Of a stretch of 64,000 nucleotides of DNA, positions 1 to 64,000 are shown piece by piece. The translations under genes and the position numbers were made by a program. The notes beneath the pieces are model-generated. The model had not been told where the DNA came from, made no database searches, and saw only the letters and a program-made list of their open reading frames with translations. Location: the NCBI GenBank assembly GCA_921293015.1, contig OV121091.1, forward strand, positions 35,448,839-35,512,838, given 5' to 3'. Each line of letters begins with the position of its first letter. Position 1 is the stretch's first letter. The DNA comes from Phorcus lineatus (Eukaryota > Mollusca > Gastropoda > Trochida > Trochidae).

Positions 1-377
1 CGTATATGTCGCACCTGTTATTTAAAATAGGGGACAAGGAAAAGACAAACAATATTGGAAACTTGATCATACTTAAAGTCATACTTTTCATATTGGATAA
101 ACTTATAGATTTTGAGTTGTTGGTCGATGGCGAGTATTCAACAATTTTGATGATTAAAGTACATGGTGTTTTATCTATAGATCATGAACATTTGCTTTGT
201 GTCAATCTTCAGTTTTAATCCGTAGTTTTAATCCGTAAAATTTAGGCAACATCCAATTCTTTCTGATATAATGAATAAGGGTATAGAAGTGCTAGTACAT
301 AGCAAGTAAAATATTATCAAGCTACTGTGACTATATATCTTTTAAATTCCTTCTAATGATACATCCATTTCCCTATA
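1..377. other. Unannotated AT-rich segment
   Basis: Nothing recognisable here. The only open frame is short, low-complexity and resembles no known family. Confidence 0.6.
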
Positions 378-990
378 TACACTCTTCAAAAAAAGAAACG
401 CAAAAGTGATTCGGATAGTAATGTATTCGTTTATTAGCAGCCAAGCAATGCAATTATAATATTTCTTTCTATGACAGCATTGTGTAACTGTTTACAGCTA
501 AAGTTAAAAAAGGGGAAAATTTTACCTTTTTCGTTTCTTTAAGAAACATTTAACGATGTTGTCAAAAAAAGGTTGTTAAAAAAGTTTTTTAACATTATTC
601 AAATATGGTAAATTTAACCATAAAAGTCACATGATGTTTCACATTTCATTATTCGTTTTTGGATGGAAAAGAGGCTATAATAATGCCACGACTGAGATGC
701 AAAAAAAACAACGTGGCCATCGGTCAAACTGAAACCGTTGAGTCGCAATTTGAACTTGCCAAACATGTGAACGTTCATCAGAGCACCAGTTGATGGCTTT
801 TTGGTCAGTTCTTGATGACCCGAGATGTATGCATCTTAGAGTTACCAACAAAACCCAGAATTGTTACAACCGGGTCAACCACTTACGTTACCTTCGAGTT
901 ATAACCGTGTAGATTCCACAACACATTCACGTTTTGACAAAACGTTCCAACCAAACGTGCAGGAATCGTTTGCGTAAATTGGGTTTTAAT
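378..990 (+). mobile_element. Decayed Tc1/mariner transposon, 5' part
   Basis: A TA dinucleotide at 378-379 is followed by a Tc1-like terminal repeat (ACTCTTCAAAAAAAGAAAC). Some 300 bp further on is the start of a degenerate transposase. The same terminal motif, slightly changed, starts the better preserved Tc1 copy at 46.46 kb. No matching right end could be found, so the element is probably 3'-truncated or too decayed; the end coordinate is where coding similarity fades. Confidence 0.7.
683..985 (+). pseudogene. Tc1-type transposase pseudogene (DNA-binding region only)
   Basis: Reading from the ATG at 683 gives MPRLRCKKNNVAIGQ, then a helix-turn-helix-like stretch with AKHVNVHQSTS. This parallels MPRLNRAQRNNAIGRLQAG and FGVSRQTIS in the Tc1 transposase at 46.78 kb. 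Stops interrupt the frame after VHQSTS and twice more downstream, yet faint similarity to the RPRVTT linker region continues to about 985. The catalytic DDE half is absent. It is clearly dead. Family assignment is confident; the precise end is not. Confidence 0.7.
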
Positions 991-1508
991 ATTGATAATA
1001 ATAATTATAATTATCACTTGCGCTAGCTTATATGTACACTATTTACAAAGAGTAAACTGGAACAGTTAGGCGTGAGATTTGATGAACAGGAAAGTTTTTA
1101 GTATTCTCTTGACGGTCTCTTTTGCACACGATGCACACGAAAGTATCTAACTGTCAAGACTTTGGAAAAAATATTTGATAGTGCGACCATTTTCATCTAA
1201 AGAAGTATTTTTTTAAATTGTTTTTACGAATACATCTTAAATGGCATATACCTGTTTGTATTCTTTAAAGCCGTATCCTGTGGTAGGGTTTTGCCTTTAA
1301 TTTTTCCTAAAAAGAAATGAACCCTTTGATCAATAGTATTGATTGAAAACTTGTAAAGAGCAGGAAAGCCCTGAAAAGCGTTTGTGTCATACCCATTTTT
1401 AGGACAGTTATCATCATTTAGAACATCTGCACTAAGCAAAGTGAAGAGTTATTGTTCGAAACATCCACTTTTTCTTCAACTTTTGGGAAGTTGTAATAAT
1501 AATAATAA
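991..1508. other. Unannotated segment
   Basis: No gene or clear repeat is seen. It ends in a short AAT-rich run (about 1493-1508), which may be the target of the element that follows. Confidence 0.5.
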
Positions 1509-2179
1509 CTAGGACTGCCAAGGCAGTACTTAGGTCTTCAAGACTTCCTGCTTGAACTTCACACAGTGTTAGAGCTTCAATTTTAGTGCACTGCAGTTGA
1601 TTTAGCCGTATTCTGAAGCAAAAGGACGTTTTGTGTACGTTTTCAGTACGTAGCGAGACATAGGAGCGGAAGTGAGGTTTACTCGATGTACACGGCCTGC
1701 TGCCAGTTGAGGCAAGAAAGCAACAAGATCAAAATGTGAGGGGTATCTGGAGGGGAGGCACTAGAGGTTTGAAAGTTGAAAAAGGGTTAGTGTTTTCCTT
1801 CAGCGTGATCAGGTGCTTTGCCGACACTGGAATATAGTTCCCGAATGCTGGTACATAGGTTGAGGATGTTATTATATATAATTAATCAAGACTATGTCAG
1901 TCAGTCAGGTCAGGTCAGTCAGGCAGGCTTTTTTGCTCGCTTCTCTGCCTGTCTGATCAGAATTTGACAGTGCTTGACGCACTTGTGTGCATTTGCTCAT
2001 CTCGCACACGTTGACCATGCGTGCGGTCGTACGGACTTCTGCTTCAAAGAGCGATTTTGTCCTTCTGCAGCCTGTCAATTACGTGATAATTCATAAGACA
2101 TCGAAGAGTATTTCTTCAAACTTTTTCCCCATGTCGCATTTCTTGACAGGAAGGGTATTTTCCTTCAACTTTTCAAATT

Positions 2180-2500
2180 ACCCCTTGCTAACGCATTTAG
2201 AGAATCTTGATACAGGAGCGATGTAGAGTATTTCTTTCAACTTTTGCCCTTTCACACGTACAAGAGCGCATGTACCTGCATTTGGACATGTCACACGTCT
2301 TGACCGTCTTCAATATTGATGTTTTCCTCCAATTTTATGTAATCTAACCCTTGCTAACGCACTTGACGAATCTTACTACAAGAGTTCTGCGCACGTTCAG
2401 ATTTGACTTTATGCATATCTGTAAACTGCATTTCATCACGCTAGAGTGTGTTTTCCTTCAACTGTTTGCGATTTAACCCTTGCTAACGCACTTAATTCAC
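2180..2500 (+). repeat. Diverged internal repeats in copy A
   Basis: The phrase CCCTTGCTAACGCA(C/T)TT recurs near 2185, 2347 and 2476. Each copy is preceded by a TTTTCCTTCAACT-like stretch, giving about three units of 130-160 bp. Confidence 0.6.
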
Positions 2501-2539
2501 ATATAGTATGATGCAAAATTTGACTCTCTCTTGTGAACT

Positions 2540-3840
2540 GAAATGACTGTTCGCGATCGATTTTATTCTTGATTCTTAAAGACGTATTCGACTTTCATAA
2601 AACTGAGAATCACCCTGAAATTCCCAATGCCTAAGCTACATTATTGGAGATTTTCAGCTCTTCGAGCAAAGCAAGTATCTTCAGAGAAGAAGATTCTCGA
2701 AGATGCGTGGGGTCAGAAAATTGCAAAAATCCCAAAAACGCAATACGGCGGCCAAACTATTCATGCTAGGAATTCGCCATGGTTTACTTTTTTGCTCCAA
2801 ATGTAATTGTCTATCGTTTCAATTTAATTTCAAGTCTCTATGGGCATTTTGAAAATTTTTCCCATGTTAATCTTTCGAAATTTGGATCCTACTGTGCCTT
2901 TAACGCTTAATCCGATTAAGCCCCAAAGCTTATTGTGGCTTCTTCTCATTAAGCTCTATCAAACCGGAAAGTTTGGCTGCAATCGCTTTAGTGGTTTTGG
3001 CTGAATCGTGTTCACAAGAATCGTGGAATAATGAAAACCTATTTCTGGAACAAATAAGTTGAAAATGCGAGAAAACTATAATACTTATGAAATCGTCATG
3101 ATTTACTTTTTTGTTTGTACTGTTATGACGCTTCATTCAAAACAAGTTTCAAGTCTGTAGGTGCATTTTGAAAAATTACCCCATGTTAAAGTTTCGTCAA
3201 AAGATTTTTGCCGATTTTGATGGTTAATTGTGAACGAACATGACTGTTCGCGATCAATGTTTTAACAGTTTCAGCAAGTCCACATATAGGTCTGACATTC
3301 CTGAAATAATGGTGTAATTGTGAGTTTTAGAATTTGAGTTATCGCCCTTTGAACATGGTCACATCAGCTAAGATGCTCGAGTTTGAAAGGTTGCTTAGAA
3401 AAAAGTTTTAAAGTTATGACCTTGAAAAAGTCAAATTCAGAAATACAATGCTTCAGCTACATTCAGTATGAATTTCAGCTCTTAGATGCAAGTATCTTCA
3501 GAGAAGAAGATTGTCAAAGATGCATCGGTTGCGAAAATGCAAAAAAGTCAAATAAAGCAATATGGCTGCGCAAGTATGCAAGCTACGAATTCGCCTTGAT
3601 TTACTTTTTTGCTGCAAATGTACTTGCGCATCTTTTAAAAGAAGTTGCAAGTCTCTAAGTGCATTTTGAAATTTTTTTCAATGTTAATTTTTGAAAGTTT
3701 GAGTGGTACTGTGCCTTTAACGCATGATCCGATCAAGCTGAAAAGCTTCGCCTGTCTATTCCTCAGTAAGGGCTATCAGCTTGCCAAATTTGGTCGAATT
3801 TGCTGCAGTAGTTTTGGCTGAATCCGATTCACAAAAAAAG
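2540..3840 (+). repeat. Internal tandem duplication, units of about 0.7 kb
   Basis: TGACTGTTCGCGATC occurs near 2546 and 3242. The sequence after each occurrence runs in parallel: AAGTATCTTCAGAGAAGAAGATT, then TTTACTTTTTTGCT, then ACTGTGCCTTTAACGC, then TTTTGGCTGAATC. The two halves are diverged. Copy B at 57.4 kb holds only one such unit. Confidence 0.75.
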
Positions 3841-3844
3841 TACA

Positions 3845-3879
<35 letters not shown>
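3845..3879. repeat. (AAT)n microsatellite
   Basis: About eleven uninterrupted AAT triplets lie just inside the right end of copy A. The matching place in copy B (near 58260) has only a few. Confidence 0.95.
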
Positions 3880-3880
<1 letters not shown>

Positions 3881-3926
3881 CAGGATAAAAACAATAGGTC
3901 TTCCAGACTTTGTCTTGAAGACCTAA

Positions 3927-6093
3927 TAATAATAATATATTGCATTTGATAATGCGCCACATCCACCCAAGTGAGTGCTCTGTGTAACAAGTAATGATGC
4001 TGTCATTGAAAAATCTTGAGCCCTTTTCTACCTTCAGTCTAATGAGATTTAACAGTACAGTTTTGCTGATTAATACATGTTTCCACAAAGCAGGAACGCA
4101 ATATCACAATGTATCACAATAGCACAACGCAGGAATGTTCCTCGAATGTCATGTACCTTTTTAAAGTTTTCAAAAGTCATTATACCTTTAGAATTATTAC
4201 AGATCTTCTTAAGATACTCAAACCCTATACTGTACTAATTTCAAATGAATAATGTTTTGTTTAATATTTGGTTGGGATAAAATATAATCAGTCTTCAGTA
4301 TAAATTCAGACCATGTATTCAAAATTCTTTTCCAATAAGGATTCTTACAGCCTTTTTAAATGAATCAATGTTATCTTATCTTATACTTTTCCAATTCAAT
4401 CAGTAATCACAACCTACCTTATTTAAATCTTTAACAAAGTCGTTAGGTGAGTAAACAGGGAAGATATTATATTACCAAAGAAGATAAAGCTAAGGATTTT
4501 AAACCGTTATATTACCAAGTCAGTGGTCTCTATAGTTTAAATTCTTTTTCTTGTTTTCATAAAACAGAGGAATTGTTGAGGGTGATGCAAAGAATTTCAA
4601 AATTACCTGACTGGCAGTCAAGATTCAAGTTCTAAATGCTTTTACAGGCCATTTCTTTCTATACTCATAATCAAGCCTGATCTTTCATAAAATTAAAAAG
4701 TTTCAAAAGTGGCTTTTACGCTTGAATAAAAATCATCTAAAAACATTGAGTGCCATCTGCTTACTGACCTATCTGTTCCTGACTATTTGAATTGATTCTC
4801 TTTTAAAAAAAGTATTTCTTTCTAAGCATACTACTGCCAAGAATTTCGGTCTGCAAAAAAGAAAAGTTAGGAGGATATTTGATCTTTGATATTTGATCTG
4901 CATGAATTACTTTTTGAAACGTACATGCTAATGCAAAATGGGAGATATGTCTATGCATTAGGAGCGTTTTTAAGAACAGAAGATTGTAGATCGTGACAAA
5001 TCAAGTGGTTATCAGTCTATCAGTATGCACACGTGGATGTTTTCTTAATTTTTTCACTTAATAGAAATGAAAGTTGTAAAAATAGTTTTAATAAAATGTT
5101 ATTGTTCTATTGACCATTGCAACAGGAGTATTGAAACCTTTTCTATTAATCTATTTAACCTTTATGCTCAAACTTCAAGCTTCTAGTGAAATTAAACTGT
5201 AGATTGACAGATGAAACAAGTTAATCCAAATATATTTAAACCTATATATGGGAATAGCTTTAAATGTACTTTTTATGTCATTTTATTTTCATTTACTCGT
5301 ACGATAATCATCGAAGAAAGTTTCACTGTTTGGTAAACGTTTACCCTTTTGTCGTTAATGAAGATGTTGATGAAATATGGATATATAACTAGGATATTTA
5401 ACCTGTTCAACTTTATTTTTCATATGACCATAAATTAAATAATCAAGACCATTTGACTCATTAAAGGTGAAAAACGTACATTTCCATGTATACACAATGT
5501 ATCTGCAAACAAAGCTGTCTCTTTATACATATTCTAGTTTCAAACACATTGTGTTTAAAAATCGGTGATATCAAAGTCAACACTTGGGTAGTGAAGAATT
5601 TCACGGTAATAAAATGATAACATTGATCTGTATTCGCTTCGAACATTCATCTACTCGAATCAACTCTTTCTCGGGAAGAAATGTCCTGAAAACCCTGAAA
5701 CGGAACAGAATGCAGCTTCAAGAGATGCCATAACTTTCGCGGTTTACTTTGTAGTATGAAGTAATATCCATAAACAGTTATGTCTCACGATTGAACGAAG
5801 TGCAACAGGTTCTTAACAAAAAAGTCTTAATCCTAGTTAAGTAAGCATACCTTGTGGGTAAAGTCAAAGTTGACAATTACCACAAAAAGAAATATTTAAT
5901 AGGCCTCATACAGACACATGATTATAAACTCTATCTGTTTCAAAACTATAAAATTGTATAAAATTAGCTACATCTGGCTTTTCACCTTAAGGACCATTGA
6001 TAAGATACACAACAGATTTGTAAACACTACAAACAGATGTAAATTGAAGGTTGAAGACTTTTTTTATCTTCGCATCTCTTTCATCATTCTTAT
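3927..6093. other. Unannotated AT-rich segment
   Basis: The short open frames have no recognisable domains, and no clear repeat or RNA gene is seen. Confidence 0.5.
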
Positions 6094-6490
6094 GAGTGAG
6101 TGAGTGAGTTGGGGTTTAACGTGCTTTGAACAATATTTCAGTTATTAAACACGTGGATGACAAGCATCCAAAATAGAGTGGACAGATGAGGGAGAAAGGG
6201 ATCGACAGGATGAGGGAAAAGACGGAAAGAAAGGCATAGTAAGAGATAGACAACAGGTTTTAGAAGGACTCAAATTTAGTCTGGCTTATACCCGTCGACC
6301 AGTCCAGCTTGGGTGTCCCTACCAGGAGCATGTAAGCTCCAGCTGGCATAGCTCTTGGGGTCTCTGAAGCACGCAAACCACCACACCACGATAAGGTATT
6401 GAGTCCAGTGGTGGTCATCATTCTTATAACAGGCAACGCGGAATTAAACCCGAGAATGCTCTCTTTATTGACAAATAGGCCAAACATATA
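6094..6490 (-). mobile_element. SINE-like repeat sharing the local SINE tail
   Basis: On the minus strand the repeat ends in a GTTTAACGTGCTTTG-like segment and a (CTCA)n tail, seen on the plus strand as GAGTGAGTGAGTGAGTT at 6094. This matches the 3' tail of the SINE at 6631-6948, but the upstream body differs and no tRNA-like head was found. It may be another SINE family, or a LINE 3' end sharing that tail. Confidence 0.5.
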
Positions 6491-6630
6491 ATAAGGTTAG
6501 ACTCTTGTTGACGCCTTTCACCTTAAATGTGTCCCCGCTGATTAGGTTACGACAACTTTCAATAATTCATTCCTTAATGTGTGCTCAGTTTTAAATGTTC
6601 ATATTGTGAAGAGGGGGGTTGTTAGAAATA

Positions 6631-6948
6631 GGTGAGGTGAGGTGAGTTGGTGTTTAACGCCGCTTTCAAGATTATTTCACGTATATCGCGGCTGCTAGTA
6701 TTATTGCAGGGAGAAAGCCCGCAACACCATTGTGGCTACGCATTGCGGTGAAACCTGCGAGCATCGGCTGGAACTAGCAAACCATGGGTGTTACTGCGCT
6801 GAAATTCAGTGTAGCATTGCACCCAAACCTGACTGTGTGTAGAACAGTTCTCTACTGCAGACAAAGTTGCCGAGCCCCTGGCGGGATTCGAACCACGGAC
6901 CTCCTGATCCGTAGCCGAACGCGCTAACCACTGCGCTATCCCGCCTCT
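6631..6948 (-). mobile_element. Full-length tRNA-derived SINE with target-site duplication
   Basis: On the minus strand it has a tRNA-like head (6871-6945), a unique body and a (TCACC)n-like tail ending at 6631. GTTAGAAATA at 6621-6630 and GTTTGAAATA at 6949-6958 flank it, a 10-bp duplication with one mismatch, so it is a complete retroposed copy. Truncated relatives occur at 23.74, 54.89 and 62.17 kb. Confidence 0.85.
6871..6945 (-). promoter_or_regulatory. tRNA-Arg(ACG)-like SINE head with pol III A and B boxes
   Basis: On the minus strand the head begins GGCGGGATAGCGCAGTGG and has A box TAGCGCAGTGG and B box GGTTCGAATCC, spaced as in a tRNA. The anticodon loop reads CTACGGA, as in tRNA-Arg(ACG), but the anticodon stem is mismatched. 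It is therefore read as an internal pol III promoter of a SINE and not as a working tRNA. Confidence 0.75.
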
Positions 6949-7066
6949 GTTTGAAATAGACTTCACTGTCTAACAAGATTATTTGGTTATGATAAATTTT
7001 CTGTAATAGATAACGTATTGAATCACACCTTTGTCAATAATTTTACGATTAAATAAAACCGTAATA

Positions 7067-7236
7067 TAAAAGCTGGTACACTTAACGGACATTTTGAAAA
7101 TATAAATTCCCTTTGTATGTCGTATGTCTAGACAACTCAGCAGACTGAACCATAAGAGAAAAGCTGAAACACATGATGGACATCCTGAAAATATAAATTG
7201 ACTTTGAACAACGGTAGGTCTACACTGTTCAGATTC
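7067..7236. repeat. Diverged tandem duplication, about 91-bp unit
   Basis: AAAAGCTGG...GGACATTTTGAAAATATAAATT from about 7067 is followed by AAAAGCTGA...GGACATCCTGAAAATATAAATT from about 7158. The two units agree over most of their length. Confidence 0.7.
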
Positions 7237-7875
7237 AGGTTTGATTGCAGATTTGTTGGTTGAGCTCTTAGTAGTATAGATGAACGTATATCATAAATGA
7301 AAAACGCAATATATACTGCAGCTTCGTATGTGGGAATTAAAGGTTTATCAGTCCAAACATTTTAAGTAGGTAAATGCTTTTTCTTGGTGACCAGTAAACT
7401 CAGAAAGAGAGTGGGAGAATCTAACATGAGAAAATAATCTTTTTAGGGTAAATATAAAGGTTACGGCTAGAATGTGTTATAGTAGCTATTATAACTGCTT
7501 AAGATTTAATTTTCCGAATGAGCTGTCTTGGTATTTTACATGTTATATATGTTTAGCCCCAAGTGCAAACAGAACTCATCTGTATTTTTTTAACAGTGAT
7601 ATTTATGAATGTTTAAATGCTGAACAAAAATAACTCGATTGATTTGTGCTCACTGAAAAGATACTTTACATTATATGACTCTCCGGCTGAAAGACGTTGC
7701 AAGGAAAACAGTCAACACAATACTTAATGTGTCAAAACATGTTGTGATAAGGTGGAATTTAATTAAAGCAGTTGTAGATGCACATATATTGACAATATTG
7801 GCTAAAAATTCTTTTCATGCCTACTCATCGTATTCCAAAGTTATCATACAATATGATGTTTTACTTAGACAGTAT

Positions 7876-8440
7876 TGGTAAAGTAACTTGGGCATCAAGC
7901 GTTAGATATTTATTGTTTTCTCATGGCTTTGGCTTTGTCTGGTTAAATCAAACTGTTGGTAATATTGATGCTTTTTTTTAAATATTTCGTAATCAAGCTG
8001 TAAGCATGTTTCATCAGGAATGGCAATCGAGTTTGAATAATAGCACACGCTATGACTGTTATAGGACATTTAAAAGTCTACTTCAGCCAGAAAAATATCT
8101 ATCGATACTTACATGTAAAGATTTAAGGTGTAGCCTGATTAAATTTAGATTAGGATTATTGAAGTTAATGGTAAATGAGGGAAGAAAGATGTCAATAGAA
8201 AGAAACCAAAGACTCTGTCCATTATGTAAAGATGCAGTTGAAAACGAAATCCATTTCATGTTTATCTGTAAACCATATGATGAAATCCGAAAGAAATTTT
8301 TACCTTATTATTACCTGTCAAAATCCCCGGAAGTAGCCTTTAGGTCATTAGTATCATCATGTGATGAACAAAATATTAAAAATTTGTCTTTGTATATAAA
8401 ATATGCTTATAAGTTAAGAGACGAATTGTTAAACACATAA
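7876..8440 (+). pseudogene. LINE polyprotein C-terminus (zinc-knuckle region)
   Basis: The frame reads SSVRYLLFSHGFGFVW, then a stop at 7979-7981, then stays open to 8440. Near the end is a Cys-His cluster, LCPLCKDAVENEIHFMFIC, the C-terminal zinc-binding module (zf-RVT type) of many invertebrate LINEs. It lies downstream of the RT domain and is thought to help bind the element's RNA. No RT or endonuclease domain remains in phase upstream. The in-frame stop and the truncation make it non-functional. Confidence 0.75.
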
Positions 8441-8537
8441 TTATACACTGTCATTTATTCAGTCCTTATGTAAACTCTGTAAACTGTATATGGGCCGGAG
8501 GCCTCGAATACAATAAACTTGACTTGACTTGACTTGA
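7876..8537 (+). mobile_element. 5'-truncated non-LTR retrotransposon (LINE) 3' end
   Basis: This is the C-terminal end of a LINE reverse-transcriptase polyprotein (7876-8440), a short 3' UTR with GGGCCGGAGGCCTCG, and a terminal pentamer run of (TTGAC)n at about 8510-8537. The order of coding end, short UTR and simple-repeat tail is what a 5'-truncated LINE insertion leaves. Its family differs from the CR1-like pair at 37-42 kb. Confidence 0.75.
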
Positions 8538-8938
8538 GTATAAAACATTTTCACAAAATATTTTCGAAATAATACGTTTTTCTTATTGAGTAATTCATAG
8601 TTTAAATTTTACATACCGATCCTATATTCATGAAGATAATGTTCTTTAGATGCGGGGAGGAGTCCAGATTCTATGCTAATATGTTTTTGCTACAATAACG
8701 ATTAATTGTGATATATATGTGATTTAAATTGCCTCACGAATAAACAAGTTTTTAATTGAATGTAGAGAAATGATTGAAAGACATCAGAGGCGATATAGGG
8801 AATTTATATATATACATTTATTCAAACCTTTTCAAATGCTATGTTCAGATATTCTCTTCGTGACCATTATTTACTTGTTTCTAAAACTTACTCAGTTAAC
8901 TGTAAATTGTGGCTTCCATTGCAACGGTCATGACAGTT

Positions 8939-9021
8939 TAGCGTCATCCTTAGTCAGTTTTAGCGTCATCCTTGGTCAGTTTTAGCGTCATCATTAGTCA
9001 ATTTTAGCGTCATCCCTGGTC
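8939..9021. repeat. 22-bp tandem repeat, about four units
   Basis: TAGCGTCATCCTTAGTCAGTTT is repeated with small changes at a period of 22 bp. Nothing shows a function. Confidence 0.9.
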
Positions 9022-12000
9022 TTTCCATTAGTCATGACTAACAAGCGAACAACACACGTTTAGAAAATGGAAGTATCACGTGCTAAAATCCTGACAGGCG
9101 TTAAACATGATACTTGATCTCCGTCGTAAGTTTCATTATTCTGTGACAACTTACGTGTTGGCAGTTAGTAGGAAAAGTTTGAAATTGAATCAATAAAAAT
9201 ATGTTATTCCGGGTTCCCGGGTAAAAGCTTTAAAAAAAACAACATTTTAAGTATTTAGCATGTATGACTTTTTATTGAATTTGGAAGCCTTTACTTGCGG
9301 TTTACCAGCAACAACTGAACACAAGCTTTTCGTTATTTCAAATACACAAATGTTGAAACATCGTGTAAAATCTTTGACATTTTATATGTTTTTGCTCTTC
9401 TATAACCCAGTAGTGGCTATTTGAATGTAAACGGTCATATGAACGTATAAATAAAAGTCTTTATTGATTTTCATCTTATTATTCACAGAATCGTGACTTT
9501 CGGTGTATATATATCCGTAAACCGAAATGTCACACTATTCCATTTTGAAAAAAGAAGTTGGTTACTATCGAATCTTTAGTGTTTAAACGTTATATGAAAT
9601 CAATTTGCATAATGTGCCAATTATAACGCACAGACAGTCGCATTTCGTTAAGTTAACATTTCTCGGGAACATGATTTTGCTCACATCACTTACTTATCAT
9701 CTTTACACATCCAATTCTTAACCAGAAGTTGTGAGAATTAGAAAAGAGTTATTTCTTGTCCAGGTTTTTTCACCAAATTGTTTTTCTATCATTGACTGTA
9801 ATGCTTCCTATTTTGAATTGTGTGAGTTCTTTATAGCCTTAGATTTAGCCATATTATATCTATTTTGGTTGCTGTTTTCTAATGTAGGCGTATTATGTAG
9901 TTTATTTTGCGGTTATTGATAAGTTGAATTGAGAATGTTATTCTTTGTTCAAATGTAGGATTTCTTGTTAAAAATAGGGAACATGCTATTTCTGTTTACT
10001 TATTTTGCAACGTGTTCTTTAAATATGACAGTATAATTTCCTTGAATCTCCATCGGAGATTATATAAAAAGGTGTATATCCGATTTGTAATTATCAGCCA
10101 ATTTTAGGTATGGCGTCGGTTTCAGTTTCAATTGTGGAAGGTTATACATATGTTGTTTCAACAAATATGTATTACTAAAATTTAGTTTTACGACATCGAA
10201 AAATGGATATTGAACAAAAGTATTAAAGAAATTGATAAAAAAAAACATGAATGACACGATGATTAACTCTGGTCTTATTCATGGCGCGTCTTATGCAGAC
10301 CCAGATATGCAGGGTGTCGTCGTTGTTTTATGAATCCCAAAAATCCTGTTAAATACCTTGAAATATTGTGTGGTAGTTAGTATTTAGAACTTTCATAGCT
10401 TTATCAACAATTCAATTTTATTGTTGAATATTTTTCACTTCGAGTAAAGAGATTACTTAAATTGTGAAAAAGCCATAAAGCCGTCGCAGTTTATACAATA
10501 CTTGTAATACATAAAGAGGCAGATTCATATTAATAACTTTTGTTTACTTCAGTGGTGAACAAGATTTGTGAGAAGAATTTTTGCTGATTTGAATTGAGGA
10601 AAATGGTATTTTAAAACAAAGTTATCCTAGCAAGCTTAAAGCAACACTTATGACAGAATAAACTCTAAATTAAATCTTTATTAAGCGTAAATCTTTTCTG
10701 CTTGGACTAAAAAAACATGCCAATATGTTTCTTTCTTTTTTTTGTGAGTTAAATTACATGAAGTGCGTAGAATTTTACGAAACAAGTAAAAGGAGTATGC
10801 AAACAAAAACACAAATGTATTTCTTGTGGTAAGTAAACAAATATACCATTACATATGTAGGACAGAAAACGTTTGAAACTCTCATTACTAGAGTACTATT
10901 GCAACACACGCGCTAATGCACAAGCCTACACTCAGAAGCACACAAAACCTAGTAAACAAAACCGAAAAATGTTCCTACTTTTGGTTTTCCTCTTGATCTT
11001 CTTTTCAGAAATTAGTTCGCTCCTTATATTCAAATATGAAAAAGGAAGTGAACAGGGATGTGTAAAACAAAAGATTGTTTACGATTTAGTAATAAAAAAT
11101 CATTCAAAAATGTAATGTTGATGCTCCGTATGAATACATTGCTTGCCAGAAGACCCCTGACTACAGCGTAAGCATGGTAAGCGTCATTGTAAAACTTCTC
11201 TAGCCAATCAAACAACATTAAAGTAGTATGTGTCACAAATCATTGCGACTAATCCTTGTACGAAGCAACACGTTGGTACTGACTTTGAGTTTGTTTTTGA
11301 GTTTATCACAATGAATCAATGCAATGTGATCAGGTTCACCTGTCAAACAGGATACAAACTTAGAATGATTTAGACATACTTGAATTAAAATAAGAAGTAT
11401 ACAATGTAACCTAATACGCAAAAAATTTGTCTTTTATATTAACTTCAATGATTTAAACTCATATTGAGACTTATTCCATAGAGGTATTTTAATTTTTGTT
11501 TTACTTTTGACAAGTTTGATTTGAAAAATAAACATATCACGCTGACATTTTTTATCATTTCATCATACGTCTTTTATGCAAACTACGTAAGTAAAGTAAA
11601 ACTAATTTGAAAAAAAAAGGAATATAAATATCGTCGTTGTCAAATATCAAATGATTAATAATTCTTTACAATTTTTAAGGTGGAAGCTTTTCTTGCTTCA
11701 TATTTATCAAAGATGACATGCTTTCTGAAAAGCCTTAGCTATGTATTGTAGTATAGCATACGTTTCAATTACTAGTTCCTACAGAAGAACACAGAAACTA
11801 GTTATTCTTTGTTCTAAAATTTTATTTCTTTAAAACAGCTTATAGAATGTTAGGGTTTCCTGAAATGGCAAAGGATGCTTTCTTTTTATTTGTAAATAAC
11901 ACAACCATATCTTTTGAATGCCACATTTCAAATCGTGAAAATTCAAAATATGGCGGCGACTTTTTTCACTTCGCTTATTTATAAAGCATTCGAAATGTTG

Positions 12001-15000
12001 GGGAAACTAATTTTCTTTTGTAACATGTTAGAAGTTCATCTGGTTGCATTGCAGTGTTCAATTTGTCTTTGTTTTACAGTGATAATCACTGGCAAAGATT
12101 AAGAGTTAATGATAAAATACAATGTTTCTGATAAGTGAAAACGGTCAGAGTATACCATCATGACGAATCATTGTGTTGACAGATTGTCTAGATCTATTTA
12201 AAGGTTTTTATGCTTTGCTTTGGTGCAGTTTTTAGTATAATGTATGTAATTTTCTTTTATTATTACCAAATTCTATTATGGTATATAACCATAAGCATAT
12301 ATTTAAGTAATTTGTTTTTATCATATATGTTGTCCGATAATGTCGAAATAGTATGAGTAGTTTTTTTTTGGTTTTGATGTTCTAAATGATTACAAACTAC
12401 TTAAAGAGTCTTAAAATAAAACCCAAATACATGAAACACTGAGGACACAAGGTCATGTCAACGGAAATCAGTAAACAAGCGCTTCAAGGAGAAAAGATTA
12501 TATTACATCATTTTTATGCAGAATTCCATACTGCAGATACCACAGTGATACAATTTCGTTTGTGATTACACAGATACTTGTCAAGTTCTGCGCTATTAAT
12601 AATTCCATTCTGATAATTATCGAAGATTGAATTTCTAAAATAATGACTCTGAAAGTTTAAGACAATTCTTTTTATTGAAAATGTTACTGAAATACGAAAA
12701 CAAACATTAATTTTTGTACATCACTTCTCTTCGCTTTTTTAAAAGTTAAAATGAATTGACGAATAATTTCTGTGTTGAGGTGTTATATTGTTTTGCTATA
12801 TGTCTTATCCCTTGGGATATTTGGGCTACAGACATGGAAAAATTGACGATTGTGCATTCTTATATCTTTTGTTGAGATTCCAAATCTACCAATTATTACC
12901 AATATGTTCAATGGGTTCAGTATTTGCTACATCTTTTTCCTTGGTCATCTGATTTGATTGCTTGTGAAAAAAATAAGGTTCGTATGTCAGGAGTCTTCAA
13001 ACAGTAACGTGTGATAGGGTGTAGTGGAGTACTCACCATTCAAAATCTAATAATACACATACGAAATATCTAATATCAAACGTCACATATTTACCACTTA
13101 TTTGATAAGAATATAAAATGTTATTGCAATAAGGCAAAAAAGGCCGAATTCCTTGCTGACCCTTCCCCTTATCAATTTGAAATTGATGATAATAAACAAA
13201 TAAGGAGAAAATGTGCTTGAACCCTCACCTTAAGTAATATGTATTAATTTGACATGAAGAAGACATTTTGTGTGTTGTTTAAACCCCATATTATCGCTGG
13301 TGTCATTTGGTCGAGAAAAATGGCTCTATTTAAAAAGCCACCAGCCATGACATAATTTCAGAACAAAATTTACAAATATAATAAATAAATGTTTCTATGA
13401 AAATTTAAAAGCAGCGTTATATAAACACAGAAGCTGAGACCACGTCTAATTTACATGGATAGTAGTTAAAAATTATCAAACGCTACTAGCCCTTAACTTT
13501 CCTTCTTTTACAAAGGTTTAACAAAGTGTTGACAGTCCTAACCTCATATAGAGATACACGCCTTTCCTTAGGGCAGTGAATATCTTAAGATTTTATCGAT
13601 TTAAAAGAAATGAGATTGGTTTTCGTTCATATTTGTGGGTCATTTGTTTACTGACACAATAAGTGTCCTATGAGCACTATGAACATTATTTATGAACGGG
13701 ATCTATTCAAGCATTTGCAATAACTGAATTTAATTTATTTTTTACTTTTTGAGGACAGTAAAATACCCCTAAATAAATCTATGACTTCCTGACAAAAAGA
13801 TTAATGATTCTAAAAAATGGACCTGGTATGCCATTCAGTTTTAAATTGATAATTCCATGCCGAAAAGAACCTCATGTAAATTAGGGGTTAGCGGTTAGTG
13901 GTAATTGATGCATTAATAATCATTACCTTAGTCAAGGGTTCTGATGAGCTTTTGGTTTTTATTTTCTTCTGCCTGTCAAAACTCATGACAGTCCTTTTCT
14001 CACAAATAACAGACAGAAAGTAAATTCTGACAATTAATTAAAACGAGTGTACACATTAAGTCTTCGCTTAATGTACTAAAATCGAAATCAGCAAGATATT
14101 TTTGTATAACTTTCTTCACGGGTAAAACTTCATTAGCAAAGACAGATATAACTTTAAGAAGTACGTGAAGCCTATCCTATCAATGTTTTGAGATTTCAAA
14201 ACATAAAATATCAATACAATGGATTGCAGGAACAATAAGAAACCTAACATACCTCATCGATAATAAATGGCTTCTTATTCACAAAGATGTGAGCGTGTCT
14301 TTCAAATCCAAAACCTTTTTTTACGCCATTAAAAACGTTAGGTGCTTTTGTTATATGTATGATAATATCACACAAAAAACTATATGCGTGTACGGTTATC
14401 ATCAGCTGCTTTTTCATAAAATATGAGGCCAATCAAAATGGACAGAGCAGCAGTCATACCATGTAAAAATGAAAGCAGTAACATGATATCATAACAGAAA
14501 GGACAATGAAGCCCATAACATACTAAGGATGGGTATCGCTTCTCACATATTGCGATTCAGAGAATATATTGGTAACTTTCATGTTCTAATTTCTCCATGC
14601 TCTCATGAATAAATAACAGCAATTAGAACAGTGAGAACACTTCAACTTTCATTAAAATCATGTTTTAATTGTTAAAATTTTTATTTTTATATCATGCGAT
14701 ATATTGGATATTTCCAGAAGAGTGTACTGGTACGTATCATGTTGTTTCCGCATTGCAATATACCAATATACCGATGATTCCGCGCACCCTTATAAAATAC
14801 ATATAAGGAAACAATTGTGAACCCCATGTGGCCAGTGATTGTTCAGCTGTTCCAAATTTAAAAACCATGAATGCTTCCATTGATATGGACTTATTCGCAC
14901 CCGACTTTGAGAGCATTAAAAACATTATATGAAGACGAATACAATGACATCAGAATTTGAAAATTTTTATAGAAAAAAAATATACACAAAAAAGAAAAAG

Positions 15001-15299
15001 ACAAAAAATCAGTCACACTCTTCCACAAATACTGCTAACTGATTAGATAATATTGTTCCATAAATTAAAAACACATTGCCAAACTTTCTTTCAAAGTCAT
15101 AAACCTTTGCTTTTTTCGGAAATCATGCTATGAAATGAAAATTTGTATTTACACGATCGAAACTATCACAACTTGTATTTACACAATTAAAAGTTTCAAT
15201 TACAACTGTTTTTATAATTATAGTTTTAAAATTATTCTCCCAAAACAAATCCTCTATTTAAATTTTAGCTATTTAATCTATAATACTGAAGAATGGTCA
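9022..15299. other. Unannotated AT-rich segment
   Basis: No protein domain, tRNA or clear transposon end is seen. The short open frames look like chance. The exception is a stretch near 9731-9920, listed separately because it resembles 55.9 kb. Confidence 0.4.
9731..9920 (+). repeat. Dispersed repeat, relative of 55.9 kb
   Basis: TGTAATGCTTCCTATTTTGAAT, then TATATCTATTTTGGTTGCTGTTTT, then GCGTATTATGTA parallel a stretch at 55910-56020 in order and spacing. The nature of the repeat is unknown. Confidence 0.5.
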
Positions 15300-15546
15300 A
15301 ACCCTAAAACGGCACATCTACATTATATGGATGAGCTGTATTCTAAATATGGTGATGAGTGGTGAAATAGTTCATAGTTGTGCTCCGGGAATGAACCCTA
15401 CCTTTGAAGAAATCCAAAGATTCCCTAACCCCCCTTAAGGCAAATCTACATGTTATGGAGAAGCATAATACCTAGATTGGTGATGATTGGTAGAATACTG
15501 TTATAGCTATGCTCCGGAAATGAACATCACGATGGAAAAAATCAAA
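15300..15546. repeat. Diverged tandem duplication, about 125-bp unit
   Basis: CACATCTACATTATATGGA...GGTGATGAGTGG...TGCTCCGGGAATGAAC is followed by CAAATCTACATGTTATGGA...GGTGATGATTGG...TGCTCCGGAAATGAAC. The two units are similar throughout but carry many substitutions. Confidence 0.75.
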
Positions 15547-16089
15547 GTAAAAATGTTTGTCATGGAAACGGAAAAAACATAACTGAAAAGATGTTCAAAC
15601 ACTCAGAAGGTTGTACAAAATATTACAAATTGATAACAAAATTGTATGGACGTGTACGGGATTGTAAAGTGAATGATCGTTGTTGTATACTTCTTATCTT
15701 CTTATACATTTCGTGTCTGCTAGCTAAAAGAAAGATGCAACACAGGCCATCATCATCAAGCAATCTACACTTTGTCGATGCAAACTGTAAACATGTTGCA
15801 GAGGCATCGAGGATCCACTTGTAAGCAACAGAGTTGTCCCCAGGAAGGCATCATTGTCTCAAGTGTCCGTCTGATGTTCGCTGAAGAATGCTTGTAGCCT
15901 CTTTTCCCAGCGCTAACACGAACATATTGATGCCTTCACATTTCAAAGCTTCACTTCAATATCAAGCATGGTTTACTACATCGATTTTTCTACTTGATTT
16001 CAAAGCATTACTTACATTCCAAGCAGTACTCATTAGAGCACTTTAGCCACAATAATGGAGTCTTTTCCCCATCTATGTACATCTAGATG

Positions 16090-16240
16090 TAAGTGCTTGC
16101 GTACAAGTGCTTTCACCGACTTGCACCAGTGTACTCGCGTGATCTCCTCAGACCATATGTTCCAGCGAGATCATTGAGATCAGCTGATCTCATGCTGTTT
16201 GAATTACCGAGAGTGAAGACTGGTTTTGGGAAACGATTAT
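16090..16240 (+). pseudogene. LINE C-terminal fragment
   Basis: The frame LAYKCFHRLAPVYSRDLL, then RPYVPARSLRSADLMLFELPR, matches the common LINE pattern of a YK-LHG-AP-YL-DLL helix followed by P-RSLRS and a PR-R-T motif, found after the RT domain in Jockey/CR1/L2-type elements. Only about 48 residues remain, and a TTA repeat follows at once. This scrap has no catalytic residues. Confidence 0.65.
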
Positions 16241-16262
16241 TATTATTATTATTATTATTAAT
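16236..16262. repeat. (TTA)n microsatellite
   Basis: About eight TTA triplets directly follow the LINE fragment and may be its original simple-repeat tail. Confidence 0.9.
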
Positions 16263-16729
16263 TACTTTGGGTCAGTCTGATTCGCTGAACACTGTTATAG
16301 AAATTAAGTTCATACCTGAATATTTCGTGACGGAACTATACGTTGTTTTAACAATAGAATCACTTTGTGCAAAGCTGCTTCTTGAAAGTATGGTAAATAA
16401 ACCATTAACAGAATTAAACATAGAATAATTATTGCTGTCAAAAGATTCTAAATAAAGGCCTTGTAAAAAATTCTAAATGAAGGCCTTTTCATGGTAAAAA
16501 AGAGAGCTCTTATAGAGGCTACAACCGATCGTATTCCATGACACAGAAGGCAAATGTAAGAAAATGGATATGCCGCTAAGTTCAAATGCTGTGTTGTTTG
16601 ATTTTATTCCTAACGTTGACCAAACTGATTATGACGTTTGAACTTATATTAATGTTGGTAATTGTCAAGAGATTGTTGAAGGGATTATATCATCTGTGGA
16701 AGTGTCAGGTTTACTGATCGAAGGGGAAA

Positions 16730-17397
16730 TTTAATTTTTGAGCGTGTTGACACTGACACAAAGTTTGATAGATTTGTGAGTGAAATTCCTACATTAACAG
16801 TTCATGAAGTTGAAATAAGGGCAAGAGGACAAAGTGACAATGAACTTTGGATGAAAGCAAGAAAGTTATAGAATTACAAGAACTTATTTTCAGGACAAAA
16901 CAAAACAAACAACATAAACACAATTGTGTTGATAAACACATTTAAAGGAGAAGAGGTTCTGAGACAAAAAACGTGTTCACGAATTAGGGTCTTAAAAATG
17001 AATTAATTGTCAAAAGAACAAGAACATTGCCTACACAACACTAAAAAAAGAGAATAGCTTAGCATTATCATTAGCATAATCTCAGTGATCGAGATTTATT
17101 TTATTTGGGGGCAAGTCCTGATGGATGGATTAGTTCTACAAGAAACAAAGGTTTATTAGAGATTACATGTCCTTGTAAATAGCGAAATAGAGCAGTGAAA
17201 GAGGCATGTAAAGATAAAGATTTTACTGTTGTATCGATTAAAAAGATAAGATACAACTGAAGAAATCATATCGATGATATACCCAAGTACATGCAAGGCC
17301 AGATGGCAGTTTGCAAACATAGCTCTTGTGAATTTGTTATTTATAAAAAAATCAAAATCCATGTTGTTTTTGTTGATTTTGACTAGGCATTTTGGTA
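16730..17397 (+). pseudogene. YqaJ-type (lambda exonuclease family) recombinase pseudogene
   Basis: Two blocks in different frames together carry the landmarks of a YqaJ viral-recombinase domain. The first has RGQSDNELWMKARK (about 16820-16866), the usual Q-S-W-R start of the domain. The second, from 17105, has LGASPDGWI, then GLLEITCPCK, then YMQGQMAVCK. These are the S-P-D-G, E-I-K-C-P and Y-Q-Q-G-M motifs that build the metal-dependent nuclease site of this family. Stops and at least one frameshift separate them, and an in-frame stop follows CPCK. Coding-like sequence may extend upstream to an ATG at 16564. Such domains are frequent in mollusc genomes, often in mobile or virus-derived contexts. 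Family call good; origin unknown. Confidence 0.7.
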
Positions 17398-17429
17398 CAC
17401 AGTAGACGACACACTACATGCCATCTACC

Positions 17430-17496
17430 GGCAGCAATTATTTTGAATTTATGAATAAGGGGGCAGCAATTATTTTGAATTTATGAATAAGGGTTC
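17430..17496. repeat. 33-bp exact tandem duplication
   Basis: GGCAGCAATTATTTTGAATT plus the bases to ATAAGG occurs twice back to back without divergence. It is a recent slip at the 3' side of the YqaJ pseudogene. Confidence 0.95.
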
Positions 17497-20400
17497 ATAA
17501 TAAAACAAAAACTTGTGTTTTTTTAATGTTTTTATTTTGTAACATTAGCATGATAAGGGACGTAAAAACGATTTCTTAGTAACATAAAACAGATTGAATC
17601 ATGGTTTGTAACTCCAAAACATACATCCCCGTGGTTTGTATTTGACATTACATTGTGTACATTTCAGTGGAACCTGGCAGCAAAAAGATATTATAAGGAG
17701 AAGAGTTATAGAGTGCTTTCTTTGCTATGTTCGGCAATAGGTTTGTGTGTGCAGTGCAAAAAATAATATGTTTCTACACTCAAGTGATATGAAATGACCT
17801 TATGCAGATGCCCCATACAATTCGGACACAAATACAACGGCCTTGGTCACGTCGATATGATACAAATGTAGTGGTGCTTTGTTTTGTCTACGAAATCAAA
17901 AACGCAATTGTAGTCAGTTATTGTAAAAGCTTAACTGATATGAGGGAACGCTAATTTCTTAGTATCCCGTGTGATAAAAGTAATTTAGTACACTTCGTTT
18001 ACATAGCACATGTACATCATTAAAGCATAATTTCACGTTTAAGTATTTAAATATTCCACTGATAGCCTAAGTTCATGCAAAATCAGTATATGGTTAATGT
18101 GATGAAATAAACTCTGGCAATGTTTATTTCTATCAATAGATAACTTTATATTCTCAAGTATTTGTGTCAGCATCCCCCACGATGAACCTGGTTACCTTTT
18201 ATATTTATATACACATTCTGTAATTAAGAGTTACTTTGGTTTACTCAAGTCTAAATTGTTTATTTCAAGATGACATGTTTGCACAACATTGGTTCTTTAT
18301 TTAAAAAGAGTATTTCAACTCATACTCTCCCACTTAAAGTTTAAGTGGATTTGCATAACTGTATGTATACCTGGTTTATTTCAAAGTCATTGTGGCATTT
18401 TCAAATTTAAGCATGTCATTAATGTCTGTGATAATCCGTTCATGATTTTCATCCAATAACTAAAATATTGTTGAAACCAAGTTAAATCAAAACTCAACGA
18501 CTCAATTTTAAGGAACGTTGGGAGTACTACAAGGCACATTGGATTCATCTGAAAAAGTAATGAAACAATGTTCAAATTGCCATTTTATCATATACGTGTA
18601 TCCGCCTGTGTAACATGATAATAACACCAGTGATAGATGAACATGTTTCCAAGATCTTAAATTGTCTTTCTGGGCATGTAATAGAAGTGAATAGATTGGG
18701 AAGGTTTCATACGATGTTCTTTGAAACTTCGAATGAGAAGTAGATCGTCTACGTCAGAACACATTTTCTTGATACCTAGGGGCAAGAATGACTGAGGGTC
18801 AGAAAAAATTAAGTAAATCAAAACTTCTTGAGCTATGATTTGATTACAATTTCAGTTTTTCCCTGAGGTGTTTCTGGTGATAATGCTTTGCTGCTGACGA
18901 TGCAGAGCTAGAGTGGATGGATATCTGTCTTTTGGTGAAGAATAAAATTCAGCTTTGTCAGTTTTGAAAGGTGACACTGATTTTGCAATAAAACAGCTTC
19001 AGGAATTAAATTTTAAATGTTTTATTTAGGCGTCTTCCGCTGTCTGTCGTCCATAAAATGTTAATCAGGATATCAATATGGAAGATATTTGCGTAGAGGT
19101 TTGTTGCATAAACTGCAAGTAATTCATGTATTTGCGATTTTACGATGAAGTTTTCCGCACTTTCGTTTTCGAGTTTTATTGGATTATTCAAATCAAGCCG
19201 AGTAATTTGAGAACAGATTTTCATGATTGAAAGTACCAGGGGTGATATGGTGAAGAGCACCGGAACGTTTAGCCCAGGATAACCGAGGACGGGGTGTAAA
19301 AAACCTAATCACTATCAATATTACGGCTTAGATTTACAGCTCAAGTAATGATATCGCAAAATATATTTAGACAAGACTGGACGACTGATAAGCTATACAT
19401 CAACATAAACAAGTGTACGAGCGTCCTCTCATACGACATTCCCAACGAAAATGATCTAGAGACAGCTACCTAGGAGTAGCTACCATTTTGAATTACCTTG
19501 TGTCCGTGAGATTACGTTTATCAACATGCACGGAATACCCGTTGAGATAACTGGGAGAGTATGAAGGATTGCCCCAAACTTATAGTAAGGAATTTTGCAC
19601 AGAAACAGACACACATGTTCATGTATAGTTCGGAACTGATCTCCCTGTAATGATAAACTACGCTAAAAATAGACGATTACAACCCGCTGCCAAAGGACAA
19701 AGAACTGTGACAGAAGCATTAAGGTCCTCGACAAATTACTTGAAATAAGCATACAATGTTGACGGGATAAGCCTTCTAATTTGAAAGACCTCGGACACGA
19801 AAAATCGTTCTAACATAAACTGAAGTTGATTGCTCTCATTTAAGACTATGCAACATTCCCGTGCTGCCTGGTAACACATTTAGTTACACGAATTTATCTA
19901 ACAATGAACCCGTGCCGTTGAATACTAGCATAATTATGTTGTGGACACGGCTTTGGGTGTGGATATGTATTGTTTGTAAACATGTAAGGAAGGTACGTCT
20001 TGTTATAGATTAGGTATCTCCAATCTCAGTTTCAATGAATATAAAATATATGTTTCTGATTTGTATTGTGTAAACGGAGTTGAAAATTGTTGTTATTCTG
20101 GAGCATTTTTCAGTTTACAACGAAAACAGAAATAATCATAACAGTATTAAGACAAAGTTATTGCTTCTTTGATTAAATCTTCTGGTTGAAAAGGATAGGG
20201 TGTATGTGTGTTTAACGGCCGCAACCTAAGACGGGGCTAGATTATAGATTAGCATAGAAGGATATCTTATTTTAGATAGGACGGCTTGGACTTGGCTCAC
20301 ACTATACAGCACTCAATCATATCATACTTCAAGCCTAAAGATTCATCTTTGTCTCGAGTGTCAAACAACATCCTCTAACTTCTGAGGGTCTCCTTCTGTC

Positions 20401-23198
20401 GTAAGAGGATATGCACAATATAAACATTTATAGCTAAGAATAATAACAGATTAAGGTAGTTTACTAATAAGAGCAATCAGCTACCATTGATACTAGACAC
20501 TGTTTGTAGCACTCATGGATATACTGCAGACATATATCTTTGTTTTATACCGATTATCTTGATTATCATGAAATATTTCATACACTTGCTTCTGCAAATA
20601 TTGAATAGAAAGTTTTTATAGATGAATTGAAATAGAATATTAAAATTTAGAAATTTTTAGAATGTTTTCAATCAGCACATATTTTTCAACCACAAAATCG
20701 CATTTTTAGTTTTTTTATTTCTTTAAATTCCGATTACAAAATATTTCTTGCTTTTTTAAAAAACAATAAAATATGTGTTTGAAACATGAACGACTTTAAT
20801 ATAGGTTTTTTTCCAGTAAAGTGTATTAACATTTTTATTGTTGTCTGAAAAAGGAAATACAACAACCCTCGAGTTCATATACCCTGAGTTAACTATCACA
20901 AGCCTCAGTGACTTTGAAAATTTCTGTTAGCGATTTCACTGTGCTTCAGGAATGTTGAACGGAGGGAATTTATCCATTGGTCGTGAGGGTAAATCAAACT
21001 AGCTAAGCGAAAGTGGATCATCTTGAAAAAAATATTCAATCAATCTAATTCAATGATGCCAATGTCGTTAGCCAGGATTGTCTGTATTCTGATTAAATAA
21101 AAAAGTATATAGTCTTGCTCTGTTGTCAGGTTAAAATATAAGAGCTTTTTGTCAAATAGATCATAGTCATAGTACCTACTAAATCGTTTTCTTTGGTCGA
21201 TAGTTGATAATGAAGCGCTTTTTATTTAATTTCGCAAGTTTTTCTTTGTCGCCCATACCCTATTTCTCAGTGATGAATTTCGTTGAATTGTTGACCCATC
21301 ATCTTATGAAGTTTTATTCTCGATTGAAGTCAAATGAAATTTTGGGGGGAAGTTTGTCGGTTTCAGGGGAGGGCCGGAATAATTTTTATCCTTGGAATTA
21401 AAATAATCAAACGTTTTTATTTCTGTTATTTTAACAAGCAGCTATGGAAGCTATTATTTTGACGCTCATTAAATTAGATTTTGATCGAAAACCGGACAAT
21501 AATGTGCACAAAGCAAAGCATACACAGAAAACGATGATATTTTCATTGTAATTGTAACATAGATTATTGGCTTATGAACAAAATAAAAAGCTTTCGTTCG
21601 AGTATCATTGAACACAAGTAATTGTCCATTTCTCACTGTTCGAAATGAGTCATCCTGCTAAATTACCGCATATGAATCCGCCCTCGCCCTTTCCTAATAC
21701 CCCGATCTCTTTAAAGCCAAAAGCGTCGTATTGCTAGCTACCTAACCAGCCAATGAGACGACTCGCATCCAGCAACAGCGGCAAAACCTGGATGAAAAAT
21801 CCGTTGAGTTCAAGATAGTAGCTTCAAGCTCCTTGCATGACGACATTCCATTGGTTGAAATAAGCAACGAATATTAAGCCGTACGAAGCATTTGGCTTGA
21901 TAGAGATCAGGGTATTCGTAAGGAGCGAGAGCGGATTCATATACGCTGATTTAGAAGGATGGAGATGAGTATGCAAGTACTGGTTGATTTTAACTTTAGT
22001 ACATGCGATAATTTTGCACGGATCAAAGCAAAAAACGTTTTAGAAAGACTCTTGTTTTTTTATAGATGCCCTCACCCCACAACCCGGTTGAAACACCTTA
22101 AAAGTTACACAGAACAGAAAAGGGGTGACGCTCCAATACATACCCTTACACGACAATTACATCTTGCCTGCTCTGAATAGGCATTTTATTTAAACTATTG
22201 TCTATGTACTATTTGAACTGAAACATTTTTGCTGTGTGGCATGTCGTTGCAAGGACTTAATAATGTTTATGTGCAAAATGACTAATTTTTTACCTTCATT
22301 TTAAGATTTGTTTACTCTTGAAGCAGCTATTTATCTTGGAGCAGTTACATGACTTAATGTGAGACCTTTGAAAGCTCAAGGTATCAAGGAAGAAATGGTT
22401 TGTGCTTTTGTAATTTATTTTCAAATGCTTGGTTCATATTATTTGAACTTTTTCTTTCATTATGATTTCATAATATCAAATTAAATTCTTGGATGTAGGA
22501 TATGATCTTCTCTCTTAAAGGCTTATATAAACTCTAATGTACCTGAACCGCGCCAGTAACATATTTCTAGGCTTATAATTGACTGATATGAAAGACCTCT
22601 AACAAATAATCTTTACATCAAAGACATTTTCATTCCAATCTTCCCGTGGCTAGTACATTAACTATCTGTTTACAAATAATAATTTGATAGCTGTGCAAGT
22701 TATTAATGCCTCAACGCTTTCATGTGACAATACTTATAATACCAAGATCACTGATGCGATCATATATTATGAACTGTAAACAATGCGCCCTTAAAGTTTT
22801 AAATTGTGTGAGTTAATATTGGCATAATTAAGGCAATGAACATATTTCTTTGAACATCCATTTATAACTCAAACTTGTAATTTCACTTCATTTGGAAATG
22901 ATTTTGATAAGATCTACGTACCAACTATGCTTTACGAAGATGACATTCTCAGGGTTATTTTCAGTAAAACGATACTTGCTTTACACATATGTAAATCATT
23001 GTAACTGAAATGTCATGACGACTCTATTATCCCGGTATGAAAGTCTCTTGAGTACTCAAACTTTCATTATTTGTGGTAAATTATATTTAAAAATCATTAG
23101 GAACAACGTATATGAAAGTCTAATGCGATGGTAATATTTGAATTATTCAGTTCAAATTTCCGCATTTAAAAGTTACTCAAACGGTACTATATTATTAT
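17497..23198. other. Unannotated AT-rich segment
   Basis: No gene is seen. Near 21478 a TTTTGATCGAAAACCGGACA motif is the inverse of one inside the MITEs at 29.3-30.2 and 53.7-54.1 kb, and may be a scrap of that family. Confidence 0.4.
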
Positions 23199-23266
23199 AT
23201 CATATCATGTCATATCATATCATATCATGTCAGATCATATCATATCATGTCATATCATATCATAGG
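23199..23266. repeat. CATAT-type pentamer microsatellite
   Basis: The array is (TCATA)n with occasional TCATG and TCAGA variants. Confidence 0.95.
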
Positions 23267-23734
23267 ATATTGATATACATCATTTTACTAGGTTTAAGCT
23301 TCAGTTTAATATGGTGACTTTTATATGTATTTGGTTACAAAAATGTTGAAATGTTTCTATAATTTTTTCATTCTGTAATTCTAAATATCAATCAGACCTC
23401 AAGTAGCCACTGACCGTTTCAACATTTATCTTCCTCATTTGGAAACATGTAACATGACAGTGCTTGTACAGTCGATTAAATTTAGATTAGTCGTTTTAAG
23501 AATGTTAAGGCATGGTGTAAAACGTTACGTGACTTTCAACATTTCATTCTAAATAATTGACAACATTCTGTTATGATTTGGGTCAAGGCCGTTCAAACGG
23601 TGGTGTGCTGATCCGTTATCGAAAGTCAAAATAAAATGGGAAGATAATTACCCTGTGTGCCTTTCCTTAGGGTATTACGGTATGATTTCCTCCCTCACCT
23701 TGTTGTTTGCGACACCACTAAGTCAGAGGTAAGA

Positions 23735-23802
23735 TGAATTTATTTAGGGTTTAACACCGTTTTCAAGAGTATTTACTAATATCACGACTGCTACTGTCAC
23801 AC
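23735..23802 (-). mobile_element. SINE 3'-body fragment
   Basis: GGGTTTAACACCGTTTTCAAG, then ATATCACGACTGCTA parallels the 3' body of the SINE at 6631-6948. The remainder is missing. Confidence 0.6.
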
Positions 23803-24244
23803 TGTTCGAGCGTGCCTCATTTTCCCCGCCTCTCATCAAATGTATTTTTATAAAACTTCTAGAATGCCTATCAAAGAAGTATTTTAATGAAATACCATAA
23901 ATGATTGTTTTTACCGAAAGTACATAATATGCACTTTCAATCCATGTAACAATTTTTATTACTCATACCTTTTTTTGCCGACTATTATTATATGCTCTAT
24001 TTACCGGCCTTTTATCATGTAGCATTTAAATGTCAATACCAACGTTATTCATATTTACATGTACCTATAGACTAGAAGAGTTTGCCCTCTATTTAGTTTT
24101 TTTAAAATGATTTAGAGGATAAGGCCTTTTTAGTGTAGCAAATAAACACAAATTATGGGGTTATCTTGTCTGATTTTGGATCATTAGTAGTAACTTGATT
24201 CACACTCATTTCGAAAAAGAAACATACACTCTTCCTCAAGTAGT

Positions 24245-24404
24245 AATAAAGGAATAATCAACAAGATGCGAGGAATTACGGTTTATCTGTCCTGAGTGAA
24301 TTATTGTTGTAAATTCCGAACTTTAGCGAGGAATTTATTACAATAATTCACGAGGGACAGATAAACCGTAATTCCGAGCTTCGAGTTGGTTATTCTTTTC
24401 CTTA
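24245..24404. repeat. Long inverted repeat (hairpin), arms of about 70 bp
   Basis: The left arm from about 24247 includes GAGGAATTACGGTTTATCTG and the right arm (about 24330-24404) includes CAGATAAACCGTAATTCCGA. The arms pair for about 70 bp with a loop near 13 nt. It looks like a foldback MITE; transcription would give a long hairpin RNA. Confidence 0.85.
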
Positions 24405-27400
24405 CCCAAGTCAAGTCTAAGAATATTTACGGTACTTTTGGAAAATACCTTCGTGATGGCGAGTTGCAAGTAAACTCGGTCCTTGTATTCATGCGCGACG
24501 AACAACGATTATGCGCAGTTAATTGTAGTCTCTGCAATTCACTACATGTTTGTGGATCATATATAATGCAAGACAATCCTAAATGAACGAAATAGTAAAC
24601 AAAACGATATACAAAACATTTTACGTTTCTTATTATTCCATACGAAATTAAAAACAATGTTTGTTTTGAAATCTCTTTGACACGGGTACGCTGAACTCAC
24701 TGAGCGAACGAATAGAAATAGTTCTGTCAGCCAATCAGATCTCGAGTTATTTTTTAGAAAAACTGTAATTCCCGTGACCATTATGAAAACTTTAATACCC
24801 GGCATATTTGTGCCCGCTTGGGTAAGAATCTGTAATAAGCTCTCAGTGGCTGTAAAATTAAAGATGTCAGAATGTGAACTGCTTTTGATTGATTGATTGG
24901 TAATTTTTAGAATTGAGTCGTCACCAAAGTTCAATGCGAATTTATTCAATACATGTAGGTATAAAAAACTAAATTGTTTATTATAACTTATGTTCGAAGA
25001 ATGTTTGCAAATTTCGCGTAATCAACTCTTTTCACCTTGCAGTCAAAAACACCTGTGTATGAAGTTGCATGGGCTTTCGTGCTGTAATGTAAAGGCTTTT
25101 TTCGTCGAAAAAGTGGGGATATCTCCACGTTAAGATGGTGGAAATGAGTAAACACATTTGACATGGTATCAAGTATTGGTTACAATTTTAGTTTCATAAT
25201 TTTTCAGAGAATATGTGATTTATTTTTATATCAAGTATATCACTGGTTCAAAAACAAAATCAAAACACTAATATAATATATTTCATCCTTCTTTTTGTAT
25301 CTATTTTGGAGTGCTTCTTTCTTCTTCGCCACCTCACGTTCTATATAATTTTTATACAGATGTTTCTTATTAAATTAATATTTTGTTATTTCTGTATTTA
25401 TATTTCAGGTTTGATGTTTGAAATGTGTTACTTTGATGCCTTCGAAGTAGCAACCCGAGCGTTTTATACAAAAATCGTGTATTGCTATCCATCATTTTAC
25501 ACAGAGGGATTGGCAAATGCGACAACGGGTTGAATTGATTCTACTTCTAGGGCAAACATACTTTATGCGGCTTATTATTTGTTTGAAACAAAAATACATA
25601 AATAATAGCTGTTTGTGGTTATCACTGTTTTGTAAACCAGCAGTAAAACGAAATCAATTTCTTATGATATCATCAAACACCCTCAACCGCATTGAATAAG
25701 CGAATGTGCATTTATAGTGTTGTGTTCAAGGTCTTTTATTTATTTGTTCCCACAGTTGAGTATAGACATATGCAGAACTACACATAAACACATACAAGGG
25801 TAAAATACATTGATGTCAAGCATAAGTTATTTACACATTTGGAATAGTGGAAACCATTTGTTTTACAATTAGGCAAAATTGTTATTCCTTCTGAATATGA
25901 TTTTTTTCACAGTGTAAATATCTTTCAGAATGTTTTGGAAATTGCCAACAATTGGAAGTAATGTATTCAAAGTGCCTATGTATTAGATGCATCCCACTAT
26001 GTGAACATTTGGACACATGTGCTGCCAATGAGGAGTTAGAATATACAATCTATCCATATTATAGAATAACAGACGTACACGCAATAATGCGTACGATAAA
26101 AGAAGAACACTTTATCAAAACTCTGAGTCCTTCCTTAATTGTCTTAGTTGTATTCTCGGTTTTGATTAATTTGAAAATTTACCCTTAGTTGAATGACAAT
26201 GAATACCTGCGAATTAGCAAAGGCGAATCACAGCGAATTGATACCACATGTTCACTAGATCAAGATTTAATTTTCCAGTTTCTTTAAAACATCGTGCCGT
26301 ACTCCTATTTGACAGTTGTCTTTGTCCTTGTTAGATTGTGACTACCGGTAGATGTTACAAATAAATTGTAATATGATTTATTTCGAACGAAAATATTTTC
26401 AACTAACTTACTTAGGCCTAGTTTGCCGTTCTGTTTCATATGTGTTTCATGTAGCCGCATTCTTTCGCTCGCCATTCCTATGGTTTGACGTCATAAAGGC
26501 AACCGTTTTGACGTCACAATGCTCTTCGGCTAGTTTAAGACTTTTGTTTTTGGGGTTTCAACAAGTTAAACAAGTATGTCGTAGGATCTCGCTCTTACGA
26601 ATGTAATAACCACTATTTGGTTTCAGCAGTACGATGTTTGTAATGTAAATTAAATAAATAAGTAGACACATTTCAGCAACCCTAGCACTCGCTTGTGTAA
26701 GAATTTAATAATTCACATTACAGGTAAGCCTCTAAGGGCTTGTAAGTGTTTAGTGATAACGTTTACTGATACATTGTTCCAGAAACGGTGACCAAAATCA
26801 AATCAATTTCATTAGAACCTGATTTAGCATGACAGTATTTAAAGGATAAAAGAATTCGAAGAAACTAATTCAAAGAAATGAGTCAGATTGTCAATGACAT
26901 TTAATGATATAAATTATCAGTAATTTGTCTCATTAAAGGGATATCAAGATAAACTCCGCTGCATATACATACTCTAATTCTTATTCTTTATCAGGCAATG
27001 AAATGTAACATCTGGCTGAATTGGATATATTGCAACCTAGGGATGATCAAATCAGTATTTACCAAATAGTACATTGTAAAGGGATGTCACCTTCACATGA
27101 TTTAATGGCTAACTATAAACTTTGACAATGAATGGACTACTATATTCACGTGTTTTCATTCACAAATTTCGAAAAAAAACCATCAAAACACTCATCATGA
27201 AGGCAGAAATTAATTTAAAAGTGTGAATAGATAACGTCGTAATAACTCTTAGGCTGTGACCTGCCGGATTATTCATCCTCGGTTCCAATGCATTACTGGC
27301 ACAAGAAAAGGTTGTTGAAAAAGCACTACAAATCCTATGAGATGCAAGTCAAATAGGATGTAAATATCATTTAATGATATCATGTTAAGGTCCCTTAGGA

Positions 27401-28494
27401 AAAAGTTTTGGTTTGTCCCTCACCAAGCTTCGGGAAAAATAAAGATATTTCACTCGTGACAAAAACATGATATGAAAGGGGAAGCTCGTTAGACATCTTA
27501 TTATATTGCAGATTTTGTGCTCATTTTGTGAACAAGGTCGAAACAATTAATGAACATTAAACGATTCTTTGATTGTTCCAACAATCCGTGAATTGTTACG
27601 TACGATGTTGGTTTGAAATATTTACTTATGTATATCTGAGATTCGAAAATATCAGAACTTTATTTGCAGTTTATGTAACACATTTGTGACCTAAAGGCCT
27701 ACATTTCTTTATCAATTTAGAAATATAATATCCTTATTGAAATCAACAGTTTGAATTTTGTATATTTTTGTCAATAAAAGGAAACCGAATTTCTTAAGTT
27801 ATTTTATTAAACCGTTACAAAATGTTAGAAGGTCATTTCTTTTCTCGATGATCATTTTGAAATGATTGAATATTACACGGTTTAGCGGAGCTTTTGCTCC
27901 AGATGCAACATCTACAAACTAAAGGTCTTGGACATTAGTTTTTGAGAAGTAAAGATTGAGAGGCTAATTTCAAACTCATTTCTTTTATCATATGGTGCAG
28001 TTTGATATTCGAATGCTACTTCAGCGCTTTATTGTACAGTGAATCCTATATAATATCTCCTCCCATTAATGTTATTATCATTGATATTTTTGGGTAATTT
28101 GAATATAACAGTATATTTGAGGTTTTAAAAAATAATTGTAAGAAAAGATATATCAGAAAGAATATAATGACCCTGACAAGGAGGGAGATAAGCCTTCTCT
28201 GGAAGACAACACGATCATGTTGTAACAAATGATGATTACAAAAACCATGAGTAGTTGAAGACCAAATTCCAGGCTCCACATGACTCAAATAAATCGATGA
28301 TACCTAAGACGATTCCACTGAACATCTGACGAAAAGATAATTAGATATCCTTTTCTATGAAATATATCCTTTGCTAACTTAAAAATACTTGTAGGTCTTA
28401 TTTTTCAAGATGACAGAAATTTACACTCTCCATGCATTCTTTAAGATCGCCTAATTGCGTGACTCAATGTGGAAATAATGTAATCTTTAATGAT
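24405..28494. other. Unannotated AT-rich segment
   Basis: No gene is recognised. A block at 26655-26900 resembles 31.6 kb and is listed separately. Confidence 0.4.
26655..26900 (+). repeat. Diverged repeat block, partner of 31625-31860
   Basis: AGTAGACACATTTCAGCAACC, then CTAGCACTCG, then AACGGTGACC and CATTAGAACC recur in order at 31.6 kb as AGTAGATACATTTCAGCGATG, CTAGCACGCG, AACGATGACC and CATTCAGAACC. Confidence 0.6.
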
Positions 28495-28760
28495 TTAGTT
28501 CATGGTTGAAAAGATAAGAGTAAGGCAGACCGTTTGTGTTTTAGTTTGCCGCAGCGATTTTAGATATGCTAGATCATATGGTAATGCATTTTCTCCCAAC
28601 AGAGGGAGCACCCTCATAAATTCCTTTACACCCTCTGTCGTAATACGAACGTTTCTCGGTCCAGAAATGTAGGAGCCTGATTGGATGCAATCAAAGTTAG
28701 CTGTGCATTCAGTGACGCCGTTACAAAAGTAATCATTCAAAACGCCTCAGTTATTTCCGT
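28495..28760 (-). pseudogene. LINE reverse-transcriptase scrap (N-terminal to RT core)
   Basis: On the minus strand the frame reads MNDYFCNGVTE, then PRNVRITTEGVKEFMRVLP, then LPYDLAYLKSL. This resembles the region just before the RT fingers in Jockey/CR1-type LINEs, which usually runs LN-YF-SVFT-E, then I-GV-LL-L-KA-GPD-I-LK. The diagnostic KA-GPD residues are not preserved and no RT core follows. The call is tentative; the frame could be chance. Confidence 0.4.
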
Positions 28761-29249
28761 ATGCTTTTGGAAAGCTAAATTCTATTCGACTGCACACTTT
28801 GCACCTGAAGACTTCTTTACAAAACCCATTCGTCTTATTATTTAGCGACTGTATCGCTCCATAGGCTTGTGTCACAAGAAATATGTTATTCAAGCACGCA
28901 GTGTTTCATAGATTGGAATATTGCAATTATGTTTATGTTGCAATGTTTTGCAGTAAGGGGAACCTGCAGGAAGCCCGGGAAGATCTTGTGATAAAACAGA
29001 GGTTATAAAGTAATTAATGACTGAGCTACCTCTGTGGAGAGAGATTGATTGTATTGTCATACAAATAGTTTGATTACCCGAGCAAGTATCATCATACTTT
29101 TGAGAAAAGAATGTAAATATTGTATTTCCAAAGCGAGAGTGAGTGTCTTTTCCAAAAATTTACACAAGTCTCTTTAAAATCATATTGTCACTTACAAATG
29201 CCACATCATCTTTATTATCGATTATAATTCATTTGAATTGCATCAAATA

Positions 29250-30219
29250 TTAAAGGGGCAAAGAGTATGTTGTTTGCGTGAAATATGTCAAACTTTATGA
29301 ACGGTGATATTCTATCGGAAAATGGTGGTTGTTTCTGAAAACTCTTAATATCAGTTCAGAATAGGCACATTTAAGATTCTAGGTGCAGTTTGTGATCGAA
29401 AACTAGGCAAAGGTGCATGCAGATGGCTCAAACATAACTTTTGAAACATATCAAGTCAGAAACAAACATGGATATGGGCTGGTAGTATTTAGGCGAGTTT
29501 AACTAATATTCATGTAAATAGGACAAAGAATTTCAACTTCTTAACATAGATATTGCCATATTTAATTATGATTGAAAACAAGAAACTTTCTAAACTTAAG
29601 CATCTTGGAGATTAAGACGTATGCTATGCTGGTTCTTATTTCAGTCACATATAAATGATGGTATATTATTGTGAGAGAATTTGTATTTTTATCAAGCCAG
29701 TTCAATAATGTCACAAGACGACAAAAACAGTCAGGCTGACACAAACGTTGCTAGGCAAACGTGACAGATGAACGTGCATACATGCAAAAAATGTCACGTT
29801 TTACACATTACCATATGGGTAATTCATCCCGAATAACCACAACAACGTTGCCAACATATTCTTAGTTTTTGTTTTGTAGTTCGGAAGATTTTGAGAATGG
29901 CTATTGTACACTTTGAAAGACATTGATCCTTTGACAGTGTACTTGAATTAAAATGTGATATTAGTTAAAGGACCTACTTAACATTGTCTTTGTGTCTGCT
30001 GTAAATTAATTTCCAAAATAACGTTTGAGTCAATGGAGCGCGCCATTGTCCGGTTTTCGATCACAAAAACCGACTGTAATCTGTTTGTTGTCACTGTCCT
30101 GAACTAATAAGCACTACGATACTGATTTCCAGAAAGAATCAATACTTCTCGATAAAATAACACCATTTACGAAATTTGACATATATATGACTCCAACAAC
30201 ATACTCTGTGGCCCTTTCA
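29250..30219. mobile_element. MITE with terminal inverted repeats, larger copy
   Basis: The left end TTAAAGGGGCAAAGAGTATG and the right end CATACTCTGTGGCCCTTT are imperfect inverted repeats. The right-hand 200 bp (CGCGCCATTGTCCGGTTTTCG, then ATATATGACTCCAACAAC) match the right part of the MITE at 53671-54149. No coding capacity is seen. Confidence 0.7.
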
Positions 30220-30539
30220 GACATTTTCGTTATCATTGTTTGTTTTTGTTTTTTGTTTATGGTAAATATATTTAAGATGTTTAGAAACGGGAATTGTTTC
30301 TTATAATTATCTTGCTTTGAGATTTAATATCTAGGTGTGACTATCACGGTTAATTTTAACAATGAAATTATTTATCGCTGTTAAACTATTTCCTGACATC
30401 TTTATCAATTTTCGTTAGACTTTAGAATTTCAAAACAAAAGATTTACAGTGCATCTCAGATGTACATGATAAAGATAGATTCCGACCAAATATGCCGAAA
30501 GGAAATATGGCAACCATTACATCTATGTCTAAAATCTAA

Positions 30540-30745
30540 TGGTGTTTAACAAAGTTTTGGTAAATCGAAGTCATGTAGTCCTTAAATGCCGTAAGCATAG
30601 AATCTCTGTATCTAGAACATGTAAACTCTATAATAACTTTCCCATGTTCTAGGTATTTAAGAACTATAGTGTTCCTTTGCAAATATACAATAGTCAGTTG
30701 AACATGATCAAGTCATTAATGTACCTAAGAAAATGTTCCAATGTC
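30540..30745 (+). repeat. Diverged repeat block, partner of 34855-35052
   Basis: AGTCATGTAGTCCTTAAA, then CCCATGTTCTAGGTATT, then TTCCTTTG recur in order at 34.9 kb as AAGTCATGTAGTCCTTGAA, TCCATGTTCTAGGTATT and TTCCTTTG. Confidence 0.7.
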
Positions 30746-31624
30746 AAAGAGGGTAACTGAATATAAAAAGATAAATAAAACATTCAGAACACCTGTCGGA
30801 AAAGCAATAACGATTATCATTTAGTATCATGTGGAATTACCTATAGACGCATTAAAAATTATCATTGGTCATTTCGTCACTCAATTACTCGCTCACACTG
30901 TTAATAATCAGGGATTAGGATATCGACAAAAAAACTTCGTAATTGTTTTTATCCCAGAACGAAAGAACTCTATATTTGTTATCTTTTTGTTAATCACTGT
31001 TAAAGCTCCAATATACCTTTCTTATTGGGTGAATGTATGTGTTTATAGTTATTAGGTGGCTGACAACTAAATGAATGAACTACATCATGACGGTTGCATT
31101 GACTTACGATTCAAAGCTGGGATTCATATTGAACCCGTTAACCTCCTTTCTTATAATAACTAGAGATCTGCTTTTTTCCTTGTTTTACATAAAAACTGAC
31201 ATCATCAGATAACATCTTTATAAAATCATGTCCTGTGAGAGTGTGGTTCTTGTTACACAACTGAATGGTGTGGCAGATAACCTTGATGAATGACATTATA
31301 GGTTTCACATTGACAGAAAATTGTCAAAGACAGTGTAAGCTGTATATAAAAACTTATTTTTTTCACAACATGTTTGGTAAGTTGCAATTTGAATAATAAT
31401 TCACCAGAAATGAGTCGTAAAAATATCCAACAAATGTTTATCCGTCTTGAATTTGCTGGCTCTTCGTAAGATTCTTTTTAAAAAAAAGTATACTTTATAT
31501 CCATTCACTGACTGATAATTTCAGCTCAGGAAATGGTTTTAAAGTTAAAAAGATCAAGTGATCCTTATATTCTGTTTATACATCTCTTATAAATTTGATA
31601 AGTTTGAAATGGTGATGTTATACG

Positions 31625-31860
31625 TAAGAAGTAGATACATTTCAGCGATGCTAGCACGCGTGTGTGTGTGTGTATGTAAGAAATATGAAAAAACACTTTG
31701 AAGTAAGGACTATTATATATTAGGTAAGGTTAAATTTGAAATACTTCCATGAACGATGACCGAATCAAATATATTTCTTGTCATTCAGAACCCGTTTTAT
31801 CATGAACGTCTGTAATTAATAAAAGAAGAAATTAACGCAATGAAATAAGTCAGGAAGTCA
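31625..31860 (+). repeat. Diverged repeat block, partner of 26655-26900
   Basis: This is the second member of the pair. It also carries a GTGTGTGTGT run absent from the first. Confidence 0.6.
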
Positions 31861-33485
31861 ATACCATAGATGGTATTAATTTCCAGTTGTAACTAAAATT
31901 CCGATGATTGCTTTGTATTTAATTTTATCAAAAAGCAGGGCGACGTTATCGATTATAATGAAATATCAACGAGTCCGTAGTTGTTTTTATTTCAGTTTCA
32001 ATTCAAGGTTACTTTATTCAAAATTTATCATCTTCAGAGATAGGGATCATATGAGTTTAGGAAATAGACGTGCATGGTTCGTTCTGTTACCTGTGAAATT
32101 TAGAAATGAAAATATGTCCTTAGTCAAACCAGCGAAATATGACTATATAATATAAATATAAATAATAATATAATAATATCAATTTTATTAATGTTACACA
32201 AAAAGTTCAAAGTAACGATAGAGACGTTTACCAATAGGATATCAATCAATTTTTATTTCTTTGTTGTGGAGGCCATACGCCCTGTCTACGTTTCAGCATT
32301 CACAGAGCGATACGTTAATAGTAAAAAATAATCAATGATTATCAAACGTTTTTAAGCATGATAAAAAGACATATGTCAAAATATTATTAACGTATTAATG
32401 AATCTCTATGAGTCATAGCTAGGTATATAAATATTGATAAGTTTTGAAACGATGATTAGACATTCCTTTTATCAAACTTCAAAATTAATGTCATATGTGG
32501 TCTTATGTTGCAAGATGACAAACTGTTTAAAGATGCAATTGTTTTTAAAAAAATTAATTAATATAAGTTGTGGTCATCTAAAGGTGAAGCTCAGGTGTTT
32601 TTCAATTAATTTGGGATGACTTAGTGCACGGTATAAAAGTGAAACGAAGAGCAAGAGAGATTTTCATGAATTCAATTGGTCTATCTTCTTCGCTCACTTT
32701 GAATAGCGCCATATATTCGAAAAAGGCATGTCTCTCAAGCAACGGTCTGTTCGGTTATGTCACAAAAGAATGTTTTAAGGTGCCAAGACGGACCAATAAA
32801 CTGGAAGTCGTGTTAAAATAAATGTTGCTAGGTAAAAGTGAAAGATGCACGCGTGTAGATATTCAAAATATGTGAAAAATTTTACTTTTTATTGTTTGAT
32901 AACCATAATAACTTTGGCAGCTCGTATATAAAGGTGACTTGATAAAACTTGTGAAATTGTTTTTCCTGTGTAAATCTCGTAAAGAGATCATGTGTGTCAA
33001 ATGTGTTCAGTTCTTCTGTACATTCTTTAATTCTCATTTACTGTTTTTGCTTTTATATTCTTAAAATATCGTTTTAAAAATTTGAAATTCTCATTCAAAG
33101 TAATCTCATTCAAAGAAATAAGACTTTTAATGCTGAAGATTCACATCTTCCTTTATTGTAAGTTGTAGTTTTGAACTTTTGAACTTTGAAGAATAGCTGT
33201 TAGAAAAAACACACACTAATCATTTGTGTCTTTACTACACTAGAATTCAAGCAATTTATTTGCAAAGGAAGTTCAAAACACATGACACTTCGGTTCGCAG
33301 ATAGATGAACAGACTTTTGCGATGTAGCTTTGTTTCCGTTGTATTTAAAACCTACGGTATATGTAATAAAGAAACATACGAAGATATTTGAATATTATAT
33401 TATGATTTGCTACAGAACATTGATAAATTATCCGAACTTGTGATTTGGTATCTGCCCAATTCTAACATTCAGCAGTTTGTGTAAC

Positions 33486-33649
33486 AATAAATAGAGGTTA
33501 TCATGCGAGTATGTTTTGGGATGGTTAATATCCTGCATTAGGAATAAACATTGTATTTTGCGAGCCTTGGCGAGCTAAATACATAGTTTTTATTCCTAAT
33601 GCAGGATATTTACCATCCCAAAACATACGAAAATGATAACCTCTTTATC
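33486..33649. repeat. Long inverted repeat (hairpin), arms of about 70 bp
   Basis: AGGTTATCATGCGAGTATG, GTTTTGGGATGG and ATCCTGCATTAGGAATAAA on the left pair with TTTATTCCTAATGCAGGAT, CCATCCCAAAAC and GATAACCT on the right. The loop holds GCGAGCCTTGGCGAGC. The arms are well matched, so the structure is probably recent or conserved. A foldback MITE or hairpin RNA source are both possible. Confidence 0.85.
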
Positions 33650-35266
33650 ATACAATGTCATTCTGCATTCATTTTGCCAAAAAAGGTAGTTCTTCAAATG
33701 TGCGCATTGATATATGCAAATGAACAGCGTAATGATATCCACGGAGCTGTTGTGTTGGCATGATCTAAATGTCCCAATTGTTTCTAAATAGAAAAGATGT
33801 AAACGAAAATAAATAAGCGTTTCGATGGTACGTGTAGATTTGAAATCGAATGCTTTCGCCTTTGCGTTCACACGTACTCAGGCGGCCAGCGTATCTTACA
33901 TTGAACGAGAGTTCCTTCCCTTTTCCAAATGCAAATGGCAGCTTGTGTAAACACAACGTTACGGATAGATTAATAATTACTCACTCTACTTATTTTCCGA
34001 AACCCAATAAATGATGAAAACATGTATGATACATCGAAGCTAAATATGAGGTCATTGAACATGTGACTCAATCTGCCTTGGGTTCCCGTGAGTAAAAGAT
34101 AACTCAGTTCGTTCATTAAAATACGCCTATGTATTTCGGTAGATTTCAACCAGGGATGTAATTAAGATATTTTGCACTGCTTGGTCATGAACTTCACGAA
34201 ACAGCTGCACGTTTGTCTTTTCTTCAACTTCATTTTGATGCATTAGATGACGAATTATTAGTTGAAGCCATCCGTTTGTGCAGGCATTCCAAATAATAAA
34301 GCGTGTGACGTCATAGTAATTTTCAGAAAAAGTTCCGGCACTTGACGTCTGTAATTTGCATCGGTATCCGCATATGACCCCAACGGCTTTCGAAAATATC
34401 CGTTGACTTTATTATGCCGAGAACACTATCCGTTGTATGATACATACAACTATTTTAAGCTAGCTGTAACTAGCTGCTTTCCGATGTTCGTTCAACGTAT
34501 GTTAAATTTACTGTTCGCGATTTTCAAAACAAATTAGTCCCGACATAAAATTTAACGGAAAACCAGATTGTGTCAAACCTTTACGAATGTCAGTATGTCA
34601 TAAATTTCTTTTTTATTATTTAGAAAAATTATTCAAGGTATACCCTCAAAAAGAATAATTGCTTGCTCAGAATACAGACATCTAGAAACCAATGGTCTTG
34701 GAGGTAAATAATTTTTAAAGAATGGAAAATTAAGATGTAAAATTCAAGTCAATACATGTTTTTTGTCATTCAAGTACAGTTTGAAAAGTAATATACTAGA
34801 TAAGATTTTGAAGATATATTACGACTGAAAGGTTGTCAATCTTGAAAATAATGGTGTTGGACAACTTTTTGATAAATGGACAAGTCATGTAGTCCTTGAA
34901 AGCAGCTAAGCTAATGGATCTAGAACGTGTAATTTCCATAAGAACTTTTCCATGTTCTAGGTATTCTACAAGCATTTTGTTCCTTTGTTCTATACAAATA
35001 GACAGTCAAACACTATTAGGTCATAATTGTACATTGGAAATATTTTCCAAAGCTGGAGCAAAAAAGGCAAGTGAAACATAAAAGTTTGCTACTTGACAAA
35101 AGTTTATCAGAAGCATAGGTTATTTCGCCATTTATAGTTGTATTTGTCGTTTATGTTAAGGAATAAAGATTTCGAAAAAATAAAGTGGACAAATTTGAGA
35201 TCACGACACGATGATATTACACTATGACTCTGTTTGTATAGTTGTATTAGCTAAATCAAGGACGTG
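33650..35266. other. Unannotated segment left of the 11-kb element
   Basis: No gene is seen. A repeat block at 34855-35052 is listed separately. Confidence 0.4.
34855..35052 (+). repeat. Diverged repeat block, partner of 30540-30745
   Basis: This is the second member of the pair. About 200 bp upstream, CTAGAAACCAATGGTCTTGG resembles CTACAAACTAAAGGTCTTGG at 27.9 kb, so a longer duplicated tract is likely. Confidence 0.65.
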
Positions 35267-35278
35267 TATATGTTCCGT

Positions 35279-35428
35279 GCAATCTGGGAATGATCACAAT
35301 CTGCAGATTGTTCGCTCACAATCTGCAGATTGTTCGGACAATCTAGGAATTTTTTTCATTCCTAGATTGTTTAAACAATCTGCAGATTGTGAGACCTGAA
35401 CAATCTGGGAATGATCACAATCTGGGAA
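35279..35428. promoter_or_regulatory. Palindromic motif cluster, probable transposase-binding end
   Basis: The perfect 16-bp palindrome ACAATCTGCAGATTGT occurs at 35296, 35318 and 35375. ACAATCTAGGAAT and its inverse ATTCCTAGATTGT flank a T-rich loop at 35338-35370. The core ATTCY(Y)AGATTGT is the same motif that recurs once per 63-bp unit inward. That repetition suggests a protein-binding site; binding is inferred. Confidence 0.6.
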
Positions 35429-35536
35429 TATGCTTGTTTGTAGTATAACTTGCATTATCACATGAGAATTGTCTAGTTTATTTAGGTTTTTCTTTGTGTA
35501 TGCATCCAAATGATGGAGAATAGTTGTCAAGTCATA

Positions 35537-36680
35537 GATTGTGACAGGTTCATAGCTCACCTATATATCAAACTGACTGAGTGTAGGGATCGATTCCTAG
35601 ATTGTGAAGGGCTTACAGATCGACATTATATCATACTGAGAGGGATTAAGGGTCAATTCTCGGATTGTGAAGGGCTCACAGCTCGCCTATAGGTCAAGCT
35701 GAGGGACTATAGGGGTCTATTCTCAGATTGTGAAGGTTCATAGCTCACCTTTATTTTAACTGACAGGGTATAGCAGTCTATTCTCAGATTGTGATGGGCT
35801 CATAGCTCGCCTATAAATCAAACTGAGGGAGTGTACGGCTCGATTCCTAGATTGTGAAGGGCTCACACCCCCCTTTATGTCAAACTGACGGAGTATAGGG
35901 GCCGATTCCTAGATTGTGAAGGGCTCACAGTGCGTCTATATGTCAAACTGAGGGATTATGGCGATCTATTCTCAGATTGTGAAGGCTTATAGCTCACCTT
36001 TATTTAAACTGCGAGGGTATAGCAGTCTATTCTCAGATTGTGATGGGGTCACAGCTCGCTTTTATGTCAAACTGAGGGAGTATAGGGGCCGATTCCAAGA
36101 TTGTGAAGGGCTCACAGCGCGTCTATATGTCAAACTAAGGGAGTATAGGGATCTATTCTCAGATAGTGAAGGGCTCACAGCTCGCTTTTATGTCAAACTA
36201 AGGGAGTATAGGGATCTATTCTCAGATAGTGAAGGGCTCACAGCTCGCATTTATGTTAAACTGAGGGAGTTTAGGGATCTATTCTCAGATTGTGAAGGGC
36301 TCACAGCTCGCTTTTATGTCAAACTGAGATGATATAGCAGTCTATTCTCAGATTGTGATGGGCTCATAGCTCGCCTATATATCAAACTGAGGGAGTATAG
36401 GGGCCGATTCCAATATTGTGAAGGACTCACAGCGCGCCTCTAAATCAAACTGACGGAGTATAGGGATCGATTCTCAGATTGTGAAGGGCTCACAGCTCGC
36501 TTTTATGTCAAACTGAGGGAGTATAGGGGTCGATTCCAAGATTGTGAAGGGCTCACAGCGCGCCTATAAATCAAACGTACGGAGTATAGGGATCGATTCC
36601 AAGATTGTGAAGGGCTCATAGCTCGCCTTTATGTCAAACTGAGGGAGTATAGGGGTCGATTCCTAGATTGTGAAAGGCAT
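35537..36680 (+). repeat. 63-bp tandem array, about 18 units
   Basis: The unit reads roughly AGATTGTGAAGGGCTCACAG, CTCGCCTATATGTCAAACTG, AGGGAGTATAGGGGTCGATTC. Because 63 is divisible by three, frames stay open across units and give 21-residue peptide repeats. Variants of adjacent units (TTTATGTC/TATATGTC, GATCTATTCTCAG/GGCCGATTCCAAG) recur in a mixed order. Confidence 0.95.
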
Positions 36681-37029
36681 TGCGCTTGTATTTGTGTTTT
36701 ATTTTGCTATGGAAGGGCTCAGTTCACATATTGTGAATATGTTGAGGTAGAAAACTAGTTTGTATATCGATTCTGCGATATTAGATTTTCATTAATCATA
36801 GTTTGCGGTAACCCGTATAACACTGTTTGATTTAAACATATTTATTCATGAAAATGTACAAATCATGAATGGATTGGCCAACAAGCTCCTAGGTGCTTAT
36901 TTTAAGGCCGCATTTACATATGAGAAAATATATATATACAACTTTATGGTAGTGACACATATCTGATTGCAATCATAGCTTCATAGATAGTGGTTATGCA
37001 TGAATAACATTTCGCTTGTTTGGCAGTCA

Positions 37030-37937
37030 TTATGAAATATCAAATCGATCAGATTTCATTATGTATTGATGAATAGAGTTCAATAATATAATGGAATCAT
37101 TTAATGAGAGCGATGTGCATCCCCGTAGAACCGTTTTAATACCAAATCCTTTCAGATAAAAGAATGATTTCTGTCTTAATTCTATGTACTTATGGCATGT
37201 GAAGAAATAGTGGACAGCGTATTCGACTGGGTGACCACAGGAGCAGGCCGGGCTTTCGATGATATGTCTGTTAAACTTATCAGCGTTCAAGTCACTACAG
37301 TGGAGCCTGGGGCGAGAGTGGATGATCTGGCAAATTCTTGGACCATAGTTAAGATCGAAAGTAGTAGTTTTATTGCCAGGTCCTTGAACTGAATTTCTGA
37401 AACCGGATAATGTAGCAATACTTTGAACGTCAGGAGTAAAGGAATTCCACAGTTTTATTGTTTCAGGTAAAAACGATCTTGCATATAACGCTGTCCTACA
37501 TTTGACAGTTCGGACGGATGAATTTTTTCTGAGGTTGTAGTTATTGTTAGGTGTTGTAGGTAGAAGATTACATAGATATTGAGGCGCAATATTATTCTTC
37601 ATTTTGTAGAACGTTGTCAATTTAGATATATTTCTACGCTCCGATAGGGGTTTTTGATTAGTTTCTTCATAAATACTGTTATGGCTTGTCCCGCGGACTG
37701 CTCCACAAATTGATCTCAATGCGTCTAGATTCAAGTTTTCGAGTAAAATGCACTGTTGTTTGGTGCAATTATCCCAAATGTGGCCGCAATAGTCAAAAGT
37801 TGGCAAGATGAAAGATTTATAAATAATATCCAAACTTTTGCGTGATAAACGATATTTTAGACTTCTTAAGCAGTTTATCAAAGGGCTAATTTTATTGATA
37901 ATCGAGTTTATGTGAATATCCCAGTGACAATTATTTT
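37030..37937 (-). pseudogene. Old CR1-like LINE polyprotein, C-terminal portion
   Basis: The frame holds HWDIHINSI, INCLRSLKYRLSRKSLDIIY, FILPTFDYCGHIWDNC and DALRSICGAVRGTSH, all matched by the young LINE (INCLRSLKYRLNRLSLKTMY, FILPIFDYCDTIWDNC). Near the end is a Cys-His module, CSCGHPVEYAVHYFFTC. The frame is open but the element is split and 5'-truncated, so no enzyme can be made. The frame continues upstream into 42108-41956 once the young LINE is discounted. Confidence 0.85.
37927..37937. repeat. Left target-site duplication of the young LINE
   Basis: ACAATTATTTT here is repeated exactly at 41956-41966 on the other side of the young LINE. Confidence 0.85.
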
Positions 37938-40900
37938 TGTCAATCTCCTTTCACTAAACTCAATGAAAGTCGTCTAAATGAGAATTGTATATCTGAATTA
38001 TGTATATATAACTAATATGAATCATTTACTACACTAGTTATTCATTGGTGTTATTATATCCATGAGGGATTTTGTTTTTGTTCCCTTTTTCTTTTGACAG
38101 ATTATGAAGATAATCTGCCTTTTCCTCTTTTACTTTTCTTTTCTTTATCTATCTATTCCATTCATGTTCGTTTTAAACCTTTTCATGTATGTTTACAAAT
38201 CAACGTGCGTCGCGTCCGCTCCAAACATGTGCCTTCATATGTCTACACTGTCTATTTTGCATTTTGGTACCATTCATTTATTTCATTTCACTCCAAATGT
38301 TTCTAAAATGACTATTCCTCACAAATTAAATACTCTCATTCTGCAGCCACGCCCACTGCATCCTATCTATTAAATGTTTTTGTAAGACAGTCAGATGGGG
38401 GTTGACATAACTCAGTATAGAATTGCAGTTGGGCTGTTTGCTGCATCTACCGCTAGGAGAAACAGTCGCCGCTTCGATAGATTTACTTGCTTTTGTATAG
38501 TACTGTGCCTTTGCTTAGGGGTACGTTACTTCTTAATCATATCTTTGTTACTAATCTGCTGTGGTGATGTTCACCCTCATCCAGGCCCTGATCTTTGCAT
38601 AATTCACTTAATAATTCGTAGTTTAAGGGACAAAACTGATTTACTTGCAGCAGAGTATAGTCACTACGATGTTATCTGTTTATCTGAGACTTGGCTAAGC
38701 CCCGTTGTGTTAAATGATTCTATTCTTTTACCAGGTTTTCATCCACCACTTCGTAAAGATAGACCAACAAGGGGAGGAGGGGTTGCAATTTATCTTAAAA
38801 ATAATTTGTATTTTAATCATTTAACTGATCTTAATGTTCCAGATTTAGAAGCTATTTGGGTTGAAGTTAACACAAACAACAATAAATTTCTCATTGGCAC
38901 CTTCTACAGAGCTGACTTAAGCAATCGATATTGGGATATGATCGATGATTCGATTGCAATGGCTGTTAATAGAAATATAAGATTGTTCATACTGGGCGAC
39001 TTTAATGCCAATATGCTCAGTTCTAGTAACAATAAGATAAAAAATCTCCTAATACTTTATGACCTTGTTCAGATTATAAATGAACCTACAAGAATTACTC
39101 AAAACACTAGCACTTTATTAGATATTATTCTTACATCTTCATTAGATGTTGTACATAATTCGGGTGTTCTTACTCCGATCTGCAGTGATCATTGTCCGGT
39201 TTTCGTTACATTACAACTCGGAAAGCAACCCAAATATGCATTTAAGAGGACCATCTATGACTATAACCGTGCAGACTATGATGGGCTAAATGATAGTATA
39301 CTTACTACTGATTGGGACTATCTGTTTAATGATGATATAAACAGTTCTGCTACCGCGTTTACTAACACTCTTACTGACCTTATCAATGAATATATTCCAA
39401 ACAAAGAAGTTGTTATAAGACCTAGAGACTGTATTTGGATGAACGGATATCTGAGGAAATTAATGAGAAAAAGAAACCGCCTACATAAAATTGCTAAAAG
39501 AAAGAATGATACTCACCATTGGGATCGATTTAAAGTCGCCAGAAATAAAGTCATTTCTGAAGTTAGAATGGCTAAAAGGGATTATGATTCAAAACTTGAT
39601 GACATTATCAACACTGAGAGAGGGACAAAGTCGTGGTGGCGCCTAGTTAATAAGCATATTAAGAAAAATAGAAATTCAGGTAAGCAGTTCCCACCTATCA
39701 CTAATAATGGTTTCGTTTTAGAAAACGCAGAAGATATTGCAAATGTTTTTAATGATTATTTCACAGAACAAGCCCAAGTCGACGAACCTGATATCGATCC
39801 ACCTCCCCCCACTTGCAGTGAAATCAAATTAGATTATTTACATTTAACTGAAAGCGAAGTTTATGATATCTTGCTTTCTTTAAATACTAGAAAAGCCAAG
39901 GGTGCAGATAACATTAGTAACAAACTACTGAAAGTTCTAGCTCGGTCTCTTTATAAACCCATTACAAAGCTTTTTAATTTATCCTTGAAATTGTCCCAAT
40001 ACCCTGTTATTTGGAAATATTCAACAGTCGTGCCTCTTCACAAGAAAGGAAGCATTCATGATTTTAATAATTACAGACCAATAGCGTTAACTTCCTGTTT
40101 GGCCAAAGTATTCGAAAAATGCATATTCAAGCATGTATACAATTTCTTTATAGACAATGAAATAATATCTAAACACCAGTCTGGTTTTAAAACTGGAGAC
40201 TCGACAGTTTATCAATTAACGGAACTTTACCATGTGATATCAAACGCCATGGAGGATGGTAAAGAAGTCAGAGCTATTTTTTGTGATATTAGTAAAGCTT
40301 TCGATCGTGTTTGGCATGCCGGCTTATTAGTAAAACTTGAATCCATTGGAATCACCGGAAGTCTTTTACAGTGGTTTAAGAATTATCTTAGCGATAGAAA
40401 ACAATCGGTTGTGATAAATGGTCATAAATCAAACACAAAATCAATATTTGCTGGTGTTCCCCAAGGCTCTGTCTTGGGGCCACTACTATTTCTTGTTTAT
40501 ATAAATGATTTAACAGACGGTTTGGTAAGGTAAGTAATGTAAAACTCTTTGCAGATGACACTTCTCTATACCTTGTTATAGAAGATCCTTTCCAGACTCA
40601 GACCCTGCTAAACAGTGATTTAAAACAAATTTCAAACTGGGCTAACAGGTGGCAGGTTAAATTCAGTCCTGAAAAGACTGAAGCGATGTTATTTTCAAAA
40701 AAAGGTAATGCAAGTCCGAAACTTCCATTAACGCTAAACAATACTTTAATTCATGAAGTCAGTGAACATAAACATCTCGGTCTAACTCTACAAGAAGATG
40801 GAAAATGGCAGCATCATGTTGAAAATATACTGCGCAAAGCAAGTCCACTTATCAATTGTCTGAGAAGTTTGAAATATAGACTAAATCGATTATCCCTTAA

Positions 40901-41955
40901 AACTATGTATAGATCATTTATTTTGCCCATCTTTGACTATTGTGATACCATCTGGGACAATTGCACTAAAGAGCAAGCTATTATGTTAGAAAAATTGCAT
41001 TTAGACGCTCTGAGGACCATCTCAGGTGCAGTTAAGGGCACAAGTCACCAAAAACTATATACTGAAACAGGCTTGTCTTCGTTAATGGAAAGGCGCCACT
41101 TTCACAAATTATGTATGTTCTATAAAATGGTGTATGGATTAACTCCACAATATCTGTCGATATGGGTTCCACCTAACGTTTCTGATGTAAGCAGTTATAA
41201 TTTACGAAATTCCGTAAATCTACGAGGCACTTCTGGGCGTTTGTCTCATTTTAATAACTCTTTTCTTCCATCAACTGTTAATGCTTGGAACGCGCTGGAT
41301 ACCACCATTAGAAATGCAGCCTCACTGGCACAATTTAAAACTTTGATTTCATGTGACAGGACTTTATCTCCTACATTTAAATATTATACATCTTATGGTC
41401 CAAGGCGAAGTCAAATTCTTCTCTGCCGCATGCGCCTCGGTTGTAGCGATCTCAATTCACATTTGTTTGATAGAGGGTTATCAGTAAATCGCGTCTGTTC
41501 TTGTGGAAACATTAGGGAGGATCCTTTTCATTACTTCTTTAAATGCCCATTATATGATAGATTCCGATCAAATCAATACTTTTTTAAAAACGATATAACA
41601 TTAAAATCTATCTTGAGCGGCGACAAATCCTTGTCACAGAGTGCTAACGAATCCCTAATAATATCTGTATATCATTTCATAAATGATACCAACCGATTTT
41701 CATAACTCTTTTATTAAATCTGTACCAAATGCAAAAGTAGACAATGCTTAATATGATTTTGAGTTTTGTAAAATAATTGAAAATATATATTTCCACCAAT
41801 GTATTTGATATCTTAATCGTTTCTTGCTTGTTTCAGGAGAAGCATTTATATAGGCATTTGCTGCCTGTTTGCTAATCCTTTTTCCTTTTTGTATATATAT
41901 ATATTCTGAATGTTGTGTATTATATGTTTTATGGAAATAAAATACTGTTTAAATC
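37938..41955 (+). mobile_element. Young CR1-like LINE, about 4.0 kb, possibly full length
   Basis: It is bounded by an exact 11-bp duplication. It has a 457-bp leader, one long endonuclease/RT frame (38395-41705, one frameshift) and a 250-bp 3' UTR ending ...ATGGAAATAAAATACTGTTTAAATC. The insertion interrupts the older LINE of the same family in the opposite direction. There is no separate ORF1, so a short 5' truncation cannot be excluded, though the leader and the complete N-terminus argue for near full length. Confidence 0.85.
38395..41705 (+). pseudogene. LINE endonuclease/reverse transcriptase, one frameshift from intact
   Basis: The first frame (712 residues) starts with a hydrophobic stretch and GDVHPHPGP. 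An APE-type endonuclease follows (about residues 70-275) with SETW (E98), FYR, GDFNAN (D202) and SDHCP (D265, H266). The asparagine usual in the first motif (LNIRSL) is I73 here. The RT domain follows with NNYRPIALTS, FCDISKAFDRVW and GVPQGSVLGPLLF. A five-base duplication, GTAAG twice at 40525-40534, throws the frame just before FADDTSLY (40548 on); it then stays open to 41705 through HKHLGLTL, INCLRSLKYRL and a C-terminal VCSCGNIREDPFHYFFKC module. Such enzymes nick target DNA and copy the element's RNA in place. Family call is strong; the clade (CR1/Jockey group) is by motif only. Confidence 0.9.
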
Positions 41956-41966
41956 ACAATTATTTT
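41956..41966. repeat. Right target-site duplication of the young LINE
   Basis: This is an exact copy of 37927-37937. Confidence 0.85.
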
Positions 41967-42108
41967 GAAGAGTCAGACCTAAATGCTTATAGTGTTCTAC
42001 TTCCTGAATGTTTTCTCCGTCCATTGTGAGATTCGGTTGAATGTTTCGGTTTATCTTTCTACTAAACTGAATTGATTTCGTTTTTTTAGGATTAAATGAC
42101 ACTTTCCA
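41956..42108 (-). pseudogene. Old CR1-like LINE polyprotein, upstream piece
   Basis: Read from 42108 down, the frame gives WKVSFNPKKTKSIQFSRK, then MDGENIQEVEHYKHLGLTLQ. The young LINE has WQVKFSPEKTEAMLFSKK and SEHKHLGLTLQ at the same place (about 40650-40790). Joining at the duplicated ACAATTATTTT continues directly into NNCHWDIHINS at 37937, without a frame change. The piece stops abruptly at 42108 next to a run of T. Confidence 0.85.
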
Positions 42109-42130
42109 TTTTTTTTTTTTTTTTTTTTTT
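42109..42130. repeat. Homopolymer T(22)
   Basis: A 22-base run of T, read as A(22) on the strand of the old LINE, lies exactly at that element's 5' truncation point. Confidence 0.95.
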
Positions 42131-43412
42131 GGAGTTACTATTTATGTAGAAGTAAGAATTATTTCTTATATGTGTAAAATGTTTGCATATGGAAATCAAT
42201 AAATAACAATTCACTATGAAAAGTATACTTAATATCTGAAAAGTTAATTACATTGAAATTTAATTCTTCATTTTCGCTTATTTGACTCAAGTTAGGTTAA
42301 TTGAGCATAATTACTATCTGTATCAACACAAAACAATAATCTCTTTTGGTATGAATTACTAACACTTACAAGGTACAATGAAGGAAATAGTCTCGTGATG
42401 CTAAAAGAAAGTTTCAAAAATCAAAGACAACAAACTCTGATCCTTATAATTATTGTTCATTATGGAAACTTGATAAGTGTTACCTTTTTCCCTCATTTTC
42501 TTCCTGGACCGTGACATTGAAAGTTTTTATACGAACGATGCATAAATCGGAAAGTTACTTAATCTTTTGAGTTTGTATATGAAAAGTTTTTAAATATATG
42601 AATTTAATTTTTTTTTATAATACTCGAACAGTTAACATTTTGTGTTGTCGTGAATAATTAGACCAGATGTCTAGCTGGGTCTACTTATCAAAGCAACGTG
42701 TCACTGTGTCGCGTCTCTACTCGGACTTGCGCGTAAATTCGCGTACAATCACATTAACTTCCTCTCTGTAATTTTATGTATATCTATCGCACGATATCAT
42801 TATATACTTATGCAATAATGAATTGACTGGAGTAAAATGTTTTATTGCTCTTCGGTCACACTATATGGTCAACATTTTGACACATTTTTTTTCTGTACCG
42901 TTTTTAATAGTTTCCGTTATAGCGGTTTGTGAAATTAACAAAGAAATATTTGATTTGATTTATTTATTATCTGTTCATGATTCAATATTTTAAGAATATT
43001 TTTATGTGGATGGATTATTTACTACGCTGCAAGAAGAGTCATATAATGGCATCGTCTCTACTCCGTGCTGCGACGTTAGTGACGGGAGTGGCAAACAATT
43101 AATTTAACTGATTTAAACAATATTTAATTTCCATGAAACATATATTACACATCATTCAGAATATATATATTCAAAAAGGAAAAAGGATTAGCAAACAGGC
43201 AGCAAATGCATATATAAACGCTTCTCCTGAAACAAACATGAAACGATTAAGATATCAAGTACATTGGTGGAAATATATATTTGCAATTATTCTTACTAAA
43301 ATCAAATTCATATTAAGCATTGTCAACCTTTGCATTTGGTACAGATTTAATAAAAGAGCTATAAAAATCGGTTGGTATCATTTATGAAATGATATACAGA
43401 TATTAGGTGAAC
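42131..43412. other. Interior of the 11-kb element, unannotated
   Basis: This AT-rich DNA lies between the old LINE and the transposase gene. A short frame at 43133-43387 (84 residues, basic and hydrophobic) resembles no family I know and is not called a gene. Confidence 0.4.
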
Positions 43413-43521
43413 GGACAAAATCCCCAATGGACAAAATCCCCAAGGACAAAAACTCCAAGGACAAAATCCCCAGTGGACATAATCCGCAGCCCTATAACAA
43501 CAAAATGGACAAAATCCCCAA
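43413..43521. repeat. GGACAAAATCCCC short tandem repeats
   Basis: Six units of GGACAAAATCCCCAA(T), some degenerate (GGACAAAAACTCCAA, GGACATAATCCGCAG), lie 320 bp upstream of the transposase start. The last unit is set apart by CCTATAACAACAAAAT. They could be transposase-binding or promoter-proximal repeats, or the eroded end of a separate MULE that brought the gene. Confidence 0.85.
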
Positions 43522-43838
43522 GGTGATTAAAAATGCTTTGTTTTCTTTACTAATCAACTTTGTCTTTAATCAAAGGTATTAGTTACTGAGAAGTTTGAGA
43601 AATTGTTGTTTTGACAAATGGCTGTTTTTAATCACTGGTAGTAAATGTTGTTTTGATAAATGCTTTCTTTGATCACAAGTATTAGTTTATTGAGAATTAT
43701 TGTTTTGATAACATTATAATTTTTTTCTTTGATCAGTAAAAGTAAGCCACTCATCAATCTCATCTTATTTAGAATAACCTCTGATCATGTAGCTTGTGTG
43801 ATGACTTTACTGATATAAATACTATTGGAAATTGACAT

Positions 43839-44975
43839 ATGTACTGTAGTACCACTATGGAGATTCTCAAGAGTAACAAGGGTGGCGTTAAGCTGGCCCT
43901 AGATGGATATATGTACACCAAGAAGAGTGCCTCCAAGTCTACCATGCGTTGGGATTGTTCTGCTAAGAAGTCGTTTAAGTGCTCAGCAATATTGAAGACA
44001 AATCTGTCCTTCGAAGATCCAGAGTTGACAAAGGACCATTGCCATCCTTCAGATCAAACAGCTGTTGATGTTGCCAAATTTAAACGCAAACTTAAATCTC
44101 AAGCTCCTACTGCCTTAGCTAAACCAGCAAAGGTTCTTTCGAATGCTCTTTTGCAAGAATCTGACGAAGTCCGTGCAGAGATGGGATCAATTGCTAGTGC
44201 CAAACGCAATATTCGTCGACACAAGTCAGCTTCATATCCTCCCGATCCATCATCACTTGCTGATTTGACCTTTCCAGAACCTTGGACTACCACTGGCGGA
44301 GAAAGTTCAGAGGAATTCTTATTCTACGATAGCCCGACAGGTTCACCACAGCGAGTTACTGTATTTGGAACTGAAGAGTCCTTGCGTCATCTAGCAGCTT
44401 CGTCTACTTGGTACTTAGATGGTTGCTTTTCCATTTCACCCAAGTTCTACCGACAAGTCTACTGTATCCGTACTGAACTAGATGGCGATAATGCTGTAAC
44501 ATGTGTATATGCTTTCTTGTCCAGTAAGACACAGGCATCATATGAGGAACTGTTTCATGCCATAGACAATAAATGTGAGGAACTAGGTTTCAGTGTTGAT
44601 CCCTCTAAAGTTGTGATGGATTTTGAAGTTGCTGTCATGAACGCTGTGAAAGCTGTCTTTGGTCCTCAAGTGGAAATTCAAGGATGTTTCTTTCATCTCA
44701 CCCAGGCCACTTGGAGGAAGATCGGTGAGCTTGGACTGACAACTGCCTATAAAGGAAATGAACATGTTAAACATTTCTGTGGTATGCTTGACAGCCTTGC
44801 CTTTCTACCCCCTGACGATGTGAGTGAGGGCATTTCTTACCTGAAGGAGAATACCCCTGAGGGTCTTGATGAACTCGTGACATATTTTGATGCAACCTAT
44901 GTGACTGGTTCTTTTAGAAGGATTCAGCGCCCAACCAGAAACAATGAGGATATATCGTTTTTAAAAAAGTATTGA
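43839..44975 (+). CDS. MULE-type transposase with FLYWCH zinc finger, C-terminally truncated
   Basis: This would be the enzyme that cuts and joins ends of a Mutator-like DNA transposon. Of 378 residues, about 15-70 form a FLYWCH finger (GYMYTKKS, W38, C40, C48, H67, H69), a DNA-binding module frequent in animal MULEs. After a basic linker comes the MULE DDE core at about 188-300: LDGCF (D194), VVMDFE (D261) and the family's C-x2-H in QGCFFHLTQ (C283, H286), then YVTGSFRRIQRP (354-365). The region expected to hold the third acidic residue (the NN-E-WN-F type motif) is missing or reduced to NNEDISFLKKY, so the enzyme is probably inactive. The start could be the ATG at 43839 or the one at 43857. 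It lies between the inverted arms and may be their transposase. No intron is evident. Confidence 0.85.
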   Translation: MYCSTTMEILKSNKGGVKLALDGYMYTKKSASKSTMRWDCSAKKSFKCSAILKTNLSFEDPELTKDHCHPSDQTAVDVAKFKRKLKSQAPTALAKPAKVLSNALLQESDEVRAEMGSIASAKRNIRRHKSASYPPDPSSLADLTFPEPWTTTGGESSEEFLFYDSPTGSPQRVTVFGTEESLRHLAASSTWYLDGCFSISPKFYRQVYCIRTELDGDNAVTCVYAFLSSKTQASYEELFHAIDNKCEELGFSVDPSKVVMDFEVAVMNAVKAVFGPQVEIQGCFFHLTQATWRKIGELGLTTAYKGNEHVKHFCGMLDSLAFLPPDDVSEGISYLKENTPEGLDELVTYFDATYVTGSFRRIQRPTRNNEDISFLKKY

Positions 44976-45120
44976 TTTGATCGGAATCCATCATAAAGTG
45001 GCAACAGGCAGGATTTGCTGACAACAATAAGTGGACTTTGCGTAGTATATTTTCAATATGATGCTGTCATTTTCGATTTTCATTTTCCAATTTCATCTGT
45101 ATAAATATGCTTCTATACTT

Positions 45121-46112
45121 AATTTGACGTAAAGACGACCTATGAGCCCTTCACAATCTGAGAATCGACCTCTATACCCCTCAGTTTGATATATAATTGA
45201 GCTATGAGCCCTTCACAATCTAGAAATCGATCCCTATACACCCTCAGTTTGACATTTAGGAGAGTTGTGAGCCCTTCACAAACTGGGAATCGACCCCTAT
45301 ACCCCTTCAGTTTGACTAATAGGCGAGCGGTGAGCCCTTCGCAATCTAGGAATCGGCCCCTGTACTCCCTCAGTTTGACATATAGGCGAGTTGTGAACTC
45401 TTCACAATCTGAGAATAGACCTCTATACTCAGTCAGTTTGATTTATAGGCGAGCTATGAGCCCTTCACAATCTAGGAATCGATCCTTATACTCCCTCATT
45501 TGATATATAGGCGAGTTGTGAGGCCTTCACAATCTAGGAATCGGCCCCTATATTCCCTCAGTTTGACATAAAGACGATCTATGAGCCCTTCACAATCTGA
45601 GAATCGATCCCTATACTCCGTCAGTTTGACATAAAGCCGATATGTGAGCCCTTCACAATCTGGGAATCGACTCCTATACCGCCCAGTTTGACTTATAGGC
45701 GAGCGGTGAGCCCTTTACAATCTAAGAATCGGCCCCTGTACTCCCTCAGTTTGACATATAGGCGAGTTGTGAGCCCTTTACAACCTGAGAATTGACCCCT
45801 ATATTCTGTCAGTTTAAATAAAGGTGAGCTATGAGCCCTTAACAATCTAGGAATCGGCCCCTATACTGCGTCAGTTTGGTTTATAGGTGAGCTGTGAGCC
45901 TTTCACAATCTAAGAATCGACTGCTATACCCTCTCAGTTTAAATAAAGGTGAGCTATGAGCCCTTCACAATCTAGGAATCAACTAAGTTTGACATAAAGA
46001 CGAGCTGAGAGTCCATTACAATCTGGGAATCGGCCCCCATACACCCTCATTTTGAGAAAGAGACAAGCTGATTGCTCATCACAACCTAGGAATCGATCCC
46101 TATACTTGCTTA
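45121..46112 (-). repeat. 63-bp tandem array, about 15-16 units, inverted
   Basis: The unit is the reverse complement of the left array (GAGCCCTTCACAATCTGAGA, ATCGACCTCTATACCCCTCA, GTTTGATATATA...). One unit near 45985 is shortened. Frames across the array stay open only because the period is 63. Confidence 0.95.
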
Positions 46113-46180
46113 ATAGAGAAACCTTAATAAGCTAGATAATTCCTACTTTATAATGATGAAAATACTACTAAAACACAAAT

Positions 46181-46290
46181 TCCTAGATTGTGATCATTCC
46201 CAGATTGTTCAGGTCGCACAATCTGCAGATTGTTTAAACAATCTAGGAATTCGAACAATCTGCAGATTGTGATATACCCCAGATTGTTCG
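46181..46290. promoter_or_regulatory. Palindromic motif cluster at right end
   Basis: ACAATCTGCAGATTGT is seen at 46218-46233 and 46255-46270, with ATTCCTAGATTGTG and CAATCTAGGAATTCG around them, mirroring 35279-35428. One palindrome fewer than the left end. Confidence 0.6.
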
Positions 46291-46456
46291 TAACATATAG
46301 ACCTATTCAAATCCTTGGCTAAATATTATTTTGCTTTGTGTTAAACTTAAACTGTTAAATTACTTGACACAAATCCCTGTTGCTAATATACACAAATATT
46401 AAGATTATTTTCAATGTGGAAGTAGACAACTTCAATAGTTGCATCCGAAAAAAATA

Positions 46457-47975
46457 AACTCTTCAAAAAAAGAAACTTGACATTCATGCGAAATTGATTT
46501 TTTTCGAAGCGGATCTATTTTTTTCATGATACATACCTGTAATTTAAAGATAGGCTTGCTCAAAAGTGTAAATTTACCAAAAACAATGGCCCAAAAAGTT
46601 AACGTTGTGTTCAGGGACGAAAACGAGCGATTCGTCCAAATGCATTTTCTGCCAAAGCACATGCAGCATGGGATCATGAAGGTTTACATGCAGACACGTC
46701 TGCTTTAGGGGTATACAAAGCCATATCAGCCGCTGTTCATTCAGACTACACAACATCTGTACAGCGACCTGAAGAATGCCAAGACTGAACAGAGCGCAAC
46801 GCAACAACGCTATTGGCAGACTGCAAGCAGGAGCGACGCAGCGAGATTTTGCAACACACTTTGGCGTGTCCAGACAGACCATCTCTTCATTGTGGACCCG
46901 TTTCAACACCCGAAACAGCGTTGATGATAGGCCAAGGTCAGGCAGACCAAGGGTGACTACTCGGGCCCAAGATCGGTACATCCGACTGCTCCACCTTCGG
47001 GAACGCACCAGGACAGCAACGTCAACAACAACGCAGATACCAGGCCTGAGTCGAATTTCCGACCAAACGGTACGCAACAGGCTGAGAGAGGCTGGACTTC
47101 TTCCACGACGACCGGTTCGACGTCCCGTTTTAACGCAACGTCATCTGGTGGAACGTCTCCAGTGGTGTTAACAGAGGATGAGATGGGCACGTGCAAGGTG
47201 CAGAACCGTTCTCTTCACTGATGAGTCCCGTTTTCTGCTTCGACGAAGTGATGGACGAGCACGTGTATACCGACGTCGTGGAGAACGTTATGCTGCCAAC
47301 TGTGTTCAGGAGGTTGTCTCATTTGGAGGTGGGAGTGTCATGGTGTGGGCCGGGATTCGTCACGGTGTTAGGACACCCCTTGTGCATGTTGTGGGTAACC
47401 TCACAGGAGTACGGTATAGGGACTTGATCCTACAGCCTTACGTTATTCCTCACGTCAACGTCCATGGTGGTCTCTTTCAGCAGGACAATGCTCGACCACA
47501 TGTTGCACGTGTTTGTCAAGACTTTTTACAGCGTAACAATGTCCAGACATTGCCATGGCAAGCCAGGTCACCAGATTTGTCACCAACTGAGCATCTCTGG
47601 GACGAACTGGATCGACGCGTGCGCAGTAGGAATCCACCATCCAAACACTTTCAGGATTTCTTGCAGCACTTCAGCACGAATGGCAGAACATTCCACAGGC
47701 TGTGATTGACAACTTGATTGCATCCATGGGTCGTCGGTGCCAAGCAATAATCAATGCCAATGGTGGCCATACCCGATACTGACATGTGTGCACCCCTGTG
47801 ATGTTGAAACACTTGTGCACCTGTGCATTTCAAGATCATGCTTATTCTGAATAAAAATTACCGAACAGAGATCTTCAAACAGCGTTTTAGTTTTCATTTT
47901 AATGTTTAACTTGCATCTGTGGTCTTCATATTGAACTTTGAAAGTCAGTGTCAAGTTTCTTTTTTTTGCTAAAGT
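46457..47975 (+). mobile_element. Tc1/mariner transposon, nearly complete
   Basis: A left terminal repeat (ACTCTTCAAAAAAAGAAAC, TTGACATTC) and an inverted right one (GTGTCAAGTTTCTTTTTTTT, GC) enclose a transposase. TA dinucleotides abut both ends (46455-46456 and 47976-47977), the Tc1 target duplication. Length is about 1.52 kb, usual for the family. It sits about 160 bp outside the right arm of the 11-kb element. Confidence 0.85.
46776..47782 (+). pseudogene. Tc1 transposase (DD34E), one stop and one frameshift
   Basis: The N-terminal half has the paired-type helix-turn-helix region (QRDFATHFGVSRQTISSLW), a GRP linker (RPRSGRPRVTT) and a second DNA-binding stretch (ISDQTVRNRLREAGL). A TAA at 47169-47171 interrupts ERLQWC/QRMRW; a CAA there would be read through. 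The catalytic core then has LFTDESRF (first D), QQDNARPH (second D) and SPDLSPTEHLW (E), with 34 residues between the last two, hence DD34E. Near 47660 the frame shifts by one, and the usual tail (NIPQAVIDNL, SMGRRCQAII, NGGHTRY) continues in another frame to the stop at 47780-47782. The catalytic residues remain but the protein cannot be made whole. Confidence 0.9.
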
Positions 47976-48835
47976 TATCAGCGTTCAATCATAAAACTTT
48001 GATATTTTAATGGATGCTAAATGAAAAATGGGATGACTAGATCGTCCTGCAGAAAATGTGGATATGAATTACATAATAGAGTATCGATGGTGTCCGGATT
48101 CAATTATTGAATAACGGTGTCGAAAAATTGAACAAACTGGTTTCGTGATATTGTATACACATTTATACGCGAATCAATTTCCTTTTATTGACAACCAAAT
48201 GATTGTTCAGTTTATACAAATTTTGCGGAAAATAAATTGCAAACATGAATTGTATTCCTCTTCAAACAATCGCCTCACCAAATCACACTAAAACTCTCAA
48301 CTATTGAACCAATAATCAAGCGGTCCCCTGAACATATGGACACAAATACGTCCCGTTTGTTTGTCTTCCAGTGACCAACGCCGTATTTGGAAACTGAATA
48401 AAGAAATGAGTCACGGATGTTCGTGATTTCAGATCATTTTGTTTTTGGTGACTTGAAAACAAACTGCCTAGGTACGACACATGACTTCATATTCATATAT
48501 TTATTTATTATAATATTTCTCGTTACTTTTGTACATGAATGTGGTAAGTTTGTTCGCTAGCAATCAGTTAATAGGGATGTGTATGCGTCAAATATACTAG
48601 TAACATATTATAAGAAATCAATTTGCAACACACATGTCCCTTACAGCTAGGATTTCCTTTGCCTTTGGCACAAGACTGACAATCTTTTAAAATGCCACAC
48701 TTTACTGTTTTAAAAATATAAACTAATTTACATATAACCCAACAACTGTTAATTGATTGCTATTTCGAAATATAAACCTCCAGTGACGTCACTCCATTGT
48801 TCTTGCGGGACACCATTTTACGTAATTTCCCTCTA
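47976..48835. other. Unannotated segment
   Basis: No gene or repeat is recognised. Confidence 0.4.
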
Positions 48836-49562
48836 ACGTGATTCAATCACGCTACCCGGGGCAATTATCGTAATAATGTCCCTCTTACCCGGGCAATTAT
48901 CTTGACAATGCCCACTTAAATAATGCCCTCTGCTCCGGGCTATTATCTTAATTTTTTTCCAATGATATAATTGATATTTTTTTGTTCAAGTCAAAGTGTA
49001 GACTTACTATTACTTTTGAAAAATAGCATAATTCTAAATTTCCCATCTGCAAATGTTTTAGCCGATATGCTGTCTCAAACCCACAGTGTTCACACTCGCA
49101 AAGGCTGAACCCGACACTAAGTTAGTTAAGTTTGTTCCTTTTATAACATAGGTCTGAGTTTGAGCGGTTTGATATTTTATATCAGTATGCTTATCATTCT
49201 TTCAAATTATTTGACGATCTAGAGATTTTTAGTTGATTTTAAAGTGAAAATCACGCGAGTAAACGTACATGTACCACTGCAGATAAATGCTGAACGCACG
49301 TGCAACGCATAGCTAAGCGAACGCAGCTTACGCATTTCAAAACCGAAAACACATTGGATCGACTCTTAATAGTGCATTATAGTGTCCACCACTTAATATT
49401 TAAGTACAAAACTGTTTTCCCCCCATGTTTCTGTCGGTTTACAAGTTGGTCAAAACATGACCCGTGAGCATTCTTGAAAAGTATGCCCTCCTCCCTCGGG
49501 AAATGCCCGTGGGCATTGGCCGCGGGCGTCGGGCATACTTTTCAATAATGCCCGCGGGTTAT
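48836..49562. repeat. Patch with GC-rich repeated motifs and a hairpin
   Basis: CCGGG(G)CAATTATC-type motifs recur at about 48856 and 48890, with a related CCGGGCTATTATC at about 48935. An inverted repeat with arms 49457-49488 and 49531-49562 (AAAAGTATGCCC / GGGCATACTTTT at the core) encloses a loop with AATGCCCGTGGGCATT. The patch is much richer in GC than its surroundings and may be one eroded MITE. Confidence 0.6.
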
Positions 49563-52084
49563 GTTTTTCAAATGGATCAGACACCTTTTAATTGAGAGAA
49601 AAATTTACATTCTAAAAGCAAAAGAAGTTTTCAATTGTTTGAAATAATCACATGTCAGTCACATGTGACATTAGCCTCGAAAACGGTTTTTGCTGAGGGA
49701 AAAATTCCTCGAATCTTGACAAGACTGAGAGGATAACAGAAAACAGGGAGCCCCATTGAAGTTTTATTCCAAAACGTCATAAACTAAAAGACGTGAATGT
49801 TTCCTTGGAACCCTTGCAGTGCTTGATTTTATTGCAAAAAGAACAAAAGATTTTGTTCTCCTGTCACTTTTGTCAGCAAATTTGAGCAAATTGAAAGTTG
49901 GTTCTGTATCTTTATCGGAGACTTATCATGGCAAAGGGAACCGATGCCCTTATAACTAACTTCTTTATTGAACATCCTCAAATGTTTAGTTATTGCAATT
50001 TCTTTTTTTACTTCAATCCTTAATTAAACTCCTGATATCCGATGATAATATATCTAGTTCTAATATTTCAAAAACTAAATAAAGGAGCTCTATGAAAGAT
50101 GATCAAATGAAAAATACTGCATTTCAAAGTTTTATGTGAAGTTTGTTTAGCACTCAAAGGAAAAAATGTCTATGATACCACAGGGTTTTTGCAATATAAG
50201 CGTTCAACACTTACAATGTATATCATTTATGTACATAAACCGTTTCATTTCAGACTGATTGAAGAACTTATTGTCATAGCTTATCATTCATGCCAAAATT
50301 TCAACTGAATTCTTAATTCAAACATTTTTCGATTCATTTAAATCTACATGTATCGAATGCCAACTTTTAACCACTGTTTTCAATTTAATGTATCTATCCC
50401 TAAGGCAACGTTTCTGTCAGTCACGCTAATTAACCTGCAATCCTTTTTTGTCCTTAACTGGCGTCTGCTATACTCAATTACATCATTGTTGCTTTAGGCC
50501 GTTTACTTAGCTGTCCATTTTATTTTTAATGACAATAATCCATTGTTCATCTCTCCTTATGTAGTACCGTTGTAAGTTACAGTTTAAAGGAGGGAAAGAA
50601 TATCCCATCCAACCATTGTAGTGAGTACTTCTGTTCCACTGCACAATCTCCATGTGCTCTCACCACTGACCCTGGTTTGGTCATCACACCCGGCCATCGT
50701 CCGGCCAAGTGTGTGATGCATCGGTCGGGATCAGCAGTTGGACATGTACCCACTGTAATGACCTAATAAACCAACATCGACCCAATTTCATCTCCATCGT
50801 TATTTCCTCGCCTGGCTCCCATGGCCAAGATATTTGAGAAACTTGTATTAGTGCAAAGTTTCCCACTGTCACATTATGAATACTTCATAGATTATATTAA
50901 TCATTGTGAAATAAACCAGGTCAAATTTTTTTAGTCTGTTTCAGACTGGTACTTTTCAGAATGTCAATGATGGTATTGAGCTGCAAGATGACAGATATCA
51001 TCATTGGTGTCAGATATATCTGAACATATTCCTCACCTCGAGATAACACATTTTTGTAAGGAACTAAAAACAAGAATAGAAGTTATTGGTTATCATTAGT
51101 TGCTCTAATGTTTCAAGTATGCATAATACTATTATCGATCAAAACAGAATCATTTTTTTAAAGAATGGAAAAGTTCAAATTAGAATGTTTTAGCAAGAAA
51201 AGCAGCATTTTGTTTGGTATACATTTTTCTAGGCTATGTCATCCATACGTATTTAACAGATGAATAAAGTTATAACATTAAGAGTTTGTATCTCTATTTT
51301 TAAACACATTGTTTATGCTAAATACATACCATTGCATGTGATTATAGTGTCCCTTTGACTGTGTGAAAGAACTCCCGAGCGCAACATCTCATTATGAGCA
51401 AGGCAAAAACGCCCTTGTTTGATTCTTAGAAACAACGGCTTATTAGATTATGGTATGATAATATTTGAATACTATTTTCTTTTTCAAAACTGTTGAAAAA
51501 CAAACGTTCATATCAAGTTTATGACTTGAAGCATTTTCTCAACGTATGATCATGTACATTTTTGTCTTTTTTGCATTTATCTCAAGTGACCTCAGGTAAA
51601 AATATTAACATTATAGTTTTTTAATTAATTAATATATTTATTCATTTACAATACGCAACGAATTTTAGCAAAAAGCAATAAAAGATGAAGCAAAAAATTG
51701 ATAATTTCTACATTTATCCATAAGCGTTCATTGTTTGTGACCCCGTGCATAAAATTGAAATTTCTCAATAAGATAACATTTATTTAATATTTCACAAGAT
51801 CCTATTGAAATTTTAGGTACATGCTTAAGCTTTGAGACAAAATTTTGTCAAAAATGAACAGAGTGCCTAAGCTTGTGTCCTAAGATCACGGCTGTTTTCT
51901 TAAAGACTAATTCATTGATGTTTATCTCTCTATTTGAGACACTTCTCTTCCATTTTGTTTCTCTAAAGCTCAAATAAGTCTATGTATTTAATTTTCAGGA
52001 TCATTTTTGAATTTATTTTAATCAGAGCAGTTTCATACATTTCTTGACTAAGAGACAGTTTATGTGTATAGTCAAAAGCTAAAA
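49563..52084. other. Unannotated AT-rich segment
   Basis: No gene or clear repeat is recognised. Confidence 0.4.
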
Positions 52085-52316
52085 ACAATCTCATTAAAAT
52101 AAAGTCTAAAATGCTCCACTACGTTACGCGTATAGATTTCACCAGTCCCCGTTATGCAAGCCGTCAGGTTTGCCTGTGACATTATTTAAATCAGCCAATC
52201 AGCGAGTTCGCCCCGTATTCTAGGGTGCAGGCGAATTTTACTTCCCCTGTACGTTAATGCTATAATCTGCGTAACGTAGTGCAGCAATATTAGATTTTAT
52301 TTCCATGAGATTGTAA
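52085..52316. mobile_element. Small MITE, terminal inverted repeats of about 45 bp
   Basis: The left arm (CAATCTCATTAAAATAAAG, then CTCCACTACGTTACGC) pairs with the right arm (GCGTAACGTAGTGCAGC, then TTTCCATGAGATTG) with a few mismatches. The centre of about 140 bp is GC-richer and non-coding. Confidence 0.8.
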
Positions 52317-53670
52317 CTTAAAAGTTTTTTAGATGAATGATAGTATTCGATATTTCATCAAAACTACTTGCTTCTAAAAAAAATTCTGAAATCCCTTTTT
52401 AGTAAATACTAGCCACCAGTGGACTTCTCAGGCATACTATGATTAGAGTTTTACTAAAGAGTTACTGATTCTTGGAACACTACCAGACGATCTCCAAAGG
52501 AATGCAGACGACAGGAAATTACGTTGATACAGAACTGGAAAAAAGTTAAAATAGCTTTAAAATGTAAGGAAATTGAGTAGAGAATTTCGAGAATGGGGGA
52601 TCTGGCTTTCTTTGTCCTTTCTTAACTAGGATTGGAAACGTCGAAATACCTGACGCGCGTGCAATGAAATGTACAACTGAGACGACACCTTTGTTGTGGT
52701 AAATGTTGTCTTCCCTGTGGTGCGTTGAGCGCAAAGCAGATGATGTGATGTTCGGCTGCGTCTTTCCGTCCTCGTGTACGTACGAAGTGGAACTAAAGAC
52801 TATTCAAGTTTTGCATATTGAATCGCTTTGAGAGAAAGGGATAACATGTATAAATGTCAGAGTCTCGTAGTGGACCGATCACATCATCGGTTATAAGAAG
52901 GATGGAGGCGATCATGCAGAACGAGTGGTCCACGAGAGTTAAACGTACTTGCCCCTCATTACTAAAAGCCTATTCTTTTGCCGGAGGCACAGCGATTTGC
53001 TAACTGAACTATAAAACTGTTATATAATTTCAAGCCTGCTCATGAATAATGATATGTACAGGCAAAGGTAAAGGCACTATTTGCCTTTTAAAAGAAAGGA
53101 TAGTAAATAACCTGTTATGCCTTTGAAGGTTACATGAATATTGACTAGATTTAAAGTAAATGGTATTGAACTGTTAATTGAATTAAAATGGCACAGTTCG
53201 TACATAGACAGCACTGTTGACAGCGCATATTTGCTATTGCCTGCATCTTTGATGTAAAATCCCTAAAGGAAATTTTATAGATTTATAAATATCTTGAAGT
53301 TACAACGGGTTTTATCAATTTGTCTTTCATTTCAACTTTAAAGGTTGTATGCATCGAAAAGTGCATCATCTGTCAAATACACTCTTCAAAAAGAAGTCAC
53401 GTTTCTAAACATTTATGCCTAACCTCGTCGAAGTCACTACTCTATAAGTCTACCAATTCCAGCAATACTTTCTTGGCATCCTTTCGGCAACAATTTAATT
53501 AATCGATGTAATCACTTCAAGACTGTCTTTCCCATTCTTCATCCAATTTGATGACCATTTATTAATGTGCTTAAGACGTGATATGCCGTTGACATGGATG
53601 TCAAACGAGATTTTTCCATTAGTGTTCCATAGGGGTTAATTATGGTTTGTGTAAAGGTCATCGCAAGATT
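52317..53670. other. Unannotated segment
   Basis: No gene is recognised. A lone Tc1-type end at 53380 is listed separately. Confidence 0.4.
53380..53400 (+). repeat. Isolated Tc1-like terminal motif
   Basis: ACTCTTCAAAAAGAAGTCACG after a TA resembles the terminal repeats at 380 and 46459. No transposase remnant or partner end is seen nearby. Confidence 0.4.
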
Positions 53671-54149
53671 TTAAAGAGCCACTCCGTGATTTTCATAACA
53701 TATTATTTAGCTTTGATACGAACCTAAATGTCAAATGTGGTGATATAAAATCGAAACATCTTAATATTTCATGTCCAAAAGACATATATATGACAAATAC
53801 TGGTTTTCCATGAAAATCCAAAGTACAGCCTTATAAATGCACAGAGGTGTAGATATCACGTCCAATATACATGAAAAGGAGTTATATAACCTAACAAACA
53901 CTATCAACTCCTAACTGCCCTCCTGGCTGTTTTAGATAAGTCTCCAAAATTACGTTTGACACTATTTGACGCGCGCCACTGTCCGGTTTTCGATCATAAT
54001 TGCGACGTTCTACCTTCATATTGTCACTGTAAAAAAGCAGTAAGCTTTGATATGTGTCTCTTTGGTAACGGTCGATACTTCGCGATCAAATGACATCATT
54101 GTAAATTTTGGCATATATGACTCCAACAACTCACGGAGTGGCTCTTTAA
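53671..54149. mobile_element. MITE with perfect 19-bp terminal inverted repeats
   Basis: TTAAAGAGCCACTCCGTGA at 53671-53689 is exactly inverted at 54131-54149. The outer TTAA on both sides could be a TTAA target duplication, as in piggyBac-type elements, leaving a 15-bp terminal repeat. The right part matches the larger MITE at 29250-30219. No coding capacity. Confidence 0.85.
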
Positions 54150-54884
54150 CGTAAAAGTTGGTAGGGTAGTATATCATGACGCATGCTGAATGTTTATATT
54201 ACTGGCACAACTCCTTATTTTGGTCATTAATAGTAGTCCCCGAACCAGTATTTAATTCAATTTAATTTAATTTAATTTAATTTTCATTGAGGACCATTAC
54301 ACTGTCTCAACAAATTATGTTGATTATCTGAATGAAATTGGGAGGAATTGTTCAATTTGCCAAAGGTAAACAGCATTTTACGTATAAGAATAAATTGTTA
54401 TTCATTGGGCGCACCAGTCTTTTCTAATGTTTCGTAGGTTCAGGTTCTTGAGTTTCCAACACCATTGAAAGCGATTGCATTATTTGACGTTATTCAAAAC
54501 AGTAATAACTTGCCTCCTTGGTTGAAAACCCATTTTAAGCAAACCAATCTTCTAAAGTTGATTGGCATTTTTTGACAAAACATCATTGTTTTATGTTTTT
54601 ATGTTTCATTGTTTTGTGTTGTCGACGTGGTTATGAGAAGAGGATGACGCAAGACGATCGCGTTGATCTACTTGAATATAATGAAAACGCAAAATCATTA
54701 GTGCTGACACTACCTTATACTTTTAAGTTAAATGTTTTTCAGCTGACAAAGTTACAAACAGTTTAGGTACAACTCTTCCTGATATGTGCTCAGTTTAGAT
54801 GATATACATCATGGTTGGTCGTTACCAATTAAGATTACATATCGTAGATTGCATGGTGCTAGTGTTGTTTGCTGTGTGACGAGG
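54150..54884. other. Unannotated segment with a short ATTTA array
   Basis: (AATTT)n at 54257-54284; otherwise nothing recognised. Confidence 0.5.
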
Positions 54885-55095
54885 TGAGGTGAGTTTGGGT
54901 TTAACACCGCTTCGAGAGTATTTCTATTATATCACCGCTGTTAGTATTACTACAGGGTGAAGCCCGCAACACAATTGTGGCTATGCATTGAAGTGAAACC
55001 TGCGAGCATCGGAAATGCAGAGAAGCATTGCATCCAAAGCCTACTGCATATAGAAAAGTTCTCTCTGTTACCCAGCCGCTGACGCGATTCGATAT
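54885..55095 (-). mobile_element. SINE copy, head missing or decayed
   Basis: GGTGAGGTGAG, GGGTTTAACACCGCTT, GAAGCCCGCAACACAATTGT and GAAACCTGCGAGCATCGG match the body of the SINE at 6631-6948. The tRNA-like head is reduced to a trace (GCCGCTGACGCGATTCGAT). It is more diverged than the 6.6-kb copy. Confidence 0.75.
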
Positions 55096-57423
55096 TCTAC
55101 GGTGTCAGATTTTAGCAGCACCATTTGACAATGATGATGGTTGAAGATAAAATCAGAAAAGCTGATATGGGTCGTTATGAAAATAGGATTTTACTTGTGT
55201 GTACACTTAATGTGTACTAAAAGTACTAAGCATTAAAAAAATGTGAAGCCCTTTCTTAATGCATTTATAATTGCTTAAGTTATAATCAGTGAGAATGTTC
55301 AATCAATGTATAAATTTTATTGATAAGTGTTATTCATTTTTTAATGTACCATCATTTATGGTTGAGAAATAAACTGTTCTCTCTGTGTGTTACTCAGTAC
55401 GTCAGGGCAGTTCAGTGAAAACATGCAACCGGTTAAGTTTCAGGAGTTGCTAGCACAGTAGAGCTATAGTTGTGTTAGCAAATGTCTGGTCTTTGGAATT
55501 TTCATCAAAATAACTGAAGTATATCTGAATCTAAACAAAACCACTTTTCCTTTTTCCTGATACGAAATTGCATTGGCGTGTTGTTCAATAATAAATAAAT
55601 ATTGGATTTGATTTTATAAGTGGTTATTAATGTTCAAAGTTACCGTAACGAAAACATTGCAGTTTTGGTTTGCTTCGCCATACTGTTGTTCTAAAGTAAC
55701 AATACAAACATTAAAATGCAATATTGAAAATAACGTCTCAATGTCATCATCATTTCAGAACCATTTATAAGATTCATATACACGAAAACGTAATTGAACA
55801 TTCCACATCCTTCAGATAAAAGTACACATTCAAGATCAATGAAATTCAAATAAAGTTTAAAGTGCCCTTCAAACTGTATAGATTTCTCTGCTAACAGTAA
55901 TGTATTATCCGTTATTAATCGTAATGTTTCCTATTTTGAATCATTTGTGCCGAATATATTATTTAGTTTATATCTATTTCAGTTGCTGTTTTTGTTCTGT
56001 AAGCGTGCTATGTACAATATTTTTTACAGTGATGAACACTTTAATATACCTTACTTTTAAATGTCTTGTCTTCAATAAGAAATATCTGTTCCCTATCATA
56101 GATACATTTCGTAACATGCTTTGAAGTTTAAAATACATGTATATTAATATTATTTCCTTGAAATGTCTCTTTTCCAGCAAATTTAAATTGTTTCAATATA
56201 AAACAGCTTGAGCTGTGAGTTTGGTTTTAATTGTCTATGGCACCTGTGTTTTAAAAATGTTGTTTACAACAACTTTTCTGTAACCAAACAATATCCACAC
56301 AGTATTGTGACACCATATTGTCCACTCTTATAGTTAACACGTTTGAAATCGATGAAATAAAACGTGAATCATATCATATCTGGTTGCAATCACGGCGGTA
56401 TCATTGCGAAATCAACCAAGTAGATCACTAAAGATACTGAGGTCCGTTGTTCGTATGGAAATGACGGAATTTCAAGAAAATGATAAAAAGTTACAAATTG
56501 CAAGGCAATCGTTTTCAAACAATATACGGTTTTCTTAAACGAATGTTAAAAAAACAGGCTAAGTTACGCGAATACATGTTCTTTACTCCTGCTTGCAGCT
56601 TTCGCTCAATACGAGAAATTTGATTCTACGACTACGTATAGTCGGTTTGAGTAATACGATGTTTTGCTCTCTGTAGAAAATATATTTGCATAAAACAACA
56701 GTTTAAACATTATGCCGGGTTTCTCTTGTCTCCAAAAATATTTCAGGAAAGTTCCTGTCGTCAATAAATCCTCGGTAATGTCCGCAATTTAAATTTAAAA
56801 GTTTCCAAGGATTATTCAGATTGCTATAATGTCGGAGCACAATCATATAAGCGTTCCATTTCTAAAATGCAAATGAATAAAGTGGGTAATACCCCATGGA
56901 TTTATTTATTCGTTTTTGATTACACTGATTTGCATGTCACTACTTGGCAGTGTTAGAATAACATCCGTTTGAGCGAAGCAATATTTAAGCACAAAGAACT
57001 CAAGTTTTGAAATGAAAGACAAATAACATTTCAGCAATTTCATCATTCTCCAGGACATCACTACCGTCATTTTAAAGACTTTGAATTGAATCATAATTGA
57101 TGTAAATATTATCTACTGGAAATAGAAAATGATCTGTTCATGATCAGCATATTAACCATTGTGATCGATGCCGGCTTGCATTAATGCCTTGAAAACATTT
57201 ATAGGGCTGCATTGAAAACACATACCAAAGGACTGCCACATTCGCAGTATACTTGCCAAGAACAAATTATTTCTATGAATAATATCTTTCATTCCATCAT
57301 CTCTTAAGATATGGCGGAGATAAATGTATTTTATGTATCAAATAAAGCTCCCAAAAAGCACCCAATCTTCAAAATATCACAAGATGAAAAAAACATGTGT
57401 GTATACTTTAAGAACAATATCAG
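55096..57423. other. Unannotated AT-rich segment
   Basis: No gene is recognised. The stretch 55890-56110 resembles 9.7 kb and is listed separately. Confidence 0.4.
55890..56110 (+). repeat. Dispersed repeat, relative of 9.7 kb
   Basis: GTAATGTTTCCTATTTTGAAT, then TATATCTATTTCAGTTGCTGTT, then GCGTGCTATGTA align in order with 9800-9900. The similarity is modest. Confidence 0.5.
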
Positions 57424-58328
57424 CTAGGACTGCCAAGGCAGTACTTAGGTCTTCAAGACTTCCTGTTTGAACTTCACACAGTGTTTGACCTTCACATGCT
57501 TTTTTGTCCTGGTGGTAAACAGTAACTTATGTATGTGACCAAATGTCAGAAGCAAACTGTGATTATTGCAAAGAAGTTGATAATGCGAAAAAAACTATGC
57601 TAGTTAGGAATTCATCATGTTTACATTTTTGTTTGTACTGTGATAACGCGTCATTCAAAACAAGTTTCAAGTCTCTAGGTGCATTTTGAAAAATTACCCC
57701 ATGTTAAATTTTGTCAAAATATTTTTCCAGATTTTTAGCCTTAATTGTGAAAGGAAATGACTGTTCGTGATCGATGTTTTAACAGTTGCGTCAAGTCCAC
57801 ATAGAGGTCTTACATCCATAAAAAAAATGGTGCAATTGTGAGTCTAACTTTTTGAGTTATCGCCCCTTGAACATGGTCACACGAGCTATGTCGCTCGACT
57901 TTGAAGGGTTGCTCTGTACTGCAAGTATCTTCAGTGAAGAAGATTGTCAAAGGTGCATGGGGTGTGAAAACGTAAAAACGTCAAATAAAGCAATATGGCA
58001 GCGAAACCATGCATGCTACGAATTTGCCATGATTTACTTTTTTGCTGCAAATAATTGCGCATCTTCTAAGAAAAGTTGCAAGTCTCTAAGTCCATTTTGA
58101 AAAAAATCCAATGTTAATTTTTGAAAATTTGAGTGGGACTGTGCCTTTAACGCATGATCTCAAAAGCTCAAAAGCTTCGCCTGTCTATTCCTCAGTAAGG
58201 GCTATCTGGTGGAATTTGCAGCAGCAGTTTTGGCTGAATCCGTGTCACAAAAAAAGTACAAATAATAATAAGAACTTGAAGAAATCGGATAATAACAATA
58301 GGTCTTCCAGACTTTGTCTTGAAGACCT
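57424..58328. mobile_element. Hairpin-ended dispersed repeat, copy B
   Basis: It starts CTAGGACTGCCAAGGCAG and ends with the hairpin AGGTCTTCCAGACTTTG...GAAGACCT, as copy A does. The body matches the second 0.7-kb unit of copy A (for example GACTGTTCGTGATCGATGTT and GAAGATTGTCAAAGGTGCATG) but lacks the first unit and the region 1560-2500. It is either an internal deletion derivative or the basic form from which copy A expanded. Confidence 0.75.
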
Positions 58329-61300
58329 TATTAAGTTTTGCATTCACAGTTTCATGTTCATAACATGCATTGCAACGATTACTGTGTCTTAGTTAATTAT
58401 TAGTGTTAGTGGAAATAAAAAATAAAAATAAAAATGATGGATAATTGAAAACTATCAAAGTTTAACATTGAAAATTCTCTCGTTGTGCGTTGAAACCCTC
58501 GAGTTCAATGTGATGTTGCAGTCACGTGTAAGTGCTTACAGTGAACAATGGAAAACCCATTGCAATAGAAACAAAACATTAATAATAGTAAATTATTTAT
58601 TTCATTGTATAAGATTGGCTCTCTGGTTTTCTAGTTAAAAAAAGCTGATTATTTCTCTCTCTTGTTGTTGTAAATGATAACATGATTTTGTTATTGAAGC
58701 ACGCAACAGAAACATCGATGATACAAAACAAATTTTTCAAAGGAAAATGAAATCAAAAACTTCGTGAAATTTGATAAAACTGATTATGATAAAACACTTT
58801 CATGCAGCATTCGATGATATCAAAATATCACAGTGATATTATCTCCATTATTGAATTCCCAAAAGATTCATATCAAGTTCTGCAGTACAAATATCTCCAT
58901 TACGGAAGCTGATACTGCAATCCTATCAAGATGATACAAGAGGTGTACAAAAGTATTCATAATGAAAAAGTAACTGAAAAACCAAATCAAAATTCGACTT
59001 CAGTACTCTTCTGCTCTCTTACGTTGGAATAAAAAACAAACATTCGCTGAACGATAAGATGCAATCCCCTTTTGCTGTTGTACAATTATTAAATAAAAAC
59101 ATATTTAATATGATTTTGATTATACGCCATTCTAAAACATGCAACAAACCTAACTGTTGTGCATTCTTACAGTGTTAAGTTTAAGTCTAACTTCTCAAAG
59201 TCAAAGAGGTTTCCCTTTGAAAACGGTGTAGCATTGATGCAAGCGTATGTTATTATCAATACAAGAACACAATTGCCTTCCCTCAGTTCTTGAAGTCTCA
59301 TCCAACAGACACATTTTACGAATGCCGTAAGGCAATTAATGCTGTTACTTTGTTTTATGATCTTGAAAGATTCCCAGAGTCTGATAAGTGAGACCTTGGT
59401 TTGCAATTGGATTCACAAAAATATAGCTAGTGGATAATGATAGAGAACAAAGCTGATTTCTGAAAAAGAATTAAGAATTTCATCAATTGTGCATTTGATA
59501 TACATTTTTGTTATTAAGTTAGGAAATAATGTAATTTTCGGTGCTCATTCGTTGGATATGGAACACAAACCAACGGCATTCGTGAAATGATTTCGCCAAC
59601 GCTCCTGCTAATCTATTCATTGAACTGTATGATTCATGATCATCAAACTATTGCTGCAGTATGTCAATTTGAGTTAGACATACAATTGATTCACAATGAT
59701 AGCTAACAAAAAGACATAATACAAGACACCAGGAATCATGGGATGTAAAATCCCATGAATGTTATTTTTAATTCCGGAATACCCTCATAATGAGCTTTCA
59801 CTTTAGAAGATAGGATATTTATACGATTATAAACGATTTTAGATAGATAAACACATTTTGATAATCAATCCAATCAAAGTGGAATAGTTCACTTCACATT
59901 CTACCACTGCACCTCGGCATCGATGAAGATTTTGGCTGAATATTATTTATTCAGTGTCACTTATAATGCCTAAATAGAATGCTGATATGGGAGACATGTT
60001 CTTCTAAACGAAGCACTGTGTGGAACGTACTCGATAAACATGTACCGTGTACCCGTTAGGGTTTTATTATTTGGCACAACTGCCTGTCATTCATTCATGT
60101 TATTCTTTTTTTCAAAAATACATTTTCGTTTTAATGGTTGATAAATAAGGGAGACCACTGGGAGGTACCAGAGATTATGAACCGTGAGAGTCAAAATATT
60201 GTCCTTCCTCTCAGAGTTCACAATAATTCGCAGTCGTGATTTCTCCTACACTTATTACAGTCATTTATACCATTAATTTATTATGAATGTTCAGATCAAA
60301 CAGTGATAAATCAGTTTTCTTCAAGTGTCTTAAAGTTCTCTTTTGATTTGAGAAGAACATTCTATAATTTGACAAGAGCATTCCATGGCTAATGAACACA
60401 TTCATACTTTTAAAGACGCTGAAACAGGTAATTGTTGTGACATGCAACAATTTACTACTAAGTATCTTAATGTAGCTTTTATGAAGTCAAGCACAAGTTT
60501 TTCAGAGGTCACCAAAGCGGAATGTTTTACCAAGAAATTACTATCAAACTGTACGAATAGTTTTTAATGTGACAACCTTATTACCATTTCTACATCTACA
60601 ATGTTTATGGCATTTGCATTTTCCTTTTGGTGTTTATTTTCTAACTTTGAATTCATGTCGATATCAAATTTATAGCCTCAATGAGCAGTGGTACAGTTTA
60701 ATGTTTGATATCTTTAGAATTTCAATAATACGTGTAGTTGCTAATAAATCAAAGGGTTGTCACATTTGCAGATATAGAAATGTTGAATATACATTGTTGA
60801 AAAAGGTGCTGCGCTGTACAATCACTAATTTTACAAAATTTAACTATATTTATTGTTAGAACATTCCCACACATTTACAAATGATTTTCATGATGAGACA
60901 AATCAACAATGCCTTGTAATACTGCTCTTATTTATTTTACCGAGTGTGTGCTCTCATTTATCTAGTTGTCAAATGTAATGTTATAATCATGTACATATAA
61001 CAGTCATGTATAATCTAGAATGTTCCCTTGAATTTCGTATCCACAAAAAATATTACTATCGGACTGTCTTTTTTATTTGTTATCTTGTAATCGCAAATTT
61101 TGTTTAGGGATTGTCAGTGTGGATAAGTTCAAGTAATCTTTTTTAGTTCTCTTTTCTGCTGTGAACAGGTTGACATACATTGGAAGAATTACAAATCAAA
61201 CGATCAGTGAATATGCAAAAACACTATATCACGATAAACACTAAGCACTGTTTAAATAATTAGTGACATAATTAGAGTCAAGAAAACGTATACCATGAAG

Positions 61301-62159
61301 TATTATTCTTCGTCATGCAAACTCAAAGTTGAACAATGACATTTCTAGAAACAAATAATAGCAAATTTCATCAACAACAAAAAGCATCAATTGCAATCTA
61401 GACTGTAATGTTTGATCTAAATTTTAGCATGTCAAAAATGTATAGTTGGTAATCTCGGACGCAAACGATAGTTACGAGCAAAGCCTGTCTAGTGTGTGAC
61501 AGACTTTATGTTCTGTGTTCGGAAGAAAAACTAACAAAGCGGTGAAATTAATCAGTTTGTGATGGGATGAAAGGAATTCGGAATGAACCTTGCATCACAC
61601 GAACTTTAATATGAACATGTGGATGCACTTCGTCTTACATATGCAATAAATAACACAGGACACTCCATTATAGAGAAAGATAAAATTACGTTGAATGTAA
61701 ACGAGACACTTGTCTAGCTTTTCAAAACTGCATTTTATCTTGCCCAAAAAGAAATGCTTTCACTTTATTTCATTAATTGATCCTACTTCAAAATATTTTT
61801 GATTTGGATTTATCTTCTAATTATGCAAGTGATAAGCTAGAAAAGATGTATTTTATTACATAGGAAAAGATTTGACAAATGACAATATGGACAATGTAAA
61901 TCAGTAGAGTGACGGCAGAAAAGACTCTGTCACAGACAAAGAAATAGATAGATTACCATTGTTAAAAACGACACCTGTGTATGAGAGGAGTGGAAAGGCA
62001 GATGCCTGGGGATCTATTCGCCCATCAATGATGGGTTAGCGGAAGTAGGTTTACTTGTCAATTGGAATGACAATAGGTTTCACGTCTGACGGAAACAATT
62101 GGTCAAAAGGGTGGGGTAGCTGGTAAACTCAAGCAAGATGTTGAAATTTCTCATTTACC
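58329..62159. other. Unannotated AT-rich segment
   Basis: No gene, tRNA or repeat is recognised. The short frames near 60385-60860 have no known domain. Confidence 0.4.
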
Positions 62160-62167
62160 TAGAAGTG

Positions 62168-62373
62168 GTAGAGAACTGTTCTACACGCAGTCAGGTTTGG
62201 GTGCAATGCTACACTGAGTTTCAGTTTCACCCATGGTTCGCTAGTTCCAGCCGATGCTCGCAGGTTTCACCGCATTGCATAGCCAAAATGGTGTTGCGGG
62301 CTTTCTCCCTGCAATAATACTAGCAGCCGCGATGTAAGTGAAATAAACCCCAATTCACTCACTCACTCACTCT
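62168..62373 (+). mobile_element. 5'-truncated SINE with target-site duplication
   Basis: The body (CAGTCAGGTTTGGGTGCAAT, GCTCGCAGGTTTCACCGCAT, CAATAATACTAGCAGCCGCG) and (TCAC)n tail match the 6.6-kb SINE in the opposite orientation. The tRNA-like head is missing. TAGAAGTG flanks it at 62160-62167 and 62374-62381, so the copy inserted in this truncated state. Confidence 0.8.
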
Positions 62374-62786
62374 TAGAAGTGTATGTAATGCTCAGTGACT
62401 GCTTCCAGGACAACAGCACTACTAACGATACGCTGAGATTGAATGCTGCATGAAACAGACATTGATTCAATTGATAACAAGTTTGTCAAGGAAGATTTAT
62501 AAGATGGGCATTAAACTAAAGACTAAGAATCACGGGGGCAATAACTCTAGATTAGCAAGTTCATCACGAAAGTAGCCCTGGAGGGAAAGTCTACTGCAGC
62601 CATAAGAGCTGAAGCTCTCTGCACTAGAACATATGAATTTGAAGGAAACGGAAGTTTGCTAGAAGTTTTTCATATGTTTTCTTCTGTCAACTGGCATAGG
62701 CCTTTCCTAAAATAGGTAGCTAAAAATAACGTCATTATCCAAAACGAGGCTTAGTGAGCACGACAAGGGAATCCCCGACTATAAAC
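62374..62786. other. Unannotated segment, possible upstream region of the exon at 62.79 kb
   Basis: No clear TATA box or other core promoter element is seen. Confidence 0.4.
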
Positions 62787-62961
62787 ATGGCGTCGTCAGC
62801 GGTGACCTACAGTGATCGAGATTTGTCATTGCTGCCGGATTGGCTTCTGTCACAAAATTTTGTTGACAATTACCTGCAGTCGACGTCCAAGGACTCTGGG
62901 AAGACCCATATGCACAAAGCATACAAGTATTTCCACGAAAAATACCTCAGAAACAGACAAA
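62787..62961 (+). CDS. Possible first coding exon of a host gene (hypothetical)
   Basis: An ATG in a favourable context (AAACATGG) opens a 58-codon frame, MASSAVTYSDRDLSLLPDWL and on to KAYKYFHEKYLRNRQ, ending at a GTAAAT that fits a splice donor at 62962. The composition is balanced and unlike the AT-driven chance frames around it. The W-L, F-V-DNY and K-YKYF-Y pattern reminds me of N-terminal regions of mollusc SWIM-finger or YqaJ-containing proteins, but this is recall and not a domain match. No further exon is visible because a Tigger transposon starts seven bases later and fills the rest of the window. It could also be a chance frame. Confidence 0.4.
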
Positions 62962-62968
62962 GTAAATA

Positions 62969-64000
62969 CAGTAGAACTCGGATATAACGAACTCCAAGGG
63001 ACCAGCGAATCTAGTTCGCTATATCCGGTGTTCGCTACTCACGTTTGGCAGCCATCTTGGATTATCAAAATGAAAACGTACATGTCTAAACACAAAAATA
63101 ACAAAGATAAATTATACTGCACTTCATATCTTTATTCTGGAGGATCAAGGAGCACGATAAAGTTTTTACAATTACATATCCATAGCACTAGTACGTTTGA
63201 CAAAGTCTGCAATCTTCGTTTGCATACCTCGTTTGGCCTTCTTCATTTTGTCGACAGCTTGACATACATCTGCGAGGGAATCAAACACAGCAGTGTCCGA
63301 CCCCATCGTCTCGCACACGAGCAGATCACGAAGTGTTTGTATTGCCGCATTGGCTTCAGCAAACGTTGGTTTCGGTCTTGGTTCGTCTTCGTCACTGTCC
63401 GAGTCGGGAGTTGATGAGACAGTGGGCGTGGCATGCTTCTTGGTAACTGACTCCAAGATTTCATCTTCAGTCGGGCGTTCCGCTACCAGGACATCATTGT
63501 CGGCATTGATGAAATCTTCCATTGTTACTCCATCTGGCTTATCTGTGATTTCCTTCCACATCACTCGTAGGTCAGAGAGCAGCATGTCATCGGCCTCATC
63601 GTCTGAATCTTCGGTTGACTCAGGCATGACGAAGCCCCCCTTCCTGTAACAATTGGTAATTGTCTTACACGTGACCTGTCTCCATGCAGCGTGGATCATC
63701 TGGACGGCGTCTAGAAGAGTGATCTTGTATTCCACTTTCTGGTCATATGCAGCAAGCATTTTTCTCATCACCTGGCCCTTGTAGAACTGCTTTAGGTTTG
63801 CAATTATGCCTTGGTCCATCGGTTGGATCTTCGACGTGGTGTTTGGTGGAAGAAAGACAACTTTCACATGTGTGAGGTTTTTCACGACAGGGTGGGCAGG
63901 GCAATTGTCAACAAACAACAAGATTTTGCGTTTTTGTGACAAGAAACGCAAGTGAACTGACATTCTGTGACCATGTCGGGTATTTAAACACAACATCTGT
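62969..64000 (-). mobile_element. pogo/Tigger DNA transposon, 3' end (continues past window)
   Basis: A TA (62967-62968) is followed by CAGTAGAACTCGGATATAAC and GAACTCC-AAGGGACC, a typical Tigger terminal repeat. A subterminal inverse (AGTTCGCTATATCCGG) can pair with it. The transposase reads toward this end on the minus strand. The other end is outside the window. Confidence 0.85.
63172..63996 (-). CDS. pogo/Tigger transposase, C-terminal part (partial at window edge)
   Basis: This is the DDE_1-type enzyme that excises and inserts Tigger elements at TA. The visible 274 residues hold the second and third catalytic aspartates: LLFVDNCPAHP (D30 of this partial) and FLPPNTTSKIQPMDQG (D61), with 30 residues between them. 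GQVMRKMLA and the A-W-V-T-TI-NC-RK-GF block of Tigger proteins follow. The C-terminus is acidic (EDSDDEADD, DSDSDEDE), also usual here. The first aspartate and the CENP-B-like DNA-binding half lie beyond 64000. The frame is open to its stop, so this copy may be fairly young, though residues 1-20 match the family poorly and may hide a frameshift. Confidence 0.9.
   Translation of the reverse strand: MLCLNTRHGHRMSVHLRFLSQKRKILLFVDNCPAHPVVKNLTHVKVVFLPPNTTSKIQPMDQGIIANLKQFYKGQVMRKMLAAYDQKVEYKITLLDAVQMIHAAWRQVTCKTITNCYRKGGFVMPESTEDSDDEADDMLLSDLRVMWKEITDKPDGVTMEDFINADNDVLVAERPTEDEILESVTKKHATPTVSSTPDSDSDEDEPRPKPTFAEANAAIQTLRDLLVCETMGSDTAVFDSLADVCQAVDKMKKAKRGMQTKIADFVKRTSAMDM

Follow-up and report, generated by a model that had tools for sequence, protein, structure and literature searches.

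Two mirror-image arms filled with tandem repeats enclose a FLYWCH-MULE transposase gene in the stretch of Phorcus lineatus DNA analyzed here (64 kb, hereafter the window), which raises the question of whether arms and gene belong to one transposon. We consider it quite probable that the arms are the ends of an old, probably non-autonomous foldback DNA transposon (35257-46317), and that LINEs and a separate, truncated FLYWCH-MULE element were later nested in its interior. The arms and their surroundings were laid out as follows.

35250..35256, plus strand: putative target duplication GCTAAAT, left copy, adjoining the CAAGGA terminus
35257..35428, plus strand: left outer tip ending in CAAGGA; the 16-bp palindrome in three exact copies, an 18-bp palindrome (AGATTGTTTAAACAATCT), and more half-sites in both orientations
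35429..35506, plus strand: left spacer, 51/73 aligned bases identical to the right-arm spacer
35530..36740, plus strand: left array, its 63-bp units carrying ATTC-NN-AGATTGT (Tandem Repeats Finder core 35536-36678)
45100..46106, minus strand: right array of 63-bp units, mirroring the left one (Tandem Repeats Finder core 45123-46106)
46107..46179, minus strand: right spacer, counterpart of the left one
46180..46317, minus strand: right outer tip ending in TCCTTG; the 16-bp palindrome in two exact copies, one more palindrome, and half-sites
46318..46324, plus strand: putative target duplication GCTAAAT, right copy, adjoining the TCCTTG terminus

As listed, an inverted arm pair was present in the window, with the order of tip, spacer, and array mirrored on both sides, and the mirror match between the arms extended out to 35264 and 46302. 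The initial annotation had described two mirror-image arms with a common spacer and 15-18 copies of a 63-bp repeat. The inverted match and the arrays bore out this description, Tandem Repeats Finder giving 18.2 copies on the left (35536-36678) and 15.9 on the right (45123-46106), and the spacer was indeed found in both arms, but in a diverged state. Between the arms, 69 of 72 positions of the inner tip were identical, as against 51 of 73 in the spacer next to it (Fisher p 4e-5). Part of the left outer tip folds into a single long hairpin. The 63-bp units were ~80% identical both within and between arms, and homogenization within each arm was unclear (the within-arm value exceeding the between-arm one by 0.006; permutation p 0.10, 30 of 38 units). 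The two arrays ended inward at different unit positions, so that no common inner terminus was seen. Long inverted ends with tandem repeats, unequal in copy number between the ends, are the structure of a foldback element; Drosophila FB elements likewise have long tandem-repeat inverted ends, as in these arms. No second arm-like match was detected elsewhere in the window by blastn at E 1e-3.

The outer ends could be placed at 35257 (CAAGGA) and 46317 (TCCTTG), close to the bounds of 35267 and 46299 given before, with the direct repeat GCTAAAT outside both. When window stretches were paired at random, 5 of 20,000 pairs had a direct repeat of 7 bases next to an inverted match of 6 bases; this comparison concerns a single copy of the element, with thresholds chosen after the match was seen. 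Alone, a 7-base direct repeat was frequent (1,986 of 5,000 random pairs); thus, the weight of GCTAAAT rests on its position beside the mirrored termini. Since this configuration is rare, the arms look like one inserted element, and the earlier pairing of the arms as one foldback-like element gained support from it. A duplication of 8-10 bp had been expected. A direct repeat was present, yet its exact length was 7 bases, or 9 of 10 with one mismatch (TTAGCTAAAT / TTGGCTAAAT), and the mirrored termini were compatible only with the 7-base length. An 8-base gap just inside CAAGGA distinguished the two ends, and a scan for direct repeats close to the ends of the mirror match, with about the same shift on either side, gave 5/5 and 6/7 bases at best. 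A putative target site duplication, as in foldback elements, was seen at the outer ends, in one copy and by post hoc thresholds.

Next, we analyzed the short motifs of the arms. The exact palindrome ACAATCTGCAGATTGT occurred five times in the window (at 35296, 35318, 35375, 46218, and 46255), three in the left tip and two in the right, in agreement with the several 16-bp palindromes reported earlier for each tip. Perfect 16-bp palindromes numbered eight in the whole window, seven of them in arm tips, and AGATTGT was found on either strand 45 times in the 2,680 bp of the arms compared to 15 times in the remainder of the 64 kb. The palindrome core had also been said to recur once per 63-bp unit, and ATTC-NN-AGATTGT did so approximately, being exact in 25 of 38 units as counted on the unit alignment. 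This motif was the best-conserved portion of the unit: mismatch was 3.1% in its columns compared to 18.5% in the rest for 35 of the 38 units, and 5.9% compared to 21.7% for all 38. The motif mask, which was defined after the column profile had been seen and whose core had been named beforehand in the initial annotation, came out first of 63 rotations in each of the four versions. The units were cut with an anchor overlapping columns 7-22, and ATTC lies outside it; with ATTC alone in all 38 units, five rotations did equally well, the true one among them. The two spacer bases within the motif belonged to the most variable columns (0.49, 0.51). This arrangement is compatible with a ladder of protein-binding sites. 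Of the ladder idea put forward earlier, the motif pattern thus stands, and the binding itself is what we infer from it.

Between the arms, the following features were recognized.

36830..37926, minus strand: LINE copy A, 3' part (ORF 37030-37950; 37697-37825 with a 70% DNA match to the reversed plus-strand LINE)
37927..41967, plus strand: LINE inserted in copy A, with endonuclease and reverse-transcriptase domains
41968..42141, minus strand: LINE copy A, remaining 5' part (ORF 41929-42141, minus)
42142..43108, no strand assigned: interior stretch of ~1 kb with no gene recognized, between LINE copies A and B
43109..43405, minus strand: 3' end of LINE copy B, with a 93% match to 41956-41659 in reverse orientation
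43406..44950, plus strand: separate insert in LINE copy B, with GGACAAAATCCCCA-type tandem repeats at the left end (43413-43520), a FLYWCH and MULE frame, and the right end missing
43836..44975, plus strand: open frame with a FLYWCH zinc finger and a MULE domain, its last codons being antisense LINE sequence
44951..45081, minus strand: LINE copy B continued, as collinear pieces (44951-45001, 45027-45081) separated by an internal loss

The low end of the 3' part of copy A was set by eye from a LINE-like 3' end, and its high end was set from the target duplication of the inserted LINE, ACAATTATTTT(T)G, at 37927-37939 and 41956-41967. The pieces of copy B flanked 43406-44950 in the same order and strand, 61 LINE bases being missing between them. 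Because ordered pieces of that copy lie on either side of the gene-bearing segment, the segment entered after LINE copy B. Its own ~15-bp tandem repeats began 7 bases past the left LINE junction, and its right end was gone together with the 61 LINE bases. The frame matched PF04500 (E 1.9e-11) and PF10551 (E 7.3e-11) in Pfam, both above the gathering score, so that FLYWCH and MULE domains stand in one protein, as in Phantom/Tm1. A search of solved structures returned two weak matches, the better being the FLYWCH protein 2rpr (E 0.055). Minus the nested insertions, the arm element would measure ~3.8 kb with no recognized transposase, and 42142-43108 is possibly its own middle. The arm element is probably old and gene-less.

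These results bear directly on the reading of the initial annotation, namely a single autonomous FLYWCH-MULE foldback of Phantom/Tm1 type, into which LINEs inserted and which has its own transposase at 43836-44975. We now regard this as improbable, even though the frame is open with both domains present, Tm1 itself has a FLYWCH-MULE gene between tandem-repeat arms, and the 9/10 direct match leaves room for a duplication of MULE length. The gene sits in an insert that splits a LINE copy and starts with its own tandem-repeat end, and the exact duplication is 7 bases, whereas those of MULEs are 8-11 bp. The claim that the gene belongs to the arm element was therefore abandoned; no FLYWCH-MULE transposase can be assigned to the arms, and most likely the gene is part of a different, truncated element that lies in a LINE between them. 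An open frame in combination with a 30% difference between the arms' spacers also speaks against one element; of 1000 simulated copies, 36%, 8%, 0.7%, and 0.1% were still open at 2, 5, 10, and 20% divergence, respectively. However, this age argument is weak, because the diversity of the arms may predate insertion.

Two separate array-bearing elements, opposed by chance or after an inversion, provide a still less probable account. Oyster-type Helentron HINEs would be an example, as bivalve HINEs are described, in the part of the source covered, as short satellite-like arrays between flanking modules with a palindrome near one end (PMC7492417). Such a pair is at odds with the mirrored termini beside a direct repeat at its outer ends, with the shared tip of several palindromes that faces outward in either arm, and with the lack of a common inner terminus. 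A degraded inverted satellite array of non-transposon origin is very unlikely: the arrays alone are satellite-like in their unit identity, but the tips are more conserved than the spacer, the spaced motifs are conserved and common to tips and units, and the termini adjoin a direct repeat.

Foldback elements of the same plan as the preferred old, gene-less arm element are already in print, as seen from the parts of the cited papers covered here. Tetris of Drosophila virilis has inverted ends composed of an outer flanking domain, tandem repeats, and an inner domain; it is without a protein gene, and its transposase is given as unknown (PMC4079207). Like these arms, it has long inverted ends and a stretch common to flanking domain and repeats, but its units are ~220 bp rather than 63 bp, its target duplications are 8-10 bp rather than 7 exact (or 9/10 with one mismatch), and palindrome clusters such as those in the tips here are not mentioned in the text covered (PMC4079207). 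Galileo, of the P superfamily, is likened to these arms by its description: its long TIRs contain tandem repeats, its target duplication has 7 bp, the same length as GCTAAAT, and two of its four repeats, the first ones, were shown to contain further transposase-binding sites (PMC3688188, PMC3573991). There, many sites were proposed to give specificity, so that a ladder has been proposed and partly shown. Its THAP-type transposase is known, in contrast to these arms, which are without an assignable one (PMC3688188, PMC3573991). Of eight frames scanned against Pfam, the four larger ones in the interior gave no match to a THAP-type transposase; a non-autonomous copy would lack one. The 7-bp duplication fits Galileo better than a MULE, though 9/10 bases also match.

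Tm1, a Phantom-type MULE foldback of root-knot nematodes, joins a FLYWCH-MULE transposase to composite tandem-repeat inverted ends (PMC3169594). The nested MULE insert is closer to Tm1 than the arms are, with repeats of ~15 bp (13-15 bp in Tm1) and FLYWCH and MULE domains at similar positions; Tm1 has target duplications of 8-10 bp (mostly 9) and a 496-aa transposase, whereas the insert here is cut, and the arms, unlike Tm1, have 63-bp units and no assignable gene (PMC3169594). The combination had been thought possibly undescribed; as a kind, this found no support, since FLYWCH-MULE with composite tandem-repeat ends is known from Tm1, and the layout of the arms and the idea of binding sites are known from Tetris and Galileo. 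Whether tandem repeats in Foldback and Phantom ends are sites of transposase binding was regarded as untested in 2013 (PMC3688188, section 13).

Scans of viral and prokaryote contigs brought up no second copy of the arms, only scattered matches to short motifs. In viral contigs, the palindrome was found in nine stretches (one site each), AGATTGTGAAGGGCTCA in one, and AGATTGTTTAAACAATCT in four, and blastn of arms plus gene against these 14 loci gave matches only up to ~28 bases among the matches listed. ACAATCTGGGAATGATCACAATCT had 0 matches in viral contigs, ATTCNNAGATTGTGAAGGGCTCA had 0 in prokaryote genome contigs, the tandem GGACAAAATCCCC pattern had 0 in either, and Rfam returned 0. The transposase protein gave two pattern stretches in viral contigs, 0 confirmed. 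The motif letters were absent from the literature searched, foldback, mollusc, and 63-bp repeats together matched nothing there, and the GGACAAAATCCCC letters led to unrelated papers only, judged by title.

We propose that a transposase supplied in trans would bind the spaced half-site ATTC-NN-AGATTGT, single in the 63-bp units, and that AGATTGT would be presented in head-to-head pairs by the tip palindromes. With many sites in each arm, end recognition would gain in specificity and avidity, and the element would be cut at its CAAGGA termini and move by cut and paste. In this reading its middle was later filled by two minus-orientation LINE copies, one split by the plus-strand LINE, and the truncated FLYWCH-MULE element landed in the second copy; the nesting order is what the sequence itself shows. 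More tentatively, the arms might represent a foldback family not yet described, marked by CAAGGA termini and a duplication of 7 bp, perhaps a Galileo-like member of the P superfamily outside flies, whose transposase would read the spaced motif singly in some 35 units plus the head-to-head pairs in the tips. If this rather doubtful proposal is true, a two-tier recognition code is visible in one copy. The spaced motif, with its free two-base gap, is nearly constant over some 35 diverged units, and its half-site lies in both tips. The locus is therefore a good test case for repeats as transposase-binding sites, once the transposase is found, and it cautions that a transposase gene between two arms need not be theirs.

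The two mirror-image arms that the initial annotation had claimed were confirmed by Tandem Repeats Finder arrays together with inverted local alignment, the inverted match between the arms reaching outward as far as 35264 and 46302. From outside to inside, each arm is composed of a palindrome-bearing tip, a spacer, and an array of 63-bp units.

Repeat arrays of the arms and LINE sequences between them
35536-36678, left 63-bp array, 18.2 copies (Tandem Repeats Finder)
37030-37950 and 41929-42141, minus strand, frames of LINE copy A
about 37940-41957, plus strand, younger LINE with endonuclease and reverse-transcriptase domains
43109-43405, minus strand, 3' piece of LINE copy B, 93% to 41956-41659 reversed
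44951-45001, minus strand, next piece of LINE copy B, 94% to 41597-41547
45027-45081, minus strand, further piece of LINE copy B, 85% to 40852-40794
45123-46106, right 63-bp array, 15.9 copies (Tandem Repeats Finder)

The 16-bp palindromes likewise stood where they had been placed; ACAATCTGCAGATTGT occurred five times in the 64 kb, only within the tips. Perfect 16-bp palindromes numbered eight in the window, seven of them in the tips, and the sole one beyond was at 16176-16191. In the left tip, a portion of the sequence formed a single long hairpin (z -11.3 relative to 200 shuffles), and folding of the right tip was weaker (z -6.7, same comparison).

The arrays were divided into 38 units, 21 left and 17 right with edge units counted, and the spacings of successive units were 46-63 bases, indicating that no inner unit was missed. 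The most conserved portion of the unit was ATTC-NN-AGATTGTGA. With three degenerate edge units removed (35 units), mean mismatch was 3.1% in the 13 motif columns versus 18.5% in the others; the corresponding values were 5.9% versus 21.7% for all 38 units, 3.3% versus 16.8% for 33, and 2.8% versus 15.4% for 30. The motif mask, which was drawn up after the column profile was known, ranked first among 63 rotations in all four unit sets. The anchor used to cut the units overlaps columns 7-22; ATTC falls outside it, and on its own was the top four-column block with 35 and 33 units, while with all 38 five rotations tied, the true one among them. The two free bases within the motif ranked among the most variable columns. 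On the unit alignment, ATTC-NN-AGATTGT was exact in 25 of the 38 units, in agreement with the claimed core motif per unit. Exact AGATTGT occurred at 45 sites in the 2,680 bp of the arms versus 15 in the remaining window, and in the tip palindromes it forms head-to-head pairs that lack ATTC.

When the two arms were compared, identity was 69/72 positions in the inner tip block, 43/51 in the outer 51 bases of the tip, and 51/73 in the spacer adjoining the tip. Inner tip and spacer differed in identity (Fisher p 4e-5). Because neutral decay after insertion should affect both equally, the higher tip identity suggests either that the tip sites were constrained in the family's history or that conversion took place.

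The termini were mirrored, with CAAGGA starting at 35257 and TCCTTG ending at 46317; directly inside them an 8-base gap separates the two ends. CA is frequent at the start of P and hAT elements. The flanks share one exact direct repeat of 7 bases, GCTAAAT (35250 and 46318), which lies immediately outside both termini. By itself, such a repeat was found in 1,986 of 5,000 random pairs of window stretches; together with the adjoining 6-base inverted match it was found in 5 of 20,000 random pairs of equal-length stretches outside the element, the thresholds (7-base direct, 6-base inverted) having been chosen once the match was known. A longer reading of the direct repeat, TTAGCTAAAT versus TTGGCTAAAT with 9/10 matching, is possible, although the mirroring holds with the 7-base reading only. 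Since GCTAAAT adjoins mirrored termini, we consider it quite likely that the two arms form one paired element, and the rival readings less likely than they would be without this repeat. Tc1/IS630-type transposase pieces (46773-47705, plus strand; HTH_Tnp_Tc3_2 and DDE_3, in two frames) stand about 450 bp beyond the right arm, and a DDE_1 superfamily transposase frame (63172-63999, minus strand) continues past the window end.

Between the arms, the younger LINE, flanked by ACAATTATTTTTG and ACAATTATTTTG, splits the older copy A, whose low end (about 36830) was placed by eye. A long T run at 42109-42130, at the 5' edge of copy A, translates into consecutive lysines on the minus strand, and the younger LINE (38386-41705, plus strand) has a single frameshift near 40510-40533, within the reverse-transcriptase domain. 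Copy B is a second minus-strand copy, of the younger LINE. Between its pieces, 43406-44950 had no match to any LINE sequence in the window and holds the FLYWCH-MULE frame (PF04500, E 1.9e-11; PF10551, E 7.3e-11). Because copy B surrounds this gene-bearing stretch, the gene came after copy B. Tandem repeats of the GGACAAAATCCCCA type begin 7 bases beyond the left LINE junction, and with at most 2 mismatches the window contained six matches, all of them at 43413-43520; at up to 3 mismatches, there were nine in total versus a shuffle mean of 4.6. These plus-strand repeats probably form the left terminus of the nested MULE; the tandem pattern had no match in the viral and prokaryote collections that would have indicated a wider family. 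The final codons and stop of the frame are antisense LINE sequence. The frame spans 379 residues stop-to-stop (FLYWCH 11-70, MULE 192-290), whereas the Tm1 transposase has 496 aa with its two domains at similar positions, 5-66 and 197-294 (PMC3169594); the frame has thus probably lost a C-terminal part. The right junction lacks 61 LINE bases, as would be expected if a deletion had removed the right end of the insert together with adjoining LINE sequence. The insert is probably a truncated Phantom/Tm1-like element of its own. The assignment of this gene to the arm element was therefore not upheld, as it sits within copy B with its own GGACAAAATCCCCA end, and a role as the arms' motor is probably to be rejected given its late arrival.

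The combination had also been proposed as perhaps undescribed, but as a kind it has precedents in Tetris, Galileo, and Tm1. Tetris has the same arm plan, no gene, and a stretch common to outer domain and repeats (PMC4079207). The Galileo THAP domain binds one site close to the terminus and a further two within the tandem repeats (PMC3688188; PMC3573991); the authors of that work propose that specificity comes from the large number of sites, calling the binding role of the similarly structured Foldback and Phantom repeats untested (PMC3688188). In Tm1 a FLYWCH-MULE is combined with ends of composite structure (PMC3169594), the Phantom features tabulated in a survey include FLYWCH and minisatellites (PMC6446971), and HINEs are present in bivalves (PMC7492417). 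The putative duplication, in its 7-base reading and seen in one copy, equals that of Galileo (7 bp, PMC3573991), but is shorter than those of MULEs (8-11 bp, PMC6446971) and Tetris (8-10 bp, PMC4079207). The arm element was not found among the literature matches listed, which came from openly accessible papers, and scans of prokaryote and viral sequence collections gave no relatives.

Without nested insertions, the arm element measures about 3.8 kb, comprising the two arms, some 90-150 bp beside the left one, an unassigned stretch of about 1 kb (42142-43108), and a small leftover piece adjoining the right one. As the gene is a later arrival with its own end, the arm element is best seen as a non-autonomous foldback, which would be mobilised by a transposase supplied in trans; it looks like a new member of a kind of element already known.
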